Virus record (IMG/VR): IMGVR_UViG_3300026292_000602
Coordinates: 17,968 to 81,967 of that record
From: a virus
Length of the DNA stretch: 64,000 nt
Strand: one strand, 5' to 3'
The translations under genes and the position numbers were made by a program. Position 1 is the stretch's first letter. Each line of letters begins with the position of its first letter. The notes beneath the pieces were generated by a model that saw only the letters and a program-made list of their open reading frames with translations, was not told where the DNA came from and made no database searches. Shown piece by piece: positions 1-64,000 of the stretch.

Positions 1-1045
1 GCCTTTCGTACATTAATTTATTCAGTTGAATTGAATAATCTAATCTACGTACTCTGTTATCCTCTGTACCTTTATTATTTTTTAGTACAAGGATATCATC
101 TATTTCATAATGCCATAAAGGGAAGTGAGTAGTTGCGTTACCACCACGTACTCCATTCTGCGTACAACATCTTACAGTTGACTCGAATTTTTTTAGAAAC
201 GGAATCAAGCCAGTGTGTGCTACCTCACCACCTCGTATCTTAGAATTGATAGCTCTAATACGTCCTGCATTAATTCCTATCCCTGCTCTTTGTGCCGTGT
301 ATCTACCAATGGCCATATCACTCGAAAAAATAGAATCAAGGGTGTCATCAGTATCAACAAGAACACATGAAGCAAACTGTCTAAGAGGAGTACGTACACC
401 GGCCATGATTGGCGTCGGGATATTGATTTTAAAAAGTGAGGTCGCATCATAATATCTCCTTACATATTGCATACGTGTTTCTTTAGGATAGTCAGCAAAT
501 AATGTTGCCGCTATCATCATATACATAACTTGTGGTGATTCGTATATTTCTCCTGTACTTCTGTCTTGTACAAGGTACTTGTCAACAATTTGTCTTAGCC
601 CTGCATAGGTAAAGTTTTCATCTCTATTATGTTTGATGTATTTGTTGAGTTGTTTTAATTCTGTTTCAGTATATTTTTCTTTAATAGACTCGTCGTAGAC
701 TCCGCCTTTTATATTTCTATCTATAATTTTAAGTAATGAAATCGGATTGTACTGACCAAACGTTTCTTTATAGATAGGGTAAAGTAATAATCTTGCCGCG
801 GCGTATTGATAGTTGGGATTTTCCAACGTAATCAGATCGTTAGCAGACTTAATAAGTATCTCTTGTATTTCTTCTGTAGACATTCCATCATAAAATTGAA
901 TATTAGCCGTCATTTCAATTTGTGAGGCACTTGTTCCTGTTAGCCCTTCGGTGGCTTCTTCAACAACAAAATGAATTTTATTAATGTCTAGGGGTTCTAC
1001 TGAACCATCGCGTTTTTTGATTTGTATACCAACGCCATTTGACAT
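1..1045 (-). CDS. nrdA: Ribonucleotide reductase class Ia, alpha subunit (partial, C-terminus outside window)
   Basis: An open frame of 348 codons runs from ATG at 1045 off the left edge, so only the N-terminal part is present. The start reads MSNGVGIQIKKRDGSVEPLD, as in the ATP-cone (allosteric activity) domain of NrdA. Further in are the NrdA landmarks LKINIPTP-like and PxMAGVRTPLRQFASC, then the region of the first catalytic cysteine, and RAGIGINAGRIRA. The enzyme reduces ribonucleoside diphosphates to deoxy forms for phage replication. An AATAAATA late-type promoter lies at 1088-1095. The partner nrdB is not in the window. Family assignment is secure. Confidence 0.93.
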   Translation of the reverse strand, partial: MSNGVGIQIKKRDGSVEPLDINKIHFVVEEATEGLTGTSASQIEMTANIQFYDGMSTEEIQEILIKSANDLITLENPNYQYAAARLLLYPIYKETFGQYNPISLLKIIDRNIKGGVYDESIKEKYTETELKQLNKYIKHNRDENFTYAGLRQIVDKYLVQDRSTGEIYESPQVMYMMIAATLFADYPKETRMQYVRRYYDATSLFKINIPTPIMAGVRTPLRQFASCVLVDTDDTLDSIFSSDMAIGRYTAQRAGIGINAGRIRAINSKIRGGEVAHTGLIPFLKKFESTVRCCTQNGVRGGNATTHFPLWHYEIDDILVLKNNKGTEDNRVRRLDYSIQLNKLMYER

Positions 1046-1087
1046 TCTACGTGCTCCTAGTTAAAATTTAATTCCTAATTGATAATG

Positions 1088-1095
1088 TATTTATT
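1088..1095 (-). promoter_or_regulatory. T4-like late promoter (AATAAATA)
   Basis: The minus strand reads AATAAATAC 43 bases before the nrdA start. It matches the NATAAATA late motif of T4-like marine phages and overlaps the end of the upstream gene. Confidence 0.5.
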
Positions 1096-1516
1096 GTAGC
1101 CAGGGCATCTTATAAATGCGTTGTGAAACAAAGTTTGTGGGTAATTCAGTCTTTTGAACAACCTCATTGTAGTTGTAGCACAAAATATTATTTTCGATAC
1201 AAACAGGATAACAATACTCCTCATTATCGTGGTCTCTAACAATATGTATCTCGAAATTACTTCGAGAAAACCTATTAGTTAATTGTAAAGTGTAACATAC
1301 TCCGAGGCTATTTGTCAAGTCGCAAATGCTGTTTTGAGCAAGTAGTTCCCAAGGAGTAGGCCAAGTAGCTTGGTCCCATGGGTCAACACTTAACTTTGAA
1401 CGGGGTAATTTGTTGTAATAGTCTACAACATCTTGATATGGGTTGAGACTTACCTCTAGTTGTTCTCTAAATTTAGTCCAGTTAACGAGTTTAACCTCGT
1501 AATTGTCATTTGGCAT
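1091..1516 (-). CDS. Hypothetical phage protein, 141 aa
   Basis: Soluble protein with no signal peptide or membrane segment. It is rich in aromatic residues and has an early WDQATWPTPWELL segment followed by SICDLTNSLGVCYTL, plus later CYPVC and a C-terminal KMPWLQ. The Cys/His/aromatic pattern vaguely recalls transglutaminase-like folds, but I do not recognise a family. It ends 46 bases before nrdA starts and begins one base after the tail-fibre stop, so it is probably co-transcribed with the fibre gene. Confidence 0.75.
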   Translation of the reverse strand: MPNDNYEVKLVNWTKFREQLEVSLNPYQDVVDYYNKLPRSKLSVDPWDQATWPTPWELLAQNSICDLTNSLGVCYTLQLTNRFSRSNFEIHIVRDHDNEEYCYPVCIENNILCYNYNEVVQKTELPTNFVSQRIYKMPWLQ

Positions 1517-1517
1517 A

Positions 1518-3146
1518 TTAAGTTTTGTATCTTACTTTGAATAATATATCGCCTGTGTCACTTGTAGTCGTGTTCTTCATTGATATAACTACTGTGTCTC
1601 TTGCTCCATTGGAGTCTTCGTCTGTTAATTCACAACTAAATGTTAAATTTAATTCGTAAGTTGATGCACCTGAGTATGTAAAGTCATCTGTAATCTTTGT
1701 TGTATTGTCTGCAAGGTTACATACAATATCTAGTGTACCTTCTCTAACTGCATTAACTAATGAACTTTTGTAAATGTAGTCAACTACAACACCTCTAGTA
1801 GAGTAACCTGGTACTCTTAAAACTCTTGTTGCAGTATTTTGTTGTGTTACAGGAAATCTGTAACTAAATTCGTTATCAAATACGCCTGGTCCTTCTACTT
1901 CTGGAACATAAGCATATCCTGACATAAAGTTTTGATCATAACTTAAACTAGATGTTCTGTCAAACCAATCAGCAGTAGATGAGTTAGAAAGAGCAGTACC
2001 ATCTGTAAATTTAATAATACTGTAAGTAGCATTACCTTCGTTACCACCATTGTTTCCAACACCTATATATCTATTATTGTGTGAAGTATTAAAGTTTCCT
2101 TTATGTACCCAAAGAGCTTGTCTATCTATGTCGTGGAATTCACTCGTTGTAACTACGTTACGTTGCGGTCCAGTCGCCATTCCTGTTTGACCTATGTTTG
2201 TAGACTCACCCCAAGCAATTCCGTATCTTAACGTATCGAACTCACACTTGTCAAAAACGTTTTCTACTACGTCGTAATCTGAACGTACTCCGTAACCATT
2301 GCTTTTAAATTTAATATTTTTAAATGTATTTCTATTACAAGAAACAGCAGTTGACAAACTAACCATTTTAATACCAATTTGGTTTGCTCCTGGTACTCCG
2401 CCACTTGCCCAAGTTCCTTGTATTTCTAAATCTTCGAATGTACTTTCTTTACATGAAGTTAGTAATATACCTGTGTTTGTAGTATTTTGTACTAAAGTCA
2501 TACCCTTTAACAAAATCTTTTGTGCTTGAGTTAACGTTGTACTTGAACTGTCTTGTGCATAACTTCCTGGTGTTGATCCTGAGTTAACAGTTTCAAATAT
2601 AGGAACGTTGCCACCTTGTGTAATTTTTACTTTATCTTTTCCTGCACCAACTAATGTTGCGTAAGGTGGAAGTTTCAAACTTGCACTTAATAAGTATTCA
2701 CCTGCTGGTATAGTTAATGTTACTCTACTTGCAGTTGAACCTTTAGTTGCAGTATTAAGATATAATTGATCAATAGCTCTTTGTAATACTACTGTTTGAT
2801 CTGATCCATCACCTGTAGCACCATAAGATTTAACACTTACTTCTTCGTCTAAACGTTCTTGTAGTGTTCTTGTAACAGGCAACATAGCAGTTGCGCCTGT
2901 TTGCATTGTAGTAATTTCTTTTTGATATGTATATTGATCTGCGAAGCTGAATAAGTTATCATGCTGAGTTAGTACTTTTGTATTACCAACTGCTGGAGAT
3001 CCTTCTGAAACAGATCCGTTACCTATGTAAAGTTCTCTAGTATCAACTGCCCAACCAAACTCACCACCTGCTAATTGTGGTACGCCTGATCCAACGTTCT
3101 TTTGACCTCTACGTACTTGTATTCTTGAAATTTGTACTATCGCCAC
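1518..3146 (-). CDS. Tail-fibre / tailspike-like protein with pectate-lyase beta-helix, 542 aa
   Basis: Residues 1-60 (RRGQKNVGSGVPQLAGGEFG, then RELYIGNG) are the short virion-attachment type module seen at the front of marine T4-like structural proteins. Residues about 100-135 (VKSYGATGDGSDQT, then LQRAIDQLY) are the signature opening of the Pectate_lyase_3 / glycosyl-hydrolase-28-like right-handed beta-helix. The middle is Asn/Thr/Gly-rich with regular strand spacing, and the C-terminus is beta-rich. The likely role is host-surface recognition or polysaccharide binding; enzymatic activity is not shown. A CATAAATA late motif sits 22 bases upstream. Confidence 0.82.
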   Translation of the reverse strand: MAIVQISRIQVRRGQKNVGSGVPQLAGGEFGWAVDTRELYIGNGSVSEGSPAVGNTKVLTQHDNLFSFADQYTYQKEITTMQTGATAMLPVTRTLQERLDEEVSVKSYGATGDGSDQTVVLQRAIDQLYLNTATKGSTASRVTLTIPAGEYLLSASLKLPPYATLVGAGKDKVKITQGGNVPIFETVNSGSTPGSYAQDSSSTTLTQAQKILLKGMTLVQNTTNTGILLTSCKESTFEDLEIQGTWASGGVPGANQIGIKMVSLSTAVSCNRNTFKNIKFKSNGYGVRSDYDVVENVFDKCEFDTLRYGIAWGESTNIGQTGMATGPQRNVVTTSEFHDIDRQALWVHKGNFNTSHNNRYIGVGNNGGNEGNATYSIIKFTDGTALSNSSTADWFDRTSSLSYDQNFMSGYAYVPEVEGPGVFDNEFSYRFPVTQQNTATRVLRVPGYSTRGVVVDYIYKSSLVNAVREGTLDIVCNLADNTTKITDDFTYSGASTYELNLTFSCELTDEDSNGARDTVVISMKNTTTSDTGDILFKVRYKT

Positions 3147-3167
3147 TTACTTGCTCCTTATACATTG

Positions 3168-3175
3168 TATTTATG
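3168..3175 (-). promoter_or_regulatory. T4-like late promoter (CATAAATA)
   Basis: Minus strand CATAAATAC 22 bases before the tail-fibre start, inside the last codons of the upstream nuclease gene. Confidence 0.55.
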
Positions 3176-3851
3176 CGAAACGGTCATAGTACATATACAC
3201 ACGATCCCACCATTTTGACTCCCAATGTTTAAAATCGTCTGGCCATAGGTCAAATTGCTGATACTGTCCATCACGAGAACACATAAAAACGTGGCCTTCT
3301 TGTATTTTAGTACCATATACTTCATTGTGGGCTAAGGCATAGGCGGCTAACTGTAATTTATAGTCATCTACCCATTCTTCTTTTTTAGGCTTGTTTGTTT
3401 GTTTAAAGTCCATGATACATTCCACGCCGTTAAACACGCCTACGAGGTCTGTAGTACCGGCATAAATCTTCGGGTGGTATAATGCTACCTCAGAACCCCA
3501 TATTTCGTTAATATTAGCTACTGCGTTATCTTTAATAACACTAGCCATACTATTTGCTTGTTGACTAAAAGGATTACTACCTGCTTTAGGCCATTCTCCT
3601 GTGTCAATATAATCTTCTAAGAATTTGTGCATACGAGTACCAACACTTGCGGCTTCTGTAACAATCTCTTGTGCTTTTGCTTCACCTACTCTTTTACGCC
3701 AGTTATTAATAGCTGTCATATCTTTAGTTTTGCTTAATATAGTTGTTACACTTGCAACCTTATTTCCATCGGGACAAGCATAAAGCCTTTTTCCGTCTAC
3801 GGATTCTCTCTTTAACTCTTTATAGTCAAACTTCTTTTTGATTAGACTCAT
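3171..3851 (-). CDS. PD-(D/E)XK-type exonuclease (RecB/Cas4-like), 226 aa
   Basis: The core reads VECIMDFKQTNKPKKEEW at about residues 139-156, giving the D-x-K motif, followed by YKLQLAAYALAHNEVYG, the Q-x3-Y motif of the RecB/Cas4 nuclease class. The upstream GTRMHKFLEDYI carries the alpha-helical acidic or histidine motif I. It probably acts on DNA ends during replication or recombination. It overlaps the following oxygenase-like gene by 26 bases. The superfamily is well supported; the exact substrate is unknown. Confidence 0.82.
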   Translation of the reverse strand: MSLIKKKFDYKELKRESVDGKRLYACPDGNKVASVTTILSKTKDMTAINNWRKRVGEAKAQEIVTEAASVGTRMHKFLEDYIDTGEWPKAGSNPFSQQANSMASVIKDNAVANINEIWGSEVALYHPKIYAGTTDLVGVFNGVECIMDFKQTNKPKKEEWVDDYKLQLAAYALAHNEVYGTKIQEGHVFMCSRDGQYQQFDLWPDDFKHWESKWWDRVYMYYDRFA

Positions 3852-4380
3852 TAGCCTCGCTCCATTTTGCTTTAAAATTAATTACAAGACAACGTCTTTT
3901 GTGCTTGTAAGGATAAGTTGCATGATTAACATTTCCGTTCATAATAATAGTCTTTCCTGGACTAGGTGGAAACTCATGAAATTCAATTTGTGTATTAGGG
4001 TGTGCCAACATTGTAACAAGACATCCGTCTTGTGTAAACATATCTTCTTCTTCTTTATTATCAAAATACATAACTGTACTAATTAAATTTGTTTTGTTAG
4101 TGTGATTGTGTATGCCTTGATAACCATATGGGTTATATGTAATATACCAAGACTGGTCTGGTTCAATATGTTCTATTGGAATATTTAATGCTTGTATTTT
4201 CTTTAAGACCCACATAACATAATCAAGTGATATAGAATTTAAGTCTATACTGTTTTGTGTTCTGTCTGGATACTCTGTTGTTTCTGTGAAGGAGTTTAAC
4301 ATTACCTTGTGCATAGTGTCGTAATGTTCGTATTCAGTTTCTATTAAAAACTGTCCAGAAGCAAAGTAATTATTGTCCAT
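3826..4380 (-). CDS. 2OG-Fe(II) oxygenase family protein, 184 aa
   Basis: IHNHTNKTNLISTVMYF supplies the H-x-H/N part of the iron site and the double-stranded beta-helix entry. GKTIIMNGNVNHATYPY supplies the distal His, followed by KRRCLVINF with the 2-oxoglutarate-binding Arg. This is the layout of the phage/cyanophage group 2OG-FeII_Oxy_5. The substrate is unknown. It is the first of three clustered oxygenases (with 4370 and 5543) interrupted by a NifU-like gene. Confidence 0.78.
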   Translation of the reverse strand: MDNNYFASGQFLIETEYEHYDTMHKVMLNSFTETTEYPDRTQNSIDLNSISLDYVMWVLKKIQALNIPIEHIEPDQSWYITYNPYGYQGIHNHTNKTNLISTVMYFDNKEEEDMFTQDGCLVTMLAHPNTQIEFHEFPPSPGKTIIMNGNVNHATYPYKHKRRCLVINFKAKWSEANESNQKEV

Positions 4381-5224
4381 CTTTCATCCAGTCGTGCCTG
4401 TCAGGGTCTAGTGTATGTACCATACCAGGAAGTGTTTCATCTGGTGCAAAGTATTCAAAGTCAAAGTCAACAACAAATGTTCTACGTGGTTTCTTTGCAG
4501 GATAAACACCATGCCATACCCTGCCGTCCATAATAACTGTTCTACCCGGATAAGGTCCAAACTGTGTCATTACCTGTGTTCCATCTGGGTTAGGCATTAA
4601 TGTATATAACATACCATTGTCTGCTGATTGTTCGTTAGTACCTGTTGTAGGTTGTGCGTCCATGGCCATTACCATACTAATACATAGTGGACCATGATTG
4701 TGTATTGCTTGATAACCTCCGTCATCATAATCAACACACCAACACTTACTAACTTTAATATTTTTTACTGGAATTCTATTTTTTCTAATTTGTTTCATTA
4801 CCCAGTCAAGTAACTTATCCCAATTAAGTTTATCAAACTTACTTTGATCTATTGGTGGAAAGTTTGATCCTTTGTTATCTTTATTAATATCAAATTCTGT
4901 TTCGTTTAATGTTTGTGAACTAGGAAAGCCTTTTTGTTCTGGCGTGTCTGGATTCATTTTATCTGAACGTACTACACTACCTCCCCACTCTGGTAAGTTT
5001 TTAGGAGTTACATCATATTGATATCCTCTAAATGTAGTTTTAATTCTAGCTTCGTCTTCTCCTCTAAATTCTTCGTTCTCAAATAATGTTAAGAACTCAT
5101 CATAAAAAGGACATTTCGTATCTATAATCCATTGATTCATTGCACTATGAAATTCCGTATTTGAATTAGGATTTCTATTTGCAAAATTCTCAGGTGCTAT
5201 GTGTTCAGTCTTTTCCGTCGCCAT
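4370..5224 (-). CDS. 2OG-Fe(II) oxygenase family protein, 284 aa
   Basis: AIHNHGPLCISMVMAMD and GRTVIMDGRVWHGVYPAKKPR give the His-x-His, distal His and Arg of a 2OG-Fe(II) dioxygenase of the same family as its two neighbours, with a longer N-terminal helical part. I start at ATG 5224 (MATEKTEH) because AAAGG lies seven bases before it; an in-frame ATG at 5239 is also possible. It overlaps the NifU-like gene upstream and the next oxygenase downstream. Confidence 0.78.
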   Translation of the reverse strand: MATEKTEHIAPENFANRNPNSNTEFHSAMNQWIIDTKCPFYDEFLTLFENEEFRGEDEARIKTTFRGYQYDVTPKNLPEWGGSVVRSDKMNPDTPEQKGFPSSQTLNETEFDINKDNKGSNFPPIDQSKFDKLNWDKLLDWVMKQIRKNRIPVKNIKVSKCWCVDYDDGGYQAIHNHGPLCISMVMAMDAQPTTGTNEQSADNGMLYTLMPNPDGTQVMTQFGPYPGRTVIMDGRVWHGVYPAKKPRRTFVVDFDFEYFAPDETLPGMVHTLDPDRHDWMKDGQ

Positions 5225-5546
5225 CTTCCCGCCTTTCATCTACCCAGGGGTGTTCCCAACTTGTATAATAAGGATCATTAAAGTTAGGATCGTCCATACC
5301 TTCAACTCCTTTTACTTCTGGGATATAATGTTTAAGCATATTCTCTACGCCAAGTTTTAATGTTACTGTACTACTAGCACAGCCTGAACAAGCACCACTT
5401 AACAACATAGTCGCTATTCCGGTTTCCTCATTAAAGTTTTGTAGTTCTATTACTCCTCCATGCCCTGCCACTGCTGGTTTAATTTTAGATTCTACTACTT
5501 GTTCTATCTCTTTTATTATTTCTTCTTTTGATCTATCTACTATCAT
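5205..5546 (-). CDS. NifU-like C-terminal domain (Fe-S scaffold / NfuA-type), 113 aa
   Basis: The protein is almost entirely a NifU_N-less Nfu domain: VAGHGGVIELQNFNE, then LLSGACSGCASSTVTLK with the cluster-binding C-x2-C at residues 53 and 56, then the Nfu-type tail ending YIPEVKGVEG. Nfu proteins carry and deliver [4Fe-4S] clusters. Its ATGA coupling to an oxygenase on each side suggests a joint iron-related role, but that is inference. The length is typical of stand-alone Nfu domains. Confidence 0.88.
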   Translation of the reverse strand: MIVDRSKEEIIKEIEQVVESKIKPAVAGHGGVIELQNFNEETGIATMLLSGACSGCASSTVTLKLGVENMLKHYIPEVKGVEGMDDPNFNDPYYTSWEHPWVDERREDGDGKD

Positions 5547-6136
5547 AATACTATATTACTTCTGTCTCTACCATCGCAATTGATAGTAAAGGTTATTCTA
5601 TTTCCATTACTTTTACTTGCCTGTGTTTTGTGTGTTAACCAGCCAGGGAAAAGTAACACGTCATTTGTATTTACATTAACTTCTTTCCAGTAGTCATGTA
5701 TTGTTTTCTCAGGTATACGTGAGTAGTGTGTCCAGTTAGTTCTCATTAATTGTTCGAACATTAAGTTACCACTATCTTCTGGAACTTGTACATAAGCCGA
5801 AACCACTACGTTAGTTGAACCATGATCATGAGGTAATGTATGAGCATTGATATTATGTATGTTAGTCCAACTACCCGTAGCGACAACGTCTGTATACTGA
5901 ACGTCCCATTCACGTAAACAAATTTCTATCTTGGGTCGTAACCAAGTCATAAATTCTTGATTGCACTCCCACATATGAGGTGGGTTAGGATGGCCAGCAG
6001 TTGACTTGCCACCATCTGCTTCTGTTTGATGAAACTCCGCTTCTTTAGATTGGTAATCTAAAAATGAGTCTACATCGAATCCGGGTGTGTAATTATATTT
6101 CCAAACTAGGTTTGGAACGATCTTTACTTCGCTCAT
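5543..6136 (-). CDS. 2OG-Fe(II) oxygenase family protein, 197 aa
   Basis: Contains LPHDHGSTNVVVSAYVQVP (H-x-D-x-H), then NDVLLFPGWLTHKTQ with the distal His and NGNRITFTINCDGR with the oxoglutarate-binding Arg. This matches the putative 2OG-FeII_Oxy_5 family. It begins with an AGGTATAAC leader before ATG 6136. The TGA stop overlaps the NifU-like ATG (ATGA), so translation is likely coupled. Confidence 0.8.
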   Translation of the reverse strand: MSEVKIVPNLVWKYNYTPGFDVDSFLDYQSKEAEFHQTEADGGKSTAGHPNPPHMWECNQEFMTWLRPKIEICLREWDVQYTDVVATGSWTNIHNINAHTLPHDHGSTNVVVSAYVQVPEDSGNLMFEQLMRTNWTHYSRIPEKTIHDYWKEVNVNTNDVLLFPGWLTHKTQASKSNGNRITFTINCDGRDRSNIVL

Positions 6137-6186
6137 TGTTATACCTCATTACCTAATAGTATATAACAAAAAAACTAAAATGTCAA

Positions 6187-6528
6187 TTAAAGATTGGCGT
6201 TGGTTGCTCGTTTCGCCATTTGGTCTACTTGGTCGGGAGCATTACTTTGGACTGGTGCATCAGCATCAGCTTCTTTTTTAGTAGAAAGGCTAACACCTTT
6301 TTCATCAAAGTTCTTTACTAGATTTGCTAATTCTGGATTGGCATCATATATTTGTTTGAATCCATCATAGTCAAACTGTTGCATATCCATATTTTGCATT
6401 AATTGGTTAAGTGCTTCGAATGAAAGATAGGCAGGCTGATCTTGAGAATCAGCACTACCTATAGTGTTTCTAAAAATTTGAACGAGTGCGTCTTTGGAAT
6501 TTGTTGCCTCAGTTACTTTACTGAAGTC
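6187..6528 (-). CDS. -1 frame extension of the 400-aa virion protein (C-terminal part)
   Basis: This frame is open from the slippery run at 6529-6537 to the stop at 6187 (113 codons). Its only internal ATG, at 6399, has no ribosome-binding site. The peptide begins DFSKVTEATNSKD and continues QPAYLSFEALNQLMQNMDM, a folded-looking helical module. It is in the -1 frame relative to the gene at 6513-7388. It is best read as the C-terminal domain of a frameshift fusion, not as a free 70-aa gene. Confidence 0.65.
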   Translation of the reverse strand, partial: DFSKVTEATNSKDALVQIFRNTIGSADSQDQPAYLSFEALNQLMQNMDMQQFDYDGFKQIYDANPELANLVKNFDEKGVSLSTKKEADADAPVQSNAPDQVDQMAKRATNANL

Positions 6529-7388
6529 TTTTTTTTTGAAGTTTCGTTAGTCTTTTTTTTTGAGTCAGTAAGCATTTGGCCTAAGCGTCTGCTTCTTTGT
6601 ACAGATTCACGTTTTTCTCTATCTGCAACTTCTTCACCGCCTGTTGCTGGTTCACTTGCTCCGAATTCATCTGCTACTGGTTCTTGTTCAGCACCTGCGT
6701 CCGCATCAACTGTTGGTTCCATATCTGCAACTGGATCCTCTGCAGGAGCCTCAGGGTCTGTTCCCATAGTTGCCGGAGCGCCTTCGCCTGTTACGATAGC
6801 TACGCCACCTGTCATTGCTTCTCTTGTAGTTTCAAAAACTGTATATAGATTTTCTAATGCTGGTTTTACAGTATTAATGAATTCTTCGCTCTTTTCAGAA
6901 CCAAGTTCGTCTCTGATCTTATCGCCTAATTCTAGCATTGATTCAGTTTGCATTTCTGCTGTGTCTTCCATCCAGCCTGTAATTCTGTCAACCATGTCTT
7001 TAGCCGCCATAACCAAAGTAGCTTCTTCTTCAGCACCTTCTTTTACTTCTTCTTTAGCTTCTTTGTCTTTGATTGCTTTTTTCATTGGTTCTTTTTTGTC
7101 GCCATCTTTGTCAGCGTCAATAAAGTCTGGTTTTGCTTTTGATCTTTCTGCAATTTCTTGATTAATAACGTCTAGGAACATTCTGCCTTTTTGGTAAGCA
7201 TCGCTAGTATGTACAGTATCAAAACTTTCATTAGTTTCAACTGCTGATAGCTGTGTACGTAATCTATTACGTGCATCTTCTAGCTGTTCATTAGTAAAAT
7301 CATCTAAACGTAACTTTGTTCCGAATGTTTTTGCTAGTGACTCATTTAAGTCTTTAGCTGATACAATTTTAAGTTCTGTTATTTTCAT
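6513..7388 (-). CDS. Virion-type protein, 291 aa, with probable programmed -1 frameshift near its end
   Basis: The N-terminus (MKITELKIVSAKDLNESLAK) resembles capsid-targeting leaders. A charged Lys/Glu stretch follows at about residues 85-125, then a helical part, then an Ala/Glu/Pro-rich linker (residues 205-265). Near the stop are two copies of A-AAA-AAG, the dnaX-type slippery heptamer. Slippage at the second copy gives a fusion of about 400 aa; slippage at the first would hit a stop after one codon. GATAAATA lies at 7414-7421. Function unknown; likely a head or core component by position. Confidence 0.7.
   Translation of the reverse strand: MKITELKIVSAKDLNESLAKTFGTKLRLDDFTNEQLEDARNRLRTQLSAVETNESFDTVHTSDAYQKGRMFLDVINQEIAERSKAKPDFIDADKDGDKKEPMKKAIKDKEAKEEVKEGAEEEATLVMAAKDMVDRITGWMEDTAEMQTESMLELGDKIRDELGSEKSEEFINTVKPALENLYTVFETTREAMTGGVAIVTGEGAPATMGTDPEAPAEDPVADMEPTVDADAGAEQEPVADEFGASEPATGGEEVADREKRESVQRSRRLGQMLTDSKKKTNETSKKKTSVK
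6529..6537 (-). promoter_or_regulatory. Slippery sequence A-AAA-AAG (candidate -1 frameshift site)
   Basis: Nine A residues on the minus strand are followed by GAC. In the zero frame the codons read TCA AAA AAA AAG, which contains the heptamer A-AAA-AAG. After a -1 slip the frame stays open for 113 codons. A second identical nine-A run at 6552-6560 leads immediately to TAA when shifted. Confidence 0.6.
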
Positions 7389-7413
7389 ATCTCTTGTTCC
7401 TAACTGTTATAGT

Positions 7414-7421
7414 TATTTATC
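7414..7421 (-). promoter_or_regulatory. T4-like late promoter (GATAAATA)
   Basis: Minus strand GATAAATAAC 26 bases before ATG 7388. Confidence 0.5.
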
Positions 7422-7422
7422 A

Positions 7423-7860
7423 TCAATCGTCGAATACATACTCGTCTAATTGGCAAATATAATCCCAAGTATGGTCTTTAGCTAGTTCAAACCGCATTTC
7501 CGCGGCTTCTCTACGGAATTCATCGTCTGTAGACTCTATAGTATGCTTATGGAAAATACTGTCCATATAGTGTTTACCCAGGTTTTGATCCAATCTAAGC
7601 ACCTCTACTTCTAGATTTGGGTTATTTCTAGCTCTTGCTTTAGAGTATGCTATTGCTCCACGTTTACTAAAGGTTGTAGCAATTCTTTTATGTGTCTTAA
7701 CATCAAATAGTATGAACCCACCTTCTTTTTTGGATTCTCTAAATATCGTATTCTTTATGCGTACTGACTTACCTTTACCTTTTACGTATGGCATATGAAC
7801 TCTCTTGAGTCCACTTTCCATTATGTCGTCTAAGTCTGCTTTAAGTTTAGTCGGGTTCAT
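7423..7860 (-). CDS. Hypothetical phage protein, 145 aa
   Basis: Basic N-terminal half (VKGKGKSVRIKNTIFRES, GGFILFDVKTHKRIATTF), acidic C-terminus ending YVFDD. No signal or membrane segment. I start at ATG 7860 (MNPTKLK); the TTG two codons earlier is less likely. It overlaps the stop of the upstream 68-aa gene by 14 bases. It looks like the conserved small proteins that sit in T4-like marine phage structural operons, but I cannot name it. Confidence 0.7.
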   Translation of the reverse strand: MNPTKLKADLDDIMESGLKRVHMPYVKGKGKSVRIKNTIFRESKKEGGFILFDVKTHKRIATTFSKRGAIAYSKARARNNPNLEVEVLRLDQNLGKHYMDSIFHKHTIESTDDEFRREAAEMRFELAKDHTWDYICQLDEYVFDD

Positions 7861-8053
7861 TAGCAACTACCACAATCATTCCATTACGATTAACTTTAGT
7901 TATTAGAGCTTTTCTAATAAGTCCTTCGATAACGAATTGTTCTCTTTCAGGGAAACTGTTCATTGGTAACGGATTTTGTACTTTTGCTAGTACTTCTTTT
8001 TCTTCGTTACTTGTTTGAACGGTGAATTCTCCAACTAGATCATTTATTTTCAT
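7847..8053 (-). CDS. Hypothetical phage protein, 68 aa
   Basis: Starts MKINDLVGEFTVQ and shares the MKIxx(L/I/E) opening of several neighbours. It has PLPMNSFPEREQFVIEGLI in the middle and a hydrophobic C-terminal strand. TAATG overlap with the gene upstream. Function unknown. Confidence 0.65.
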   Translation of the reverse strand: MKINDLVGEFTVQTSNEEKEVLAKVQNPLPMNSFPEREQFVIEGLIRKALITKVNRNGMIVVVANEPD

Positions 8054-8508
8054 TAGACTACCTTACCTGCCATTGGATTAGTTCCTACGGCTTGGTCTGC
8101 TTTCTTTTTGACTATTGAATCTAGTTCTTTTCTATTATATACAAATGCTTGAGGCTCTCCTGGTTTGGCCTCTGGATTTTTCAATGTTACTTGATCTCCT
8201 TTAACATCATCTATATCGAATTCAGTTTCTTTTCCCCCTTGAGTGGGTATTGCTATTTGTTTACCTTTTTTAAGTATAGCTTGTGAAACTTTGCTTTGTG
8301 CTTGTTTTACGGCTTTCACTGCCTTTGCGCCTATGCCTTTTGCGGCGTTGGCACCGATCTTACCTAATTGAGCTCCCATCTTAACGCCAGCTTTTGCCGC
8401 CGCTGATCCCATCTTCGCACCAACACGGCCAGCAACGGCTCCTATTGCAGGTACTACTTCAACAATCTCTTGTTCTTTGATAGGTGATGTAAATTCTTTA
8501 GCTCTCAT
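8053..8508 (-). CDS. Ala/Gly/Lys-rich virion-type protein, 151 aa
   Basis: Starts MRAKEFTSPIKEQE, then a low-complexity amphipathic stretch of Ala, Gly and Lys (residues about 20-85; VGAKMGSAAAKAGVKMGAQL) and a beta-rich C-terminal part with DIDDVKGDQVTLKNPE. The composition suggests DNA or membrane contact; it could be an internal head protein. Linked by TAATG to genes on both sides. Function not established. Confidence 0.65.
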   Translation of the reverse strand: MRAKEFTSPIKEQEIVEVVPAIGAVAGRVGAKMGSAAAKAGVKMGAQLGKIGANAAKGIGAKAVKAVKQAQSKVSQAILKKGKQIAIPTQGGKETEFDIDDVKGDQVTLKNPEAKPGEPQAFVYNRKELDSIVKKKADQAVGTNPMAGKVV

Positions 8509-8870
8509 TATTTTCTTCTCGGTATTTTTCTTCCAGTTCTAAATTTCTTTCTTCTTGTTGGAGCTCTTTTATATTTCTTCTGTGTCTGTGGCTTGTTAGC
8601 TTTTGTAAGTCGTTTAGTTAATGCTCCTGCTCTTTTAATACGTGCAGTCTTAACTTTCATTACACTAGCCTTACGTGCCTTAGCTCTCTTTATATTTATA
8701 GCACTTCCAACTCTCTTCTGTGCGTTACAGGTTGACGGTTGTGCTACAATTCTGCCCTTACGTGATCCACTTGTACATCTGTACTTACGAACCATTTTAC
8801 CTTTATTTCTTCCCCAGATTTGAATAACACCTTCTTTGATAGATTCAGTCATAATCTCGTTGATCTTCAT
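8508..8870 (-). CDS. Small highly basic protein, 120 aa, paralogue of the next gene
   Basis: After MKINEIMTESIKEG comes IWGRNKGKMVRKYRCTSG then RKGRIV and a second Cys, and then a long Lys/Arg tail ending TGRKIPRRK. The block GKxVRKYRCTxGxRKGRIVxQ is shared with the 94-aa protein at 8870-9154, so the two are tandem paralogues. Extreme basicity and position in the late cluster suggest a DNA-binding protein packed with the genome; this is inference. Confidence 0.68.
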   Translation of the reverse strand: MKINEIMTESIKEGVIQIWGRNKGKMVRKYRCTSGSRKGRIVAQPSTCNAQKRVGSAINIKRAKARKASVMKVKTARIKRAGALTKRLTKANKPQTQKKYKRAPTRRKKFRTGRKIPRRK

Positions 8871-9154
8871 TATCTTCTTCCGGCTTTATTCAATGCTTGT
8901 ACTCTACGTGAAGCTGGGTTAGTACGTTTTGTACGTCTAGCCTTCCTCATCATACGAGCACCTATTCTGGCTCTAGTTCTTTTTAATGTTAGTCGTGCCT
9001 TCATATTAGGAGCCGCAAAGCATTGTGACATCTGTTTAACAATACGTCCTTTACGTCTACCTACAGTACAACGGTACTTACGAACGACCTTTTTACCAGA
9101 TCGAGCCCAGATTTGTTTTTCATCTATTGGTTCGTATATCTCACGTACTAGCAT
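8870..9154 (-). CDS. Small highly basic protein, 94 aa, paralogue of the previous gene
   Basis: Starts MLVREIYEPIDEKQIWARSG, then VRKYRCTVGRRKGRIV, a second Cys at QCFAAPN, and an Arg-rich tail. It shares the RKYRCT core with 8508-8870. TAATG joins them. CATAAATA at 9160-9167 lies just upstream, making it the probable head of the late operon 7423-9154. Confidence 0.68.
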   Translation of the reverse strand: MLVREIYEPIDEKQIWARSGKKVVRKYRCTVGRRKGRIVKQMSQCFAAPNMKARLTLKRTRARIGARMMRKARRTKRTNPASRRVQALNKAGRR

Positions 9155-9159
9155 ATACG

Positions 9160-9167
9160 TATTTATG
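9160..9167 (-). promoter_or_regulatory. T4-like late promoter (CATAAATA)
   Basis: Minus strand ACATAAATAC six bases before ATG 9154. The short distance leaves almost no leader. Confidence 0.5.
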
Positions 9168-9213
9168 TTTGTTTTGGGTGTTTGTTTTGTTTTAGGAAGG
9201 GTGGTAAATTATA

Positions 9214-9447
9214 TTACATATTCATTAGTACGACTACTAAAGTTGAAAGTAGTCCAGCTATAATAGTGCCTGTTGCACCTATTATAACTTTTACCATTGA
9301 TTTATTTCCGTTTGTAATATCGGCGTGGATATGCTCTACTTTAGTCTCTATTTTAGAGAGACGAAGTTCTAAATTATTATATCTTTGTTCGCACAAATCA
9401 ACGTGTGCTTCTAAGTTTTCTCGTTCTAAAGTTGTGGCTCTTGCCAT
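9214..9447 (-). CDS. Small coiled-coil plus C-terminal membrane-anchor protein, 77 aa
   Basis: Residues 1-45 form a charged heptad-like helix (RENLEAHVDLCEQRYNNLEL, SKIETKVEHI). Residues 52-77 are one membrane segment (VIIGATGTIIAGLLSTLVVVL). GGAGAG precedes ATG 9447. The layout resembles small phage XhlA-like or holin-accessory proteins; no specific function can be assigned. Confidence 0.65.
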   Translation of the reverse strand: MARATTLERENLEAHVDLCEQRYNNLELRLSKIETKVEHIHADITNGNKSMVKVIIGATGTIIAGLLSTLVVVLMNM

Positions 9448-9554
9448 CTTACACTCTCCATTCCGTTAATTATCGTGGAAGGGGCCTATATTCTAATCGC
9501 CTAAAATAGATGTAATGTTTGCCTTGTGCCTTTGTATTAATATTTATTTAATAC

Positions 9555-9971
9555 CTACGTTTTGTTATCTACTAACTTAAAAATGATATTTCTTGTTGCA
9601 TCATCTTTAGTTCTAAACGCATTATTATTTATCGTAATAGACTCGGTAAGACCAGCAATTACTGGTACTAAATCAAAGTCATCTTTAAGAGCTTCTACAC
9701 TTAAAGCACCTATTTGTTCAATAGTAAATGTGAAATACCACAGTCTTTGTTTACCTGTATATTCACTGCCAAACTCGCCATTAGTAATATCAACGTCTTC
9801 AACACATTTTGGTGAAGCGTCAAAGTATGGGTTTGCTCTCAGGCCTACAACTTGTAAGAAAGTGTTCCAATTTGCTTGTTGGTTGATAGCTTTCCTATCT
9901 TCACTTCTAAATTTGGTTTGTCCTGTTTGAGTTATATCTATTAATGTAGCAATCTCAAAGTTCATACTCAT
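9555..9971 (-). CDS. Hypothetical phage structural-operon protein, 138 aa
   Basis: MSMNFEIATLIDITQTGQT, then QQANWNTFLQVVGLRANPYF and GKQRLWYFTFTIEQIGALS. I recognise this as a protein type common in marine T4-like phages, with no known role. In-frame ATGs further upstream fall at the edge of the terminator of the preceding gene, so 9971 or 9965 is the realistic start. Confidence 0.68.
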   Translation of the reverse strand: MSMNFEIATLIDITQTGQTKFRSEDRKAINQQANWNTFLQVVGLRANPYFDASPKCVEDVDITNGEFGSEYTGKQRLWYFTFTIEQIGALSVEALKDDFDLVPVIAGLTESITINNNAFRTKDDATRNIIFKLVDNKT

Positions 9972-9983
9972 ACTTATAGTCAT

Positions 9984-10018
9984 AAAAAAAGGGCGGAACA
10001 AATAATGAACCGCCCTTT
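9984..10018 (-). terminator. Rho-independent terminator
   Basis: On the minus strand AAAGGGCGG pairs with CCGCCCTTT around a 13-base loop and is followed by seven T. It ends transcription of the 120-aa gene at 10063-10425. Confidence 0.85.
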
Positions 10019-10062
10019 AGTGTATTTGTTAACTTAATTAACGTTTACTAATTAACTATGGA

Positions 10063-10425
10063 TTACGCCGCAGTTAAAGTAGTAGCCGCAACTACGTCTG
10101 AACCAGTAACGTCGATGTTGTTTGGTCCTACAGTAGTTCCTAAGTGTCTAACAGCCGCTTGTAAAGAAGCCGCGTCCCACTGAGATGAATCAACTAACAA
10201 TGTAGCCGTTCCAGCATTAGAGTCAGTTACTGACATTCCTAATGTGTTACAAGCCATTGCGATTGCTTCAACTGTTTCGTTAGCCGCGTCGTCTTCAGCT
10301 CTGATATCTTGTGCAGAGTTAGATGCGTTTTGTACTGTTAGTAAGAAAGCGCCGATGTTAGCACTTGTTCTGTATGATCCAACAACGTAGTTGCCGAATC
10401 CGTTTACTCTTGTTATTCCAGCCAT
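10063..10425 (-). CDS. Probable abundant virion protein, 120 aa
   Basis: MAGITRVNGFGNYVVGSYRT opens a Gly/Ala/Thr/Asn-rich protein with few charged residues, ending VAATTLTAA. It stands alone between an exact TATAAATA late promoter (10483-10490), a good AGGAGAAAT leader and a strong terminator. This monocistronic, well-signalled layout is typical of a highly expressed capsid decoration or tail component. The exact role is not recognisable. Confidence 0.72.
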   Translation of the reverse strand: MAGITRVNGFGNYVVGSYRTSANIGAFLLTVQNASNSAQDIRAEDDAANETVEAIAMACNTLGMSVTDSNAGTATLLVDSSQWDAASLQAAVRHLGTTVGPNNIDVTGSDVVAATTLTAA

Positions 10426-10482
10426 TTTATTTCTCCTATTTTCTAATGACCAACATACTTTTCTCTTGTATGATGTTACTAG

Positions 10483-10490
10483 TATTTATA
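10483..10490 (-). promoter_or_regulatory. T4-like late promoter (exact TATAAATA)
   Basis: The minus strand carries TTATAAATACT, an exact T4 late consensus, 58 bases before ATG 10425. Confidence 0.75.
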
Positions 10491-10512
10491 AGATTTGGTA
10501 ATAAAGTGTGGA

Positions 10513-11379
10513 TTAACGTCTTTTTTTAGCTCGATTTTCTAGGGATCGTAGCATTTGAACGTATCCTGGCCCTGCTTTTACTATATTATCTATTATTAGT
10601 ATTGCAGGTAGGTATTGTTTAACAAATGTACTTGGAATACTTTTGCCGTCTTTTGCAAGTTCTAAAAACTTTTTAGTACCTACTAAATTCCTTGCACCAA
10701 CTAAAAATCTATACATAGATAGTTCTTGTCCTGTTACTCCTATGTCTGGACTTGATACTGTTGGCTCGTTGTCTTTAACTGTTGCTGTTTCTAAATCTCT
10801 TTCAGCAACAAGTTCTTCTAGGTAGATAATTATATCACTACTTCTAAGTTTGGCTCTAGTAGCAAGTGCTAATCTAGTTGCTACTTTTTTCTTTTCCATT
10901 GTTGATAGTCTATCAAAGTTGCCTAGGTATCTACGAGTGGCTTTATAGTCTGCATTGGAGATATTTAATGCAGTTTCTATACTCATAAATGTTTCACTAG
11001 GTCTAGATACCATTCCACTTGATAGTGTTGTTAAGTATCTATTGATATTCATTTTTGGTAGTGTAGTTCTACGTGCTATCATTCTAGCACTATCAGGATC
11101 TTTAAGTTTTAGTAGAGCTTCATCATCTCCATTTACAAAGTAAATGAAGTTATGTAAGTCAGTACCATGCATTTGAAAACGTGCATAATTTGTATCTTTA
11201 GTTTTCTTTGCATAAGCTCTCGCATATGGTACATACTTTGGATATTTGCTCAGAAGCTCAAGAACTAATAAAGACAAGTATAGTCTTTCACAGCAATCGT
11301 TATAGGTTAACTTTGCTGTATCCCCCGAGTTACGGGTCATTCTAGCTTCGTATAGCTCTGATAAGAACTCCAGTTCCAC
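10513..11379 (-). CDS. Hypothetical virion-operon protein, 288 aa
   Basis: GTG start at 11379 with GGAG nine bases upstream. N-terminus MELEFLSELYEARM contains LYE-A, matching the (L/I)xE cleavage rule of T4 prohead proteases. The rest is alpha-helical and basic at the C-terminus (SLENRAKKRR). No catalytic motif seen. It could be a core or injected head protein, by inference from the leader and neighbours. Confidence 0.68.
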   Translation of the reverse strand: MELEFLSELYEARMTRNSGDTAKLTYNDCCERLYLSLLVLELLSKYPKYVPYARAYAKKTKDTNYARFQMHGTDLHNFIYFVNGDDEALLKLKDPDSARMIARRTTLPKMNINRYLTTLSSGMVSRPSETFMSIETALNISNADYKATRRYLGNFDRLSTMEKKKVATRLALATRAKLRSSDIIIYLEELVAERDLETATVKDNEPTVSSPDIGVTGQELSMYRFLVGARNLVGTKKFLELAKDGKSIPSTFVKQYLPAILIIDNIVKAGPGYVQMLRSLENRAKKRR

Positions 11380-11390
11380 TTAACTACTCC

Positions 11391-11849
11391 TTATACAAGT
11401 TTAGCTTGATATTGTCCTTCATATGAGCTTTTTGGTTGCTCTTTAGGACTATACATATCAAAGAACTTTGCTTTCATGTCTTCAGGTGTTTTTGCACCTA
11501 ATAAAGCACCTAGTACTTCTTTCTTTTTGTTTACATCATCTGTAAACTTTCTTTTCTGGTCTTGATTATAGTTCGAAGTTAACATAGCCGCGATCATTTT
11601 AGCCTGCCAACCAGTTATTGGAAACTTACCACCGTCTTCAGTTGAAACACTTTTAACTGGGTTAGGATTTCCTTGTGAGTCTATCACTTTGTGAACTTGG
11701 TTAATCATCGATACGTGCTTATCACTATATCCTTTATCTAAATCCCCATCATCTTTATCAGCAGGATCTATTTGTTTCTTTAAAGAATCAATAGCATCTT
11801 GATCTAAGTCATCAGCTTTGATCTCTTTAATAAAATCAGTTGCTTTCAT
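11391..11849 (-). CDS. Hypothetical virion-operon protein, 152 aa
   Basis: Starts MKATDFIKEIKADDL, again resembling a capsid-targeting leader, then an acidic Lys/Asp-rich helical protein (DPADKDDGDLDKGYSDK) with a central GKFPITGWQAKMIAAML. GGAGATAAAA precedes the ATG. No recognised domain. Confidence 0.65.
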   Translation of the reverse strand: MKATDFIKEIKADDLDQDAIDSLKKQIDPADKDDGDLDKGYSDKHVSMINQVHKVIDSQGNPNPVKSVSTEDGGKFPITGWQAKMIAAMLTSNYNQDQKRKFTDDVNKKKEVLGALLGAKTPEDMKAKFFDMYSPKEQPKSSYEGQYQAKLV

Positions 11850-11858
11850 TTTTATCTC

Positions 11859-12983
11859 CTATCGTTGTACTGCTCTGTTAGCCGCACTAAAGCCAGCACG
11901 ATTAACAAATTTAATATCACCATCTGGGTGAGCCAGTACATAGCCTTCCCCACCTGGTTTACTTCCTATTGATGCTTTAACATCAGCAGGTTGATTTTCT
12001 AGTTGAGCAATAATATTATTTTTAGTTTTCATTATACCTTCAACTACTTGCCATAGAGCACCAAAGGCTCTTATGTTCGTTTTAACATACTCAGTCATCT
12101 TAGCTTTCTTCGGAGCCGAAACTGCCGAGTTCTGTAACCATTGCATAAAGTCTTTGCCTAAGTTGTCTAATCCTGTATCTGTTTTACTATTTACATATTG
12201 ATATAAAACATTTGAGAAGTCTGTCATCTTCATACTTCTTAATTGTTCTTTGTTAAGTAATGAATCTATTGCACTTGCATTCTTTGTAACGATTGCACTA
12301 ATTTTGTTTATGCCACTCATATCTACTTGTGGTGGCTCTTGTACAGTGACTGGCGGTAAAACTAATAATTGTTTACCTTGGAATATATCATAATCGGTTA
12401 AAGGTTTTTCACTACCATCTGGGTCAACTATTCTATGAATCACAACCCCAGCTTTACTTACTTGAATACGTTTTCCTATGTCACTGTCGGCTACAACTGT
12501 ATAGGAAACTATATTTGGTTTAAAGGTATATGCTCCGTTACTTAAATCAGGTGTGTTAAAAAATAATAAGTCGCCTTTGAAGTAGCCTCTAAAGTCTTCT
12601 GGTATTGCCTTTTCAAACACAGGAAACACAGATTTCATATTACCTGCAAATGCTTTGTAATCATCTGACTTCTCAGATCCTTTTCCTCTGTTTAATAATA
12701 ATGCTTCTAAGTCATCTCCATTAGTTGCACGGCCATCATAACCTTTTGCAACAAAACCTGACTTGTCTGTAAATACAAATCTTCCTTCATCGTCTCTTCC
12801 AAATATAACTGCTGGAGAGCCGTCCCATTTAACTGTAAGTGATTGTGTGTTACCTTTTGTTAATCCAATGATTGAATCAATAACACGTTTTGCACCTGCA
12901 CTACCTTCCCAAAAGATAACGTCTTCGGCGTGTTGTATACGAGCATCTTCAAATACTGCTTTTCTAAATTCGTATAATCTCAT
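11859..12983 (-). CDS. DUF6267-type protein with ligase-like KWDGS motif, 374 aa
   Basis: Leader MRLYEFRKAVFEDARIQHAE, then LTVKWDGSPAVIFGRDDEG (residues 50-67) and FVFTDKSGFVAKGYDGR. This resembles DUF6267 proteins of T4-like phages. K-x-DG-S followed by F-x-x-TDKSG and later YFKGDLLFFNT resembles motifs I, III and IV of covalent nucleotidyltransferases (DNA/RNA ligases), which is my inference, not an established activity. TAATG-coupled to a Pol-beta-like nucleotidyltransferase immediately upstream. Confidence 0.72.
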   Translation of the reverse strand: MRLYEFRKAVFEDARIQHAEDVIFWEGSAGAKRVIDSIIGLTKGNTQSLTVKWDGSPAVIFGRDDEGRFVFTDKSGFVAKGYDGRATNGDDLEALLLNRGKGSEKSDDYKAFAGNMKSVFPVFEKAIPEDFRGYFKGDLLFFNTPDLSNGAYTFKPNIVSYTVVADSDIGKRIQVSKAGVVIHRIVDPDGSEKPLTDYDIFQGKQLLVLPPVTVQEPPQVDMSGINKISAIVTKNASAIDSLLNKEQLRSMKMTDFSNVLYQYVNSKTDTGLDNLGKDFMQWLQNSAVSAPKKAKMTEYVKTNIRAFGALWQVVEGIMKTKNNIIAQLENQPADVKASIGSKPGGEGYVLAHPDGDIKFVNRAGFSAANRAVQR

Positions 12984-13681
12984 TACGGTAACTTCAATCC
13001 ATCTTTTTCAAAGTAGTCTTTAGCATCTTTAACTAGGTTTTCATAGTTAGGATCTGTTTTAATTTTTGCATTAATAGTTTCAACACTTCTCATATCATCA
13101 GCACTTGCATTGTCACCTAATAAAATTTTAGCTACTTCGTTTGGATCTTTAGTTACAGGCTCGTTAGTAATTCTATCTACTAATCCGTTTGTTGGTGACC
13201 ATTTGTAACCTTGTGCTTTTGCAACAGAGGCTATCATAATCATTCTGTGTTGTCCTTTAAATTCACTGTCAGCCGCACCACGTAAAGCAAACTGCATAAA
13301 TTTAGGATCACCAAACATTAAATCTGTTTGTACAAAGCCATTCTTAGCATCTCCGTTGATAGGTGTTTTAAAGTGTACACTAATACCTGACTTTGCTATC
13401 CAGGCTCTATCATCATCTTTAGGTGCGTTCTTATCTTTCCAGGCTTTTAACTTTCCTACAAGAGCGTCTTTGTTTACTTTCTCTTTATCTACTGCAACGT
13501 CTAAATCACCACTAGTAGGTTTAATACCAGTTGAACCTAGCATAAAGTCTACGTGATTAATTCCTGTGATTTTTTCAAGCCATTTAAGTGTAGGCTCTAC
13601 ATCAGCTTGGTTTATTCGTTGAGTTGCCTCAGCACCATCTGGTCCTTTAAATACGTTACCGCCCTCATTGAGTATCTGCAT
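12983..13681 (-). CDS. Pol-beta-superfamily nucleotidyltransferase-like protein, 232 aa
   Basis: FMLGSTGIKPTSGDLDVAVD (residues 46-65) matches the hG[GS]...[DE]h[DE]h signature of the Pol-beta nucleotidyltransferase fold, and GFVQTDLMFGDP supplies the third acidic residue. I start at ATG 13681 (MQILNEGGNVF) because AGGACGAGG lies just before it; a longer frame would need a TTG. The leader contains LNE-G, again like a prohead-protease site. Translationally coupled to the DUF6267 gene. Substrate unknown. Confidence 0.75.
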   Translation of the reverse strand: MQILNEGGNVFKGPDGAEATQRINQADVEPTLKWLEKITGINHVDFMLGSTGIKPTSGDLDVAVDKEKVNKDALVGKLKAWKDKNAPKDDDRAWIAKSGISVHFKTPINGDAKNGFVQTDLMFGDPKFMQFALRGAADSEFKGQHRMIMIASVAKAQGYKWSPTNGLVDRITNEPVTKDPNEVAKILLGDNASADDMRSVETINAKIKTDPNYENLVKDAKDYFEKDGLKLP

Positions 13682-13943
13682 CGCCCTCGTCCTTTTGTTT
13701 AGATTCAATTATTTTGTCTATACCACGTTTAAATTTACGAGGATCGCCACTTCTAATACTATTGATAAAACGTCTTTCAATCTCTTGTGCAGTTTCTGGA
13801 TCATAGCTCTCAGTGATCCTATTTAATAAGTTAATAGCACTTTCAATAATGTTATTTCCAGTAGATTGAATAAGAGCATCATTATTGGTAGTTCTATGAA
13901 TGCTATTCAATTCTTCTAGTATTGATCTTGTACGTTTTCTCAT
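13665..13943 (-). CDS. Hypothetical protein, 92 aa
   Basis: MRKRTRSILEELNSIHRTTN, mostly helical, with ETAQEIERRFINSIRSGDPR and a charged tail EGDADTQ. AAGGA lies ten bases before ATG 13943. It overlaps the nucleotidyltransferase start by 17 bases and heads the minus-strand block. Function unknown. Confidence 0.62.
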   Translation of the reverse strand: MRKRTRSILEELNSIHRTTNNDALIQSTGNNIIESAINLLNRITESYDPETAQEIERRFINSIRSGDPRKFKRGIDKIIESKQKDEGDADTQ

Positions 13944-14003
13944 GGCTTTTCGTTCCTTATACTGTATTTAGTGTTATCAAAATAAAAATAACTAACAAAC
14001 CGG

Positions 14004-14032
14004 TTGACGTAGCTACTAGTATATAGTAATAT
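14004..14032 (+). promoter_or_regulatory. Sigma70-type promoter of the tRNA cluster
   Basis: TTGACG at 14004-14009, exactly 17 bases, TAATAT at 14027-14032, ending 20 bases before the first tRNA. Confidence 0.75.
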
Positions 14033-14052
14033 AAGTAGTATTAGACCTAAAA

Positions 14053-14126
14053 GCGGGTGTAGTATAATGGTATTATGACAGCCTTCCAAGCTGATGATAG
14101 GGGTTCGATTCCCCTCACCCGCTCCA
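14053..14126 (+). tRNA. tRNA-Gly (TCC)
   Basis: Acceptor GCGGGTG pairs with CACCCGC. The anticodon loop CTTCCAA lies in the stem CAGC/GCTG, the T-loop TTCGATT is present, and the 3' CCA is encoded. It would help read GGA and GGG codons. Confidence 0.95.
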
Positions 14127-14134
14127 TATCCTTT

Positions 14135-14211
14135 GGCAGAGTAGCTCAGGTGGTTAGAGCACCGGACTCATAAGCCGGGGGTCGCAGGTTCGAATCCTGC
14201 CTCTGCTACCA
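14135..14211 (+). tRNA. tRNA-Met (CAT)
   Basis: Acceptor GGCAGAG/CTCTGCT, D-loop AGCTCAGGTGGTTAGAGC, anticodon loop CTCATAA, T-loop GTTCGAATC, encoded CCA. The layout is of elongator type. A CAT anticodon modified to read ATA (Ile) cannot be excluded from sequence. One mismatch is seen at the bottom of the anticodon stem. Confidence 0.92.
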
Positions 14212-14213
14212 AT

Positions 14214-14287
14214 GTTACCGTGACAGAGTGGTTATGTAGAGGATTGCAAATCCTTGTACGGTGGTTCGATTCCGCCCGGTAACTCCA
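14214..14287 (+). tRNA. tRNA-Cys (GCA)
   Basis: Acceptor GTTACCG/CGGTAAC, anticodon stem-loop AGGATTGCAAATCCT, T-loop GGTTCGATTCC, encoded CCA. It lies two bases after the Met tRNA, so the three form one transcript. Confidence 0.93.
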
Positions 14288-14332
14288 TATAACTTTAAGT
14301 TATATTACCTCTTGAAAAATATTATGTGTGCA

Positions 14333-14340
14333 GATAAATA
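14333..14340 (+). promoter_or_regulatory. T4-like late promoter (GATAAATA)
   Basis: GATAAATATAC 27 bases before the preferred start of the DUF1353 gene. Confidence 0.45.
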
Positions 14341-14366
14341 TACTTGCACAAAGGGGGCAAGAGTAT

Positions 14367-14852
14367 ATGGGAAAATTTAATAATAAAATTATGGCAGAGT
14401 TCAATCCGCCTAGAAAATGGGTGTTAGGTCGTGACTTGTCATACACTACAAAGGACCTTACAGTAGACGAAATCAAATCACTACAAGATGTTGGTGTTAA
14501 AGTTAAACGTGAAACTAATAAAACTGAAACTATTACAGTTAAAACAGGTTTTGTTACAGATTTAGCTTCTGTGCCAAGAGCTATGTGGGCCTTTATTGCT
14601 CCATTTGACGTAGCAAGAGCGGCAATTATACATGACTTATTATATAAAACAATAAGACAGTATCGTTGGAAACTTAAAGATAAAGAAGATGCAGACTTAA
14701 TAGCAAGAGCAAAGAAAGCCTCAGATAGAGTTTTTCATTTAGCTATGCTTGATGCAGATCCTAAAGTAGCAGGATGGAAAATTTACTCATCTTGGAAAGC
14801 GGTAGATTTATTTGGGAATAGCTCAATAGTACCTAACAAAGATAATATTTAA
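14367..14852 (+). CDS. DUF1353 family protein, 161 aa
   Basis: VKTGFVTDLASVPRAMWAF, then ARAAIIHDLLYKT, are the conserved blocks of DUF1353 (PF07087), a phage and prophage protein family often near lysis or tail genes. The function of the family is not established; the TDLASVP and HD motifs suggest a metal-dependent enzyme fold. I start at ATG 14367 (MGKFNNK) after AAAGGGGGCAAG, rather than at 14328 where a late promoter motif overlaps. Confidence 0.83.
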   Translation: MGKFNNKIMAEFNPPRKWVLGRDLSYTTKDLTVDEIKSLQDVGVKVKRETNKTETITVKTGFVTDLASVPRAMWAFIAPFDVARAAIIHDLLYKTIRQYRWKLKDKEDADLIARAKKASDRVFHLAMLDADPKVAGWKIYSSWKAVDLFGNSSIVPNKDNI

Positions 14853-14876
14853 CTTTTAACCACAAGAGGTTCAGTA

Positions 14877-15149
14877 GTGAATGTTTGGTTGGTATTTTAT
14901 TTCTTGATTAATGGCGTTTGGACCCCGGGTGACTTTGCTCAACCAGATGGATGGTCGAGCATGAAGTATGAGTCATTTGAAAAGTGCGAAGAACGTAAAG
15001 TATTTGCACAAGAGAATTTTATTCCAACTTTAGAAAAAGAAATGCAAGGACTAGTTAAAGTTACTTGTCAAACTAATGATCCTAAAATCTTTTGGAAACG
15101 TAAAGTACAAATCCCCCAGTTACCTGCAAGTCTTACCAATTCAGAATAG
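14877..15149 (+). CDS. Small secreted or membrane-associated protein, 90 aa
   Basis: GTG start with AGAGG eight bases upstream. Hydrophobic N-terminus (WLVFYFLINGVW), then YESFEKCEERKVFAQENFIP and a later Cys. The pair of cysteines and the N-terminal segment resemble small periplasmic phage proteins. It converges on the minus-strand gene at 15133 with a 17-base overlap of the 3' ends. Confidence 0.6.
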   Translation: MNVWLVFYFLINGVWTPGDFAQPDGWSSMKYESFEKCEERKVFAQENFIPTLEKEMQGLVKVTCQTNDPKIFWKRKVQIPQLPASLTNSE

Positions 15150-15321
15150 CAAACTTTTGTTTGTTCCAATGTTCTTCAGTAAAGCAACCAAAGGCCTTAT
15201 GATTAGGTTGTAGTTGCTCTGCTATTTTTTTTCCTGTATCACAATCTTCTACTGAACCTATTATAACAGGGTTCTCGTAGTTATATGATAACCAAACGAT
15301 AACAATAAATTTACTTAACAT
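15133..15321 (-). CDS. Small secreted-type protein, 62 aa
   Basis: MLSKFIVIVWLSYNY is a short hydrophobic N-terminus, followed by VEDCDTGKKIAEQLQPNHKA and FGCFTEEHW. The two-cysteine layout resembles the plus-strand protein at 14877. The start overlaps the end of the 52-aa gene by 11 bases. Confidence 0.55.
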   Translation of the reverse strand: MLSKFIVIVWLSYNYENPVIIGSVEDCDTGKKIAEQLQPNHKAFGCFTEEHWNKQKFAILNW

Positions 15322-15469
15322 TTGGAAAAGGTGCTACAGGTTTAGGTGCGACAACAACTTGTTCATTGTCTTGACCGTCAAAGGATTCAGCTAACCAGTC
15401 GTGTATCTCTACAAATATATTATATGCTAACCAGCCGAATATAACTAATTCTAAACTATAAAGTTTCAT
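15311..15469 (-). CDS. Small single-span membrane protein, 52 aa
   Basis: MKLYSLELVIFGWLAYNIFV is a membrane segment, followed by an acidic stretch (EIHDWLAESFDGQDNEQ) and a Pro/Val tail. It overlaps the next gene in ATGTTAAGTAA. It lies just below the terminator of the pqqA transcript. Confidence 0.55.
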   Translation of the reverse strand: MKLYSLELVIFGWLAYNIFVEIHDWLAESFDGQDNEQVVVAPKPVAPFPNVK

Positions 15470-15485
15470 TTTATACGCCTTTCAT

Positions 15486-15520
15486 AAAAAAAGGAGCCTT
15501 CCCTATTGTGGGTTGGCTCC
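15486..15520 (-). terminator. Rho-independent terminator after pqqA
   Basis: Minus strand GGAGCC and GGCTCC pair around a 16-base loop and are followed by seven T. It lies 45 bases past the pqqA stop. Confidence 0.8.
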
Positions 15521-15534
15521 GAGTTAATATTATA

Positions 15535-15563
15535 ATAATACTATCAATGTATTATAATGTCAA
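15535..15563 (-). promoter_or_regulatory. Possible sigma70 promoter between pqqA and its terminator
   Basis: Minus strand TTGACA (15558-15563), 17 bases, TATTAT (15535-15540). The predicted start lies about eight bases before the terminator hairpin, so it would make only a ~40-base RNA unless the hairpin is bypassed to express 15133-15469. Confidence 0.4.
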
Positions 15564-15564
15564 C

Positions 15565-15642
15565 CTATATTTCAGCACAGGCATAAGAATTAATTTCTAA
15601 TCCAATACATACCTCTACGATTTGTGGAGTGTTCCATTGCAT
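15565..15642 (-). CDS. pqqA: PqqA, coenzyme PQQ precursor peptide, 25 aa
   Basis: The peptide opens MQWNTPQIVEV and continues IGLEINSYACAEI. It has the invariant E-x3-Y pair of PqqA (Glu16, Tyr20), which are cross-linked by PqqE to make pyrroloquinoline quinone, plus the early W and P of alphaproteobacterial PqqA. Length 25 is within the 22-29 range of the family. TTGGAGA lies nine bases before the ATG and a terminator follows, so it is a complete monocistronic gene. No pqqB-E genes are in the window; host enzymes would be needed to process it. Confidence 0.82.
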   Translation of the reverse strand: MQWNTPQIVEVCIGLEINSYACAEI

Positions 15643-15784
15643 CGTATGTCTCCAAGTTAGAAGTTACGTGCCGGTTGTCTAACGACCGCGGTCCACAGTA
15701 CAATAAATGTACTAATAATATATATCTTTTTTAAAATGAACGTCTTATGAACAGAAAGGATATATACTATACAGGAGAAGAAAA

Positions 15785-16378
15785 ATAGTTTTTGCACATT
15801 TATCAACTGTTGCGTTTCTAATTCTTGGCTTTGCATTTGTACGTATGATGACAAGCATAACAAGTTTAATAGCAATCAATAACAGCACTAATAATGAGAA
15901 GGTCACTTTTTACTGGCCACATACATTGTTTTGCTTTATAACAATATTCACGATGATACTATTCTGGTGGACAGCAACACCACTTCAAGATGTAAACTTC
16001 TATCCTGATAGCAACTGGAATCTATTCACATACATATTATTTCTTGCAGTTCCAATGCTTATGTTTCTTATAGCAGAAGTAAGTATACCATATAACCACG
16101 ATAATAAAAGTGTTAACTTACAAGACCATTACTATCAATATCACAAAGTAATACTAGGACTTGCTTGGGTATTACAAATATTCTTAATAGCTAACTTCTT
16201 TGTATTTTATAACGAAGGTGATATAATAAGTGCTAAAGTAATAGGTCGTGTTGCTATGTTAATAATAATGTTACCTATGGTGCTATCTCCTAATAAACAG
16301 GTACACAGAATAGGAATGAGTATATTCTTTCTAGGATTTATATATACTATACTAAAGTATCACGTCTTTATAGCATAA
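15785..16378 (+). CDS. Polytopic membrane protein, 197 aa, with probable ATA start
   Basis: Five or six membrane segments rich in Phe, Ile and Trp, for example FYWPHTLFCFITIFTMILFW and VILGLAWVLQIFLIANFFVF, with a few His (YNHDNK, YYQYHKV). The first ATG is 15845, but it cuts off a complete first helix (FAHLSTVAFLILGFAFV) and has no ribosome-binding site. AGGAG at 15773-15777 sits seven bases before in-frame ATA 15785. It faces alkB in convergent orientation. No family recognised. Confidence 0.68.
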   Translation: MVFAHLSTVAFLILGFAFVRMMTSITSLIAINNSTNNEKVTFYWPHTLFCFITIFTMILFWWTATPLQDVNFYPDSNWNLFTYILFLAVPMLMFLIAEVSIPYNHDNKSVNLQDHYYQYHKVILGLAWVLQIFLIANFFVFYNEGDIISAKVIGRVAMLIIMLPMVLSPNKQVHRIGMSIFFLGFIYTILKYHVFIA

Positions 16379-16403
16379 GAAAGGGTGCCGATAAACGACA
16401 CCC
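16376..16403 (-). terminator. Terminator after alkB
   Basis: Minus strand GGGTGTCG pairs with CGGCACCC (one mismatch) across a five-base loop, followed by TTTCTTAT. The T-run is imperfect. Confidence 0.6.
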
Positions 16404-16418
16404 CGAGATGTTTAACAA

Positions 16419-17483
16419 TTAGAATTGTTTAGCTATTTCTCTCTCTGCTTCTGTGGCAAAGTTTTTATCCCAGTCGTCTAACTTGTCTTTCATAAACTTA
16501 TCAAACAACGGAGGTATTAGTGCAAGTGCAAACAAGGTGAAGTATCCTACTCCTGTGTTTGGTGCACCTACTTCATCTAGTTCCCAGAAGTGAGTTTCTC
16601 CTCTGTCATGATGATCAGCTTGACGACCAATCTCTATAAAGAACCATGAAGTAAACAATGTTGAGTTATCCCAACTGTGTCTATAGTCTATCGGTTGATT
16701 TTTAACACGAATTAAACCATAGTGTTCTAAATAGTTAAGTGCTTCTAACTCAAAGTTTGATATAACCCAAACAAGAGCCACACACGCAACACCTAACCAT
16801 CCGCCTGCATAAAAGAATAATGCAAGTGTTGGTATACTCATAAAGTAACCTCTAATCCATCTGTTACTTAACGTCAGGAAAGGTTTACCTAAACGTTTCA
16901 ATCTAGCTCTTTCCATATCAAACAAGAACTTTGATTGTCCTAGATGTGATTTGACATAGTGTGAATAGATATCGCGTCCACGAGGTGCAGTTGCAGGATC
17001 ATCTTCAGAAGCTAGTTCTAAATGATGATTGTAAACATGAGCATAACAGAAATGTGCTGAACCACTTAACGCCATCATCCAACGACTTATAATAAAGCTA
17101 AAGCCTTTGGTGTGTGATAGTTCATGCCCATAGATTATACCTATGCCTGCAAATATACCTGTTGATAATACAGCACCTAAAAGCTCTGCTCCGTGCATAC
17201 CATTATATATTTGATAAGCTAGAGCAAGTTGAAGTGCTACAAAGACTGGTAACATCAAATACATTACTGCATTTTGTAACCAGGGGATCCCTAAGGTATC
17301 ACCGTTCTCATCAAAACCTACACCACGTGTTTGGTGTGTGATAAGAGTGTCAAGTATAATGCCTGCTCCCAACAAGCCTACACCTGTCCATACCCAAACG
17401 CCTCCTGCTAACACTCCTGCGAGTGTTACTAATATCAACGTTGGTGCTATGAAGTACCTTATGTTTAATAGAAGTTTTCTCAT
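16419..17483 (-). CDS. alkB: AlkB-type membrane alkane monooxygenase, 354 aa
   Basis: The histidine boxes of the AlkB branch of membrane di-iron enzymes are all present: GHELSHTKG (H120, H124), HVYNHHLE (149-154) followed by ASEDDPATAPRG, NYLEHYGL (252-259) and GRQADHHDRGE (288-298). Several hydrophobic segments surround them. AlkB hydroxylates terminal carbons of alkanes with electrons from rubredoxin; no rubredoxin gene is in the window. I start at ATG 17483 after GGGAGAACAC. TTGACA (17550) with a TAACAT box lies upstream. The chain is slightly shorter than typical AlkB (about 400 aa) but retains all ligands. Confidence 0.88.
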   Translation of the reverse strand: MRKLLLNIRYFIAPTLILVTLAGVLAGGVWVWTGVGLLGAGIILDTLITHQTRGVGFDENGDTLGIPWLQNAVMYLMLPVFVALQLALAYQIYNGMHGAELLGAVLSTGIFAGIGIIYGHELSHTKGFSFIISRWMMALSGSAHFCYAHVYNHHLELASEDDPATAPRGRDIYSHYVKSHLGQSKFLFDMERARLKRLGKPFLTLSNRWIRGYFMSIPTLALFFYAGGWLGVACVALVWVISNFELEALNYLEHYGLIRVKNQPIDYRHSWDNSTLFTSWFFIEIGRQADHHDRGETHFWELDEVGAPNTGVGYFTLFALALIPPLFDKFMKDKLDDWDKNFATEAEREIAKQF

Positions 17484-17527
17484 TGTGTTCTCCCGGCTCT
17501 TAACCTGTAGTTTCACAATGTATTACT

Positions 17528-17555
17528 ATGTTAGCACAATAACAAATAATGTCAA
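17528..17555 (-). promoter_or_regulatory. Sigma70-type promoter of alkB
   Basis: Minus strand TTGACA (17550-17555), 16 bases, TAACAT (17528-17533), 45 bases before the alkB start. Confidence 0.6.
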
Positions 17556-17610
17556 GTGCATATTATTATTTATATTACCAAAAAGGAAAGTTTGTTCTTA
17601 TAAGGATATT

Positions 17611-17628
17611 AGCATATTATAATATGCT
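17611..17628. repeat. 18-bp perfect palindrome AGCATATTATAATATGCT
   Basis: A perfect inverted repeat between the end of the 82-aa gene and alkB. It contains TATTATAATA and could be a protein-binding site or a small hairpin. Confidence 0.6.
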
Positions 17629-17876
17629 TATGGCTTTAGCCACTTCTTAGATAGTTCGTACCAATACTGTCCACCTTCACGTAAAGCTTCGTTGTCTTTA
17701 CGTAACTTTTCCATTCGACGCATTATAACATCGTGCTGGAATTGTGATAAAGTTTTGTTAGTGGATTGTAGTTTTTCTAAACGTGATAGCACATCGTCAA
17801 TCGAGGGACAGGTTATATCAGGAACCTTAGGAGCCTTCCGCTTAATCTTTTGCCATACCTTTTTTTCGAGTGCCAT
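17628..17876 (-). CDS. Small coiled-coil protein, 82 aa
   Basis: Basic N-terminus (ALEKKVWQKIKRKAPKVPD), then heptad-like DVLSRLEKLQSTNKTLSQF and RRMEKLRKDNEALREG, ending WYELSKKWLKP. No known domain. It lies between the PiT-like transporter and alkB in the same direction. Confidence 0.6.
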   Translation of the reverse strand: MALEKKVWQKIKRKAPKVPDITCPSIDDVLSRLEKLQSTNKTLSQFQHDVIMRRMEKLRKDNEALREGGQYWYELSKKWLKP

Positions 17877-17918
17877 TAATATTATTTAAAGGCTTACTTC
17901 GCCAAGTTAAAAAGTAAT

Positions 17919-18881
17919 TTAATGAAGTCCGTTTGGAACTATTATATAATGTATTGCTAAAACTATTCCTACTGAAGCACCTAAGCCAATCATCATCTTA
18001 AAGAAGTCTTTTGCAATAAAAGGAAACACACCTTTGAACTTTGTTTTGTCTGTAAATGTAGCAATAGCAAGTTCACGTCCTGTTAACAATCCTACAAAGA
18101 CCCAAGTAGTTGACATAGGTATATCGTTAATCTCTTTAAAGAATAAAAGTATTACAAAGTAAAACAAGTCTATAAGACAAGCACTTCTAACATATCTTGT
18201 ATTGTGTTTCTCTATGACTATCTGTTGTATCTTACCGCCACGTTCTCTAAACATATAACCTAGCCCTAGTACAAATATTAATGATACCATTATCATCATA
18301 TCTATAGGAACTTGTCTAGGTAGGTAAACTGCTATGTTGGCCATGTCATGACTTAACCAAGTCCACCACAATACTCCTGTGGTAATCCATTGTCCTACTC
18401 GCCAATATGCTTTATGACTTTCTTTAACTGAAGCAGACTCGTCCATCACTTTAGTAATACCGTACCATATAGCATAAGCTGATACACCTGCTACTGCATA
18501 ACCCATCATGCTTTTCATAAGCATCTTCTCTAATACAAATGTACTAGCGAAAGCACTTAATACTAAAAATGATGTACTTACTGGAACGCCTAGTCTTGTT
18601 AATATTAATAGTAGTCCTGGAGCGGCCGCATGATACCATTGTACTTCCTGCCACGGTATCCTGTTCAGTCGTCCATATGAAATATCCCCTCCATTAGTAT
18701 ACCAACCATACCATAGAGCCCATAGCAGGACAGCACTTGCGGCTCCCCACATGATTTTCCAGTCATATCGTTCATTGTTGGATGCAATCCACGTACCTAG
18801 GGTTTGTACGGAATCGTTTGCGATGACGGAGTAGGCCGCGAATAAAAAGCCTATGGCCATCCATAGTGTTAATACTTCCAC
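17919..18881 (-). CDS. PiT-type inorganic phosphate transporter-like membrane protein, 320 aa
   Basis: About ten membrane segments. AAYSVIANDSVQTLGTWI at the N-terminus and PMSTTWVFVGLLTGRELAI near the C-terminus resemble the repeated PiT motifs (GANDxxN...GT and GAxxTTxxxxVG..). The second central signature is TRLGVPVSTSFLVLSAF. PiT proteins move phosphate with a cation. GTG start after AGGAG. It could lift a phosphate limit on phage DNA synthesis, analogous to pstS in cyanophages; that role is inference. Confidence 0.75.
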   Translation of the reverse strand: MEVLTLWMAIGFLFAAYSVIANDSVQTLGTWIASNNERYDWKIMWGAASAVLLWALWYGWYTNGGDISYGRLNRIPWQEVQWYHAAAPGLLLILTRLGVPVSTSFLVLSAFASTFVLEKMLMKSMMGYAVAGVSAYAIWYGITKVMDESASVKESHKAYWRVGQWITTGVLWWTWLSHDMANIAVYLPRQVPIDMMIMVSLIFVLGLGYMFRERGGKIQQIVIEKHNTRYVRSACLIDLFYFVILLFFKEINDIPMSTTWVFVGLLTGRELAIATFTDKTKFKGVFPFIAKDFFKMMIGLGASVGIVLAIHYIIVPNGLH

Positions 18882-18913
18882 ATATACTCCTGTCTGAAGT
18901 TCGTATTCAAATA

Positions 18914-18942
18914 TTAATTTACACTCTTATTTACGTAAAGTC
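18914..18942 (-). promoter_or_regulatory. Sigma70-type promoter of the PiT-like gene
   Basis: Minus strand TTGACT (18937-18942), 17 bases, TAAATT (18914-18919), 33 bases before the GTG start. Confidence 0.45.
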
Positions 18943-19068
18943 AAGAAAAGTTTTGTTGCAGTTTGATTACAATGTTGCCAAAAGTCATTAGTTACAAATT
19001 TGCAATTCAGAGTTGCAAAAAAAGTGTAGCTTATTTGCTCAACTAACGCACAGATTTTATACGCAGAT
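18943..19068. other. Divergent intergenic region without a gene
   Basis: AT-rich stretch between the PiT-like gene and the small plus-strand genes. Three TTGCA/TTGCC words are seen but no gene or clear hairpin. Confidence 0.5.
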
Positions 19069-19076
19069 TATAAATA
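19069..19076 (+). promoter_or_regulatory. T4-like late promoter (exact TATAAATA)
   Basis: TTATAAATAGC, the exact T4 late consensus, upstream of the small plus-strand genes 19112-19770. Confidence 0.7.
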
Positions 19077-19111
19077 GCTATGTCGACGCAAGAGCTTGTC
19101 AAGTTTTTCCG

Positions 19112-19213
19112 ATGACACACATACACACTGGGATTGACCAGGGAGTTGAGAGCACTCCTAAAATAGCAAATGACGATGTCCAAAGTGACATTGACGGTGG
19201 AAAAGACCACTGA
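19112..19213 (+). CDS. Possible 33-aa peptide
   Basis: MTHIHTGIDQGVESTPK, then an acidic tail ending GGKDH. It lies between an exact late promoter and a well-supported gene. An 11-codon frame (19080-19115, MSTQELVKFFR) ends at its ATG in CGATGA. No ribosome-binding site is seen, so both are tentative. A short hairpin CCTAG/CTAGG follows at 19216-19231. Confidence 0.3.
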   Translation: MTHIHTGIDQGVESTPKIANDDVQSDIDGGKDH

Positions 19214-19272
19214 CGCCTAGAAAAGACTAGGGGTATTGCTTTCCTTAAGCATCCATGATATAGGAGATAAAA

Positions 19273-19473
19273 ATGTCACACTTTTGGAGTGGCCTTGTGT
19301 CTTGGATGAATCACAAGTCTGTGAGTAATAGACGAAGTGAAGAGTTTGAGAAATGGGCCAAAACTGAATATAAGAACGATTGGTACTATGCATATAATCA
19401 TATGTTAGCCACCAATGGTAAACCACCCAAAACTACACTTGAACTTAGAAAGGATTATGTCAAATGCTTATAA
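19273..19473 (+). CDS. Hypothetical protein, 66 aa
   Basis: MSHFWSGLVSWMNHKSVSNR, a Trp/Tyr-rich helical protein with KTEYKNDWYYAYNHML. TAGGAGATAAAA precedes the ATG. The stop overlaps the next ATG. Confidence 0.65.
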   Translation: MSHFWSGLVSWMNHKSVSNRRSEEFEKWAKTEYKNDWYYAYNHMLATNGKPPKTTLELRKDYVKCL

Positions 19474-19715
19474 TTAGACGTATAGTAAACTTTTGTGAGA
19501 TAGTAGGCTACGCCAGAGCGGCTAGTGAATTATCACGCCAAGGGTTTCATGATGAAGCTAAACACTTATTAATTAAGAAACTTGAGCTTCAAACTAAAAA
19601 AGAAACAGCGATTGTACGTTTAGAGAAGTTAAAAGCTATTAAGCGAAGTTATGATCCTTCAAAACATTATTTGAGAGGCAAACAAGTTGCTTTTTGGAAA
19701 GGTAAGGCGGCGTAA
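19464..19715 (+). CDS. Hypothetical basic protein, 83 aa
   Basis: MLIIRRIVNFCEIVGYARAA, then a Lys-rich helix LLIKKLELQTKKETAIVRLE. The start overlaps the previous stop by ten bases, and the next micro-gene begins two bases after its stop. Function unknown. Confidence 0.62.
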   Translation: MLIIRRIVNFCEIVGYARAASELSRQGFHDEAKHLLIKKLELQTKKETAIVRLEKLKAIKRSYDPSKHYLRGKQVAFWKGKAA

Positions 19716-19716
19716 T

Positions 19717-19770
19717 ATGTGGCCTTATACTAACGAAGAAGCCGAATGGCTATCAGGTAAGAAAAAATAA
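19717..19770 (+). CDS. Micro-protein of MWPY type, 17 aa
   Basis: MWPYTNEEAEWLSGKKK. Peptides opening MWPY(N/T)..E..WL recur as tiny conserved genes in marine phages and some alphaproteobacteria, so I report it despite its size. It is the last gene before a strong terminator. Function unknown. Confidence 0.5.
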   Translation: MWPYTNEEAEWLSGKKK

Positions 19771-19775
19771 ATTTA

Positions 19776-19795
19776 TTTGTGTAAATTGAATATAG
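19776..19795 (+). repeat. 20-bp direct repeat, copy A
   Basis: TTTGTGTAAATTGAATATAG, identical to 20783-20802, where it forms the end of the 77-aa membrane gene. The two copies enclose the outer-membrane-protein cassette. Confidence 0.7.
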
Positions 19796-19823
19796 GGCAG
19801 TAGAAATACTGCCCTATTTTTTT
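19794..19823 (+). terminator. Rho-independent terminator
   Basis: GGGCAGTA and TACTGCCC pair around GAAA and are followed by TATTTTTTT. It ends the small plus-strand operon. Confidence 0.88.
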
Positions 19824-19830
19824 GATTAGA

Positions 19831-19941
19831 TTATTGTGCTACTTCTGGAGCAGGTTGACCTGTCCACATAGTATATCCGAATATAATTACAACTACTGCA
19901 ACTGCTATCCAGAACTTTTTTGATTTCATCATGTCTTTCAT
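19831..19941 (-). CDS. Small single-span membrane protein, 36 aa
   Basis: MKDMMKSKKFWIAVAVVVII, continuing FGYTMWTGQPAPEVAQ: basic start, one membrane helix, short outside tail. AGGGG lies seven bases before the ATG and terminators flank it on both sides. Role unknown; follows the beta-barrel gene. Confidence 0.6.
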   Translation of the reverse strand: MKDMMKSKKFWIAVAVVVIIFGYTMWTGQPAPEVAQ

Positions 19942-19956
19942 GTTTTTCCCCTATAA

Positions 19957-19989
19957 GATAAAAAAAGGAGCAGTAAAACTACTGCCCCT
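19957..19989 (-). terminator. Rho-independent terminator of the beta-barrel gene
   Basis: Minus strand GGGGCAGTA pairs with TACTGCTCC around a four-base loop, followed by seven T. Confidence 0.82.
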
Positions 19990-20007
19990 AAATTAATTTA
20001 AGTTAAA

Positions 20008-20613
20008 TTAAAACGATACTGAAAATCCTACTGAAGCTTCAGTGTCTGTGGCGTTCCAATCCTTATCCATCTCTCTGTTAACACTCACTCTGATTGAGCT
20101 TGTTTCACTCAATGAAATTGAAGTTCCAACAGATGCGTATGAATCAGCTTGGTCAAAGTCTCTGTAATCACCTTCAAGTGATTTCCAGTCATAACCTAAT
20201 TCAACGAATGGTGTAAGGTTTGTACCCATTGATGTTTCAGCACCAACGAACGGAGATAATCTCAACTCGTCTTTAGCCATTGTGTCACCAGTGGTAAAGT
20301 GAACGTCACCACCACCGTATACATTCATACTGCCAATTGTGCCTAAATCTTTTTCGCCACCAGCTGTATATCTGTAATCAGTGTTAGTTCCATCATCGAT
20401 GTAAGCAACACCTACGTCAATAGTGTTACCGTTAGTGTGGATTTCAATAACTTGAGCATTATCGGCAAAATCACGAGTCGCTCCAGTACCAATTGAAAGT
20501 CCATATTTTTCTCCCTCAGCACTCATTGAGTAACCAGTATTATCATAGTTCTTTGATAACGCCGGAAAACTAAACAATGCAAGAGAGAGCATTACAAATA
20601 ATAATTTTTTCAT
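20008..20613 (-). CDS. Outer-membrane beta-barrel (porin-like) protein, 201 aa
   Basis: Sec signal peptide MKKLLFVMLSLALFSFPALS, then alternating amphipathic strands with Gly/Tyr/Asp turns (YRYTAGGEKDLGTIGSMNVY), a Thr/Asp-rich loop region and a C-terminal strand ending ASVGFSVSF. The terminal Phe is the BAM-recognition signature of outer-membrane proteins. It carries its own terminator. A phage-coded porin could alter nutrient entry or block other phages; both are inference. The size fits an eight-strand barrel. Confidence 0.8.
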   Translation of the reverse strand: MKKLLFVMLSLALFSFPALSKNYDNTGYSMSAEGEKYGLSIGTGATRDFADNAQVIEIHTNGNTIDVGVAYIDDGTNTDYRYTAGGEKDLGTIGSMNVYGGGDVHFTTGDTMAKDELRLSPFVGAETSMGTNLTPFVELGYDWKSLEGDYRDFDQADSYASVGTSISLSETSSIRVSVNREMDKDWNATDTEASVGFSVSF

Positions 20614-20639
20614 TATTATATTTCTCCTTAAGTCTTACT

Positions 20640-20775
20640 TTAATAAATTATATAAGTTATTGTTTGTGAGGATTTCTTGAAAACATCTTCACTACTATTT
20701 AGCCTATATAATATTTCGGCTGTGGCAAGATGGTTATTACCCGCTCGCCACAACCTGTTTTAGATTGTTCTTATA
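20640..20775. other. Intergenic region with an inverted repeat
   Basis: Contains TGTGGCaAG and CTCGCCACA arms around a GGTTATTACC palindrome (about 20723-20754), upstream of the beta-barrel gene. It lacks a T-run, so it is more likely a leader or operator structure than a terminator. Confidence 0.4.
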
Positions 20776-21009
20776 TTATTTTTTTGTGTAAATTGAATAT
20801 AGAACCCAAACTGCAACTAACCCAACTAAACCTTGTGCTGAGAAACCTGCAATTATTTGTTGAACGTTAGAAATAACGCTAATGTTTGGCCAGAACGGTA
20901 TGTTCTGTCCAGAAAATAGAACTTCTAGTACTATTCCTAATGCAAGTAAACTAACACCTACATCAGCTAATGCTGAAGCCCAATTTTTTACTTTAGTTAA
21001 GATATCCAT
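20776..21009 (-). CDS. Small two-span membrane protein, 77 aa
   Basis: MDILTKVKNWASALADVGVS, then LLALGIVLEVLF and a second segment GLVGLVAVWVLYSIY. This protein type is frequent in marine T4-like phages. It might be holin-like by topology, without proof. AGAAAGGAGATCC precedes the ATG. Confidence 0.68.
   Translation of the reverse strand: MDILTKVKNWASALADVGVSLLALGIVLEVLFSGQNIPFWPNISVISNVQQIIAGFSAQGLVGLVAVWVLYSIYTKK
20783..20802 (+). repeat. 20-bp direct repeat, copy B
   Basis: Identical to 19776-19795, spaced 1007 bases. Here it codes (on the minus strand) the last residues of the 77-aa membrane protein. Confidence 0.7.
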
Positions 21010-21144
21010 ATGGATCTCCTTTCTAACTGTTATACAAATTCACTCTAACGTGAATTCGTGTAATATTTAAATACCAAATTCTCGAAGTAAACTGACCATA
21101 AATGGTCTAAGGTATCAGTTTTGGTGATCTAAATTGTTGATTTT

Positions 21145-21152
21145 TATAAATA
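21145..21152 (+). promoter_or_regulatory. T4-like late promoter (exact TATAAATA)
   Basis: TTTATAAATAAAAG, 61 bases before ATG 21213. An overlapping TTGATT-17-TATATT sigma70-like pair also exists at 21136-21164. Confidence 0.6.
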
Positions 21153-21212
21153 AAAGTGTTATATTAGTATATAATATAGCAACACACACAAACACAGAAA
21201 AAGGAGACAGCT

Positions 21213-21503
21213 ATGTCAAATCAGAAAGATAATGTATCATCTAAGGTACAATTCAATAAAAACGGATACGAAATAAGAACAGATGTTTTGGAGATGGCCA
21301 AACAGTTCACAGAATTTGAATTTTCAAACAAGTGGATGGGCTGGGAACAAACAACTAAACGTAACAAGGAGACAGGCCAATTGGAAATTAATGTCAAGAT
21401 GCCTGATGTTCCAACAACTGATCAAGTTTTGGAAAATGCGGAGAAGTTTTACAATTTCGTAAACGGTAATCCAAAAGAAGAAACAAGCAACAAGAAAGAC
21501 TAA
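21213..21503 (+). CDS. Hypothetical phage protein, 96 aa
   Basis: VQFNKNGYEIRTDVLEMAKQ, then FEFSNKWMGWEQTTKRN and VPTTDQVLENAEKFYNFVN. The pattern matches small conserved proteins of T4-like marine phages of unknown role. AAGGAGACAGCT precedes the ATG. Confidence 0.68.
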   Translation: MSNQKDNVSSKVQFNKNGYEIRTDVLEMAKQFTEFEFSNKWMGWEQTTKRNKETGQLEINVKMPDVPTTDQVLENAEKFYNFVNGNPKEETSNKKD

Positions 21504-21513
21504 CGAAGAACAA

Positions 21514-21700
21514 AGGACCAACGGTATATTAGCATAATGACTAAAGAACTTTTATTAACGCCAACGTAGTAAAGACACGTAGGCATACGACTTAAAAAAC
21601 AGAATGCAAACCTACTCATAGAGAGGTCTATATATACATATAAAGGCGGGAGGCCTGTTTCATTTACTTGGAGCAGGCCTTTAATTTTCTATAAGTATTT
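21514..21700 (+). terminator. 187-base non-coding leader with terminator at 21651-21690
   Basis: No supported gene. AGGCCTG (21651-21657) pairs with CAGGCCT (21674-21680) and is followed by TTAATTTT. A ten-codon frame (ATG 21538) is seen but not supported. Confidence 0.55.
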
Positions 21701-21704
21701 AACT

Positions 21705-22523
21705 ATGGGAACACGCGGTATTAGTTCATTAAATAAAAAACAACAAGCTGAATTATTTGCTAAACTTACTTCAGCAAGGTCAGACATTAAAGACATACGA
21801 GCAACTAAAACACAGCTCAACAATCCCCCTATAAACTTATCTAACAACGAACTATTCGAAGAATATGTAAAAGATTTATCGTGGAAACCTATGCAGAATC
21901 ACGGCCTAAATGATTCTAAGATTGTACTTAATGCAGAAGACATGGATTGGCCAATGCAAGTCAGGGCTTACCTTAACCTAGTTAAAGACGTAGATATAAG
22001 TGCTAAACGTATCGTTGATATGGGTTGTGGTTGGGGTCGCGGTGTTAATACTATTGCAAAATATCACAATGTTAGTATAACAGGTATTGACAACGAAGAA
22101 CAATGTATTGAATATGCTAGACAACATTATCCACAACAAAGATTCCTACAAGGCGAAGAACTAAACCAACAATACGATATTATACTATCGATGTGTTCAG
22201 CTCACTTGTTATTTGAAAAGGGGTTCTTTAATACAAAGTATAATAGTACAATTATTGTTAGCGACTTCTTTGATAGAACTAGTATCAATGAGTTTAAAGA
22301 TGCAGTTGAAAAGAATTATACAATAGAATTAGAAGAAGATCAAACACAAGAAACAATTTCAGCTATGGAATATGATATAGCAACTATTGATGGTAGGTTC
22401 AAGGATACAATACCACAAGAAGCAATTAATATTTTTAGAGATATTCAACAAAGCAGACTCCATTTATTTAGAATGGGTGGGCAAAGACAATATAAATATA
22501 TACTATATGCTAAAATGGTTTAA
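21705..22523 (+). CDS. Class I SAM-dependent methyltransferase, 272 aa
   Basis: IVDMGCGWGRGVNTIAKYHN (about residues 106-125) is the glycine-rich motif I, ITGIDNEEQCIEYARQHYP holds the acidic motif II, and YDIILSMCSAHLLF is motif IV. The N-terminal 100 residues are helical (SLNKKQQAELFAKLTSARSD). The substrate is not evident. It precedes the ALA synthase gene in the same direction, which may point to tetrapyrrole or small-molecule chemistry, but this is only context. Confidence 0.8.
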   Translation: MGTRGISSLNKKQQAELFAKLTSARSDIKDIRATKTQLNNPPINLSNNELFEEYVKDLSWKPMQNHGLNDSKIVLNAEDMDWPMQVRAYLNLVKDVDISAKRIVDMGCGWGRGVNTIAKYHNVSITGIDNEEQCIEYARQHYPQQRFLQGEELNQQYDIILSMCSAHLLFEKGFFNTKYNSTIIVSDFFDRTSINEFKDAVEKNYTIELEEDQTQETISAMEYDIATIDGRFKDTIPQEAINIFRDIQQSRLHLFRMGGQRQYKYILYAKMV

Positions 22524-22716
22524 AGTTTTAAAAGATTTTTGGAAACAATGCGATCAAGTCAGTAAAGAATTGCACCAGAATGGCTATCAAGTCCACTATC
22601 ATCACGGAGGAGTGTTTGTTCATCATATAGAGCCTCCAAAGAAAACTACCCACATAAATACTACAGATGATAGACTTAACAAAGTTCAAAGAAAAGATAC
22701 AAGAACTAAAAGATAA
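22507..22716 (+). CDS. Possible 69-aa protein bridging the methyltransferase and ALA synthase genes
   Basis: MLKWFKVLKDFWKQCDQVSK, then GYQVHYHHGGVFVHHIEPPK: a His-rich centre and basic tail. It overlaps the methyltransferase end by 17 bases and ALA synthase start by 50. The His cluster is striking, but the large overlap keeps this tentative. Confidence 0.4.
   Translation: MLKWFKVLKDFWKQCDQVSKELHQNGYQVHYHHGGVFVHHIEPPKKTTHINTTDDRLNKVQRKDTRTKR
22653..22660 (+). promoter_or_regulatory. Possible late promoter (CATAAATA) before hemA
   Basis: ACATAAATACT ends seven bases before the hemA ATG. If used, the mRNA would be leaderless. Confidence 0.35.
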
Positions 22717-23845
22717 CGGTAATTACCGTGTCTTTAACGATATACTCCGCGAGAGGGGAGATTATCCCAATGCGATATGGTACGGGAAGTACGCAATTAA
22801 AAACATTGTAAATTGGTGTTCTAATGATTATCTTGGAATGGGACAACACAAAGTGGTGCTCGATGCCATGCATACCGCCCTTGATCAAACAGGTGCCGGT
22901 TCGGGTGGAACTAGAAACATCGCTGGAACAAGTCATTATCATGTAGCACTAGAGCACGAGTTAGCCAAATTGCATAGCAAACAGTCAGCTCTACTCTTTA
23001 CATCAGCTTATGTGGCAAATGAATGGTCACTAATTGCTTTGAAACGTATCATTCCCGACATTGTGTTTTTAAGTGATAGCAAGAATCATGCTTCTTTAAT
23101 ACAAGGAATAAGACACAGTGGTGCTGAAAAGAAAATTTTCAAGCACAATGATCTAGAGCAATTAGAGGAACTACTGCGAGACGTCAAAGGAACACCTTGC
23201 ATAGTCTTTGAGTCCGTGTATAGCATGGATGGATACGTCAGTAAATTACCAGAAATTGTTGCATTGGCTAAGAAGTACAATGCCATCACGTACCTCGACG
23301 AGGTTCACGCCGTTGGCCTGTATGGTGAAACAGGTGCTGGATATTCAGCAAAGCTAAGATCACAGGATCAAATCGACATACTGAATGGCACATTAGGTAA
23401 AGCCTTTGGAGTTCAGGGCGGATACATAGCAGGGAAGTCTGACGTTATAGACGCAATTCGTTCTGTCTCCTCTGGCTTTATTTTTACAACATCAATGAGT
23501 CCAGTTATTTGTGCAGGAGCATTGGCAAGTGTCAAGTACTTAAAAGATCACAACGACCTAAGAGAAAAACATCAAGAACGTGCTAAAAGATTAAAGAATT
23601 TATTTAGAAACAGAGGAATTCCAATAATGGAGAACGAAACACACATTGTTCCGGTTACTGTGGGCGATGCCAAAAAGTGTAAACAGATTAGTGATGAATT
23701 AATAAATGAATATGGAATATATGTTCAGGCAATAAATTATCCAACTGTTGATGTAGGCACAGAACGTCTACGTTTTGCTCCGACTCCATTCCACACGAAT
23801 GCAATGATGCATTCACTATGCGATGCTCTAGAAAAAGTATTGTAG
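22667..23845 (+). CDS. hemA: 5-aminolevulinate synthase, 392 aa
   Basis: Full-length alpha-oxoamine synthase with ALAS-specific blocks: NWCSNDYLGMGQH (49-61), GTRNIAGTSHYH (81-92), YLDEVHAVGLYGETGAG (209-225), the PLP lysine in NGTLGKAFGVQGGYIAG (K245), FIFTTSMSP and the ALAS-type end YPTVDVGTERLRFAPTP. It condenses glycine and succinyl-CoA to 5-aminolevulinate, the first committed step of heme synthesis by the Shemin route used by Alphaproteobacteria. All catalytic residues are intact. Related KBL/AONS enzymes lack the CSNDYLGMGQH-GTERLR combination. Confidence 0.92.
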   Translation: MIDLTKFKEKIQELKDNGNYRVFNDILRERGDYPNAIWYGKYAIKNIVNWCSNDYLGMGQHKVVLDAMHTALDQTGAGSGGTRNIAGTSHYHVALEHELAKLHSKQSALLFTSAYVANEWSLIALKRIIPDIVFLSDSKNHASLIQGIRHSGAEKKIFKHNDLEQLEELLRDVKGTPCIVFESVYSMDGYVSKLPEIVALAKKYNAITYLDEVHAVGLYGETGAGYSAKLRSQDQIDILNGTLGKAFGVQGGYIAGKSDVIDAIRSVSSGFIFTTSMSPVICAGALASVKYLKDHNDLREKHQERAKRLKNLFRNRGIPIMENETHIVPVTVGDAKKCKQISDELINEYGIYVQAINYPTVDVGTERLRFAPTPFHTNAMMHSLCDALEKVL

Positions 23846-23862
23846 CAACACGAAAGAAAACA

Positions 23863-24282
23863 ATGAATAAAATAAAGAAGTATATGTATATGGGAATAGG
23901 TTTCCTGTGTGTGGGTATTGCTTACATAGGATTTATTACTCCTGGCATACCATTTAGTATATTCTTAGTCATTGCCGCTTGGGCATTTGCCAAAAGTTCT
24001 CCACGTATGGAGGCTTGGTTATATAATCACCCTTGGTTTGGCAAGTTTCTAACTAACTGGACTAAGAAAAGAGTATTCCCTACTAAAGGGAAATATGCAA
24101 TGATTCTAGTCATGGCATCAACCTTGGTGTTTACCTGGTTCGCAACAGAGAATCTTAAAGCTATTATGTGGAGCGGAGGCTTTATGGCACTCGTGGCTAT
24201 ATGGGCTTGGAGATACCCCGGCTCTGTCGAGGAACACTCACGTAGAATAAAAGCAGGCGAAAAAGTTGCCTGGTTAAAGTAA
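23863..24282 (+). CDS. DUF454 (YbaN-type) inner-membrane protein, 139 aa
   Basis: MNKIKKYMYMGIGFLCVGIA, then FITPGIPFSIFLVIAAWAFA and SSPRMEAWLYNHPWFGKFL, the DUF454 blocks LP..P..FLL.A..fa.SSpr...wL..h..fG. Three or four membrane segments. The family function is unknown. I start at ATG 23863, after the hemA stop; an earlier in-frame ATG would overlap hemA. The end overlaps the convergent Fis-like gene by nine bases. Confidence 0.82.
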   Translation: MNKIKKYMYMGIGFLCVGIAYIGFITPGIPFSIFLVIAAWAFAKSSPRMEAWLYNHPWFGKFLTNWTKKRVFPTKGKYAMILVMASTLVFTWFATENLKAIMWSGGFMALVAIWAWRYPGSVEEHSRRIKAGEKVAWLK

Positions 24283-24528
24283 AGAGTATTTCTTTAACTT
24301 TTTAATTAAATTAGTCCTGCCAATGCCTAATGCAATGGCTGTTTTTGTTCTATTACCATCATAATGAGCAAGGTTATCTTCAATAGCCCTGCGTTCTAGT
24401 TTTTCTAATTCTTCAGGTAATGTTTTTTCTTGAAAATCGGGACCTGTAAACCACTTATCGAATTCATCAACGATTTCGTTCTGTTCACGGTAGTTTTTAG
24501 CTAGATCTGTCCACGAGATTTTAGACAT
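24274..24528 (-). CDS. Fis-type helix-turn-helix DNA-binding protein, 84 aa
   Basis: The C-terminal 40 residues, LERRAIEDNLAHYDGNRTKT then AIALGIGRTNLIKKLKKYSL, are the HTH_8/Fis domain found at the end of NtrC-type activators. No AAA or receiver domain is attached. GGAGGCATT precedes the ATG. It could bend or mark phage promoters or antagonise host Fis/NtrC-type regulators; inference only. Confidence 0.8.
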   Translation of the reverse strand: MSKISWTDLAKNYREQNEIVDEFDKWFTGPDFQEKTLPEELEKLERRAIEDNLAHYDGNRTKTAIALGIGRTNLIKKLKKYSLL

Positions 24529-24633
24529 AATGCCTCCTTAATATGTGCCTCTAAGGGTCGCTAATAATATTTAGTCTATTAAGTACGCATTTAAATTAAA
24601 TAGGTACTAAACGGTGTAACTTTTGTTACATCT

Positions 24634-24641
24634 GATAAATA
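24634..24641 (+). promoter_or_regulatory. T4-like late promoter (GATAAATA)
   Basis: TGATAAATAATAATAC, 51 bases before ATG 24692. Confidence 0.5.
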
Positions 24642-24691
24642 ATAATACGAAGGGCACAACTCTACCAGATTAGGGATTACACGGAAAATAT

Positions 24692-25243
24692 ATGAAAATT
24701 AAAATGTTAAAACTTATATTGACAGTAGCAATACTTGGTTTATTTACGAGCAACCTAGCTTATGCTGAAAATACAGTAACATCTACTGTTACAGGAACAA
24801 CAACTGTCGATAAGACTCCACCAACTGCATCAGCACCAAACGTAATGATTAATAATCAAGATGTTTGTTCAACTGGTACAAGTGCCGCAGTACAAACCCA
24901 GGTGTTTGGTATTGCAGGTGGAACTACAATAAGAGACTTAAACTGTGAAAGACTGAAACTATCTAGATCATTATATGGTATGGGTATGAAGGTTGCGGCG
25001 GTCAGTCTATTATGTCAAGATGCACGAGTATTTAATGCTATGGAAATGGCAGGAACACCTTGTCCGTATAAAGGAAAGATTGGTATTGAGGCCGCTAAGG
25101 CTTGGGCTGAAAATCCAGAGAAACGTCCTGATTATGAGAAATGGTTAAAAGAAAATGATCTTGAAGCATACGAAAAAGAATGGAAGAATAAGGCAACTAC
25201 TTGGAGCATCGGTATTGGTGCTATTCTGTTGCTTTTACTCTAA
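24692..25243 (+). CDS. Exported protein with C-terminal membrane segment, 183 aa
   Basis: Signal peptide MKIKMLKLILTVAILGLFTS followed by NLAYA. A Thr/Val-rich start (TVTSTVTGTTTVDKTPP) follows, then a central part with Cys (NNQDVCSTG, LNCERLKLS, LLCQDARVFN, TPCPYKG), and a C-terminal membrane end WSIGIGAILLLLL. The last 89 bases overlap the signal-peptide region of the next gene in another frame. Found by type in T4-like marine phages; function unknown. Confidence 0.7.
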   Translation: MKIKMLKLILTVAILGLFTSNLAYAENTVTSTVTGTTTVDKTPPTASAPNVMINNQDVCSTGTSAAVQTQVFGIAGGTTIRDLNCERLKLSRSLYGMGMKVAAVSLLCQDARVFNAMEMAGTPCPYKGKIGIEAAKAWAENPEKRPDYEKWLKENDLEAYEKEWKNKATTWSIGIGAILLLLL

Positions 25244-27221
25244 TCCAACCCTAGCATACGATCAACAATATACAGTCGGAGGCACAGGACCCAATGGCGG
25301 TGTTGTAACTTCTGTGGCTGTAACTAGTGAAGTTACAGGAACTTCTACTTCACAGGTTGGTGATAACTTAGAAACTATTACTACAAACAAATATACAGAA
25401 ACAGTTGTAGAAAATGTAACTACAACTAACCAAATAACTCAAACGGTCATTACTGTAACTGAAGAAGATAAGTCTACAGGTGATATTATTACAAGTTCTA
25501 ACCTTAATAGTACTGGAGTAAACAGTCCAGCTAATGCTAAAGTAAATTGTCAATACGGTGATCCAAGTGCCCCGCAATACGGAGTTTTTTATAATGATCC
25601 AGCAGGTTGTGGACGACATACTGCCGCTTGGGACGACCTTCATGTTAAACAAGGTCCAGGGTCACACGTATATACAACTGACATGGATCATTGGATGACT
25701 CAGGAGGAAATGAATTATGGCTTTAGTGCTACTGCTAATGCAGAAATTAGAGATTCCTATCCCAACACAACTAACCCTACAACTTTTACAATTTCGTTAA
25801 AACTTTATGATCCAGACACAGGTGCTAATACAATAGAAACTAATACTTGGAACATAACGCACTCCTCCCACCAAACATATAGTACAACTTTAGATATTAC
25901 TACTAATACCTATGGTGAAAATTCACAGCTAATAGCAACATACCTTGCACAAGATCCAAGTTGGTCTACTCAGTACGGAAATCATGGCTGGTCCACAGAT
26001 GTAGAAAACTTTAACCTGATCTTAACTTATGATGTAATAGAATCAGTAGTACAAACAATTAATCAGACTATTGTAAATAGTGTAAGTTCTGCTTTAGAAA
26101 CAATAGAAAATGACACTTCTTTAGTTTATAGTCCTATTATACAACCAGGTACAGATACAAATACAACTCCAATGACACAACCAGTTGAGTCATTTGAAGT
26201 AGAAATAGCTAGTACCGAAGGTAGTGGAATGAATTTAGAATTCACTGTTGAGGTTGACGAAACAGCTGGTAATGTAAATGTTGAGATGGCTTCAACAAAC
26301 TTAGAAACAGGTGTAGTTACAATTGATGCAGTTGCGTCAATAAGTTTAGATTTTAGTGCTGACTCAGGTGGAACAACAACAACTGAAATGCAAGTTGAAG
26401 TGGCAACTGTTGAAGCATCAGTTGGAGCACAGGTAGGTGGAGCAATTGAAAGTGCAGTTGCAGAAGCAACAACTGAAATGCAAGTTGCAGAAGCAACAAC
26501 TGAATCAACATCAACAGAATCAACAACGTCGGCGACAAGTGAGGTAAGTACAAGTGAGGGGAATAATAATGAGTCGTCAACGCAAGAGAATGTTTCCGAA
26601 AGCGAAAGCTCAGAGAGTACAGAAACGTCTGAGTCGTCAACAGAAAACGTACAAGAGTCCAGTGAAAATGCTGAACAGCCAGTGGAAAGTAGTAACAGTG
26701 AATCAGAGGAATCAGCAGAGGGAGATACTGACGCTGATGGAGATTCCAGTGAATCAGAAACCGAATCCGAAACCGAAGATACAGGAAATACAGAATCCGA
26801 CGGGGACAAAGACGAATCTTCTTCCAGGGGAGAAAAGTCTGAAGGAAAAGACGGAGATTCTAAATCAGACAAAAATAACAAGGGGAAAAACGAAAAATCC
26901 AAGTCTGAGAAGAAAAAGATTATAGCAAAGAAAGTAGAAGAAGCTAAACAGAAGATTGCTACTAAAATACTAGCCGCAATGGCAGATACTTATAGTGCTA
27001 TTAACGAAACAACTAAAATTGCACTTATATCTAGCTTAACAGATACTAAATCATTCAAAGCATATCTAGACAAACAAAATTCATTACCATTAGATTGGTA
27101 TACTGATGTGCAAGTATATCAAGATATGCCTATGCTATTAGATCCAGCAGGCATACTATATGATATGGCACAAGACAAAATTATGGACGAAATGATCATG
27201 ATGCAATACGATTTGAACTAA
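25155..27221 (+). CDS. Large exported Ser/Glu-rich protein, 688 aa
   Basis: Signal peptide with hydrophobic core LLGASVLVLFCCFYSNPTLA and cut before YDQQ. Residues about 35-130 are Thr/Val-rich and close in style to the preceding protein, suggesting partner roles. A beta-rich domain with TYDVIESVVQ follows. Residues about 430-590 are a low-complexity Ser/Glu/Thr/Asp stretch like a stalk, then Lys-rich (SKSDKNNKGKNEKSKSEKKK). The last 100 residues are helical (LPLDWYTDVQVYQDMPML). It could be a surface stalk or adhesin-like virion or host-envelope protein; no known domain. Confidence 0.72.
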   Translation: MILKHTKKNGRIRQLLGASVLVLFCCFYSNPTLAYDQQYTVGGTGPNGGVVTSVAVTSEVTGTSTSQVGDNLETITTNKYTETVVENVTTTNQITQTVITVTEEDKSTGDIITSSNLNSTGVNSPANAKVNCQYGDPSAPQYGVFYNDPAGCGRHTAAWDDLHVKQGPGSHVYTTDMDHWMTQEEMNYGFSATANAEIRDSYPNTTNPTTFTISLKLYDPDTGANTIETNTWNITHSSHQTYSTTLDITTNTYGENSQLIATYLAQDPSWSTQYGNHGWSTDVENFNLILTYDVIESVVQTINQTIVNSVSSALETIENDTSLVYSPIIQPGTDTNTTPMTQPVESFEVEIASTEGSGMNLEFTVEVDETAGNVNVEMASTNLETGVVTIDAVASISLDFSADSGGTTTTEMQVEVATVEASVGAQVGGAIESAVAEATTEMQVAEATTESTSTESTTSATSEVSTSEGNNNESSTQENVSESESSESTETSESSTENVQESSENAEQPVESSNSESEESAEGDTDADGDSSESETESETEDTGNTESDGDKDESSSRGEKSEGKDGDSKSDKNNKGKNEKSKSEKKKIIAKKVEEAKQKIATKILAAMADTYSAINETTKIALISSLTDTKSFKAYLDKQNSLPLDWYTDVQVYQDMPMLLDPAGILYDMAQDKIMDEMIMMQYDLN

Positions 27222-27239
27222 ATACAAACGGAGAAAAAT

Positions 27240-27710
27240 ATGGCAGAAATAGAATATAAGGGCATAAAAGTTGGTGGTAGTAAACTATTATTAGTACTGC
27301 CATTAGTAGGTACTATTATTGGTGGTCTTTGGGGAGGCTTTGAGCTTTTCAATAGATACCAAATGATGGAAGAAAAGATTAATACCTATGTTGCTCCTGA
27401 TTTAAGCACCTTTGATAAGAAGTTAGCAACTGTACAAGCAGAGCTTGATATGGTACTAGAAGAAGTAACACTAGTGGCTGATGTAGCCAAAGAGCTTAAA
27501 AACGACTTACGTGGTGATGTAAGACGTATCGAAAAGATCGTAGAAGATGTTGAAAGTAGAGTTAAGAACGACAGTAGAGAACTTAACACAGACATCAGCG
27601 ATGCAATTAAAGACATCAAACAAGAAATGGCTGACCTTGAAGCGAAGATCGAAAAGCAAATTAAAACTGCTTTAGAAAATCCTTTAAGTAATATGGCTAC
27701 TACGAAGTAA
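27240..27710 (+). CDS. Membrane-anchored coiled-coil protein, 156 aa
   Basis: Short basic start, membrane segment LLLVLPLVGTIIGGLWGGFE (residues 17-36), then a long heptad-type helix (LRGDVRRIEKIVEDVESRVK, DIKQEMADLEAKIEKQIK). Same plan as the proteins at 49137 and 50976. ACGGAGAAAAAT precedes the ATG. Likely periplasm-spanning or lysis-accessory by architecture; not proven. Confidence 0.7.
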   Translation: MAEIEYKGIKVGGSKLLLVLPLVGTIIGGLWGGFELFNRYQMMEEKINTYVAPDLSTFDKKLATVQAELDMVLEEVTLVADVAKELKNDLRGDVRRIEKIVEDVESRVKNDSRELNTDISDAIKDIKQEMADLEAKIEKQIKTALENPLSNMATTK

Positions 27711-27719
27711 CTTTAAACT

Positions 27720-28121
27720 TTACGTACCGCTATTAGGATTAACTGGGGTAATACCTATCCCATTCTGTAAGACACAGGCTCCATTAGTTTCTGGAAATAA
27801 AGCAACTAAAGTCCAAGTTAATGTTCTAGTATTCATAAACATAACTCCTGGCTGTTTTAGTATTGATCCACCTGGTATTTGAATTGATACTTCCATCTGT
27901 AAGAAGGGCACTTCTTCGTACCTTTTAATCATATCTAATGTTGCTTCTGCACTACTACAATCAATTAGCATAGGCAATTTTTGAAATGGCCCTGCTTCAG
28001 GTTGTGGTCCTAGTTCAGGTGTTGGTGTTGGATTAACATTATCTTCTTCGTCTGTATGACTGGCTAATGCACTAAATGATATGGTGGACACTAGAAATAG
28101 TATTGTTAAGAATTTAAACAT
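27720..28121 (-). CDS. Exported protein, 133 aa
   Basis: Signal peptide MFKFLTILFLVSTISFSALA, then an acidic Pro-rich linker (NPTPTPELGPQPEAGP) and a domain with two Cys (LIDCSSAEATLDMI, ETNGACVLQNG). GGAGGTATATTACC precedes the ATG. Converges with the coiled-coil gene. This is a known small phage protein type, function unknown. Confidence 0.68.
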   Translation of the reverse strand: MFKFLTILFLVSTISFSALASHTDEEDNVNPTPTPELGPQPEAGPFQKLPMLIDCSSAEATLDMIKRYEEVPFLQMEVSIQIPGGSILKQPGVMFMNTRTLTWTLVALFPETNGACVLQNGIGITPVNPNSGT

Positions 28122-28147
28122 GGTAATATACCTCCTACGTATATTTC

Positions 28148-28729
28148 CTAAATGTATTTAGAAAATGTTTGTCTACTGCACAGTTCAAGAGCTTTTAAGT
28201 ATTGCTCTTCTTCATTAAAGTCAAACACACTATGGTTACTAGGCTGTGCAAACAACCAAGCACCTTGTCGTATTTCATTAGCTAATTGGTCTTCAGTCCA
28301 TACACTCATACCAGCAAACATTCTCCAACCCTTAGGAGTGTTACCAGTTGATAGTTTTTCTATCATAAGCATATCACTTGTCATAGCTAATTCATTGCCG
28401 CTCTTTAATGTGTTAGTACTTTGCCATTCATTCGTATGTAACAACAGAACTGATGTATCATTAACAGGTCCGCCTTTGTGAACAAATGTTTCTTCCAATG
28501 CAGGATCAAAAGGTATATCTTTAAGAAGTCCTAGACTTGAACATCTAAACTGACTTGGCTTATTTAAAATGACTCCCATGACTTCGCCGCCGTCTACTCT
28601 ATGCTCGTAGATATAAACTACAGAACGAGCAAACACGGGACTACTGTTTAGTACAGGGCCAGCAATTAATAACTGCCCACTATATTTCGTATTCACGTTT
28701 CTAACTCCAGTCTGGTAATGGTCCGCCAT
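28148..28729 (-). CDS. yqgE: AlgH / YqgE family (DUF179) protein, 193 aa
   Basis: SGQLLIAGPVLNSSPVFARS, then VVYIYEHRVDGGEVMGVILN, FVHKGGPVNDTSVLLLHTN and WRMFAGMSVWTEDQLANEIR follow the YqgE/AlgH family order and full length (about 187 aa). The cellular role of the family is uncertain; it was named from alginate regulation in Pseudomonas. It overlaps the basic 79-aa gene upstream by 29 bases. Confidence 0.88.
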   Translation of the reverse strand: MADHYQTGVRNVNTKYSGQLLIAGPVLNSSPVFARSVVYIYEHRVDGGEVMGVILNKPSQFRCSSLGLLKDIPFDPALEETFVHKGGPVNDTSVLLLHTNEWQSTNTLKSGNELAMTSDMLMIEKLSTGNTPKGWRMFAGMSVWTEDQLANEIRQGAWLFAQPSNHSVFDFNEEEQYLKALELCSRQTFSKYI

Positions 28730-28940
28730 ACTTTTTGCCTTTTATTTTCTTTCCGCCTACCGTTACACGTTTCTTGCCAACCTTATGGCTTTTACTTCCT
28801 GATCGTGTTCGTAGACCTTGCGACTTACAAGAAGCTAAATTCGATGCACCTAATGAACTATCAGGTCTAGAAGACCTACATAGTTTCTTCGATGCTTGAG
28901 CTTCGAGCTCTGCCTTAGTGTCTAAATCAACTATTTTCAT
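28701..28940 (-). CDS. Small basic protein, 79 aa
   Basis: MKIVDLDTKAELEAQASKKL, then CRSSRPDSSLGASNLASCKS and a Lys/Arg/Gly tail GKKRVTVGGKKIKGKKYGG. The early Cys pair and basic tail recall the proteins at 8508 and 8870, though sequence identity is weak. GATAAATA lies at 28949-28956. Possibly another packaged DNA-binding protein. Confidence 0.58.
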   Translation of the reverse strand: MKIVDLDTKAELEAQASKKLCRSSRPDSSLGASNLASCKSQGLRTRSGSKSHKVGKKRVTVGGKKIKGKKYGGPLPDWS

Positions 28941-28948
28941 TGCAAATA

Positions 28949-28956
28949 TATTTATC
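28949..28956 (-). promoter_or_regulatory. T4-like late promoter (GATAAATA)
   Basis: Minus strand AGATAAATATAT nine bases before ATG 28940. Confidence 0.45.
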
Positions 28957-29167
28957 TATATTTGTCTGCTGGGTTGTCGTATCTGTCTCCATCGTCACAT
29001 AGTTTAAATGTTAGCACTTTACGAGGACCTTTCGTTGTATTAATAGAAATGTCTCCTGATTTCTCGAAGTATTCGATCTTTGTAATCTTTGCTTTGTCAT
29101 TGTATTTCCCCACTTGTATTTCTTGCCCAACCTCTAGGTTGATTGCTAGGTTTCTTAACTGTGTCAT
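28952..29167 (-). CDS. Hypothetical protein, 71 aa
   Basis: MTQLRNLAINLEVGQEIQVG, then a small beta-barrel-like pattern (KITKIEYFEKSGDISINT, GPRKVLTFKL). GGAGAACTCC precedes the ATG. This resembles small phage proteins with an SH3- or KOW-like strand order; no name. Confidence 0.62.
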   Translation of the reverse strand: MTQLRNLAINLEVGQEIQVGKYNDKAKITKIEYFEKSGDISINTTKGPRKVLTFKLCDDGDRYDNPADKYR

Positions 29168-29230
29168 TGGAGTTCTCCTTCCGGTACTACTAGAACGTAG
29201 TACTGTCTTTCTTGTATTAGTATTTAACCA

Positions 29231-29243
29231 AGGCCCCGCTGTA
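29231..29243 (+). repeat. 13-bp direct repeat AGGCCCCGCTGTA, copy 1
   Basis: Identical copies at 29904-29916 and 41393-41405, all in the same orientation. Copies 1 and 2 bracket the HemD-like gene. Confidence 0.75.
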
Positions 29244-29305
29244 CGGTTTTCAAATAACCTATTTTAGTTGTTTAACCTAGAACTTGTAGCTAAATATTTC
29301 AGCAT

Positions 29306-29893
29306 ATGATAGTTTATACACAAATAAACGAACCAAATAACCTAAAAGAGGGTGAAATTTGGCTACCTTGCTTGGAAACTAGCCCAACTAAACACCGACA
29401 GAGTTGGAAACAACCACTATTAATTACTCATATTGATGCAATTAAGCACTATGACTACGATATAGTACCGTTGTTAGATCAAGTAGTACATTGTATAGGT
29501 CCTAAAACTTACGATAGATTAAAGGATATGGGCTTTACACAAGTACACTTACACGGTCTAGTTGCAGAGGACATCAAGATAAACCAAATGCCTATAACAC
29601 CTTGCACGTGGTTACACGGCGATCGTTACAGTAAAGACTTTAGTACCTATAATGGGGTCACTGCTATAAAAACCTTCACTACTTCATTATGTGAGGGGTC
29701 ACTGTCCAAAATAAAAGAGATGGTCACTACTGGAAAACCACCATCTAAAATTTTTGTCTACTCAGATTTAGTTTGCCAGGCCCTCCAAGAATTTGGTGAC
29801 TGGCCCCAGACTGAATTGGGCTTGACAGAGAGTTGTGAAGCAGATTCGTCTAAGTGGTTGAAATTAAACACTTTTTACCCCGGCGAAGAATAA
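29306..29893 (+). CDS. Uroporphyrinogen-III synthase (HemD)-like protein, 195 aa
   Basis: The order of short blocks follows HemD: an opening (MIVYTQINEP), WLPCLETSPTKHR, LLITHIDAIKHY (the first FTSxxAV block), VVHCIGPKTYDRLKDMGF (VGxxTA..L...G), TWLHGDRYSKDFSTYNG (LRGxxG) and KIFVYSDLVCQALQEF (second FTSxxA block). HemD closes hydroxymethylbilane to uroporphyrinogen III. The protein is shorter than cellular HemD (about 245 aa) and diverged, so I call it HemD-like. No ribosome-binding site is clear. The same genome has hemA, hemB and hemF. Confidence 0.55.
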   Translation: MIVYTQINEPNNLKEGEIWLPCLETSPTKHRQSWKQPLLITHIDAIKHYDYDIVPLLDQVVHCIGPKTYDRLKDMGFTQVHLHGLVAEDIKINQMPITPCTWLHGDRYSKDFSTYNGVTAIKTFTTSLCEGSLSKIKEMVTTGKPPSKIFVYSDLVCQALQEFGDWPQTELGLTESCEADSSKWLKLNTFYPGEE

Positions 29894-29903
29894 TTTTACC
29901 AAA

Positions 29904-29916
29904 AGGCCCCGCTGTA
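29904..29916 (+). repeat. 13-bp direct repeat AGGCCCCGCTGTA, copy 2
   Basis: Begins 11 bases after the HemD-like stop. Shares two further bases (AG) with copy 3. Confidence 0.75.
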
Positions 29917-30024
29917 AGGGTCACCGCCTGAGACCAAAAACCTTCCATTTTATGGGCGGTACAGCAGGTCAAGGTGTCATCCACAGCCTCTCGATTTATT
30001 TTTAACTAACCTTGCCAAAATAGG

Positions 30025-30053
30025 TTGACTTTTTTAGACGGTGAGCTTATTAT
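30025..30053 (+). promoter_or_regulatory. Early-type promoter P2
   Basis: GG-TTGACT at 30025, 17 bases, TATTAT at 30048-30053. The expected start falls on the ATG at 30061, implying a leaderless mRNA. Confidence 0.72.
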
Positions 30054-30060
30054 AAAGTAT

Positions 30061-30282
30061 ATGATGAGAACACTTATGATTCTGACATTTGCGGTAGTCG
30101 TTGGTATTGCAATGATTTCAAATGTAAATGCAGAAGAGGAAAACTGGTCTAACAAGATCAATAATTGGGTCGTCACTGAAAAACAGGAGATTATAGAGTA
30201 CCAAAAAAATAGCTGGGCAGAAGGTAAAGCTCAATTGGCTAGAAACTGGACTCAAATAAAATCCTTATTTCAAGGCAAATAG
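30061..30282 (+). CDS. Small exported protein, 73 aa
   Basis: MMRTLMILTFAVVVGIAMIS then NVNA is a Sec signal peptide; the mature part is an acidic/basic helix (WSNKINNWVVTEKQEIIEYQ). The nominal reading frame extends upstream only through the promoter -35 box, so ATG 30061 or 30064 is the start. No ribosome-binding site. Confidence 0.65.
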   Translation: MMRTLMILTFAVVVGIAMISNVNAEEENWSNKINNWVVTEKQEIIEYQKNSWAEGKAQLARNWTQIKSLFQGK

Positions 30283-30329
30283 GCTCAATTAAATTAAACT
30301 ACTATAAAAGAGGCATTAGGAGGCCCGTA

Positions 30330-30587
30330 ATGAAAAAATATATTGCAATAATATTGTTAGGAATCTTCACTACGGGTTGCTCCGTTTCCACTATGTCCAC
30401 TAACCCCAAATATGAATGGCTCACTGGCTCAACAGCCGCCTATGGTGACAAAGAAGGCGATGTCTGTTATACTTGTGGAGAGAATTTTATCTTTATTCCA
30501 AATGAAGATTTAGGCTCTCTGAAGTCAGCGAAGCGAAACGGCTTCCAATGGGGTTGCAATTCAAAAGATTGTGTCCCAGGTTATTAA
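30330..30587 (+). CDS. Lipoprotein, 85 aa
   Basis: MKKYIAIILLGIFTTGCSVS has a lipobox (TTGC) with the acylated Cys at 17. The mature part has VCYTCGEN and WGCNSKDC, a possible four-Cys metal site or disulfides. TAGGAGGCCCGTA precedes the ATG. Role unknown; superinfection exclusion or a lysis accessory are possible. Confidence 0.72.
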   Translation: MKKYIAIILLGIFTTGCSVSTMSTNPKYEWLTGSTAAYGDKEGDVCYTCGENFIFIPNEDLGSLKSAKRNGFQWGCNSKDCVPGY

Positions 30588-30592
30588 GTTAA

Positions 30593-30666
30593 GGGGGAGT
30601 GGTATAATGGTATTACACGGGTCTCCAAAACCCTAGATCAAGGTTCGATTCCTTGCTCCTCTGCCA
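30593..30666 (+). tRNA. tRNA-Trp (CCA)
   Basis: Acceptor GGGGGAG pairs with CTCCTCT (two G-T pairs), anticodon loop CTCCAAA, T-arm CAAGGTTCGATTCCTTG, discriminator G and encoded CCA. Starts six bases after the lipoprotein stop. Confidence 0.9.
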
Positions 30667-30730
30667 AATCTTTTTTTAATCTTTTTTCAATTATCCAATA
30701 AAATCAATGGTTTACAAGGCCAAAAAAAGG

Positions 30731-30759
30731 TTGACCTTTTGGATCTTTGACCTTATACT
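30731..30759 (+). promoter_or_regulatory. Early-type promoter P3
   Basis: TTGACC at 30731, 17 bases, TATACT at 30754. Confidence 0.8.
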
Positions 30760-30793
30760 ATATATAACAATTAGGAAAAAGAGGGCTTAAAAT

Positions 30794-31309
30794 ATGTTAG
30801 AATTACTTCAAGAAATTAAATCCAGAAACATTAAAACAAAGGCTTGGATCGCGGAAGATCCTAAAAACCGTTGGGCTGGTTTATACCCTGAAGATAAGGC
30901 GTATTGGGTGGAAAGAAAAATCACTACTCTTGATGAGTTAGAGAGAGATGAGTTGGCCACTTATATATATGATGCCCACAAGACTGCCTTTGGCTGTAAA
31001 GGTCGTCATTATGATTTTAATGCTATGAGCCTTCAAGAGTTGAAGGACGAAGCCGACTATATTTCTAAGGCTTGTGATGAGCAAATGGAACTTGAAGCCA
31101 AGATGGAAAAAGAGGCGGTCGAACGATTTGAAACTTCTATCAAAGAATATCTTCCAATGGCAGGTAGCAGGGAAGATGCTATTCGTTGGATACTTCAAGC
31201 AGAAGATTTAGATAAGGAATGGGATGCCGGTTATATTTGTTATAACTTAGGTCTTCCATATAGCATGGAGAAAGAATTTCAACCATTAATAACCAAGGAG
31301 GTAGCATAA
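30794..31309 (+). CDS. Hypothetical early protein, 171 aa
   Basis: MLELLQEIKSRNIKTKAWIA, then EDPKNRWAGLYPEDKAYWVE, and a long charged helix (EQMELEAKMEKEAVERFE). Soluble and acidic. First gene behind promoter P3; the stop overlaps the next ATG (TAATG). No family recognised. Confidence 0.68.
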   Translation: MLELLQEIKSRNIKTKAWIAEDPKNRWAGLYPEDKAYWVERKITTLDELERDELATYIYDAHKTAFGCKGRHYDFNAMSLQELKDEADYISKACDEQMELEAKMEKEAVERFETSIKEYLPMAGSREDAIRWILQAEDLDKEWDAGYICYNLGLPYSMEKEFQPLITKEVA

Positions 31310-31563
31310 TGGCATTTGAAAGAGAAGCGATGGATTTCGTGAAATTTGATGTGGCTATGGAACATGGCCAAAGAATTAAACCCTGGTTCGAATATGGAAC
31401 TATGTGGTGCGATCACATTAATGAAGAAGAGGCAGATACAATAGTTTCTTCATTAGAAACTTTCACTGGCTACAAGGTGAAAAAGTCTTTACTGAGACCT
31501 AGCAAGACAGAACCATGGAATCAGTGGGCATTTGATATTACCAATTTCAATTTACTCGCATAG
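31309..31563 (+). CDS. Hypothetical early protein, 84 aa
   Basis: MAFEREAMDFVKFDVAMEHG, with WFEYGTMWCDHINEEEADTI and KTEPWNQWAFDITNF. AAGGAGGTAGCATA precedes the ATG. Aromatic-rich, soluble, function unknown. Confidence 0.65.
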   Translation: MAFEREAMDFVKFDVAMEHGQRIKPWFEYGTMWCDHINEEEADTIVSSLETFTGYKVKKSLLRPSKTEPWNQWAFDITNFNLLA

Positions 31564-31581
31564 ATATTGGTAAAATAATGG

Positions 31582-31610
31582 TTGACTTTTATAGCGACTG
31601 GCTTTATTAT
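31582..31610 (+). promoter_or_regulatory. Early-type promoter P4
   Basis: TTGACT at 31582, 17 bases, TATTAT at 31605. Confidence 0.8.
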
Positions 31611-31647
31611 TAAACAATAGGCAAACAAAAAAGAGAGGCAAAAATAT

Positions 31648-32019
31648 ATGATACAAGGGCAAACAATAACACCAGACATGGTACCAAGCATAACTAACGA
31701 AGCAGAAATGGCGGCGAAAACAGCCATTCTAAATTATCTTAATGATTGGAATGAAAAGACGGGCGGAAACGAATACGGCGAACCAATGTATTGTGGTTTT
31801 GCCTGGGTTGAACTTCCACAGATGAAATTGTCAACGAAATTAGGCAAGGCATTTGAGGCAGTAGGTTTTAAGAAGTCTTATTCAAGAGGCGTCACTAAAT
31901 GGAACCCGGGTAATCACAACGGTCAATCAATGGATTGTAAAGAAGTTGGTGCTCAGGCTTATGCTGAGGTTTTAGAAAAATACGGCGTGAAGGCGTATAT
32001 GGGATCGAGGGCAGACTAA
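31648..32019 (+). CDS. Hypothetical early protein, 123 aa
   Basis: EAEMAAKTAILNYLNDWNEK, then YCGFAWVELPQMKLSTKLGK, and FKKSYSRGVTKWNPGNHNGQ. The W-P-G-N-x-N-G-Q-S-M-D pattern looks like a small conserved phage family without a name known to me. GAGAGGCAAAAATAT leader. Confidence 0.66.
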   Translation: MIQGQTITPDMVPSITNEAEMAAKTAILNYLNDWNEKTGGNEYGEPMYCGFAWVELPQMKLSTKLGKAFEAVGFKKSYSRGVTKWNPGNHNGQSMDCKEVGAQAYAEVLEKYGVKAYMGSRAD

Positions 32020-32408
32020 TGTCAGTAGATACCGAAGTATATTATAATGTCGAAGACCTAGGTAAGAATCTTTACAGAAAGAAAACTTATTATACGGTCT
32101 GCGTCGAACAAGATGTTCTTGCTAAAGACAAGGACGAAGCTGATCAAAAATTCCTAGATGGCGGTGGAATTAATCATAGCGAAATATCTAGAAACATCAC
32201 AGAAGAAAAAGACGGTGTTGAAACTTATATGGTTGATACCAACTATCAGGAATCAGGCGATACTGAATTCATAGGCAAGGTTGCATATGAAGATGATGAA
32301 TATGCTAAAGAAGATGGCATGGTTGAAATAGATACCTATGCTGAGGAGCATGAAGCATCGCCAATGAAAGACTTTAAAGAAAAAGTTTTAGAGGGAGAAA
32401 CAATATGA
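32019..32408 (+). CDS. Hypothetical acidic early protein, 129 aa
   Basis: Starts MSVDTEVYYNVEDLGKNLYR, with YTVCVEQDVLAKDKDEADQK (an alpha/beta pattern also seen in 39950) and an acidic tail. ATG overlaps the previous stop; its own stop overlaps the next ATG. Confidence 0.65.
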   Translation: MSVDTEVYYNVEDLGKNLYRKKTYYTVCVEQDVLAKDKDEADQKFLDGGGINHSEISRNITEEKDGVETYMVDTNYQESGDTEFIGKVAYEDDEYAKEDGMVEIDTYAEEHEASPMKDFKEKVLEGETI

Positions 32409-32620
32409 TTAGATCGAAAACGACACCAAAAGAATTAGTCATCGACTTAACAGGTCCTCAAGGTAATGCTTTCTTCTTGTTAGCCAATGCATCAAAGTTG
32501 GCCAAACAATTAGGGCTGAATCCATTCCAAGTTTTAGAGGAAATGAAGGAAGGTGACTACGAACATTTAATACAAGTCTTTGACAAATATTTCGGAGACT
32601 ATGTGGTATTAGAAAGGTAA
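32405..32620 (+). CDS. Hypothetical early protein, 71 aa
   Basis: MIRSKTTPKELVIDLTGPQG, then NAFFLLANASKLAKQLGLNP and a helical end DKYFGDYVVLER. The pattern VIDLTGPQGNAFFLLA..A..LA is a recurrent small phage protein type. Function unknown. Confidence 0.65.
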   Translation: MIRSKTTPKELVIDLTGPQGNAFFLLANASKLAKQLGLNPFQVLEEMKEGDYEHLIQVFDKYFGDYVVLER

Positions 32621-32624
32621 TTGT

Positions 32625-32858
32625 ATGTGGGAAGATGAATTATTTGATGAAATTCGAAAAGGCGATACCGTTTGGTATAAAGACTCGTCAGGATCGAATC
32701 TAAAAGGCAAGGCAATTTTGTTTGGCCCTATGGGTTGGGTTCTAAAAACTGAATTTGGCACTTCACAGGTAGTAATGGAAGGTGACAATTATTTAGGCCA
32801 TACACCTGGCAAAGGCGAACGAGTTGACGACCACTTGGGAAAGTTCTTAAATGCCTGA
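32625..32858 (+). CDS. Hypothetical early protein, 77 aa
   Basis: MWEDELFDEIRKGDTVWYKD, with beta-strand repeats around SGSNLKGKAILFGPMGWVLK. The RKGDTVWYKD...KGKA pattern suggests a small SH3-like barrel. Four bases after the previous stop. Confidence 0.62.
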   Translation: MWEDELFDEIRKGDTVWYKDSSGSNLKGKAILFGPMGWVLKTEFGTSQVVMEGDNYLGHTPGKGERVDDHLGKFLNA

Positions 32859-32967
32859 TTGGATTATGCTTATATTATATTCCATCTTAATAGTTGGGGT
32901 ACCATATGGGTTTATAAGTTTATTATTATTAAGTTGGAACAAGGAGGACCCGAGTGATAGAAAGTGA
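32851..32967 (+). CDS. Small single-span membrane protein, 38 aa
   Basis: MPDWIMLILYSILIVGVPYG, then FISLLLLSWNKEDPSDRK: one long hydrophobic segment and a charged end. ATG overlaps the previous stop; the end overlaps the next GTG. Confidence 0.55.
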   Translation: MPDWIMLILYSILIVGVPYGFISLLLLSWNKEDPSDRK

Positions 32968-33163
32968 TATAAATTTACTTTTTAAGGTTTTTATATATTC
33001 AAGTCTTTTAGTAGGTTGTGGATATTTACTAGGAAAAGATAAAGGCGTGAAAGTAGGAGCCGGAAGAGCGGTTGATAGTCTATGTGAGAATGGATATTTG
33101 AAGCATAAGAAACAGCCAGACGGAAATGTCGAATTAATCAAACTGAACGGAGAAATAGAATGA
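32954..33163 (+). CDS. Small membrane-anchored protein, 69 aa
   Basis: GTG start seven bases after AAGGAGG. Membrane segment LLFKVFIYSSLLVGCGYLLG then a basic tail with GRAVDSLCENGYLKHKKQPD. Function unknown. Confidence 0.58.
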   Translation: MIESDINLLFKVFIYSSLLVGCGYLLGKDKGVKVGAGRAVDSLCENGYLKHKKQPDGNVELIKLNGEIE

Positions 33164-33396
33164 AATGGTTATTGATTTCGATGGCACTAAATCTACAAGT
33201 GACTTATCCAGACCAAAAGGTTTGCATGACAGCCCTTGAGCAAGTTAAGACTCAAGATATGGCGGCGATATGTATCCCGGCAGGAGAGGATAAGATTGAA
33301 ACTCAAATGAACTCTGTTTTCACTAATTTTTTAGGATTGGTTAAAGAATTACAGAAAATGGAATTGGAAAACTCCAAAGAAAATGGCACAAATTAG
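33160..33396 (+). CDS. Small exported-type protein, 78 aa
   Basis: MKWLLISMALNLQVTYPDQK has a short hydrophobic start, followed by a Cys pair (QKVCMTALEQ, AAICIPAGEDK) and a charged helix. Similar plan to the proteins at 14877 and 15133. Overlaps the preceding stop. Confidence 0.55.
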   Translation: MKWLLISMALNLQVTYPDQKVCMTALEQVKTQDMAAICIPAGEDKIETQMNSVFTNFLGLVKELQKMELENSKENGTN

Positions 33397-33399
33397 GGG

Positions 33400-33428
33400 T
33401 TGACCTTTTGAGCAAGAGGCCTTATACT
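33400..33428 (+). promoter_or_regulatory. Early-type promoter P5
   Basis: TTGACC at 33400, 17 bases, TATACT at 33423. Confidence 0.8.
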
Positions 33429-33479
33429 TAAAGAATAATAAGGCATATTAACATTATGAAAAAGAGAGGCACAAATAAT

Positions 33480-33770
33480 ATGAACAATCTAGTCACAAAG
33501 GCAAGCGAACTAATATATCAAATGGACAACGATCAGTTGAACCAGGTTATCGATGCAATTAAATTGAAAAGAACTCACATAGCCAAACAGGCTGTAAGGT
33601 CTTTTAGAATTGGTGATATTGTAGGATTCACTGGTAAGAGAGGGAACCAGGTTTCAGGTAAGGTTAAAAAGATTAATCAAAAATATGTTTTGATTGATTG
33701 TGGTACACAGGGTCAATGGAGAGTTCCAGGAAACCACCTTACTAAATTAGGCATCGGAGAAGAGGCCTAA
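33480..33770 (+). CDS. Hypothetical early protein, 96 aa
   Basis: Helical start MNNLVTKASELIYQMDNDQL, then a beta-rich C-terminal part FRIGDIVGFTGKRGNQVSGK VKKINQKYVLID (KOW/SH3-like strand order). I start at ATG 33480 because AGAGAGGCACAAATAAT fits the shared leader of this region; ATG 33456 lies before that site. Confidence 0.66.
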   Translation: MNNLVTKASELIYQMDNDQLNQVIDAIKLKRTHIAKQAVRSFRIGDIVGFTGKRGNQVSGKVKKINQKYVLIDCGTQGQWRVPGNHLTKLGIGEEA

Positions 33771-33771
33771 T

Positions 33772-33933
33772 ATGGATAAATTGGAATTACTAAATCAAAT
33801 TAGATTGAACGGTATCGACGGTGTCGATGGTATTATTGATATGATTATAGACACTATTGATGATGGTGATAAGGAAGGAGCCAAAGATTGGCTTCTTCAA
33901 TTAAAAGACGAAATTTACGAGGCAAGTTTATAA
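33772..33933 (+). CDS. Hypothetical acidic early protein, 53 aa
   Basis: MDKLELLNQIRLNGIDGVDG, then IIDMIIDTIDDGDKEGAKDW. Asp/Ile-rich helix pair. TAATG-coupled to the next gene. Confidence 0.58.
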   Translation: MDKLELLNQIRLNGIDGVDGIIDMIIDTIDDGDKEGAKDWLLQLKDEIYEASL

Positions 33934-34139
33934 TGGGACCTTTCTCAGAAGAGAAACAATTTCAAAGAGCCAAGGCTATCGAAAGGCTCATAAAAAATAA
34001 TCCAGATCTTGATGAGATGACTCTCAATATGTGGAAGACCAAACTTAAGAATCTCGCTCTAGACGAAGAACGATATAATGCTAGGGTGAGATCTATTTTT
34101 GAAAATATGAAAAAACACCCACTGGTCAAATGGAACTAA
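33933..34139 (+). CDS. Hypothetical early protein, 68 aa
   Basis: MGPFSEEKQFQRAKAIERLI, then NNPDLDEMTLNMWKTKLKNL; charged helices. The start is fixed by TAATG overlap with the 53-aa gene; an upstream ATG lies within that gene and lacks a site. Confidence 0.6.
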   Translation: MGPFSEEKQFQRAKAIERLIKNNPDLDEMTLNMWKTKLKNLALDEERYNARVRSIFENMKKHPLVKWN

Positions 34140-34549
34140 AAGAAAATCAATTCATTAAGGTTAAGGTAGAAAATGTAATGTATCCTTATAGGGATCGTTA
34201 TGCTTTTCATATTCCAGAATTTAATTATTACGAAGGTAAGGTAATATATCAACAATGGTTCAAACCCGGAGAGGTTGGAATCACAACCGGAGATCCTAAT
34301 TTTGAATTTAGGGTTATCCAAAAAGAAAGGATTGTGGAGGTGAACGATGAAAAATCCGAATTCCCCAAACAATCGCTTTCGGCACGAAAAGATAGTGAAG
34401 GACAAAGAATCTCTGTTAAGGGTAAGACAGGAAATCTATACGAAGTCCAAATCGGAGGGAGATGGGGATCATCTTGCTCTTGTAAAGGCTATCAATTTCG
34501 TAGGACTTGCAGACACATCGCCGAAGCGGAATCACAGATCGCGGCGTAA
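34130..34549 (+). CDS. SWIM zinc-finger protein, 139 aa
   Basis: The C-terminus SCSCKGYQFRRTCRHIAEAE carries the C-x-C-xn-C-x-H signature of SWIM domains, which mediate DNA or protein contacts. The N-terminal half (FIKVKVENVMYPYRDRYAFH) is beta-rich. A strong internal ribosome-binding site and ATG at 34347 open another frame inside this gene. Overlaps the previous gene by ten bases. Confidence 0.72.
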   Translation: MELKENQFIKVKVENVMYPYRDRYAFHIPEFNYYEGKVIYQQWFKPGEVGITTGDPNFEFRVIQKERIVEVNDEKSEFPKQSLSARKDSEGQRISVKGKTGNLYEVQIGGRWGSSCSCKGYQFRRTCRHIAEAESQIAA

Positions 34550-34565
34550 AAAAAACCGAAATTAA
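34347..34565 (+). CDS. Possible overlapping gene within the SWIM gene, 72 aa
   Basis: GTGGAGGTGAACG lies at ideal distance before ATG 34347. The peptide MKNPNSPNNRFRHEKIVKDK, then ESLLRVRQEIYTKSKSEGDG, ends in a very basic tail. It overlaps 203 bases of the SWIM gene in another frame. Either a true overprinted gene or chance; the start signal is better than that of most neighbours. Confidence 0.42.
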   Translation: MKNPNSPNNRFRHEKIVKDKESLLRVRQEIYTKSKSEGDGDHLALVKAINFVGLADTSPKRNHRSRRKKNRN

Positions 34566-34568
34566 TGG

Positions 34569-34597
34569 TTGACTTTATCGGTCAGTGACCTTATAAT
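34569..34597 (+). promoter_or_regulatory. Early-type promoter P6
   Basis: TTGACT at 34569, 17 bases, TATAAT at 34592. Confidence 0.82.
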
Positions 34598-34625
34598 AAA
34601 AGAATAATAAGGAAGAGGCAAAATT

Positions 34626-34799
34626 ATGGCAAACGAATTAGTTGAACAAATTGCAAGAATGAACTTGGAGCAAAGAGACGATTTTGTAAAGACTCTCGTA
34701 AGAAAATGGCCACATATGGCAGAGAGTTTAGGTAATGGTATCGGTCTAGAACTGATGATCAAATTTAACCAACAAGAGAAGGAGGCATCAAGTGATTAG
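34626..34799 (+). CDS. Hypothetical early protein, 57 aa
   Basis: MANELVEQIARMNLEQRDDF, then VKTLVRKWPHMAESLGNGIG. A compact helical protein of a type common in phage early regions. The end overlaps the next GTG start. Confidence 0.62.
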   Translation: MANELVEQIARMNLEQRDDFVKTLVRKWPHMAESLGNGIGLELMIKFNQQEKEASSD

Positions 34800-34935
34800 A
34801 GCAATCATTTTTATGGGCTTAGGCGCTTTGGCTTTTTATCTTTATCAGAACCCGGGTGAAATGGACACGGTAGTTCAACAAGGTAAAGATTTATTGAACC
34901 AAGGGGCAACGATAGTTCAAGAAAAAACTAATTAA
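34792..34935 (+). CDS. Small single-span membrane protein, 47 aa
   Basis: GTG start after AAGGAGGCATCAA. MIRAIIFMGLGALAFYLYQN is one membrane helix, followed by a Gln/Lys amphipathic helix. Confidence 0.56.
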   Translation: MIRAIIFMGLGALAFYLYQNPGEMDTVVQQGKDLLNQGATIVQEKTN

Positions 34936-34952
34936 GAACCAGGTAAGGGCAA

Positions 34953-35387
34953 ATGGATATAATATTCGACATCGATGGGACTTTGATGAATATCGAACAT
35001 CGTAAGAAGTTCGTAGAGCAGAGACCAAAAGACTGGAAGAGCTTTCGTGAGCTTACGAAAGACGATACTCCAAACGAAGATGTCTTTGCGATAGCCATTG
35101 CCTTGCAGAAACAGGGTCATAATATCTTAATCGCTAGTGGGAGGAACAAGAGTCAACGAGCAATCACTTTGATGCAATTGATGGGCCAGAAGTTGGTCTT
35201 CAGAGATATTAAATTAAGAAGTGATAAAGACTTTCGTCCAGATCATTTTGTGAAGAAAGATATGTTAGATCAGTTTCGAGCAGAAGGATGGAAACCTGAG
35301 TTGGTCTTTGATGACAGAACTTCTGTCGTTGAGATGTGGAGAGAAAACGGTCTTCGTGCAGTTCAAGTCGCACCAGGAGACTTTTAA
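34953..35387 (+). CDS. HAD-superfamily phosphatase, PNK 3'-phosphatase-like, 144 aa
   Basis: IIFDIDGTLMNIEHRKKFV (residues 3-21) has the DxDGT catalytic motif; ILIASGRNKSQR is motif II (Ser); ELVFDDRTSVVEMWRENGLR holds the DD motif IV and the end resembles the phosphatase domain of T4 polynucleotide kinase. No kinase domain is attached. It may act on 3'-phosphates of cleaved RNA or on nucleotides. Confidence 0.83.
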   Translation: MDIIFDIDGTLMNIEHRKKFVEQRPKDWKSFRELTKDDTPNEDVFAIAIALQKQGHNILIASGRNKSQRAITLMQLMGQKLVFRDIKLRSDKDFRPDHFVKKDMLDQFRAEGWKPELVFDDRTSVVEMWRENGLRAVQVAPGDF

Positions 35388-35454
35388 TCGGTAGTGGAGT
35401 AGAAACCCTGTTAGACCTAACACCTATGTCAGAAATTAAGTTAGGCGAGTCACA

Positions 35455-35490
35455 GGGGGGCGACTTTCTAGGAGAGGCCCCCCACCTTTT
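35455..35490 (+). terminator. GC-rich hairpin, possible terminator
   Basis: GGGGGG (35455-35460) pairs with CCCCCC (35478-35483), followed by ACCTTTT. It separates the HAD phosphatase gene from the next small genes. Confidence 0.55.
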
Positions 35491-35508
35491 AACTGAGAGA
35501 GGCAACCA

Positions 35509-35724
35509 ATGGCATATTATATCCTACCGTCAATAGACACCAAAAGATACACGAAGATTCCAAATCTAGAAGGACCCTTTATGTGGCGATCCGGAAAGGT
35601 GGTCTACTACGACCCAATGGAAGGTAAGTATTACGATAGAGATACAGATATGTATCTAGACGATTCAGAACGAGAAGCCCACGATGGGTTTGATAGTTTC
35701 TTTAAAGGAGAGACCAATGCTTAA
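35509..35724 (+). CDS. Hypothetical acidic early protein, 71 aa
   Basis: MAYYILPSIDTKRYTKIPNL, then GKVVYYDPMEGKYYDRDTDM; Tyr/Asp-rich beta pattern. GAGAGGCAACCA leader. Overlaps the next ATG by eight bases. Confidence 0.62.
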   Translation: MAYYILPSIDTKRYTKIPNLEGPFMWRSGKVVYYDPMEGKYYDRDTDMYLDDSEREAHDGFDSFFKGETNA

Positions 35725-35989
35725 ACCAGAAGATATTAAACCAGGCAAATCTTATGCTTGTAAATTTAAGGCTGAGATGATGTTAGACATCTATGGTCGC
35801 CCACCAGGATTAAGTGATACACCTTTGGCTGGCCCAGGGTGGTATGAGAGTTTTGGCTTGATTACAATCCGAGATATGAATACCAAGTTATTCAAAATCA
35901 CTGATCTAGAAGGTGAAGCGAAGGGTAAGACATATACCGTTCCTTTCGATCAATGCTGGGATATAGACGAAGCGAATTTGGTAAAATAA
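35717..35989 (+). CDS. Hypothetical early protein, 90 aa
   Basis: MLKPEDIKPGKSYACKFKAE, with LITIRDMNTKLFKITDLEGE: a small beta-barrel-type protein of the kind seen as accessory early phage genes. AAAGGAGAGACC precedes ATG 35717. Confidence 0.64.
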   Translation: MLKPEDIKPGKSYACKFKAEMMLDIYGRPPGLSDTPLAGPGWYESFGLITIRDMNTKLFKITDLEGEAKGKTYTVPFDQCWDIDEANLVK

Positions 35990-35993
35990 GAAG

Positions 35994-36022
35994 TTGACAT
36001 TTGAGCTTTCTGGCTTTATAAA
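35994..36022 (+). promoter_or_regulatory. Early-type promoter P7
   Basis: TTGACA at 35994, 17 bases, TATAAA at 36017. Confidence 0.78.
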
Positions 36023-36055
36023 TTAAGAATATAAAAAATTAACAGAAAGGCAAGA

Positions 36056-36244
36056 ATGTCAATCCAACCACCAGTAGGCCCATTAGAGCTAGAAGAAAGA
36101 CAAAGAAAACTTGATGCGATGTTGAAGGACTTCATCAAGAAGGGCGGTAAAATAGAAATAATCCCACCAGGAATGACCGGCGAAATGTACCGGGAAAATC
36201 AAAAAGGCACAAAAAAGAAAAAAGGAAGGAAAACTAGGAAATGA
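36056..36244 (+). CDS. Hypothetical basic early protein, 62 aa
   Basis: MSIQPPVGPLELEERQRKLD, a helical middle and a Lys/Arg tail (KKKKGRKTRK). The stop overlaps the next start. Confidence 0.58.
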   Translation: MSIQPPVGPLELEERQRKLDAMLKDFIKKGGKIEIIPPGMTGEMYRENQKGTKKKKGRKTRK

Positions 36245-36435
36245 GAATTGTCCTAAATAGACCTAAACTCTTCATCTTTGAGATCGAAGGTAATGAAGAA
36301 ATAGAAGTCAATGCGATGGATTTCAAAGATGCTTGTCTTACATTAGAAGAACAGGCTCCAGATCTTAAAATTAATGACATAATTTCAATCCAGGAGATTC
36401 ATTCTCCTATTCCAGGTGTTGATACTATTCATTAA
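36241..36435 (+). CDS. Hypothetical early protein, 64 aa
   Basis: MRIVLNRPKLFIFEIEGNEE, then DACLTLEEQAPDLKINDIIS. An alpha/beta pattern, acidic. Co-transcribed behind P7. Confidence 0.58.
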   Translation: MRIVLNRPKLFIFEIEGNEEIEVNAMDFKDACLTLEEQAPDLKINDIISIQEIHSPIPGVDTIH

Positions 36436-36452
36436 TTTTGGTAAAATAGTGG

Positions 36453-36481
36453 TTGACTATATGAGTCAAAGGCTATATTAT
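36453..36481 (+). promoter_or_regulatory. Early-type promoter P8
   Basis: TTGACT at 36453, 17 bases, TATTAT at 36476. Confidence 0.82.
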
Positions 36482-36516
36482 AATATTAACAATAAGGCAA
36501 ACAGAGAGGCAAAAAT

Positions 36517-37017
36517 ATGTCAACAAGGGCAAGAATAGGGTTTCAAAAAGCAGACGGATCAATCATAGGTGCTTATCAGCATTTCGACGGATATCCAGGT
36601 GGACTTGGATACCTTTTAGTAGATCATTGGGAAGATAGCAAAAAGACAGAATCGGCTATTAAGTTAGGCGATGCATCTTTTTGGAGATATCATGAAGGTA
36701 AGAAAATAGACTTTGATGATAGAGGTCATCCTATGTATGAGATTCAGAATCTTTACTATGGTAGAGATAGAGGCGAAAAAGATGTAGGAGCAAAAACCTA
36801 TAAAGACGAGAAAGAATATTTGTCAAAGGGTTTTAATAGTGGAGAAGATTATATCTATCTCTTAAAGGATGTAGGCGAGCAAGATTTTTTAGGTAAGCCG
36901 AAATATACTTGGTTCTATACGAAGTATGACCAAACGGATAGTCTTAAACCTTTAGAAGCTGATGCGATTAAAGATAAGATTGAAATGTTAAAATATCATC
37001 TTAAGGAGAACAAATAA
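36517..37017 (+). CDS. Hypothetical early protein of MSTRARIG type, 166 aa
   Basis: MSTRARIGFQKADGSIIGAY, then QHFDGYPGGLGYLLVDHWED: a family widespread in phages (MSTRxxIG...YxHxDGYPxxxG) with no assigned function. Full-length. GAGAGGCAAAAAT leader; TAATG with the next gene. Confidence 0.72.
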   Translation: MSTRARIGFQKADGSIIGAYQHFDGYPGGLGYLLVDHWEDSKKTESAIKLGDASFWRYHEGKKIDFDDRGHPMYEIQNLYYGRDRGEKDVGAKTYKDEKEYLSKGFNSGEDYIYLLKDVGEQDFLGKPKYTWFYTKYDQTDSLKPLEADAIKDKIEMLKYHLKENK

Positions 37018-37454
37018 TGTCAGACCATTATGAAGTTAAAGAATTAAGACATACCGACGGAAATTTTGATGTGAAGGTTGGATACTTTTATGAAGACATT
37101 CACCCATCGGACTTATTTGATAATTCACCTAACCCAGACAATGATGGCAAGCCATATTATGACACGGACGAGATGGCAAAAAGAATTGATTCGGGCAACG
37201 ATGCTTGGTTTGGCTTTTGGGCGAAATATTTTTATAAAGGTCACGAAGTAGGTTATGCTAACCTAGGTGGTCTTTATTATGAGAATGATCATGCAGAAGG
37301 CGTTATTGAAAAAGAAGCCAAGTCAGGAGATCATTGTTGGTATAAAGATGTGGTCGAAGAAGCAAAAGATCAAGCGATTAAGGAAGTTGGTGATCTGCAT
37401 AGGCAGATGGAGTTAGACTTCGGTAAAGGATTTTCGACTCAGGCTGTTGGTTAG
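37017..37454 (+). CDS. Hypothetical acidic early protein, 145 aa
   Basis: MSDHYEVKELRHTDGNFDVK, with many Asp/Tyr/Phe and GNDAWFGFWAKYFYKGHEVG. Strong negative charge without membrane segments, which raises the possibility of a DNA-mimic or host-inhibitor protein, but no motif supports it. Confidence 0.64.
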   Translation: MSDHYEVKELRHTDGNFDVKVGYFYEDIHPSDLFDNSPNPDNDGKPYYDTDEMAKRIDSGNDAWFGFWAKYFYKGHEVGYANLGGLYYENDHAEGVIEKEAKSGDHCWYKDVVEEAKDQAIKEVGDLHRQMELDFGKGFSTQAVG

Positions 37455-37498
37455 TCTGGGAAGGAAGGTTTTCGTCCGATGCGGACGGTTTCCCCAGA
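37455..37498 (+). terminator. Two-tier hairpin after the 145-aa gene
   Basis: TCTGGG pairs with CCCAGA, enclosing CGTCCG-ATG-CGGACG. It begins one base after the stop codon. No T-run follows, so it may stabilise the mRNA end rather than terminate. Confidence 0.5.
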
Positions 37499-37543
37499 GC
37501 ATAGCTCAAATAAACCATAAAGCGGCGAAGTAGAAGTAGGAGA

Positions 37544-37666
37544 ATGGCATTGAACGAACGGATTCTACCAACAGAAGAAGGGGGAGATATTGCTAGAGCT
37601 GGGGATACCCAGGGCGACTTCAAAAACTCAAGATCCTACAATTATTTTGGTAATATGGCCAGTTGA
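37544..37666 (+). CDS. Possible 40-aa peptide
   Basis: MALNERILPTEEGGDIARAG then a neutral tail. The TGA stop lies inside the -35 box of promoter P9. AGGAG is too close (one base) to the ATG, so expression is doubtful. Confidence 0.25.
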   Translation: MALNERILPTEEGGDIARAGDTQGDFKNSRSYNYFGNMAS

Positions 37667-37691
37667 CTATTAGAGTGAAAGGTTATATTAT
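37663..37691 (+). promoter_or_regulatory. Early-type promoter P9
   Basis: TTGACT at 37663, 17 bases, TATTAT at 37686. Confidence 0.8.
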
Positions 37692-37736
37692 AAAAGAGTA
37701 ATAAGGCAAACAAGGCACAAATAAAAGGAGGGCAAT

Positions 37737-38399
37737 ATGCCAAATTGGTGTAATAATAATATTAAAATTGAAGGACCTAAAGAAAAGATCAAAGCGATCT
37801 GGGATAAGGTTCAAGCAGACGATGACAAGGGATTTTTCAATCATCTTGTTCCGATGCCAAAAGAACTAGATAACACGACTAGTCCAACCCCTGAAAAAGG
37901 ATCAGCGAATTACAAAGGACCACAGCCGAAGATAGATGGCTTTGATAATTGGTACGATTGGAGAGTTGACCAATGGGGAACTAAATGGGATATTTCAACA
38001 GACGATTCAGGATTGCAGTATAGAGAAGATGGTGACTTAGGTTTCATAGAAGGTTGGTATGATACGGCTTGGGCACCGGCTTTGAATTGTTTTGATACAT
38101 TCCAAAGAAAGCATAACGACATCTATATCACTAATTGGTATTATGAAGGTGGTTGTGATTTCGCAGGGTGTTATACCGATGGTAGTGACGATTGTATTAA
38201 CCCAAGCGATCATCCTAAAAGCGAAGAGTGGTTAGATGCTGACAGAGATAGTTTCATAGGTCAGTTAGATGATATGTTTGGAATAGGTGAGTCAATAGCT
38301 CAATATGAAGAAGAACAAGAAACAGAAGCGGAGCGAAAGGTTAGAGAACTGGTAGTTGAGAAGAAAGCTCAAAATATGCCAGAAGGAGAATTAGCCTAA
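37737..38399 (+). CDS. YubB / DUF1281-type (Api92-like) protein, 220 aa
   Basis: MPNWCNNNIKIEGPKEKIKA is the hallmark start of the DUF1281/Api92 ferredoxin-like family of phages and plasmids, followed by FFNHLVPMPKEL, NWYDWRVDQWGTKWD and a C-terminal acidic part. The function is unknown. AGGAGGGCAAT precedes the ATG; TAATG with the next gene. Confidence 0.82.
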   Translation: MPNWCNNNIKIEGPKEKIKAIWDKVQADDDKGFFNHLVPMPKELDNTTSPTPEKGSANYKGPQPKIDGFDNWYDWRVDQWGTKWDISTDDSGLQYREDGDLGFIEGWYDTAWAPALNCFDTFQRKHNDIYITNWYYEGGCDFAGCYTDGSDDCINPSDHPKSEEWLDADRDSFIGQLDDMFGIGESIAQYEEEQETEAERKVRELVVEKKAQNMPEGELA

Positions 38400-38773
38400 T
38401 GCCAGATAACTTACCGAGCATTCAGAGAGATGGGGGTCAACAGACTTCCACTTCTCACGATTATATTCACACTGACAAACACGATATGGAATTGAGTCAT
38501 TATGTAATGGCTGAAAGATGTATGTTAGTTGAATACCATACGATTAAAAATGAAATAGAAACAGATGGAACTTCTGATACATTGATTTATATCCTAGAAG
38601 GCGGTCATAGAGGGTTTCACAAATATATGGATGCCCACTTGATAGAAGAATATAATGATGTTGAAGATAAGTTTTATCAGCTTCATGCAGATGGAGAATT
38701 ACCATATAGTCTTTATGACGGTGATCCACTTGTAGAAGACGAACCAACAGAAGGGCAGGTATCAAATGGCTAA
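38399..38773 (+). CDS. Hypothetical acidic early protein, 124 aa
   Basis: HDYIHTDKHDMELSHYVMAE then YILEGGHRGFHKYMDAHLIE: His/Asp/Tyr-rich helical protein, C-terminus acidic. Linked by overlap to genes on both sides. Confidence 0.62.
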   Translation: MPDNLPSIQRDGGQQTSTSHDYIHTDKHDMELSHYVMAERCMLVEYHTIKNEIETDGTSDTLIYILEGGHRGFHKYMDAHLIEEYNDVEDKFYQLHADGELPYSLYDGDPLVEDEPTEGQVSNG

Positions 38774-38957
38774 ATTTAGATTGAATTGTGATGTGGATTC
38801 TATCGTAGAAGAAGCAGAACATTTAGAAGATCTATTTAAGGACGGCGTAGAAGCAGAGTCCGAAGAAGAAGCCGAAAGAATTGTTTCGGCAAAGGTTAAA
38901 GAGCTTATGTATGGCGGACCTTATTATAACTTAACCGAGGAGGGCAACGATGAGTAA
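38766..38957 (+). CDS. Hypothetical acidic early protein, 63 aa
   Basis: MAKFRLNCDVDSIVEEAEHL then EDLFKDGVEAESEEEAERIV. Short alpha/beta pattern with a Glu-rich helix. Overlaps both neighbours. Confidence 0.6.
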   Translation: MAKFRLNCDVDSIVEEAEHLEDLFKDGVEAESEEEAERIVSAKVKELMYGGPYYNLTEEGNDE

Positions 38958-39117
38958 GAAGATAATAGGAATCAATGAAGATTTCAATAACAGAGATAAG
39001 GAAACGGTATCCGAAATTATATGGGAAGCCGTTAGGGAACATCCTGACTTTCAGGACACCCCTGGTATAACTGGAATCAGTTATCAAATAAATGTGACAG
39101 TCACGGAGGAGAAATGA
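38950..39117 (+). CDS. Hypothetical early protein, 55 aa
   Basis: MSKKIIGINEDFNNRDKETV, then SEIIWEAVREHPDFQDTPGI. Starts inside the previous gene end with GAGGAGGGCAACG upstream and ends in ATGA with the zinc-ribbon gene. Confidence 0.58.
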   Translation: MSKKIIGINEDFNNRDKETVSEIIWEAVREHPDFQDTPGITGISYQINVTVTEEK

Positions 39118-39257
39118 GTTGGTTTGATGATGCGACTTGGACTTGTCCTATATGTGATTACACTCTACACGGCGAAGAACCGGCTGTTCATGTGATCTGT
39201 GATAATTGTAAAGAGGGAGTTGAGGAAGTGGCATTTCCTTTCCCGGGAGATTGCTAA
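39114..39257 (+). CDS. Zinc-ribbon protein, 47 aa
   Basis: WTCPICDYTLHGEEPAVHVI then CDNCKEGVEE: two C-x2-C knuckles about 18 residues apart, as in rubredoxin-like zinc ribbons. The ATGA and TAATG couplings fix both ends. Confidence 0.65.
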   Translation: MSWFDDATWTCPICDYTLHGEEPAVHVICDNCKEGVEEVAFPFPGDC

Positions 39258-39826
39258 TGGAATTCTATCCTAAAGACAAAGATCCTAGACTAGACGAGAG
39301 AACGGCTAGGTTCCATGGTAGGGTTATGAAAGAAGACCTAGCGACTCTTTCTTATGTTCCTAACACTCCTAATAGAGATATCAATGTTCAAAGAGCGACA
39401 AATCATGTGACTTGGGACTACGACAAAGATATGTGGTGCGAAGTTGATCATTTAATGATTGGTCTTTATATTAAAGCGAAGACAACCGATACAAGAGAGT
39501 TCCTAGAAGATAGGTTGTGTCGTGATGTCGTTAAGCTGATCAAAGGACCTAGGTACTATGAACAAGCGAAGGTCTATTGCATGATTGATATGTTTTATCC
39601 AGAAGATGAAAGCATCTATGATATCGTTAAGAAGCCAAAGAAAGATAGAGAGGCTCATAGCATATCAGGAAACGAAGGTGAAGTCACTTATTATGTGACA
39701 CTTCATATTCAAGAATGTAATGCAATGGATTTGATTGTATATGAATCTAGAAATAAAGACGGGTCCGAAAGAGGCGACTATTTTAATCTACACGGAACGA
39801 ATTTAGAAGGAAAGGTGGCGGCATGA
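39257..39826 (+). CDS. Hypothetical early protein, 189 aa
   Basis: MEFYPKDKDPRLDERTARFH, then ATNHVTWDYDKDMWCEVDHL and AKTTDTREFLEDRLCRDVVK; alpha/beta soluble protein. Start set by TAATG. No known motif. Confidence 0.65.
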   Translation: MEFYPKDKDPRLDERTARFHGRVMKEDLATLSYVPNTPNRDINVQRATNHVTWDYDKDMWCEVDHLMIGLYIKAKTTDTREFLEDRLCRDVVKLIKGPRYYEQAKVYCMIDMFYPEDESIYDIVKKPKKDREAHSISGNEGEVTYYVTLHIQECNAMDLIVYESRNKDGSERGDYFNLHGTNLEGKVAA

Positions 39827-39960
39827 ATAAAGATATGAAATGTCTTGATTGCGGAACCGATATACCAGCATCAACAGATCATTCATCAGATGAACCTTAT
39901 ATGTTTGTCTGTAATGATTGCAGAGATGAGATAGGTAATGGTAAGCCCTATGAAGAATAA
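39823..39960 (+). CDS. Small zinc-binding protein, 45 aa
   Basis: MKCLDCGTDIPASTDHSSDE then FVCNDCRDEIGNG: two C-x2-C pairs, a DksA/TraR- or ribbon-like knuckle. GCATGA overlap with the gene upstream. Confidence 0.62.
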   Translation: MNKDMKCLDCGTDIPASTDHSSDEPYMFVCNDCRDEIGNGKPYEE

Positions 39961-40159
39961 GAAATACTCAATAGGGCATACCTATACGGTCTGGAAAGAT
40001 GTGACAGCAAAGAACGAAGAAGAAGCAATCGATATCGCTTGTAATTCGAATTATTCTGTGAATGTCTACATAGGTAAACAGGATCCTAGATGCACGGTGA
40101 AAGCGACAGCAGAGCTGAACGAATACGAAGATCCCAAAGTCCACGAATACGACAAATAG
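39950..40159 (+). CDS. Hypothetical early protein, 69 aa
   Basis: MKNKKYSIGHTYTVWKDVTA, then KNEEEAIDIACNSNYSVNVY. The pattern (VxAxxxEEAxxxA) resembles small PcfJ/DpnD-like alpha/beta phage proteins. Overlaps the zinc-binding gene by 11 bases. Confidence 0.6.
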   Translation: MKNKKYSIGHTYTVWKDVTAKNEEEAIDIACNSNYSVNVYIGKQDPRCTVKATAELNEYEDPKVHEYDK

Positions 40160-40163
40160 ACCA

Positions 40164-40171
40164 GATAAATA
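40164..40171 (+). promoter_or_regulatory. Possible late promoter (GATAAATA) inside the early block
   Basis: AGATAAATACTCG 31 bases before ATG 40195. It would give this gene late expression. Confidence 0.4.
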
Positions 40172-40194
40172 CTCGTATAATAGGAGTAAGACAA

Positions 40195-40638
40195 ATGGTT
40201 AAATTATCAGTTCATTGGAAGGATATGCTTTCAGTCAAGAATGCTATGGCAAGAGCTGACGCAGGTCTACCAGTCAAAGAAGCTCAGAATAGATACAGAG
40301 TTAAGTGGGATCACCCTGATTGGGACAAAGGCGAAAAGGTTGAAGAAAAGATATTCAGCAGTATGGAAGACGCCAAAGAGTATGGTGCTTGGGTGGCTCG
40401 TAATTACGATCTCAGAAGAGAAGGAAAAGACGAGAACTCATTAGATGTTAGAACAGGATATAACACCGTACCTGAACCTAGTTCAAATGTACCAGTCGCA
40501 ATAGAAACTCCATTCGGCCTATACGAGCTTACAGAGATAGATGTCTTTGGGCAAGACTCAGGCAAGTGGAGTCTAGTAGACGCCTTGGTTAAAGAAGGCG
40601 CCATCAAGAAGGTCGAAGACAATTTTAGATCAGGATAA
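40195..40638 (+). CDS. Hypothetical protein, 147 aa
   Basis: MVKLSVHWKDMLSVKNAMAR, then YRVKWDHPDWDKGEKVEEKI and a C-terminal part with TPFGLYELTEIDVFGQDSGK. ATAGGAGTAAGACAA gives an ideal site for ATG 40195. Function unknown. Confidence 0.65.
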   Translation: MVKLSVHWKDMLSVKNAMARADAGLPVKEAQNRYRVKWDHPDWDKGEKVEEKIFSSMEDAKEYGAWVARNYDLRREGKDENSLDVRTGYNTVPEPSSNVPVAIETPFGLYELTEIDVFGQDSGKWSLVDALVKEGAIKKVEDNFRSG

Positions 40639-40642
40639 TAGC

Positions 40643-40759
40643 GGAGGCGAGAAAAGCCATTTAGAGCCTACGGTCGGAAAGCCAAAATTTCAGACCAGGG
40701 TTATAAACAGAGTGCGAAGCACGGACGGTCGCGATTTTTGTTCCGGAGTCTACGCCTCC
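40643..40759 (+). ncRNA. Structured non-coding region, possible RNA element
   Basis: GGAGGCG (40643-40649) pairs with CGCCTCC (40753-40759), closing a 117-base domain. Inside are GTGCGAAGCAC and CGGACGGTCGCG hairpins and AGCCATTTAGAGC (40655-40667), which recurs inverted at 54090-54102. No open frame covers it. Confidence 0.45.
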
Positions 40760-40851
40760 TACACCAAAAGTCGCTCCGCTGATCCTATTCCACATAGAAC
40801 CACCACATCATTTACCTTACATACCACCGACCCCCAGGAGTTTTATCTACT

Positions 40852-41193
40852 ATGGCTGATAAACCTATTCTCTACTCGATAGACGACGAGACAAAAGAAC
40901 TCTTAACCGAAATGCTTAATCTGTTAGAAGGCCTCGCGGACCTACAGATGACAGATGAAAGCACCGAAGAAATGCGACTCCTTAATCGTAGTGTCGGGGA
41001 ACGGTTCGGGATAGAGTTCCGTGATATCGTGCTAGAGAGTGATCAAGATAGTGACGGCAATCCTAGGTTCACGGTAATGTCCTATAAAGAGCCTTCGTCT
41101 AGGAGAGACCCCTCGGAATACCTAAGGCTTGTTTCTAATCGTGACTTAGAAGGTGCGTCTGATGGGGTGCCTAAGAATGACAATAATGAGTAA
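40852..41193 (+). CDS. Hypothetical acidic early protein, 113 aa
   Basis: MADKPILYSIDDETKELLTE, then RSVGERFGIEFRDIVLESDQ. Helical and acidic. CAGGAG lies 12 bases before the ATG. It stands alone between non-coding regions and has a richer codon mix than its AT-rich neighbours. Confidence 0.62.
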   Translation: MADKPILYSIDDETKELLTEMLNLLEGLADLQMTDESTEEMRLLNRSVGERFGIEFRDIVLESDQDSDGNPRFTVMSYKEPSSRRDPSEYLRLVSNRDLEGASDGVPKNDNNE

Positions 41194-41415
41194 GGGTAGA
41201 TCTAGAGTGACACCTACGGTGCTCTATTGGCTGTTAGTCTTTTAATCCTTTCTACTACACGCCAGGAATTTTAGAATTTCCATATCACATAGATTAAGTT
41301 TTGTCTATCATTTGCATAATAGAATAGGTCAGCTACGCCAACCTATCGTGTTATCTTACTATTTTTAAGAGTCAGATTGCTAAAAAAAGCATAGGCCCCG
41401 CTGTAAGTATAGTAG
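41194..41415. other. Non-coding region with repeat copy 3
   Basis: No gene seen in 222 bases. Contains AGGCCCCGCTGTA at 41393-41405, the third copy of the 13-bp repeat that flanks the HemD-like gene. Confidence 0.5.
41393..41405 (+). repeat. 13-bp direct repeat AGGCCCCGCTGTA, copy 3
   Basis: Lies 11 bases before the 56-aa gene, about 12 kb from copies 1 and 2. Confidence 0.72.
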
Positions 41416-41586
41416 ATGAACGAACAAGAACAGATTAGATTCCGTTGGTACAAGAGTGATGATGCACGGTTTTGGATTGTGGATGAAGTCTTGGGTATCA
41501 ATATAGGGTCTTGTCGCAGTCAGTCGGTTGCTGAACGACTATGTGAGAAGCTGAACTTGTTAGAGCAAGAGGTAGTTTGGAATTGA
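41416..41586 (+). CDS. Hypothetical protein, 56 aa
   Basis: MNEQEQIRFRWYKSDDARFW, then SQSVAERLCEKLNLLEQEVV. The pattern resembles small phage proteins of mixed alpha/beta fold. No clear ribosome-binding site. Confidence 0.5.
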   Translation: MNEQEQIRFRWYKSDDARFWIVDEVLGINIGSCRSQSVAERLCEKLNLLEQEVVWN

Positions 41587-41940
41587 ATGGCAGAGTATTC
41601 AAACTATGCCTGTCGCCACCGTCCCCAATCCTTTTTTTATATTTTTTGAAACCTATTTCCACCGTATAAGAACGGTCCAAAACCGTGGGGCCATGGTCGG
41701 CCTCGAGAGCGGGTGCTAGGGATGCCTCGGCCTTTATTAACCATTTAAACGGTGCTTCTACGGTTGGGCCTTCGGCCCCTTATAGTATTAAATGTGGCTA
41801 GTCGCTGAGCTCTACTACTATAAGCTTCGCCTCACTAGCTATATAGGGCTCACTGACGCTTATATAAGCTCACTAGCCGTCATTAGTCACTACGAAGCTC
41901 ACTAGGTATTCACTACCGTTCACTATTGGATCTTCTTTAT
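41587..41940. other. Non-coding hub with TCACT repeats
   Basis: No gene in 354 bases. Holds a GGGCC-TTC-GGCCC hairpin (41766-41778) and a repeat array at 41830-41928. Confidence 0.6.
41830..41928 (+). repeat. Array of seven TCACT(A/G) repeats
   Basis: TCACTA or TCACTG occurs at 41832, 41850, 41870, 41887, 41900, 41910 and 41920; three copies share the longer CTCACTAG. Spacing is 10-20 bases. Iteron-like; could bind a replication or regulatory protein. Confidence 0.55.
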
Positions 41941-42159
41941 CTACTTCTTTTTGGATTTCTTTGTGATCTCTTTGGAGCCCCAGATTCTTCTCAGGTTCGC
42001 TATAAGTTCTTTGGTCTCTTCTATTGGAATATCTTTGACCGGTTCTTTCGTGGTCGATCCAGGATTTTTCAGATGTAAGTCTTTGAAATCCTTAGACTTT
42101 TTGGCCGAACTTAATTCATCTTTCAAGCTCTTTTTGAATGGTACATTCTTTAATCTCAT
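41941..42159 (-). CDS. Hypothetical basic protein, 72 aa
   Basis: MRLKNVPFKKSLKDELSSAK, Lys-rich throughout, ending EITKKSKKK. The only minus-strand gene in this block. A consensus-type promoter (42170-42198) ends 11 bases before the ATG, supporting it. Possible nucleic-acid-binding regulator. Confidence 0.58.
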   Translation of the reverse strand: MRLKNVPFKKSLKDELSSAKKSKDFKDLHLKNPGSTTKEPVKDIPIEETKELIANLRRIWGSKEITKKSKKK

Positions 42160-42169
42160 GGTACCTTAT

Positions 42170-42198
42170 ATTATGGCATCATTATTGATAAAAGTCAA
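42170..42198 (-). promoter_or_regulatory. Minus-strand promoter M1
   Basis: TTGACT (42193-42198), 17 bases, CATAAT (42170-42175) on the minus strand. Leader before ATG 42159 would be about four bases. Confidence 0.72.
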
Positions 42199-42363
42199 GG
42201 AGGAGGTTTACCAAAAATTCTCTATATTTTTCAAGAGGTTAGGACCCTGAGCCTCAGGTCAGAGTTCGGCCCACCCTTTGAGTATCGAAGTTTTTCTGTC
42301 CTGGTTTGTCTTAACCTTACCCTTTTTTTGGTGGGCGGATCTCTTGCTCCGGCTTATACTATT

Positions 42364-42392
42364 ATAATATGATCTCTTGGGGGATTTGTCAA
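42364..42392 (-). promoter_or_regulatory. Minus-strand promoter M2
   Basis: GG-TTGACA (42387-42392), 17 bases, TATTAT (42364-42369). Confidence 0.75.
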
Positions 42393-42498
42393 CCATTTTC
42401 TTTGTTTTGGCCCCATCTTTTTTTGGCACTAGATCTAGTGGGTGGGGGAGGTATAAACCACAAGCGGAAATCAGCCCATCGGGAGCGTGGCAGTCTTT

Positions 42499-42527
42499 AT
42501 TATAGCATATTTTGGATTGGATGTCAA
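42499..42527 (-). promoter_or_regulatory. Minus-strand promoter M3
   Basis: GG-TTGACA (42522-42527), 17 bases, TATAAT (42499-42504): a perfect sigma70 consensus, back to back with plus promoter P10. Confidence 0.85.
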
Positions 42528-42561
42528 CCAAAAAAAAATGGTATTTTTTGGAAAAAAGAGG

Positions 42562-42590
42562 TTGACCTTTTGGATTAGAGACTGTATTAT
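42562..42590 (+). promoter_or_regulatory. Early-type promoter P10
   Basis: TTGACC at 42562, 17 bases, TATTAT at 42585. Confidence 0.8.
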
Positions 42591-42621
42591 AATATTAACA
42601 ATAAGGAAATAGGAGGGCTAC

Positions 42622-42978
42622 ATGGCTAGAGAAATTACTTTAAAACCTAATATACAAATAAGTCTCGATGGGACTAGCATTTGGGATAGAGCAGGGACCA
42701 ACCCTGAGACCGTAAATGTCAGCAGTATTACATTGAGGGAAGAGACCTACGATGATGATAGCTGGTGGGACATGGTTATAGAACACGATGGTCCCTGGGA
42801 GATCTATACTGATAAGGGATTCGTTAAGGGGATCTCGGATTTAGTAGGTCCCGGTTGGGATGTTGACTTTAGTGAGCAAGGTCTACAAGAGGATGGTAGA
42901 GCTCATTTTGACGTGCATTCTACACCCGATGAGATCACGCATGAGGTTAAAGAATCGCTAGAAATGGAAGGAAATTAG
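42622..42978 (+). CDS. Hypothetical acidic early protein, 118 aa
   Basis: MAREITLKPNIQISLDGTSI, then DDDSWWDMVIEHDGPWEIYT; Asp/Trp-rich, beta-type. AGGAGGGCTAC precedes the ATG. Function unknown. Confidence 0.66.
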   Translation: MAREITLKPNIQISLDGTSIWDRAGTNPETVNVSSITLREETYDDDSWWDMVIEHDGPWEIYTDKGFVKGISDLVGPGWDVDFSEQGLQEDGRAHFDVHSTPDEITHEVKESLEMEGN

Positions 42979-42981
42979 GGG

Positions 42982-43010
42982 TTGACAGATCCCTATTTTG
43001 GTTATATTAT
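42982..43010 (+). promoter_or_regulatory. Early-type promoter P11
   Basis: TTGACA at 42982, 17 bases, TATTAT at 43005. Confidence 0.83.
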
Positions 43011-43032
43011 AATAGTATAAAGAGAGGGCAAT

Positions 43033-43698
43033 ATGAATAAAAGAACTAAATTTTTCGCAACCGTGGCATTGATGGCAGGCATGAGCTCCTATGGGGTGGC
43101 CGCTGATAAGTTAGATTCATTTGATCACGCCGCAGAGTTGACATCGCAGGCCAAGACTATATTATTTCAAGAATTAAACGAAGCAAAGGCTCCTAACCAC
43201 AGCCACCAGGCTATTGTATGTTTAGCAGAGAACATCTACTTTGAAGCTAGAGCAGAATCAATGGAAGGCAAGGCGGCTGTGGCAAACGTCACAAGGAACA
43301 GGGTAGAGGACAAGAGATGGCCTGGTACCTACTGTGAAGTGGTTCAAGAGGGACCTGTTAGGGAGAGCTGGAAGACCAAGAAGGATCCAGATCTAGCAAA
43401 GGAAGACAGAATTTATTATCCTAGAAAGCATAGATGTCAGTTCAGTTGGTATTGTGATGGTAAGAAAGATATCATATGGGCCAACAAGGAGAAGTCAGGC
43501 CAGACCATAGAGGCCAATGCAAGGGCTTGGAGAGATGCAGTGAAGGTGGCTATCTATACTCTAGGTTATGGATCGTATAGGGTCAACGATAATACCCACG
43601 GGGCTGTGTTCTACTATAATCACCACCTGGTGACACCTAGTTGGAGCCACGAGAAAGAGTTCATTAATATCATTGGCAACCACACTTTTATGAAGTAA
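43033..43698 (+). CDS. SleB-type cell-wall hydrolase (endolysin), 221 aa
   Basis: Signal peptide MNKRTKFFATVALMAGMSSY followed by GVAA. The hydrolase_2/SleB domain runs from about residue 55: VCLAENIYFEARAESMEGKA (catalytic Glu region), ANVTRNRVEDKRWP, TYCEVVQ, CQFSWYCDG, then HGAVFYYNHH and GNHTFMK. It cleaves peptidoglycan glycan strands. A Sec signal on a phage lysin suggests export independent of a holin pore. It sits alone behind an early-type promoter, unusual timing for a lysis gene. Confidence 0.87.
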   Translation: MNKRTKFFATVALMAGMSSYGVAADKLDSFDHAAELTSQAKTILFQELNEAKAPNHSHQAIVCLAENIYFEARAESMEGKAAVANVTRNRVEDKRWPGTYCEVVQEGPVRESWKTKKDPDLAKEDRIYYPRKHRCQFSWYCDGKKDIIWANKEKSGQTIEANARAWRDAVKVAIYTLGYGSYRVNDNTHGAVFYYNHHLVTPSWSHEKEFINIIGNHTFMK

Positions 43699-43717
43699 AA
43701 TAAGGGGAAAATAATGG

Positions 43718-43746
43718 TTGACAAATTGGATAAAAGAGTGCATAAT
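43718..43746 (+). promoter_or_regulatory. Early-type promoter P12
   Basis: TTGACA at 43718, 17 bases, CATAAT at 43741. Confidence 0.8.
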
Positions 43747-43783
43747 ATACATATAATAAGAAATAACAGAAGGGCAAAAATAT

Positions 43784-43969
43784 ATGAGTAAAACAGGGCA
43801 ATGGGTATTAGAGATGCAAGAAGACAGTTGGCATCTTAACAGAGATCAGTTCATAGAGAAGCATGGTATCAACCAAGTTGATGTATGGGATGATGAGCAT
43901 AAGAAGATGGAGGACGAGGGGTTCTCTAAAGAAGAAATCAATCAAATGTATATGACGAAGGGAGTGTAA
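43784..43969 (+). CDS. Hypothetical early protein, 61 aa
   Basis: MSKTGQWVLEMQEDSWHLNR, then DDEHKKMEDEGFSKEEINQM. The pattern WVLEMQEDA..M....F...HG is a small early phage protein type. Function unknown. Confidence 0.63.
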   Translation: MSKTGQWVLEMQEDSWHLNRDQFIEKHGINQVDVWDDEHKKMEDEGFSKEEINQMYMTKGV

Positions 43970-43971
43970 GT

Positions 43972-44199
43972 ATGAAGTTGAATCAACAAGGGTCGAATAT
44001 GACCGAGATAGTGACTAATGCAGGCAAGAGGATTTTATTCAGTTATGAAACTCCTGTCGCAGGATGGTGTGAGCAGGGTGCTTTCAGAACAGAAGATAAG
44101 TTTTCTGTCACAACGTCGAAACACATTAACAAATACCTAGGTGGCAAAGACGTAGGTAGGGTAGTTCCCCAGGCTTGGATAGAAGGGTTGGTGAGCTAG
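43972..44199 (+). CDS. Hypothetical early protein (DUF8033-like), 75 aa
   Basis: TNAGKRILFSYETPVAGWCE, then FSVTTSKHINKYLGGKDVGR. The ..LFSYxTPVA...S.TTSxHIN.. layout is that of a small phage family I associate with DUF8033. Start at 43972 or 43999. Confidence 0.62.
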   Translation: MKLNQQGSNMTEIVTNAGKRILFSYETPVAGWCEQGAFRTEDKFSVTTSKHINKYLGGKDVGRVVPQAWIEGLVS

Positions 44200-44390
44200 T
44201 GAAGAAGATTCTAATCTTGATTATGATGGTCCCCTTATTGGGGGCCTGCACTATGACAGGGAAGGATATGATCAAGACAGCGAACTTGATCAAGAATACC
44301 TCTAAACTAACCAAAAGCGGTGTATCGGAATCGATCATCGTTAAGACGAAAGACATTTTGGATCCGAATAGAGGTGGAGGCAAGTGGTAG
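44199..44390 (+). CDS. Small lipoprotein, 63 aa
   Basis: GTG start overlapping the previous stop (TAGTGA). MKKILILIMMVPLLGACTMT has lipobox LGAC with acylated Cys17. The mature part is a Lys/Thr-rich helix. Confidence 0.62.
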   Translation: MKKILILIMMVPLLGACTMTGKDMIKTANLIKNTSKLTKSGVSESIIVKTKDILDPNRGGGKW

Positions 44391-44410
44391 ACATTTTGGA
44401 AAGATAATGG

Positions 44411-44439
44411 TTGACATTTTCAATCCAATGTGTTATTAT
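44411..44439 (+). promoter_or_regulatory. Early-type promoter P13
   Basis: TTGACA at 44411, 17 bases, TATTAT at 44434. Confidence 0.82.
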
Positions 44440-44483
44440 ATATAAACTAATGAATAGGCAATTTTCTAATAAAAGGAGGCATT

Positions 44484-44822
44484 ATGTCTACAAGTAAAAT
44501 GTATACCGTAGCAGGTACAAGTACCTTTAATGGTAAAACAAAAGTAAGATTCGCGAATGACTATGTGAGTAGGTTCAAGATCCTTACTAAGAACGGTCAC
44601 GATAATATCGAGATCCTGGAATTGGATCATCCAATGTCCAAAGGTGATGTGTGTAAATTCTTATCCACGCACGAAAAATTCCAAAACGAAGCACAACAAT
44701 CTGCAATCGCAGAGTTCGTCGTTAGGAATGTTAAAGTTGACACGACTCCAGCAGTTGAACCAGCTCTTAACGATATCGTTAAGCAAGAAGCTGAGGCAAC
44801 ACCTGAAGTAGAGTCTGCTTAA
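44484..44822 (+). CDS. Hypothetical early protein, 112 aa
   Basis: MSTSKMYTVAGTSTFNGKTK, then VRFANDYVSRFKILTKNGHD and an acidic tail. The TVAGTS..NG..KVRFANDY..R.K.L.K.GH pattern is a recognisable small marine-phage family of unknown role. AGGAGGCATT precedes the ATG. Confidence 0.68.
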   Translation: MSTSKMYTVAGTSTFNGKTKVRFANDYVSRFKILTKNGHDNIEILELDHPMSKGDVCKFLSTHEKFQNEAQQSAIAEFVVRNVKVDTTPAVEPALNDIVKQEAEATPEVESA

Positions 44823-44912
44823 TCTAGCACAGCAATCAATCGAATAAGTCCCGGGGTGAACCTCCGGGCATCGATCCCCAGAACAGAAGAAGGACCAGGA
44901 CAGTAATCTATC

Positions 44913-44997
44913 GCTCCCATGATGGAATAGGTAGACATAACAGACTTAAAATCTGTGGCCAATTGGCGTCCCGGTTCGAGTCCGGGTGGGAGTACCA
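44913..44997 (+). tRNA. tRNA-Leu (TAA)
   Basis: Acceptor GCTCCCA/TGGGAGT, anticodon stem-loop ACAGACTTAAAATCTGT, long variable arm GGCCAATTGGCGT typical of class II, T-arm CCCGGTTCGAGTCCGGG, encoded CCA. Reads TTA, a frequent codon here. Confidence 0.94.
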
Positions 44998-45008
44998 ACC
45001 TTTGATAT

Positions 45009-45085
45009 CTACCCGTAGCTCAGCAGGATAGAGCAACGGTCTTCTAAACCGTGGGTCGGGGGTTCGAATCCCTCCGGGTAGGCCA
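45009..45085 (+). tRNA. tRNA-Arg (TCT)
   Basis: Acceptor CTACCCG/CGGGTAG, anticodon stem-loop ACGGTCTTCTAAACCGT, T-arm GGGGGTTCGAATCCCTC, encoded CCA. Reads AGA, the dominant Arg codon of the early genes. Confidence 0.94.
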
Positions 45086-45117
45086 AAGGTGTTGCAAAAA
45101 TACAACAAAAATAATGG

Positions 45118-45146
45118 TTGACAAAATGGATAAGATCTGCTATTAT
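45118..45146 (+). promoter_or_regulatory. Early-type promoter P14
   Basis: TTGACA at 45118, 17 bases, TATTAT at 45141. The expected start coincides with ATG 45153. Confidence 0.82.
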
Positions 45147-45152
45147 TATAAT

Positions 45153-45257
45153 ATGAAACAATTAAAAGAGATCATAAAAGAAACCTTAGATTTTTGGCCT
45201 ATGACGATCGTAGTGCCAGGTCTATTAATTCTTATTCTTTTTAATAATATTGGTTGA
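45153..45257 (+). CDS. Small single-span membrane protein, 34 aa (leaderless candidate)
   Basis: MKQLKEIIKETLDFWPMTIV then VPGLLILILFNNIG: amphipathic start and one membrane helix. The ATG is seven bases past the -10 box with no ribosome-binding site. The TGA stop lies within the next promoter's TTGACA. Confidence 0.52.
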   Translation: MKQLKEIIKETLDFWPMTIVVPGLLILILFNNIG

Positions 45258-45282
45258 CATTAGGTCAATTAGGTGTTATATT
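45254..45282 (+). promoter_or_regulatory. Early-type promoter P15
   Basis: TTGACA at 45254, 17 bases, TATATT at 45277. Confidence 0.82.
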
Positions 45283-45314
45283 AAGAGTATAATAAGAAAC
45301 AGAAAGAGGGCAAA

Positions 45315-45500
45315 ATGTTATCACTAATAGGTTTATTCGCAATCGCGTTCGTAGTAATCAAGTATTTTCCAGACATATTGATGTTCTGTGTGAAGGCGGC
45401 TATCGTATTGATTGGCTTGTACTTTTTACTTGGAGCTCTATTGTGGATATTTGGGGCTTCGATCGCTATACACATGAATGGCGTTTTATTAGGATTATAG
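45315..45500 (+). CDS. Small two-span membrane protein, 61 aa
   Basis: MLSLIGLFAIAFVVIKYFPD and FCVKAAIVLIGLYFLLGALL are two hydrophobic segments with almost no charged residues between. GAGGGCAAA leader. Function unknown. Confidence 0.6.
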   Translation: MLSLIGLFAIAFVVIKYFPDILMFCVKAAIVLIGLYFLLGALLWIFGASIAIHMNGVLLGL

Positions 45501-45511
45501 AAAAATAATGG

Positions 45512-45540
45512 TTGACAAATTGGTTTGTTGACTGTATACT
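45512..45540 (+). promoter_or_regulatory. Early-type promoter P16
   Basis: TTGACA at 45512, 17 bases, TATACT at 45535. Confidence 0.83.
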
Positions 45541-45571
45541 GTAAGTATAACAATTAGGAAAGAGGGCAAAA

Positions 45572-45868
45572 ATGAGTCAAGATTTTAAAAGTAGAAATCC
45601 AAAGTTCGTAGGCTTAACCAGGTTTTGGGGAGGTCAGAAGAGAGGTTCTTGTGTGCAGGTGACTGTTGCAAGGAACTGGAGAAAAGAAGGTGACGTAGGT
45701 CCCGCAGATAAGTTCTTCAACTCCATAACATTGTCGAAGCAAGAAGCAGTGGCGTTGGCCCAGGACTTGTTGGACTTCGCAAGTGGGACTGAAGTAGACG
45801 AATTCGACGCACCAGTTTTGGAGTGTCAGACAGACTTTACACCAGCAGATAAACCGAGGGCAAATTAG
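45572..45868 (+). CDS. Hypothetical early protein, 98 aa
   Basis: NPKFVGLTRFWGGQKRGSCV, then FFNSITLSKQEAVALAQDLL; one beta-rich domain then a helix, acidic tail. The FWGG..RGxCVQ...S..F..T..EA..LA.DL pattern is phage-like without a known function. Confidence 0.65.
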   Translation: MSQDFKSRNPKFVGLTRFWGGQKRGSCVQVTVARNWRKEGDVGPADKFFNSITLSKQEAVALAQDLLDFASGTEVDEFDAPVLECQTDFTPADKPRAN

Positions 45869-45871
45869 GGG

Positions 45872-45900
45872 TTGACAAACCAATCCCTATATGCTATTAT
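45872..45900 (+). promoter_or_regulatory. Early-type promoter P17
   Basis: TTGACA at 45872, 17 bases, TATTAT at 45895. Confidence 0.83.
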
Positions 45901-45923
45901 AATATAATAATAAGGAGGGCAAC

Positions 45924-46112
45924 TTGAAACAAGTAATTCAAATTTTAGGATATTTTTTAATCGCACTAGGCTTGATGGCAGTAGCAGGATCAGGCGGAGA
46001 CTGTGATGGAAGATGTGGCCCAGGGAATTCAATCATCGAGATGATGCAGATCGCAGGTATCGGTCTAGCTATGATGATCACAGGGTTCTACTGTGCTATG
46101 CAGAAAAGTTAA
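45924..46112 (+). CDS. Small two-span membrane protein, 62 aa
   Basis: TTG start after AGGAGGGCAAC. MKQVIQILGYFLIALGLMAV, then a loop with CDGRCGPG and a second segment IAGIGLAMMITGFYCAM. Confidence 0.58.
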   Translation: MKQVIQILGYFLIALGLMAVAGSGGDCDGRCGPGNSIIEMMQIAGIGLAMMITGFYCAMQKS

Positions 46113-46120
46113 ATTAGGGG

Positions 46121-46149
46121 TTGACTTCTAGATACTCAGAAGTTATACT
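46121..46149 (+). promoter_or_regulatory. Early-type promoter P18
   Basis: TTGACT at 46121, 17 bases, TATACT at 46144. Confidence 0.82.
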
Positions 46150-46193
46150 GTAAGAACAATAAGGCAATAACAACATTTAAAAGCGAGGGCTAA

Positions 46194-47198
46194 ATGACAC
46201 AACAAATAAAAATCAAATCAGGCAGTTACAAGATTAGAGGCAAGGACGTCGAACTTGCTGGCATGGTCTTTCCAATGGTAGAAGAGTTCAAAGTAGGAGC
46301 TCAAGGTGGTTACGTAACTGTTGACGGAAAGGCTATTGCAGGCTTTCCAGATCGTAACATTAAGATCAAAGTTGACTCAGCAGATGACTACGAGTTAACA
46401 CGTGCCAAAACAACTGTTAGAGAAGAAACAGACGAAGAGACAATCGAACGTTTACGTGAACGATTCCAAATCCTAGAAGATATGACAAGAGCTTGTAAGA
46501 AAGGCGATGTACGTGCCATGATAGTTACAGGCCCTCCAGGAGTTGGTAAGTCATTCGGAGTAGAGAAAGTACTTGGTAAGCATGAGCTGATCGCTGAGTT
46601 AGGTGACAGACCTGCGAAGTATCAAGTTGTTAAGGGTGCGATGAGTGCCATAGGTTTATACTGTAAACTGTACAACTACGCCGACAAAGACAATGTACTA
46701 GTTTTTGATGACTGTGATAGTATACTACAAGAAGACTTGAGCTTGAACATTTTGAAAGCGGCTCTAGACTCTAAGAAGACTAGACGTATACATTGGAACA
46801 CAGATTCCTTCAAGTTACGTAACGAAGGTGTTCCGGACAGTTTCGAGTTCAAAGGTAGTGCAATCTTTATCACGAACATCAAGTTCGATAACGTTAAGTC
46901 TAAGAAGATGAGAGATCACTTAGAAGCTATTGAGAGTAGATGTCACTACATAGACTTGACGATTGATACTGAACGTGAGAAGATGTTACGTATCAAGCAG
47001 ATCGTTACTGATGGTATGCTGAATGAGTATGCATTGGGTGAAGAACAAGTCGAGAGAGTAATGGACTTTGTCGACATTAATAAAAAGAACTTAAGAGAGC
47101 TGTCATTAAGAACAGTACTTAAGATTGCGGACTTGGCTAAAGCATTTCCAAACAATTGGGAAGCTATGGCGGAGAATACAGTACTACGTAGAGCCTAG
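46194..47198 (+). CDS. AAA ATPase (MoxR/CbbQ-like), 334 aa
   Basis: MIVTGPPGVGKSFGVEKVLG carries Walker A (residues 113-120); NVLVFDDCDSILQEDLSLNI is Walker B with sensor-type residues; SAIFITNIKF is sensor I, and RCHYIDLTID follows with the arginine-finger region. The N-terminal 80 residues are a beta-rich domain unique to phage versions. It likely remodels a protein complex; the partner is unknown. No VWA partner gene is adjacent. Codon use here is less AGA-biased than in the neighbouring small genes (more CGT). Confidence 0.84.
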   Translation: MTQQIKIKSGSYKIRGKDVELAGMVFPMVEEFKVGAQGGYVTVDGKAIAGFPDRNIKIKVDSADDYELTRAKTTVREETDEETIERLRERFQILEDMTRACKKGDVRAMIVTGPPGVGKSFGVEKVLGKHELIAELGDRPAKYQVVKGAMSAIGLYCKLYNYADKDNVLVFDDCDSILQEDLSLNILKAALDSKKTRRIHWNTDSFKLRNEGVPDSFEFKGSAIFITNIKFDNVKSKKMRDHLEAIESRCHYIDLTIDTEREKMLRIKQIVTDGMLNEYALGEEQVERVMDFVDINKKNLRELSLRTVLKIADLAKAFPNNWEAMAENTVLRRA

Positions 47199-47326
47199 CC
47201 CTCAACTTGCTCCGTGTACTGTACGCCCCTGGTAGAGTTGTGCCCTCGGCTCTCCAGGGGCACTTTTATGGCTAAAACCTCGCACAAATACACACAAAAA
47301 AGATTGAAAAATACCACACATTTTGG

Positions 47327-47355
47327 TTGACCTTTGCTCTAGTAGACTGTATACT
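47327..47355 (+). promoter_or_regulatory. Early-type promoter P19
   Basis: TTGACC at 47327, 17 bases, TATACT at 47350. Confidence 0.82.
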
Positions 47356-47388
47356 GTAAGTATAATTAATTAAAGAGGGCTACACAAT

Positions 47389-47733
47389 ATGAACTATAAA
47401 CTATACCAAATACACTTAACAGACGCAGAGGTTGATCTTATTAATAGCAAGGGTCACAATGCAGTAGAGTCGCATAAGATGAAGCTTGATATGAGCTTTG
47501 ATAAGGCTCCACATAAGCTGGCTAAAGCGGCTATGGATAAGGGCTACTATACACACGTAGCCAACATAGAAGCAGAGGGCTTAGAGGGTGTGTTCGAAGT
47601 AGGTAACATAGGTCCAGAGGCTAACATACAGAGGCTGGCTCCTATGCACTCTGTTAGTGTTGCGGACGTAGTAGAGACTCCAGAGGGTGTGCGTCACGTT
47701 GTAGCTAGTGTAGGGTTCAAAGAACTAGCTTAA
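47389..47733 (+). CDS. Hypothetical early protein, 114 aa
   Basis: MNYKLYQIHLTDAEVDLINS, then YYTHVANIEAEGLEGVFEVG and SVSVADVVETPEGVRHVVAS. This is a marine T4-like phage protein type (KLYQI.LTD.E...IN..GH) of unknown function. It is the last gene of the early block, before a terminator. Confidence 0.7.
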   Translation: MNYKLYQIHLTDAEVDLINSKGHNAVESHKMKLDMSFDKAPHKLAKAAMDKGYYTHVANIEAEGLEGVFEVGNIGPEANIQRLAPMHSVSVADVVETPEGVRHVVASVGFKELA

Positions 47734-47755
47734 GACACAGTAGAAATAAAATAAT

Positions 47756-47781
47756 AAAAAGGTCCTTCGGGGCCTTTTTTT
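47756..47781 (+). terminator. Rho-independent terminator ending the early block
   Basis: AAAAAGGTCC-TTCG-GGGCCTTTTTTT: five-pair GC stem with a TTCG loop and seven T. Confidence 0.9.
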
Positions 47782-47917
47782 ATGAAAAAAATTTCTGAGG
47801 GGCGAGGGGCGTAGTATATTATTTTACGAGTACAGTTTAGCAGTGAGCAGGGGTAAAATCACCACCTCAAAAGCAAAAGTACTTCTATTAAAAAAACTGT
47901 AATCCAAATTTTTTGGC

Positions 47918-48040
47918 TTAAAGACCCTTTTCGTTTACTGCCCAAACTATAAGCATTAATAGTACTAACAGTATCACATAGGGTAGGAAAGTGTAATACT
48001 TGTAGCTTATAATGGTTAATTGCTCAATATACGTATGCAT
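47918..48040 (-). CDS. Possible small membrane protein, 40 aa
   Basis: MHTYIEQLTIISYKYYTFLP then YVILLVLLMLIVWAVNEKGL, one membrane segment. No ribosome-binding site; a TTAAATAC late-like motif abuts the ATG. Confidence 0.4.
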   Translation of the reverse strand: MHTYIEQLTIISYKYYTFLPYVILLVLLMLIVWAVNEKGL

Positions 48041-48054
48041 ACTAGTATTTAAAC

Positions 48055-48083
48055 TTGACTTTTATCCACTTATATAGTAGTAT
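48055..48083 (+). promoter_or_regulatory. Early-type promoter P20
   Basis: TTGACT at 48055, 17 bases, TAGTAT at 48078; leader before ATG 48093 would be about three bases. Confidence 0.65.
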
Positions 48084-48092
48084 AAGTACAGT

Positions 48093-48359
48093 ATGAAAGC
48101 AATACGTGTATTAGTATTATTATTTGTGTGTTTGAGCTCTTCTGCTTGTAGTAGCAGTTTAGTATTAAGCTCATTAGGGCTTGGAATGGGTGTTGCCCAG
48201 AAGTCCGTTGCTAGTACAGTATATTCGGGTGTTGATGTAGGGGTTAGTGCAACCACTGGTAAGTCAATACGTGAACACGTACTAGAACCAGCAGAAGAAG
48301 AAAACAAAACATTACAACCCAACAATAATAGACATATAGAATGGGTCACGCCGAAATAG
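48093..48359 (+). CDS. Lipoprotein, 88 aa
   Basis: MKAIRVLVLLFVCLSSSACS has lipobox SSAC (Cys19). The mature chain is Ser/Val/Gly-rich (LGLGMGVAQKSVASTVYSGV), a pattern of small phage lipoproteins; the tail is charged. Confidence 0.7.
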   Translation: MKAIRVLVLLFVCLSSSACSSSLVLSSLGLGMGVAQKSVASTVYSGVDVGVSATTGKSIREHVLEPAEEENKTLQPNNNRHIEWVTPK

Positions 48360-48425
48360 ATTTCTAGGTCTAAATTTTTTTGCGATCATTTTTTCTGCTC
48401 ATAATAACCTTTTTGTGTAAGTCCA

Positions 48426-48433
48426 AATAAATA
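48426..48433 (+). promoter_or_regulatory. T4-like late promoter (AATAAATA)
   Basis: CAAATAAATACAAG 30 bases before ATG 48463. Confidence 0.5.
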
Positions 48434-48462
48434 CAAGTGACGACCAATAGAGGAGAAACATT

Positions 48463-48993
48463 ATGGATCAAAACTCCAATAACAAAATTGATGAACTACT
48501 AGCTATCATGGACGAGGTTAGAGCAAAGCTCGATCATGTTGAAAGTGTTTTATTACCTACTATGGAGTCAGACTACGACCCGGCTATGGCAGATGCAGAA
48601 GATACTATGATGGATCCTATGCATGACGACACAGCAGACGACAGCGACGCAGAACTATTTCACCCAGCAGACCCAGTACCACCTATGCATACAGAGACTA
48701 TGCCAGAGATGCCTACTGATATGCCATTGTTTGATGATACAGTAACTGAAGAGCCAACGCCTGCTAACGATGATATGCACACTCACGAAGATGGTACTAC
48801 CCACGAACACGAAGGTGGCGATGTACCGCATACACACGATGAGCCAATGCCAGCAGTAGCACCTGACCCAAATATGCCAGCTCCAATGCCTGATGAAGTA
48901 GCGATGCCTCAAACAGAAGCAGAAGAGATAGCAGACCAAACTATGTACGACTCATTACCAAGTGATACTGAGCCTACAAAAGAATCAGAGTAA
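48463..48993 (+). CDS. Acidic Met/His-rich protein, 176 aa
   Basis: Helical start (NNKIDELLAIMDEVRAKLDH), then a long Asp/Glu/Pro/Met stretch with MPEMPTDMPLF and a His cluster MHTHEDGTTHEHEGGDVPHT. Repeated Met-Pro and His-x-His pairs suggest metal (Cu/Zn/Ni) binding or a disordered linker. AGGAGAAACATT precedes the ATG. No homologue recognised. Confidence 0.68.
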   Translation: MDQNSNNKIDELLAIMDEVRAKLDHVESVLLPTMESDYDPAMADAEDTMMDPMHDDTADDSDAELFHPADPVPPMHTETMPEMPTDMPLFDDTVTEEPTPANDDMHTHEDGTTHEHEGGDVPHTHDEPMPAVAPDPNMPAPMPDEVAMPQTEAEEIADQTMYDSLPSDTEPTKESE

Positions 48994-49004
48994 CACCTCT
49001 GTAT

Positions 49005-49074
49005 AGGACTTTGTAACCGACGACCGCACTAGAGCGGGGAAGAAGCGAGAGTAGAGATCCCCGCAAGTCCTTTT
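49005..49074 (+). ncRNA. Two-stem structured RNA ending in a T-run
   Basis: AGGACTT (49005-49011) pairs with AAGTCCT (49065-49071), stacked directly on GCGGGGA (49034-49040) with TCCCCGC (49058-49064), followed by TTTT. An elaborate terminator or a small RNA processed from the 176-aa gene's transcript. Confidence 0.6.
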
Positions 49075-49136
49075 AAACTAATACTTAATTCCCTACACAC
49101 GAACTTAAATAATACTGCACAATATTTGTGCAACTT

Positions 49137-49508
49137 ATGAACTTTAAAAACTTAATAACCTGGTTACCTATAATGGCCGCTTTAATCGGTTCGCTATACA
49201 CGGGTATCAACGTTGTGTCAAAAATGAATAATACGTTGGAGGCACACACAATAGCTATTTCAGAAATGACGTCAACACTTAAAAGTATTGATGAGAAGTA
49301 TGAAATAGAAATTAAAAATCTAACACAAAAGTACACAGAAGCAAGAGAAGAACTATTCCAAGAGATGACTAGAGTTTGGACTGACGTTAATAGAAATGAC
49401 GCTAATCTAGATGCTATGAATCAATCATACTACAAGTTAGACGATGCAATACGCCAATTCGGATATGACCTTAAAGATCTGAAACGTGAGCTAGAAGGTG
49501 GATATTAA
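49137..49508 (+). CDS. Membrane-anchored coiled-coil protein, 123 aa
   Basis: MNFKNLITWLPIMAALIGSL is a membrane anchor, then heptad-type helix MSTLKSIDEKYEIEI-like and KYTEAREELFQEMTRVWTDV. Same plan as 27240 and 50976. TGCACAATATTTGTGCA, a near-perfect palindrome, lies just upstream. Confidence 0.68.
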   Translation: MNFKNLITWLPIMAALIGSLYTGINVVSKMNNTLEAHTIAISEMTSTLKSIDEKYEIEIKNLTQKYTEAREELFQEMTRVWTDVNRNDANLDAMNQSYYKLDDAIRQFGYDLKDLKRELEGGY

Positions 49509-49598
49509 GTGAATGAGTTTTTTAATTCTTGGAAGTTTGCTTTAATAATAGGCATACTCCTTGCACTACTGGCAGTATTTGGAGGACCTAATGGATAG
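49509..49598 (+). CDS. Small single-span membrane protein, 29 aa
   Basis: GTG start next to the previous stop. MNEFFNSWKFALIIGILLAL then LAVFGGPNG. The end overlaps the next ATG, implying coupled translation. Confidence 0.5.
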   Translation: MNEFFNSWKFALIIGILLALLAVFGGPNG

Positions 49599-50046
49599 AA
49601 ATGTATTCACAGGTGTACTAATTCTTATTATAGTACTAGTGGCTTTCTTCGTTAAGCCTGCAAATGCACGTAATGAATACTTGCAGTACGATAGTCATTG
49701 TGACGGACCAACACTTGAACCATATGTAGAGTACAGTCAAAGTGAAAGTACGTCAACAGGTTCTAGTACATACGGATCCAATGATGACAGAGGTACTATA
49801 GGTTTAAGATTACGTATACCATTAAGCTCAACTTGTAGTAAAACATACAAGAAAACAATGGAAGAGAATGCATTACTAAGACAACAATTAGAAATGCTTA
49901 AGATGTGCGGTCGTTACAAAGATCTAGAGCTTGGTGAAGAATTTGCTATGGTACGTGAAAAGTGCAAGGGTGTTAAACGTAAAGCAGGTACTGAAGACGA
50001 GGAACGTGAAATTCCTGAAACTCTACTTACTCCTTTAAAAGATTAA
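49591..50046 (+). CDS. Exported protein, 151 aa
   Basis: ATG 49591 after GGAGGACCTA. Signal peptide MDRNVFTGVLILIIVLVAFF then VKPANA, cut before RNEYLQ. Ser/Thr-rich beta region (YSQSESTSTGSSTYGSNDDR) with GTIGLRLRIPLSSTC, then a coiled coil (MEENALLRQQLEMLKMCGRY) and a charged tail. Together with 49137 and 49509 it may form an envelope-spanning set (spanin-like), by architecture only. Confidence 0.66.
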   Translation: MDRNVFTGVLILIIVLVAFFVKPANARNEYLQYDSHCDGPTLEPYVEYSQSESTSTGSSTYGSNDDRGTIGLRLRIPLSSTCSKTYKKTMEENALLRQQLEMLKMCGRYKDLELGEEFAMVREKCKGVKRKAGTEDEEREIPETLLTPLKD

Positions 50047-50214
50047 TTATTCAAAAAACTTGCGAGACCAAATAAGTCCGCCAACACTAGTAACCATTAT
50101 AATAATGCCTGTTAGGAATGGAGCATAAAGTCCACCTAGCATTAATAATAATCCTAATATGATAATAGGCACGATGATCTTCATGCCTTGTAGTAATAAT
50201 ATTATTTCGTCCAC
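50047..50214 (-). CDS. Small two-span membrane protein, 55 aa
   Basis: GTG start. IIVPIIILGLLLMLGGLYAP and FLTGIIIMVTSVGGLIW are two membrane segments; tail SRKFFE. It begins five bases after the bL12 stop. Confidence 0.52.
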   Translation of the reverse strand: MDEIILLLQGMKIIVPIIILGLLLMLGGLYAPFLTGIIIMVTSVGGLIWSRKFFE

Positions 50215-50218
50215 TATA

Positions 50219-50584
50219 TTATTTTAAGCTAACAGTTCCGCCAGCTTCTTCTAGTTTCTTTTTAACTTCTTCTGCTTTTTCTTTATCAGCGTCTTCAACT
50301 ACAGGCTTAGGTAATGCTTCAACAAAAGTCTTTGCCTCCATTAAACCTAATCCCATTATTTCTTTAACTGCTTTAAGCACGTTAATCTTCTTTTCGCCAA
50401 AGCCTTCAAGCACAACTGTTGCTGTTGCTTTTTCTTCTGCTACTGCACCTGCTACTGCTGGTGCTCCTGCAACCATGTTGTCCAAATCAATGTTCCACTC
50501 TTTAGCTAATCTTTTTGATAGCTCTAAGGCTTCCATTACGTTTAGTTGACCTAAGTCTTTAACTAATGATTCTAATTTTTCCAT
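50219..50584 (-). CDS. rplL: Ribosomal protein bL12 (L7/L12), 121 aa
   Basis: N-terminal dimerisation helix pair (residues 1-33), Ala/Gly hinge [13 protein letters not shown], then the C-terminal domain with [20 protein letters not shown] (the factor-binding helices), [20 protein letters not shown] and [13 protein letters not shown]. Complete and the same length as bacterial bL12. It can replace host copies in the ribosomal stalk and recruit elongation factors. Viral bL12 is known from other marine phages. Confidence 0.94.
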
Positions 50585-50589
50585 GTTTC

Positions 50590-50811
50590 CTATTCTGAAA
50601 GGATAAGTTTTTTAATCGTAATCGAACCGTCTATGTTCTTTTCCAACTCAGCCTTAGATTTGATACACTGATACTTAATGCCTTCTGAGTATTGTCTTTC
50701 AGCTGTACGTTTGCCTCTTAAACAAGCACCCATGCTATCTTGTATTCTGTGTTCCTTGATTTCATTGTTCATGAACATCAATAATGCTACTACCACGTCA
50801 ATCATCATCAA
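50590..50811 (-). CDS. Small membrane-anchored protein, 73 aa
   Basis: [20 protein letters not shown], then [20 protein letters not shown] and [17 protein letters not shown]. The N-anchor plus two-Cys domain (CLRGKR...YQC) is frequent in marine T4-like phages. Function unknown. Confidence 0.66.
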
Positions 50812-50817
50812 CCCTTT

Positions 50818-50976
50818 CTATATTCTTAACAATTTTTCTAACCAAGTCTTAGGTTCTACGTCACCTGTTCTAAAGCAACCCCATTCAAAAATATCAATAG
50901 CTACGTAGTAGCCCATATAGAAAGCAATCACTAATAGTGTTGCAAAGAATAATCCTAGTAGCATAGCTTTAAACAT
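50818..50976 (-). CDS. Small membrane protein, 52 aa
   Basis: MFKAMLLGLFFATLLVIAFY, then GYYVAIDIFEWGCFRTGDVE, one membrane segment with an outside tail. TAATG overlap with the coiled-coil gene upstream. Confidence 0.55.
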   Translation of the reverse strand: MFKAMLLGLFFATLLVIAFYMGYYVAIDIFEWGCFRTGDVEPKTWLEKLLRI

Positions 50977-51398
50977 TAGTGGTCTCCGTTACCATTCTTG
51001 TAGTGCATATCTCTACTTGCGTCTTTTAGTTTCTCTATATCGCTTGACATCTTCTCTACTTGTTTTGAAAGGAAGTCGATATTAACTTTGTTAGTCATAT
51101 TAGATTCAAGAACCTTTTCCATCTTCTCTACTGCTTTGTAAAGTTCCTCAATTAACATAAATTGTTCTAGGTCGTTTTGGGATTGGCCTAATTCGCCACG
51201 TGGGTACTTGATTCTAAATTCTGTATTTGCTTCAAGGTCTTTTTGCATTAATGTTAATGTATTGCTATGTTGGTTTAACTTTTCAGTTATTCCAAAGTAT
51301 GCCCAAACACCCATACATATAGCACCAATGATTGCGATCATGTTTCTGATCGGCATACTAATATTTGTGTTATCGTTTAGTTTAACATCTTTACTCAT
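50976..51398 (-). CDS. Membrane-anchored coiled-coil protein, 140 aa
   Basis: Membrane segment MIAIIGAICMGVWAYFGI (residues 20-37), then long helices (LEQFMLIEELYKAVEKMEKV, VEKMSSDIEKLKDASRD). A YPRGELGQSQNDLEQFMLIE block recurs in marine T4-like phages. GATAAATA lies 18 bases upstream. Confidence 0.68.
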   Translation of the reverse strand: MSKDVKLNDNTNISMPIRNMIAIIGAICMGVWAYFGITEKLNQHSNTLTLMQKDLEANTEFRIKYPRGELGQSQNDLEQFMLIEELYKAVEKMEKVLESNMTNKVNIDFLSKQVEKMSSDIEKLKDASRDMHYKNGNGDH

Positions 51399-51415
51399 AA
51401 ACCCTTTTTAATGAG

Positions 51416-51423
51416 TATTTATC
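51416..51423 (-). promoter_or_regulatory. T4-like late promoter (GATAAATA)
   Basis: Minus strand CGATAAATACTC 18 bases before ATG 51398. Confidence 0.55.
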
Positions 51424-51565
51424 GATCTTTGTTAAACAACTCGAATAATGTACGTACTTTTTCTTGTAGCACCTCTATTGCAGTATGCATTTTAGCTAAT
51501 ACTATTACTAGTGAGATAAAGCCCAAAGCAATAGGCCATAGCTGAGAGATTTCGTTAAGATTCAT
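51419..51565 (-). CDS. Small membrane protein, 48 aa
   Basis: MNLNEISQLWPIALGFISLV then IVLAKMHTAIEVLQEKVRTL: one membrane segment, short coiled coil. A late motif AATAAATA lies at 51597-51604. Confidence 0.55.
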   Translation of the reverse strand: MNLNEISQLWPIALGFISLVIVLAKMHTAIEVLQEKVRTLFELFNKDR

Positions 51566-51596
51566 TTGATCGCCCTCCAGGAGTCGGTAGCAACTG

Positions 51597-51604
51597 TATT
51601 TATT
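51597..51604 (-). promoter_or_regulatory. T4-like late promoter (AATAAATA)
   Basis: Minus strand TAATAAATACAG 32 bases before ATG 51565. Confidence 0.5.
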
Positions 51605-51619
51605 ACGTTAAATACAGAT

Positions 51620-51826
51620 ATGAAGACCAAGTACAAAACAAGTGCCATACAAGCATTAATAGTATTAGTTCCAACATATCTAGTAGCCTTTGCAACAGAA
51701 AAAATGGTCTATACTATACCTATGTTAGCGGCCGCAAGTTTTGTAGCCGCGGCGTTTAGTAAAGACGATATACCAAATCGTTTAGATGATATATCTAAAG
51801 ACTCACGTGAAGACGGCGGAAGTTAA
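51620..51826 (+). CDS. Small two-span membrane protein, 68 aa
   Basis: MKTKYKTSAIQALIVLVPTY, membrane segments LIVLVPTYLVAFA and IPMLAAASFVAAAF, charged tail. TTAAATAC lies ten bases before the ATG. An upstream in-frame ATG (51566) would overlap the divergent gene's promoter. It ends 18 bases before hemF. Confidence 0.58.
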   Translation: MKTKYKTSAIQALIVLVPTYLVAFATEKMVYTIPMLAAASFVAAAFSKDDIPNRLDDISKDSREDGGS

Positions 51827-51844
51827 TTACACTCGGATTATACA

Positions 51845-52636
51845 ATGAAGCAACAAGCACTAACGTGGTTCCATAAGTTGCAAGATGATATTTGGAATGT
51901 TTGGAAACAAACAGACGGAAGCGGAAAAGTAAACGAATGGGGCTCAGGTGAATATAGAATTTGGACAGGTGACGTGTATGAAAAGGCCGGTGTCGCATTT
52001 AGTAACGTAAAGAATACCTTGCCAGCCCAGCTAGGTGATTTGGCAGGACAACCATTTGAATCATTTGGTGTGTCCGTTGTAGTTCACACAGGCAATCCAA
52101 ATACTCCAGGACTTCATTTCAATACAAGATATATTACTACACCTAACAAGGCTTGGTTTGGTGGCGGAATGGATATAACACCTTACGTAGACAACCACCC
52201 ATTAATAAATTGGTATCATAATAAACTGATGACTATGTGCGACAAGCATAACGAAAACTATTACGAAAAGTTTAGCAAAGACTGTGATGACTATTTCTAT
52301 TTGCCACATAGAGAAGAACATAGAGGAGCAGGTGGAATATTTTTTGATTACCTCCCAGCACCAATAGGTGATACACAAGGTTGGCCACAAACACAAGAGA
52401 ATTGGAAATTTGTACAAGACGTTGGCACAACGTTTATAGAAGTTATGCAGTATGTTGTTGACAACACAGCTAATATAAAATTTACACACGAAGATAAAAA
52501 CAAACAATTAATTAAACGTGGACGATATGTAGAATTTAATTTGTTATACGATAAAGGCACACGTTTCGGTTTAGAAGCCGGCGGTCATACAGAAGCAATA
52601 TTAATGAGTATGCCTCCTAATGCGAGATGGACATGA
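51845..52636 (+). CDS. hemF: Oxygen-dependent coproporphyrinogen-III oxidase, 263 aa
   Basis: Family blocks in order: GVSVVVHTGNPNTPGLHFNT, WFGGGMDITPYV (104-115), FYLPHREEHRGAGGIFFDYL (151-170), and RYVEFNLLYDKGTRFGLEAG followed by TEAILMSMPP. It converts coproporphyrinogen III to protoporphyrinogen IX using O2. The chain stops at PPNARWT, roughly 30 residues earlier than cellular HemF, because the hemB start overlaps in ATGA. The active-site residues lie before the cut. Coupled to hemB. Confidence 0.92.
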   Translation: MKQQALTWFHKLQDDIWNVWKQTDGSGKVNEWGSGEYRIWTGDVYEKAGVAFSNVKNTLPAQLGDLAGQPFESFGVSVVVHTGNPNTPGLHFNTRYITTPNKAWFGGGMDITPYVDNHPLINWYHNKLMTMCDKHNENYYEKFSKDCDDYFYLPHREEHRGAGGIFFDYLPAPIGDTQGWPQTQENWKFVQDVGTTFIEVMQYVVDNTANIKFTHEDKNKQLIKRGRYVEFNLLYDKGTRFGLEAGGHTEAILMSMPPNARWT

Positions 52637-53451
52637 GATTAATCCAGCCTATATTTTTAACACAAGGTAACACCTATCCTCTAGATGGTATGGGTGAAGA
52701 AAACAAAGCCTACGCACTTATAGATGTACACGAACGTATAATAAGAGATATAGCAGATGGCGTTACTGACTTTCTTATATTCCCCGTCCCCCTAGCTAAA
52801 GAAGTAGATCCTAATTGGGGTTGGCAGGGCGATGCTATTAACGAAATAAAAAATCGTTATGCATACGACAGCAATTTAATAGTTGACGTATGCTTATGTA
52901 GTACAATGCCAGATGGCCATTGTAAAGTTACAGGTGACGAAGAAGCAACACGTGAGCTACTATTACAACAAGCACTTATATTAGATAAAGCAGGTGCAGA
53001 TGTTTTAGCACCAAGCGATTGCCAAGAGCATACAGTAAAAGATATACGAAAGGCCCTGCTAGGTAAAAAAATTATGAGTTACAGTACAAAGTTTAGAAGT
53101 ACGTTTTACAGCGGCTACCGTAAAGCAGTTAACGTAGAAAAGGGTATACATAGAGATTACCAATTAGAAGTTAGCGATCGCCAAGGCGCAATAGAACGTA
53201 GTATAAAGTATGCTAAAGATGGAGCGGACTACTTAATGGTTAAGCCCGGCATGACTAGTATAGATTTAATACACGACATTAAAAAGTCTGTGAGAGATGC
53301 AACACATGGAATAGAACTTCCTGTGGGCGTGTTCCAGACGTCAGGCGAGTGGTCTGCACTAGAAAGCACAGAACAATTAAAAGAAACTTATAACATCTTT
53401 AAACGTGCTGGTGCTGACTATATGATTAGTTATGGTGCTAGATTACTTTAG
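52627..53451 (+). CDS. hemB: Delta-aminolevulinic acid dehydratase (porphobilinogen synthase), 274 aa
   Basis: Both Schiff-base lysines are present: SYSTKFRSTFYSGYR (K155) and DYLMVKPGM (K206). The active-site zinc triad is C-x-C-x7-C in VDVCLCSTMPDGHC (C89, C91, C99), as in Zn-type HemB and unlike the Asp-type sites usual in Alphaproteobacteria. It condenses two aminolevulinates to porphobilinogen. The protein is about 50 residues shorter than cellular HemB, lacking most of the N-terminal arm that mediates octamer assembly. Start 52627 or the ATGA-coupled 52633. Confidence 0.93.
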   Translation: MDMRLIQPIFLTQGNTYPLDGMGEENKAYALIDVHERIIRDIADGVTDFLIFPVPLAKEVDPNWGWQGDAINEIKNRYAYDSNLIVDVCLCSTMPDGHCKVTGDEEATRELLLQQALILDKAGADVLAPSDCQEHTVKDIRKALLGKKIMSYSTKFRSTFYSGYRKAVNVEKGIHRDYQLEVSDRQGAIERSIKYAKDGADYLMVKPGMTSIDLIHDIKKSVRDATHGIELPVGVFQTSGEWSALESTEQLKETYNIFKRAGADYMISYGARLL

Positions 53452-53670
53452 TTTAGCTACTTGCTTTACTATTTTAGCTTTGGTTTCACGACGATCAACT
53501 TCAAATCCAAACTTACGACCGTAAGCTTCAAGTTCCGTTTTAGTCATTTTGTCTAGCTTTGCTTTAGATAGCTTTTTAGACTTAACTTCATCTTTAAGTA
53601 TCAAAGGCTTTAGCTTCTTAGACTTAACTTCGCTTATACCAAAAACGTTCTTTTTAATCCAATTAAACAT
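53443..53670 (-). CDS. SAP/HeH-like small DNA-binding protein, 75 aa
   Basis: Basic start with two imperfect repeats (EVKSKKLKPLILK, EVKSKKLSKAK), then a helix-extended-loop-helix end (MTKTELEAYGRKFGFEVDRR ETKAKIV), as in SAP/LEM/Rho-N domains. Converges on hemB with a nine-base overlap. GATAAATA lies at 53688-53695. Confidence 0.66.
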   Translation of the reverse strand: MFNWIKKNVFGISEVKSKKLKPLILKDEVKSKKLSKAKLDKMTKTELEAYGRKFGFEVDRRETKAKIVKQVAKLK

Positions 53671-53687
53671 TGTATATTCTCCAACTG

Positions 53688-53695
53688 TATTTATC
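53688..53695 (-). promoter_or_regulatory. T4-like late promoter (GATAAATA)
   Basis: Minus strand AGATAAATACAG 18 bases before ATG 53670. Confidence 0.55.
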
Positions 53696-54156
53696 TACGC
53701 AGTTAACCAATTCTCGGGCGTGTTATGGAATGTGTGCAACGGAGTTTACACACGGGTTAAACTACGTATATAAGGTGTCTTAAACGCACACAGACGTCAT
53801 TATAGCAACGATTAGTACCTAACTAGTGTCAAAGTACTTAAAGGCGAAATAAGAGCCATTTAGACGGTAAAAACCATTGTTTTAGGTGTCTACAAGCACT
53901 ATGGTTAAAAGAGGGTGTAGCTCGTATAAAGAACCAAATTGCTAGTATGGTGTATACAAAATTTACAAAACGAAGGTATAAATTTACAAACTTTACATTG
54001 TTTACACTCGGCGTAGAGAGCCAAAAACCTCGCTACTTTTTTGCTTACCGCTAGTCGCTCTGCGACTTGAAAAATTTCCGCTACCGATTGCTCTAAATGG
54101 CTTTACCGCTCCGCGGTCGCTCCGCTCTCTTAATTCTCGCATATCTGACCTGCGAA
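53696..54156. other. 460-base non-coding region with conserved motif and hairpins
   Basis: No credible gene. AGCCATTTAGA occurs at 53854-53864 (plus) and AGCCATTTAGAGC at 54090-54102 (minus). AGTCGC-TCT-GCGACT (54053-54067) is a perfect hairpin, and CCGCTCCGCGGTCGCTCCGC (54106-54125) contains CCGCGG and repeated TCCGC. The GC-rich part contrasts with the AT-rich genome. Confidence 0.55.
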
Positions 54157-54164
54157 TATAAATA
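54157..54164 (+). promoter_or_regulatory. T4-like late promoter (exact TATAAATA)
   Basis: ATATAAATACC, exact T4 late consensus, 18 bases before speD. Confidence 0.72.
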
Positions 54165-54181
54165 CCTCTGAATTGACCTAA

Positions 54182-54574
54182 ATGGCCCTCGTACATAAAC
54201 ACGTGATTATAAGAGCGGAAGTACTTAATCCGCCACAAGATGAAAACAAAGCAAGTAACCAAGTAAAAGATCTCATTAATAAAATAGGTATGAAAATACT
54301 TATGGGTCCTTACGCAAAGTATTGTACTATGGTAGGGAACAGAGGATTAACAGTTGCCGCTATTATAGAAACAAGTCATGTTGTAATGCATAGTTGGGAC
54401 GAGAACGCACCAGCACTAGTTCAATTAGATGTATATACTTGCGGACCATTTGACAAGAGTATAGTGTTTAAATGGTTAGAGCAATTTGAACCTACCGATA
54501 TAAAATTCAAATACTTGGATCGTGAATATGGTCTGAGAACTCTGAGTACCAGTCGCAATAAATATACTATATGA
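54182..54574 (+). CDS. speD: S-adenosylmethionine decarboxylase proenzyme (SpeD), 130 aa
   Basis: AAIIETSHVVMHSWDE contains the self-cleavage Ser in E-x-S-H and the catalytic His, and QLDVYTCGPFDKS holds the catalytic Cys (DVYTCG). Size and motif order fit the prokaryotic SpeD/SpeH proenzyme. It makes the aminopropyl donor for spermidine, which helps package DNA. SpeD is a recurrent marine T4-like phage gene. The E-T-S-H spacing is one residue longer than the usual E-S-H. Confidence 0.88.
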   Translation: MALVHKHVIIRAEVLNPPQDENKASNQVKDLINKIGMKILMGPYAKYCTMVGNRGLTVAAIIETSHVVMHSWDENAPALVQLDVYTCGPFDKSIVFKWLEQFEPTDIKFKYLDREYGLRTLSTSRNKYTI

Positions 54575-54930
54575 AAGCAACGTTTAAAAAGTTTTGTAAG
54601 TGGCAAGAGGATCACTGTGAACGTATGAGAAAGCTAACAGGCATAACTCATATGCAAATGGCGTGGATCAGTTTCACTAAAGGTTTACTACTAGGTATGC
54701 TTTTAATGTTACTAGTGTCTTGTGCAAATACAAAATCAGCTGACGTTGGTTATGAAGAACAACCAAGAAACCTTCCAACACTATTCAAACTTGATGCTAT
54801 GTCAAAAGTTTTAACTTGTATGTTTGCACCTGAAACAGAGGAATGCAAAAAGTTAAGAGAAGAAACTAAGAACATGGACAAAGAGTGGGACGAACAAGAA
54901 GAAACTCAATACGATAATAAAGCAAAGTAA
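54571..54930 (+). CDS. Membrane protein with lipobox-like segment, 119 aa
   Basis: Basic helical start (MKATFKKFCKWQEDHCERMR), membrane segment FTKGLLLGMLLMLLVSCANT, then a charged part with two Cys. LVSC looks like a lipobox but lies some 50 residues in, so a plain anchor is likelier. ATGA overlap with speD. Confidence 0.6.
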   Translation: MKATFKKFCKWQEDHCERMRKLTGITHMQMAWISFTKGLLLGMLLMLLVSCANTKSADVGYEEQPRNLPTLFKLDAMSKVLTCMFAPETEECKKLREETKNMDKEWDEQEETQYDNKAK

Positions 54931-54976
54931 TCTTGTTGACAAGATGTTTTTTTGAGGTATAAAAATAAAACATCTC

Positions 54977-54984
54977 GATAAATA
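54977..54984 (+). promoter_or_regulatory. T4-like late promoter (GATAAATA)
   Basis: TCGATAAATACT 47 bases before ATG 55031. TTGACA at 54936 with a TATAAA-like box also precedes it. Confidence 0.5.
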
Positions 54985-55030
54985 CTATTGTAGATGAAAG
55001 CAAGTTGAGGGCTTTCAAATAGTAACATAG

Positions 55031-55525
55031 ATGGAGAGGGTAATAGTAGATCCATTTACTGCAATAGCCGCCGCGACAACGGCATTCAACACAGTCAAGA
55101 AATTTGTTCAAGCTGGCCAAGACTTCGAAAACACAGTCGGGCAGATGGGCAAGTGGTACACAGCAATATCAGATTTCCGCAAAGGACAACAGATGCAAAA
55201 GAAGCCTCCGTTGTTCAAAAAACTTTTCAATGCAGGGTCAGTAGAAGAAGAAGCACTAGCATTGTTAATGCACGAAAAGAAAATCCTAGAACAAGAAAAA
55301 GAATTACAAGCACTATTAAACTTTCGTTATGGTTATGGTACTTGGGACGAGCTTAAAGAGATGCGTCGTAAGATTAAAGACCAAAGAGAGAAAGCAGTTT
55401 ATAAACAAGCACAAATGAGAGCAGACTTCATAGAGACTGCACAAATTGGTACAGCAGTTTTAGTACTGTTAGCAATAGTAGGTGGATTTCTTTATTGGAT
55501 ATTCAAATCAAAAGGAATTATATGA
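55031..55525 (+). CDS. Conserved phage membrane protein, 164 aa
   Basis: VDPFTAIAAATTAFNTVKKF, then MGKWYTAISDFRKGQQMQKK and PPLFKKLFNAGSVEEEALAL, a helical protein family widespread in T4-like marine phages, with a C-terminal membrane segment GTAVLVLLAIVGGFLYWIFK. Homologues begin near MIDPF, so the exact start here is uncertain. Function unknown. Confidence 0.75.
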   Translation: MERVIVDPFTAIAAATTAFNTVKKFVQAGQDFENTVGQMGKWYTAISDFRKGQQMQKKPPLFKKLFNAGSVEEEALALLMHEKKILEQEKELQALLNFRYGYGTWDELKEMRRKIKDQREKAVYKQAQMRADFIETAQIGTAVLVLLAIVGGFLYWIFKSKGII

Positions 55526-55872
55526 TCTATGCCGCGACACTTTTTGGATTTATGGTTACTGCTTTACTACCTACAACTAGTGTTCTTGCCAAGGGTGCCA
55601 AAACCTATGGTGGCACTAAACCTTATACTTATGAGCAACAAATAAGAAGAGGTGAAAGAGTACAACCCAAATTAGTTACAGCACGTAGAGTTTATATGGG
55701 CTTTATTGGAGACAGTTTAGTATGCGTATACGTTGGTGCCAAAAACTCAAATGAAGTTATTGTAACTGGACGAGACGATAGATGTATGGGTAGTATGCAA
55801 GTACCTTATGCACCAGATCCTGACTTTAATTGGCGTAAAACCATTGAAGTAATGAAAAAGGATATGGATTAG
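55522..55872 (+). CDS. Exported protein, 116 aa
   Basis: Signal peptide MIYAATLFGFMVTALLPTTS then VLA. The mature part has YTYEQQIRRGERVQPKLVTA and two Cys (SLVCVYVGAKNS, DDRCMGSMQ). It overlaps the previous stop in ATATGA. Function unknown. Confidence 0.65.
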   Translation: MIYAATLFGFMVTALLPTTSVLAKGAKTYGGTKPYTYEQQIRRGERVQPKLVTARRVYMGFIGDSLVCVYVGAKNSNEVIVTGRDDRCMGSMQVPYAPDPDFNWRKTIEVMKKDMD

Positions 55873-55912
55873 TTCTATCTTGTCGAGACTGCTCGAATAC
55901 GTTCTTTTCCGT

Positions 55913-56086
55913 CTATCTTCTTTGGAAAAATTCTACTGTATTAGTTAGCGATTTAATTTGAGTTTCTAGAAAATGAATTCTCTTTTCTGCTTGTTTAATT
56001 ACATCAACAGTTTTGAATCTACCTTTACCATCACGTTTACAAGTTTCTTCTAACAACTTCCTAAACTCACTTTTGAATTTAGTCAT
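55913..56086 (-). CDS. Small coiled-coil protein, 57 aa
   Basis: MTKFKSEFRKLLEETCKRDG, then VIKQAEKRIHFLETQIKSLT. GGAGGCCTATA precedes ATG 56086. Function unknown. Confidence 0.6.
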   Translation of the reverse strand: MTKFKSEFRKLLEETCKRDGKGRFKTVDVIKQAEKRIHFLETQIKSLTNTVEFFQRR

Positions 56087-56105
56087 TATAGGCCTCCTCC
56101 ACATT

Positions 56106-56231
56106 TTAGTAGGTGCAAAGTATTGGCATCATATAGTCATAGACCATAACTAATGCGTGTGATAAAAACCATATTCCGATACTAACTAAAACAAATGTTA
56201 CTGCCCAGTTTGGTATATGTTCTTCTATCAT
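56106..56231 (-). CDS. Small single-span membrane protein, 41 aa
   Basis: MIEEHIPNWAVTFVLVSIGI then WFLSHALVMVYDYMMPILCT. AAAGGAGATTTAAC gives a strong ribosome-binding site. It sits just below the phosphomannomutase-like gene. Confidence 0.58.
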   Translation of the reverse strand: MIEEHIPNWAVTFVLVSIGIWFLSHALVMVYDYMMPILCTY

Positions 56232-56232
56232 G

Positions 56233-56943
56233 TTAAATCTCCTTTAACTTTTTCCATGTATCTTTGTAATTACTAACACTATAACAAAAACCCAAGTCAT
56301 TGTCAAGTATCTTTTTGCTTAATGGATAATCGTTTCCTGCTTCATCCATTCTGTCTCCGTAAAAATGTAACACGTCAGTTGCCTTAAAGTCTTTTGTTAT
56401 TTGACCTTTATCGTTGCCTCTAGGAAAAATATCTATTCCTGTTTCTCCTCCTACTACTGCTTGTATTGTAGGAAACAACATTTGAAATTCTTTTGCTATT
56501 CTATTTCTTTCATTCTCAGCTCTATCAAACTCAACGTACATTTTTCTTTCGCCTAGTGTTGCGTTACGTCCGACCACACTAAAGTTAACCATGCCAGGGC
56601 GTTCTTCAATATGTAAACCTGTGCGTAAAGGAAACTCACTAATGCGACACTCTGATATTAACCAACGTTCAGCTTCGTTGGGTAATTTCCATTCGCTTGT
56701 ATGTAAATGCGTACTGCCTTCCCAAACATCAGCACCACTACAATTATAAACACGTTGAGCTAAACTATAAATCTCTTCGCCTATTTGTTCTATAGTTTTT
56801 TCTCTATCACTACCTGTTATAAGATATACATCTTGTTCTGCACAAAACGTTGAAAAGAAAATTGCAAAGTCTGTGTTTATCTCACGTCGACTTGGCGTTA
56901 GTGTTCCGTCTACATCAAAAATATATTTGTTTAACCTAGCCAA
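56233..56943 (-). CDS. Phosphomannomutase-like HAD phosphotransferase, 236 aa
   Basis: KYIFDVDGTLTPSRREI holds the DxDGT motif; LITGSDREKTIEQIG is the next HAD motif; GMVNFSVVGRNATLGERKMY, VEFDRAENERNRI and GIDIFPRGNDKGQ followed by FYGDRMDEAGNDYPL follow eukaryotic-type PMM closely (GRxA..ER..Y..D; FPxGxDK; FxGDxxxxxGND). It would convert mannose-6-P and mannose-1-P for sugar modification. PMM of this HAD type is rare in bacteria and phages. Confidence 0.82.
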   Translation of the reverse strand: MARLNKYIFDVDGTLTPSRREINTDFAIFFSTFCAEQDVYLITGSDREKTIEQIGEEIYSLAQRVYNCSGADVWEGSTHLHTSEWKLPNEAERWLISECRISEFPLRTGLHIEERPGMVNFSVVGRNATLGERKMYVEFDRAENERNRIAKEFQMLFPTIQAVVGGETGIDIFPRGNDKGQITKDFKATDVLHFYGDRMDEAGNDYPLSKKILDNDLGFCYSVSNYKDTWKKLKEI

Positions 56944-57716
56944 TGCTTTACACCTTTGGGAGAGTCTTTGTAAAGTTCATTGCTGGTCTCAACTAATTTT
57001 GGACCAATTTGTTTATGCGTAAGTCTTTCATTACCTTTAAGTATGTGTCTACTAAATCCTGTTGTTAGATCTAATGTGTTACCTGTTAGCACACTATTAA
57101 CACACTTGGTTGCCATAACTTCATGATTGTCTTTTATCATATGATTATAGCGAGTATCTATTCCATCACTATACCATTGCTCATCATCTTTCTCACTAAC
57201 AAACTCTGCGTTGCTAACACTACCAGTCATATCTCCATACACTTTTATAATGTCTGTGTAATCAATATCAACTGTAAAGCCTGGTATTAATAGTAAAGTA
57301 AATCCTATATTTCTTTTTAATTCTTTAAGCCAAGCTACCTGTTGCTCCACTCTAAATGAGTCTAGTTCGTCTCTTTGTAAGTAATTCACGTAACCCATAA
57401 CAGCATCAACATGACCCTTTTCGTTCTCTGAGGCGAAGTTATTCCAGTTTGCAATACGATAATTGGATAGTTCAGGCTTGTCTTTAAAGAACCAATACCT
57501 ATATGGACTTGTTAATACTACAACAACTATATCATCTTTAGTAAGTTTTTCACGTTGCTCTTTAACTTTAGTTAGTATCCATTCGTTGCTACAACCAATG
57601 ATACTGTCGTTAAGCATAGCATCTACTCGTAGCTTACTTGCTAACTGTCTTGTCCAAGTCCAGTCTGTTTTATAGTCTACTGTAAATGAATCTCCAAATA
57701 TATAAAGTGTTCTCAT
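56931..57716 (-). CDS. SGNH-hydrolase-like protein, 261 aa
   Basis: MRTLYIFGDSFTVDYKTDWT has the GDSx block I with the nucleophile-type Ser, and SIIGCSNEWI the GxxN-type block III. HWL near the C-terminus could supply the His. SGNH enzymes are esterases or acetyl-transferring/deacetylating enzymes on sugars; a glycan role fits the adjacent phosphomannomutase-like gene but is inference. Start at ATG 57716 by TAATG coupling. Confidence 0.68.
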   Translation of the reverse strand: MRTLYIFGDSFTVDYKTDWTWTRQLASKLRVDAMLNDSIIGCSNEWILTKVKEQREKLTKDDIVVVVLTSPYRYWFFKDKPELSNYRIANWNNFASENEKGHVDAVMGYVNYLQRDELDSFRVEQQVAWLKELKRNIGFTLLLIPGFTVDIDYTDIIKVYGDMTGSVSNAEFVSEKDDEQWYSDGIDTRYNHMIKDNHEVMATKCVNSVLTGNTLDLTTGFSRHILKGNERLTHKQIGPKLVETSNELYKDSPKGVKHWLG

Positions 57717-57925
57717 TACCACCAACCTATTGCTTTTGCGTTACCTAATATAATCATTAAGCACGTTAGTATGTGTAGTACAATCCAAAACGTTCTGGCC
57801 GCTAAAGCCTTCTTTACGTCTTTCATTGATATTGGTAGGAACTCTGGTTTATCTTCATCGTTGATGCCTATTGGCATACCAACTGTTCTAGCCCACGTTT
57901 TTAGAAAACGCCTTTGTCCGCTCAT
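57716..57925 (-). CDS. Small membrane-anchored protein, 69 aa
   Basis: MSGQRRFLKTWARTVGMPIG, then ALAARTFWIVLHILTCLMII, one membrane segment. A short, conserved marine T4-like phage protein downstream of gp41. Function unknown. Confidence 0.68.
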   Translation of the reverse strand: MSGQRRFLKTWARTVGMPIGINDEDKPEFLPISMKDVKKALAARTFWIVLHILTCLMIILGNAKAIGWW

Positions 57926-59364
57926 TACTCGTCCTCGTCATTGCCTAAGTTTTGTAAAAATGATCTTAACTTTGTGCTATCTGTTTCTGCTTGTATAGGT
58001 TTAACTGCTGAACCTATTCCAGGTTCTTTAGGTGTGTCTGGTTCTTTATCTTGTGTTACATTACTAGATCTTTTTAGTCCTGCTATAACACTTGAACCTG
58101 TTGATTGACTATAACTGTTATCTTCATCTTCTGCTAAATCTGTAATACGCAAACAGTCTATATCAAACTCTAAATCTATCTTTGCACCAACACCAGAACT
58201 ACTTCTAGTTTTCATAAGTTGTATTTGATATCTACCACGTTCACGCATAGCTCTACTTGTAAAGATACCTATAACATTATCAGCAGTTTGTATTTTACTT
58301 AAACCACCTGCTATATGACTGTGATCAAATTCTATTTCTTCTACACTAGCTCTGTTTAACTGTGAAGCAGTTACAAATATACATTGTAGTTCCATTGCCA
58401 AGTTACGTAGTTCTTCTGATACAAACTTATCTTTAACAAACAAATCACTTGGACTTACTTTTTTACTTAATGGCATCATTAAGTCTAAATAATCTATTAA
58501 CAATACATCAATCTTTTTATTGTTTTTAACTTCATACTCTTTAACAAAACTTCTAATATCGTTTGCAGTCTTACCACTTGGCATATATTTTATCTGCATA
58601 CCACCTGCTTTTTTACCTACAAGTTTAACTTTCATTTCAACTGTATCTAAATCTCTAAATATTTCTCTACTTGGTATATCAGTCATCATACTATCTATAC
58701 GCATAGCTACCAAGTTCTCACTTAATTCAAATGTTAGATATACAACGTTCATTCCGTTCAATGCCCAGTTGCAACCTAAGTTTGCTAAAAATAAACTCTT
58801 ACCTGCACCACTACCACCTGCAAATATATTAAGTTCACCTTTGTTAAATCCACCAAACAGTTTCTTATCTAAACTTTCCCAACCTGTACTTACTTGTCCA
58901 TTGTTATCTTTCAAACCCATAAGTCTACCTTTTGGATCTGCAAAGTAATCTATACCTAAGTCTTTTTGTAAACCTATTTGTACTGCTTCTTTAATTTTAG
59001 TTTCAACTGGACCATACTCACCTTTTTCAAGTAAGTCTGCACTTTCTAATATTGCACGTTCTAATGCTTTATGTCTACTAAATGTTTCAAAGTCGCTTAA
59101 CAACCAATCATAATGTTGTTCATTAAGTCCTTGTGGTACTTCTAATTTAACTTGAGTACAAGCACTATTAACAATCTTTTGTGTAGGTAATGTATTGTGT
59201 TCTTCAACAAAGTTTTTAATAAACTCCGCCGATGGTGCTAGTTTACGATCAAAATTCTGCGGATCAAAGACAGCTTGGCAACGCACAAAAGTTTGTGCAT
59301 CACTTAACATTATTTCCAAATAAGTTTTTTGGATATCGAATCCGTAATCAGTATTTTGCTTCAT
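57925..59364 (-). CDS. Replicative DNA helicase, T4 gp41 / DnaB type, 479 aa
   Basis: GELNIFAGGSGAGKSLFLAN contains Walker A (183-190), VVYLTFELSENLVAMRIDSM is the H1a-type motif, IDVLLIDYLDLMMPL is Walker B, and IFVTASQLNRASVEE the sensor motif; RYQIQLMKTRSSSGVGAKID has the arginine finger. The N-terminal domain is a DnaB-like helical region. It unwinds the phage fork with the primase coded at 62163-63173. Neighbour order agrees with T4-like phages. Confidence 0.93.
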   Translation of the reverse strand: MKQNTDYGFDIQKTYLEIMLSDAQTFVRCQAVFDPQNFDRKLAPSAEFIKNFVEEHNTLPTQKIVNSACTQVKLEVPQGLNEQHYDWLLSDFETFSRHKALERAILESADLLEKGEYGPVETKIKEAVQIGLQKDLGIDYFADPKGRLMGLKDNNGQVSTGWESLDKKLFGGFNKGELNIFAGGSGAGKSLFLANLGCNWALNGMNVVYLTFELSENLVAMRIDSMMTDIPSREIFRDLDTVEMKVKLVGKKAGGMQIKYMPSGKTANDIRSFVKEYEVKNNKKIDVLLIDYLDLMMPLSKKVSPSDLFVKDKFVSEELRNLAMELQCIFVTASQLNRASVEEIEFDHSHIAGGLSKIQTADNVIGIFTSRAMRERGRYQIQLMKTRSSSGVGAKIDLEFDIDCLRITDLAEDEDNSYSQSTGSSVIAGLKRSSNVTQDKEPDTPKEPGIGSAVKPIQAETDSTKLRSFLQNLGNDEDE

Positions 59365-60356
59365 GATTTATTATACCATATTTTTTCATTAAAGTCAATA
59401 TGTTTTTCTTTCAAAGCCAAAACAGCCCCAACACAACTTCCAGGATCACCTGGGTTCTTAGGAACATATATGTTGTTCCAATTTCTTTTAATTTGATTTA
59501 CTGCTACACTATTTAAAGCACAACCTCCTGTTAGTATTAAGTTACGACTTGGTAAGTTATTCAAGCACCATTTACTATTTGATTTAAGTATTATTTCAAA
59601 TACAAATTGAGTAGCATTTGCTAATCTTTTCATATCACCTTCTGTACTTAATTCAGGCTTATACCAATTTGCGCCTTTATGTAAATTGTGTTTAAACTTA
59701 ACTCCAGGTTTAGTTCCATTTACAGGACCTTTAAGAAACGTTGCAACCATATCATTAATTAGATGTAAGTTTTCTGCTGACTCAATATCTCTACCACCTG
59801 GTTCAACTTGATACTCATCTCTGTTTGCTTTTAGTCCCATACGTTGCGTCATAGCACTATAAAATAATCCAACACTATGCGGATAACCTTGTGAGTATAT
59901 TTTCTTTAGCTTGTCGCCTTTACCTTGCCATATAGTAAACGTTTCGTATTCGCCAATTGAGTCTAAACACATTATAGTTGCATTACGAAATCCACTTGTA
60001 TAGTAACCATAGGCGGCGTGTGATTTATGATGCTTTACATACTTAATAGGTTGTTTGAATCCCCATTTAGCTAGATACTCTTTAATATTATTTTCTTTAA
60101 ACAACCAACCTTGTCCTGCTTGTAGTTGTCTTAAACTTTTCAAGAAAGGTTTTTCGTACCAAACAATTTCATCTGGGTAAGGGCAATTTGCTTCTATAAA
60201 TTTAAGCATTGGTTTGTTCAAATGTGCATCGTTCTCAATGCCACTAAAGTCCTTAGACATTCCTGCCCAATCACACGTTAGCTTACCGTATCTGTCTTCT
60301 TCAAATACTGCCACACTTGCATCATGACTGTTACCTACTATACCCCAAGTTATCAC
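59361..60356 (-). CDS. Carbamoyltransferase (N-terminal Kae1-like domain only), 331 aa
   Basis: ITWGIVGNSHDASVAVF, YVKHHKSHAAYGYYTSGFRN (metal-binding His pair) and LILTGGCALNSVAVNQIKRN, followed by VPKNPGDPGSCVGAVLALKE, are the NodU/CmcH/TobZ Kae1-like domain. The usual C-terminal YrdC-like domain that makes carbamoyl-adenylate is missing; the protein stops at about 330 of 550-600 residues. It may carbamoylate a sugar, nucleotide or DNA base using another carbamoyl-AMP source. Confidence 0.86.
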   Translation of the reverse strand: MITWGIVGNSHDASVAVFEEDRYGKLTCDWAGMSKDFSGIENDAHLNKPMLKFIEANCPYPDEIVWYEKPFLKSLRQLQAGQGWLFKENNIKEYLAKWGFKQPIKYVKHHKSHAAYGYYTSGFRNATIMCLDSIGEYETFTIWQGKGDKLKKIYSQGYPHSVGLFYSAMTQRMGLKANRDEYQVEPGGRDIESAENLHLINDMVATFLKGPVNGTKPGVKFKHNLHKGANWYKPELSTEGDMKRLANATQFVFEIILKSNSKWCLNNLPSRNLILTGGCALNSVAVNQIKRNWNNIYVPKNPGDPGSCVGAVLALKEKHIDFNEKIWYNKS

Positions 60357-60934
60357 TATCGTTTCTCCTCGATGCTATCTATAAGGCCAAACTCCTTTGC
60401 ATCTTCTGGGTTCATAAAGTTATCACGTTCCATTGCATCACAAATCTCTTCATAAGATTTACCTGTATGCTTTGCGTATATTTCGTTTAAACGTTTCTTT
60501 GTATCTATAATATCTTGTGCGTGTATTTCAATGTCAGTTGCTTGTCCACTAAATCCTGCACTAGGTTGGTGTATCATTATTTTACTATTAGGTAAACTAA
60601 TACGTTTGTTACCTGCCATTAGTAATAACGATCCTGCACTTGCGGCCAATCCAATACAAACAGTTGTTACATCACATTTAATATATTGCATAGTATCATA
60701 CATTGCCAAGCCTGCACTTACTAAACCACCTGGAGAATTAATATACATTGATATAGGTTTCTCTGGTGCTTCACTTTCTAAAAATAACAGTTGGGCACAT
60801 ACAGTACTAGCCATTGTCATATCAATTGGACCTGTTACAAAAACAATCCTATCTTTTAACAAACGACTATAAATGTCGTATGCTCTTTCTCCTTTGTTGG
60901 TAGACTCTACTACCATCGGTATTAAGTTGCTCAT
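60356..60934 (-). CDS. clpP: ATP-dependent Clp protease proteolytic subunit, 192 aa
   Basis: [37 protein letters not shown] with nucleophile S99, [20 protein letters not shown] with H122, and [12 protein letters not shown] with the catalytic Asp. Full triad and full ClpP length. It would pair with a host ClpX/ClpA. ClpP is recurrent in T4-like marine phages, possibly for prohead or host-protein processing. TAATG coupling to DUF2061 upstream. Confidence 0.94.
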
Positions 60935-61170
60935 TATCTCTCCTTAAATTTTTTCCAGCTACTATGTAATACGTAAAACCAAACTCCATTTATCATCGGT
61001 TCTACCAACGCATCAATGGCCGCTAACTCTATACTTGCTCCTGTAATCATTGTTACACAGGCAATAGCAATTATAAAATGTCCTATTGTATACACAATGG
61101 CTAGAGATAAAGAAGAACTATATAGAATACTTTTTGTGGAATTATAAATTCCTCTAGTTAGTTCTGTCAT
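60934..61170 (-). CDS. DUF2061 membrane protein, 78 aa
   Basis: [20 protein letters not shown], then [20 protein letters not shown] and [10 protein letters not shown] follow the DUF2061 pattern (K...Y....T.....TG....A...g..E...k...Y..h...W). Two membrane segments. Function unknown. Confidence 0.75.
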
Positions 61171-61808
61171 TGTACTGCTCCTTCCATTTGCATACCCATT
61201 ACATTAAAGCTCATACTAATTCTTGTTGTATCACTTTTGAAAGGATATACTGTGTGTTTAAGTCCGGCTTGAAACAATAAGAAGTCACCAGTCTTTGGTA
61301 TTATCTTATGTGTTCCGTTAGCCCCTACGACATCTGGTCCATACATAAATTCGATCTGTCCAGGACAGTTCATATTAGTATCTTTAGTATGTTCCTCGTT
61401 AGCTATAACTTCAGGAACGTCTATGTATACAACTGCACTCAACATTCCTGAATGACTGTGTATAGGATTAAATTCATGCTTTGTTTGAAAGTTAATCCAC
61501 GGTCCTGTACCTAAGTTAAAATTAACGTGGTCGTAATTTTTTTCAGCCATTGGAGTAATTAGATGACTGTTAAACCTTTCGTCTTCGAATTTCATAAAGT
61601 TTACAATATGTGGCGTTACCATTTCCATAAACCATTTTTGATCTTTTACTACTATGCCTAATTGTTCTTTTATATTACCTGCCAAATCGTACCCAACATT
61701 GTTACGTGCTATTCTTGTTTCTTCAGCAATCTCTTTCATAGACTTTATTTCGTCGTCTGACAGTCTACCATGATATATTGTTGGGCCGAATGGTCTTATG
61801 AATTTCAT
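61167..61808 (-). CDS. 2OG-Fe(II) oxygenase family protein, 213 aa
   Basis: FNPIHSHSGMLSAVVYIDVP gives the His-rich entry of the beta-helix, GDFLLFQAGLKHTVYPF the distal His, and TTRISMSFNVMG the oxoglutarate Arg. The N-terminus PFGPTIYHGRLSDDEIKSMK is typical of the T4-like marine phage version. Substrate unknown. The fourth member of this superfamily in the window. Confidence 0.82.
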   Translation of the reverse strand: MKFIRPFGPTIYHGRLSDDEIKSMKEIAEETRIARNNVGYDLAGNIKEQLGIVVKDQKWFMEMVTPHIVNFMKFEDERFNSHLITPMAEKNYDHVNFNLGTGPWINFQTKHEFNPIHSHSGMLSAVVYIDVPEVIANEEHTKDTNMNCPGQIEFMYGPDVVGANGTHKIIPKTGDFLLFQAGLKHTVYPFKSDTTRISMSFNVMGMQMEGAVQ

Positions 61809-62044
61809 TAGTGCTTCGTAGGTCCTTTTAATTGTGTCTCGTTTCTAGACATAAAAATTGCATCCATGATGTCATCAAAGTCATCTGGACGTAAAGTTGC
61901 TTTATAAATTTTAATTGCCTGAGCACACATTACTCCTGCAATCTCTAAAGGATCATACATACCTTCTTTGTCTGTTAACAACTCGTTAACTTTAGACTCG
62001 ATAATTCTGTATGCTTCTTCAGTTCTATCTTTGTGTTCATCCAT
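61808..62044 (-). CDS. Conserved phage protein, 78 aa
   Basis: AYRIIESKVNELLTDKEGMY, then DPLEIAGVMCAQAIKIYKAT and LRPDDFDDIMDAIF. This small acidic helical protein is a fixture of T4-like marine phage replication regions, without known role. Confidence 0.72.
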   Translation of the reverse strand: MDEHKDRTEEAYRIIESKVNELLTDKEGMYDPLEIAGVMCAQAIKIYKATLRPDDFDDIMDAIFMSRNETQLKGPTKH

Positions 62045-62052
62045 ATTATATC

Positions 62053-62175
62053 CTATTTGTAAATAAATGGGTCCTTCTTTTGTAACTCTTTGATTCTCTT
62101 TTTGAACTTTCTACGTTCCTTCCAATTCTCAAAGAAGCCAATAAAATTACGCCATAGTTTTTTTAACCAAACCAT
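62053..62175 (-). CDS. Small basic protein, 40 aa
   Basis: MVWLKKLWRNFIGFFENWKE then a basic helix ending KKDPFIYK. The KRIxELxKxDPFIYK ending is typical of a tiny conserved gene beside the primase of T4-like marine phages. Starts within the last 13 bases of the primase gene. Confidence 0.65.
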   Translation of the reverse strand: MVWLKKLWRNFIGFFENWKERRKFKKRIKELQKKDPFIYK

Positions 62176-63173
62176 TTTTTGCTCCTTAACTTAATTTTTA
62201 ATTCTGTATCTTCTGTACTTGAAACTATTGTGTGAAGTGTGTACATTCTGCCATACTTGATTACTGCGTCATTAACATCTTTAACGTCTTCGTCCCAATC
62301 TGGCATACTTACTGACCAACCTAATTCTATTGCTTGTTCCATTAGTTTATGTCCGTTATCATCACGATCCGGAACTAGTATTACTTTCTTATTTAACGCA
62401 TTGATGGCCAGGGCCTGTTGATCTTTGACTTCGCTACCTAATAGTGCAACACCGTCTACACCAATAGCATCAAATGGACCTTCTACAACAATAGTAAACA
62501 CTCTATTATAACTTTGTGAATCCATATTAAACACATAGCCAACTTGTTGTTCACTCATATACTTTGGACTACCTTGTCCTATTTTACGTGCGGTCCAACC
62601 TACAATTCTAGTTGTAGGATTATCCCAGTCCCTATGATAAAACGGAACAATCAATCTATCTTTATAACCTAGTTTAGGTGTCCAATGAAAATTATAATCG
62701 TCTATGAATAGCTGTCTAGTTTTCATATACTCTAATATTTTAATTAGATTATCATCTATCATACCAGGCATTATTTGAGTAATTGGAACTGCACCTTCTG
62801 GTAGTTCTTTGTCGACGAACTTTGGCAACTCTACTATTGTTTGTTTGAAACCTTGAGTTTCATTAAACTGTAAAACTGCCAAAGCCAATTTAGTAATTGT
62901 ATCGTCTGAAGCACCTAGCCATTGTAACAGTCTTTTCATCTTGCCAGATAGCTTACGGCCACTCTGCCAAGATGCCTTGAACCCGCAATTAAAACAATGA
63001 TAGCTTACACCATCGTTCATGTTGTTCTTTATTAATCCGCCACGTTGTCTTGAGTCTTGAGTAGTCCCATTATGGTGACAACACGGAGCATTAAACGAAG
63101 TCCAACCTGATGGCGTTGTTTTCCGTTTGCTGGGAAGATGTGAAAATACTGTATCAAAAACTAGACTACTCAT
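62163..63173 (-). CDS. DNA primase, T4 gp61 type, 336 aa
   Basis: N-terminal zinc finger CCHHNGTTQDSRQRGG then HCFNCGF (C/H ligands), followed by the Toprim core VVEGPFDAIGVDGVALLGSE and KVILVPDRDDNGHKLMEQAI (acidic triad EGPxDA, DRDxxG). Full-length. It makes RNA primers for lagging-strand synthesis together with the gp41 helicase. Confidence 0.92.
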   Translation of the reverse strand: MSSLVFDTVFSHLPSKRKTTPSGWTSFNAPCCHHNGTTQDSRQRGGLIKNNMNDGVSYHCFNCGFKASWQSGRKLSGKMKRLLQWLGASDDTITKLALAVLQFNETQGFKQTIVELPKFVDKELPEGAVPITQIMPGMIDDNLIKILEYMKTRQLFIDDYNFHWTPKLGYKDRLIVPFYHRDWDNPTTRIVGWTARKIGQGSPKYMSEQQVGYVFNMDSQSYNRVFTIVVEGPFDAIGVDGVALLGSEVKDQQALAINALNKKVILVPDRDDNGHKLMEQAIELGWSVSMPDWDEDVKDVNDAVIKYGRMYTLHTIVSSTEDTELKIKLRSKKWFG

Positions 63174-63208
63174 AATACTATTATAGTATATTATGAGATA
63201 AAAGTCAA

Positions 63209-63997
63209 CTAGTTTCTTACCAGAACTTTATCTATTGTACCGTTTTTCTTTTCGTATTGGACACGTAAATGGTTATAAACACCGTTGAAGTTTATATACA
63301 TTGGAGTACTAGGATCGGACAAAGTTAGTGTTCCAATGTTGCCCCAATATGTACTTCCTGTTACTGCATTATCCAAAGTAGCTTGTATATGAACATCGCC
63401 AGTGAAGTCTGTTGAATATACTGCCGCAGTATGTAATGCTTCGTTACCATTTTTAGCCGGTTCGGCTGTGATTGTTTCACTTACATAGATATCTGTATCA
63501 ATACCTGTTTCAGTAAATGTTTTAATGTTGTATGTTTCAGCTGGACCAGGAAAAGCTTCACCTTCAACTTTAATAACACCTTTAGCACCGTAATGAGAAT
63601 TTGCGTATGTTAAAGTCTTGTCACCACTCGTCGCAACCAAGTAAACGTTGTAGCTACAAAATTGTTCTTTAATGTTTAAAAGATCGTTTTCAGTTACGTT
63701 AACTGTAAACTGTCCTTTATAACTAGGTGTTGATGTTTCTTTAATAGTTCCGTCACGTTCTACGATTAAGTTATTGTTTTCGTCGAACATAACAAACTTA
63801 GGCGTATAAGTGTTTAATATACTTATAGGCTTCTGGTCTGGGTTTTTAATCTCAAAGGTTAGAGTATTATCTATGCCTCTGTAGACTGTCATATTTCTTG
63901 TGTACACTGGTCTATACTCCGTTATGTTATTAGTCAGATCTGCTATCAGTACTGACTTATTGGTTGCTAAATATCGATATGTTAACTGCATATACAT
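63209..63997 (-). CDS. Virion structural protein, at least 262 aa (may extend past the window)
   Basis: QLTYRYLATNKSVLIADLTN, then NITEYRPVYTRNMTVYRGID and FEIKNPDQKPISILN. This is a beta-rich protein of T4-like marine phages, likely baseplate, neck or fibre-related. MYMQ at 63997 or MQLT at 63991 could be the start, but the frame is open to the edge, so the true start may lie outside. Confidence 0.68.
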   Translation of the reverse strand: MYMQLTYRYLATNKSVLIADLTNNITEYRPVYTRNMTVYRGIDNTLTFEIKNPDQKPISILNTYTPKFVMFDENNNLIVERDGTIKETSTPSYKGQFTVNVTENDLLNIKEQFCSYNVYLVATSGDKTLTYANSHYGAKGVIKVEGEAFPGPAETYNIKTFTETGIDTDIYVSETITAEPAKNGNEALHTAAVYSTDFTGDVHIQATLDNAVTGSTYWGNIGTLTLSDPSTPMYINFNGVYNHLRVQYEKKNGTIDKVLVRN

Positions 63998-64000
63998 ATT

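Follow-up and report, generated by a model that had tools for sequence, protein, structure and literature searches.

AlkB-type enzymes hydroxylate C-H bonds next to a di-iron centre. In the AlkB of Fontimonas thermophila (FtAlkB), the source of the ligand numbering used here, Fe1 is bound by His137, His141, His167, His172 and His314, and Fe2 by His171, His272, His311 and His315 together with Glu271 (PMC10113152); the ligand histidines of AlkB have been termed invariant and indispensable (PMC10110569).

Among the biogenic sulfur gases of the ocean, dimethyl sulfide (DMS) is the main one, and a 2026 review gives only DmoA for its conversion to methanethiol (PMC13360808). The first DMS enzyme of Methylophaga thiooxydans lacks a gene, as does the first DMS step in Methylophaga generally and probably in many uncultured sulfur oxidisers (PMC6548844, PMC9563715); Methylophaga genomes are without a dmoA homologue, and no DMS monooxygenase activity could be detected in M. 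thiooxydans, for which the authors proposed a methyltransferase instead (PMC6548844). When grown on DMS, M. thiooxydans induces the methanethiol oxidase gene mtoX and a 'fatty acid desaturase' gene, MDMS009_226, along with the flavin reductase gene MDMS009_61 and PQQ genes (PMC6548844). Among viruses, Lake Baikal phages of methylotrophs carry pqqA beside a methanol dehydrogenase gene (PMC7678222).

Here we consider a gene in a 64,000-nucleotide stretch of viral DNA (the window), which corresponds to bases 17968-81967 of an 82-kb virus record. An initial annotation had read this gene as an AlkB-type monooxygenase that could hydroxylate alkanes or lipid chains during infection. Our analysis suggests that it encodes the hydroxylase of a XylMA-like monooxygenase that most likely acts on a small methylated sulfur compound, with DMS as the leading candidate, a reading to which we assign a probability of about 0.58.

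Results

A predicted membrane di-iron oxygenase in a tailed phage

The window comes from a tailed phage, with genes for a DnaB helicase, a primase and an exonuclease as well as tRNAs. The oxygenase ORF is intact (Table 1), and its ATG at 17483 is favoured over an upstream GTG (17516) because a GGGAG lies 6 nt upstream of it. The sigma70-type promoter noted in the initial annotation is well placed, but promoter-like sites occur in the region at chance level (16 found against 15.2 expected); the terminator noted there was borne out, terminator-like sites numbering 6 against 1.8 expected.

The protein matches the Pfam profile FA_desaturase (PF00487, E 2.3e-27), which is broad and takes in AlkB-type enzymes, and received no family from PHROGs or NCBIfam. 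A sequence search of solved structures returned AlkB (8sbb and 8f6t, E 2e-29 and 2e-27, respectively), and a fold search with the AlphaFold model (pLDDT 84.7, pTM 0.86) gave AlkB structures as its only significant matches (8f6t, E 2e-12, TM 0.81) and no desaturase. Since only Fontimonas AlkB matches, both by sequence and by predicted fold, the earlier placement of this phage gene in the AlkB superfamily was right. The ORF is predicted to encode a membrane di-iron oxygenase of the AlkB/XylM superfamily that is not a canonical AlkB.

Table 1. Features in and around the oxygenase gene, in window coordinates.
Feature	Position	Strand	Basis or remark
pqqA, PQQ precursor peptide MQWNTPQIVEVCIGLEINSYACAEI	15565..15642	-	Pfam PqqA, E 3.4e-7; conserved in other phages
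177-aa membrane-protein ORF between oxygenase gene and pqqA	15845..16378	+	No family match
Intrinsic-terminator-like hairpin, 9 bp, 6 GC, T-tail	16382..16404	-	Directly after the oxygenase stop codon
AlkB/XylM-superfamily membrane di-iron oxygenase (predicted), QxDHH family, 354 aa	16419..17483	-	Profile, structure, tree
Shine-Dalgarno GGGAG	17490..17494	-	6 nt before ATG 17483; read from sequence
Sigma70-like promoter TTGACA-16-TAACAT with TG (10/12)	17528..17555	-	
82-aa small ORF upstream of oxygenase gene	17628..17876	-	In several related phages (cluster 49); no family match
320-aa membrane protein, weak PHO4 (PiT phosphate transporter) similarity	17919..18881	-	Pfam PHO4, E 0.0066, below cut-off

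Iron ligands and phylogeny define the QxDHH family

The ligand equivalents in the phage protein are H120, H124, H149, H153, H154, E253, H254, Q288, H291 and H292, so that eight of the nine iron-ligand histidines of FtAlkB and the equivalent of Glu271 are kept. The ninth, the Fe2 ligand His311, is replaced by Gln288 (RQADHH as against RHSDHH in AlkB), and the second box is also altered (AHVYNHH as against EHNxGHH); the statement that all AlkB histidine motifs are intact therefore has to be given up. Gln stands at the His311 position, giving the motif QxDHH, in 79/79 viral and 80/83 cellular homologues checked, the three exceptions being fused proteins from another subfamily, whereas the position is His in all AlkB references and in XylM. 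Within a few kb of the QxDHH gene, sulfur-oxidiser genomes (L085, L089, L094) have another AlkB-like protein, a fusion of 709-832 aa in which the ninth His is kept.

A phylogeny against AlkB, XylM and desaturases, suggested in the initial annotation as a check, groups the phage protein with none of these. QxDHH proteins form a clade of their own of 62 rows, split from the AlkB, XylM and FADS references with an SH-aLRT of 99, in a quickly built tree whose long reference branches make the exact place of the family among these distant references unreliable. The searchable literature holds no earlier description of the family, and a literature search for viral alkB found nothing relevant.

The bacterial carriers are sulfur-oxidising and methylotrophic Gammaproteobacteria, in records named Thiothrix-like, Porisulfidus, Thiodiazotropha, Cocleimonas and Methylophaga; SAR86 and two alphaproteobacterial genomes contain more distantly related members. 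The M. thiooxydans and phage proteins share 67% identity. Several bacteria hold two to four QxDHH paralogues (G008, G063 and G003; G161, G011 and G006), so that substrates may differ among them and the family need not be limited to a single one.

Relatives of the phage oxygenase are present on at least 228 IMG/VR contigs, beside PHROG-type phage genes such as those for head-tail connectors, terminase, tail tube, helicase and DNA polymerase. The viral rows are scattered in the tree, whose starred branches require at least five changes, and the viral genes occur in several phage backgrounds; more than one capture of the gene is thus probable. Pairs with unsaturated dS give a dN/dS of 0.08-0.15 for the viral oxygenases, indicating purifying selection. 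Lying among phage genes, intact, under purifying selection and with homologues in hosts, the gene has the features of an auxiliary metabolic gene.

INPHARED holds no isolated phage with a close relative of the oxygenase. Its only 'phage' matches, to Acinetobacter phage MD-2021a, were rejected as evidence of a phage AlkB because they lie on contigs with the chromosomal genes iscS, iscR, hupB and ppiD; two records under this label, CAKLQH020000011.1 and CAKLQF020000009.1 (L169), look like bacterial contigs filed as phage (iscS, iscR, hupB, alkB1). The replication genes of the window phage, at ~45-52% identity, are similar to those of large gammaproteobacterial myoviruses and of other jumbo phages and do not fix its host.

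pqqA and other phage neighbours

The pqqA neighbour named in the initial annotation is genuine (Table 1). In 10 of the 12 contigs with a PqqA of the window type, a gap of ~150 bp separates the oxygenase gene from a pqqA downstream on that strand, and pqqA is directly downstream in phage loci L005, L007, L009, L011, L013, L016 and L019-L022. The neighbouring membrane protein noted at the same time is indeed present in the window, as a convergent ORF between the two genes, but outside the window it was seen in near-identical contigs alone. Loci L030, L038 and L039 carry PqqA of another, canonical type, either MWTKPTFEEMRFGFEVTMYVMNK or a near-copy.

Given the Lake Baikal precedent and the rise of PQQ genes on DMS in M. 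thiooxydans, the phage pair of oxygenase and pqqA fits a methylotrophic, PQQ-making host, and the PQQ link would suit C1 or methanol dehydrogenases better than fatty alcohols. Of the hydrocarbon or alcohol-use module suggested earlier, a carbon-oxidation module with a PQQ precursor is plausible, but the hydrocarbon part is not supported. That the oxygenase generally works with PQQ in cells was considered and rejected, since a clear pqqE above the cut-off is present in only 3 of 20 carriers; within the Methylophagaceae, 47 of 57 genomes have pqqA regardless of the oxygenase, and their peptide differs from the window type.

The 320-aa PHO4-like protein had no match in PDB or phage records; 29 viral loci have its gene close to that of the oxygenase. 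Related phages (e.g. L003-L018) have, by inspection of the sequences, genes for a PRPP synthetase-like (cluster 16), a lipase-like (cluster 15) and a UDP-sugar dehydrogenase-like protein (cluster 129) near the oxygenase. Other auxiliary genes of the window, at 59361-60356 and 4370-5239 (both on the minus strand), belong to the Nol-like carbamoyltransferase and 2OG-Fe(II) oxygenase families.

The bacterial operon and its link to mtoX

In bacteria, the usual downstream neighbours encode a GST, a Fer2-FAD-NAD reductase, a ~70-aa protein with two TM segments and a FadL-like porin; among 63 loci with enough flank, these were found in 24 (GST), 15 (reductase), at least 20 (2-TM protein) and 11 (FadL). 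SAR86 and the alphaproteobacteria have a separate Fer2 ferredoxin in place of the reductase, and the Methylophaga operon also includes a truncated globin (trHb). As a guess, the GST may serve the glutathione chemistry of aldehydes or thiols, and the globin the handling of peroxide or NO. The reductase of the M. thiooxydans operon is 42% identical to XylA of pWW0 over 332 aa, and no rubredoxin was found beside QxDHH genes in cellular operons, which have the reductase or the Fer2 ferredoxin instead; the XylA-like reductase argues for an electron chain of the XylMA type, not the rubredoxin chain of AlkB. One bacterial group has a MerR regulator with a weak match to a B12-binding domain divergent from the oxygenase gene (L084:4759-5730, minus strand), an arrangement that suggests possible light- or cobalamin-linked control.

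Because of the published M. thiooxydans study, we tested the co-occurrence of the family with mtoX, scored as SBP56 (PF05694). SBP56 is present in 17 of 20 genomes with a QxDHH gene, the other three (two alphaproteobacterial genomes and SAR86) having divergent members. Among 274 Gammaproteobacteria drawn independently, SBP56/MtoX was present in 10/10 carriers against 26/264 others (P 4.6e-10), and within the Methylophagaceae mtoX occurs in 10/11 carriers against 2/46 non-carriers (P 1.6e-8), these Fisher P values overstating independence because the sampled genomes share ancestry. Canonical AlkB, our control in the class sample, had no such link (SBP56 in 3/14, P 0.27), and this control, together with the result within one family, argues against mere ancestry as the cause. 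In the class sample, the SBP56 of one carrier, G140, is of the classical, high-scoring kind and not the MtoX-like form, and the small-genome family of G161, whose genomes are probably incomplete, shows no correlation (12/19 carriers against 4/6 non-carriers).

Gene order agrees with co-occurrence. In eight small-genome marine gammaproteobacteria (G161, G343, G013, G359, G006, G346, G354 and G355), the oxygenase gene is followed ~5 kb further on by mtoX in the same orientation. In one such locus (L220), the genes run in one direction in the order oxygenase, GST, reductase, 2-TM protein, FadL, mtoX, SCO1/MauG and TlpA and adjoin formate dehydrogenase genes (SCO1/MauG, TlpA and formate dehydrogenase being named by inspection of the sequence), and the encoded MtoX shares 63% identity with its M. 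thiooxydans counterpart. A search of the viral contigs for close relatives found neither mtoX nor the reductase, and no electron-transfer partner of the oxygenase was recognised in the phage. The operons and the co-occurrence with mtoX, read from genome sequences, point to a probable role in methylated sulfur metabolism.

The M. thiooxydans gene and alternative substrates

In the published M. thiooxydans genome, mtoX (MDMS009_211) is at 256503-257906 of scaffold 1104571000268 (PMC6548844). Genome G340 of our set has two mtoX genes, one of them at C25:256608-257825, and because this position matches that of MDMS009_211, G340 is almost surely the strain of that study. Its QxDHH gene lies on the same contig at 247729-248847, ~8 kb from mtoX, and is one of only two PF00487 genes in the genome, the other being on C9; the locus tags in the mtoX cluster of scaffold 1104571000268 (97, 140, 211 and 274) bracket 226. 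From the contig and the range of tag numbers, the QxDHH gene of M. thiooxydans is likely, though not proven, to be the DMS-induced MDMS009_226.

Kroeber and Schaefer read MDMS009_226 as a lipid-modifying enzyme, with the flavin reductase MDMS009_61 as a possible donor (PMC6548844). An enzyme of this kind could desaturate or hydroxylate membrane fatty acids for repair or adaptation, as when methanethiol oxidation causes peroxide stress, and could serve phages in remodelling host membranes; its membership in Pfam FA_desaturase would agree with this, as would the FabA-like gene (cluster 31, by inspection of the sequence) and MerR-type regulator found near the oxygenase gene in one cell group. Front-end desaturases, too, show a Gln in the third histidine box. 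However, the fold search gives AlkB and no desaturase, the XylA-like reductase, the FadL uptake porin and the placement in tandem with mtoX fit catabolism better, and a general role in lipids would leave the co-occurrence with MtoX unexplained; we therefore regard lipid modification as improbable.

Alternatively, the same module might have a different substrate among the small methylated or volatile compounds found together with MtoX, for instance dimethyl disulfide, DMSO, methyl-thio compounds or methylated amines, given that co-occurrence and operons indicate methylated-sulfur or C1 metabolism and not one substrate, and that the paralogues in several genomes may differ in this respect. This reading is improbable, since methanethiol, the substrate of MtoX, is the direct product expected from DMS, and DMS was the growth substrate in the expression study (PMC6548844).

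A divergent AlkB/XylM hydroxylase of alkanes or alkyl-aromatics, feeding alcohols to PQQ-dependent dehydrogenases, would account for the AlkB fold and most of its ligands, for the adjacent pqqA in phages and for a reductase and porin that recall TOL, with its outer-membrane transport gene beside xylM/xylA, but hydrocarbons are a highly improbable class of substrate, and the alkanes proposed in the initial annotation unlikely ones, for a family that lies outside the AlkB and XylM clades, lacks an iron-ligand His throughout, has a XylA-like reductase and no adjoining rubredoxin, is carried by sulfur oxidisers and methylotrophs, and is tied to mtoX and DMS degradation by its co-occurrence, by the order of genes and, probably, by published expression data, canonical AlkB showing no such co-occurrence with mtoX.

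Discussion

If the phage gene encodes a DMS hydroxylase, as we favour, electrons from NADH would pass through a [2Fe-2S]/FAD reductase of the host to the di-iron centre, which would hydroxylate a methyl C-H of DMS; the product, CH3-S-CH2OH, an unstable thiohemiacetal, would break down to methanethiol and formaldehyde. A chemical precedent exists in the demethylation of methyl ethers by AlkB relatives with loss of formaldehyde, as in the oxidation of MTBE by AlkB/MdpA. The MtoX of the host would then convert methanethiol to formaldehyde, sulfide and peroxide, and the formaldehyde would go to formate and CO2 or into biomass, with MtoX and formate dehydrogenase, both encoded beside the bacterial gene, completing DMS breakdown. 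The phage would bring the hydroxylase alone, apparently the component to be supplied during infection, and leave the remaining steps to the host, as is usual for auxiliary metabolic genes; it would often add PqqA to support PQQ-dependent C1 oxidation by the host.

More tentatively, and at somewhat less than even odds, we propose that QxDHH proteins are membrane di-iron DMS monooxygenases with Gln as an iron ligand and catalyse the step that opens DMS catabolism in Methylophaga and uncultured marine sulfur-oxidising Gammaproteobacteria, for which an enzyme has long been sought, and that several unrelated marine phage lineages have captured the gene, often with pqqA, to steer the carbon, sulfur and electrons of DMS during infection. 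A defined and widespread family tied to mtoX makes the gap in DMS genes testable. If the proposal is true, repeated capture by phages would mean that viruses act directly on DMS turnover and on the sulfur cycle of the ocean. There is also a risk for annotation, in that QxDHH genes labelled 'alkane 1-monooxygenase' or 'fatty acid desaturase' may be miscounted as viral hydrocarbon degradation.

Compared with FtAlkB (PDB 8sbb/8f6t), the phage protein has the same fold (TM 0.81), the HYG motif, the Glu271 equivalent and eight of the nine histidines, but it is only ~25-30% identical, has Gln288 for His311 and falls in a separate clade, and the cellular QxDHH operons are without a rubredoxin partner. 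The XylM/XylA system of the TOL plasmid pWW0 is similar in its pairing of a membrane hydroxylase with a separate Fer2-FAD-NAD reductase and in the FadL-type outer-membrane porin of the operon. XylM itself is 32% identical over 81% of the protein and lies in another clade, with Gln at the Glu271 position and His where the QxDHH family has Gln, and QxDHH genes are accompanied by GST and mtoX instead of aromatic-pathway genes. The proposed reaction, in which DMS yields methanethiol and formaldehyde, would be that of DmoA, and MtoX would take the following step, but DmoA is a flavin-dependent enzyme and is not homologous to the QxDHH protein. The phage arrangement resembles that of the Lake Baikal viruses, where PqqA presumably aids PQQ-dependent C1 oxidation by the host (PMC7678222), with the difference that those viruses pair pqqA with a viral methanol dehydrogenase, whereas here it is paired with a QxDHH oxygenase.
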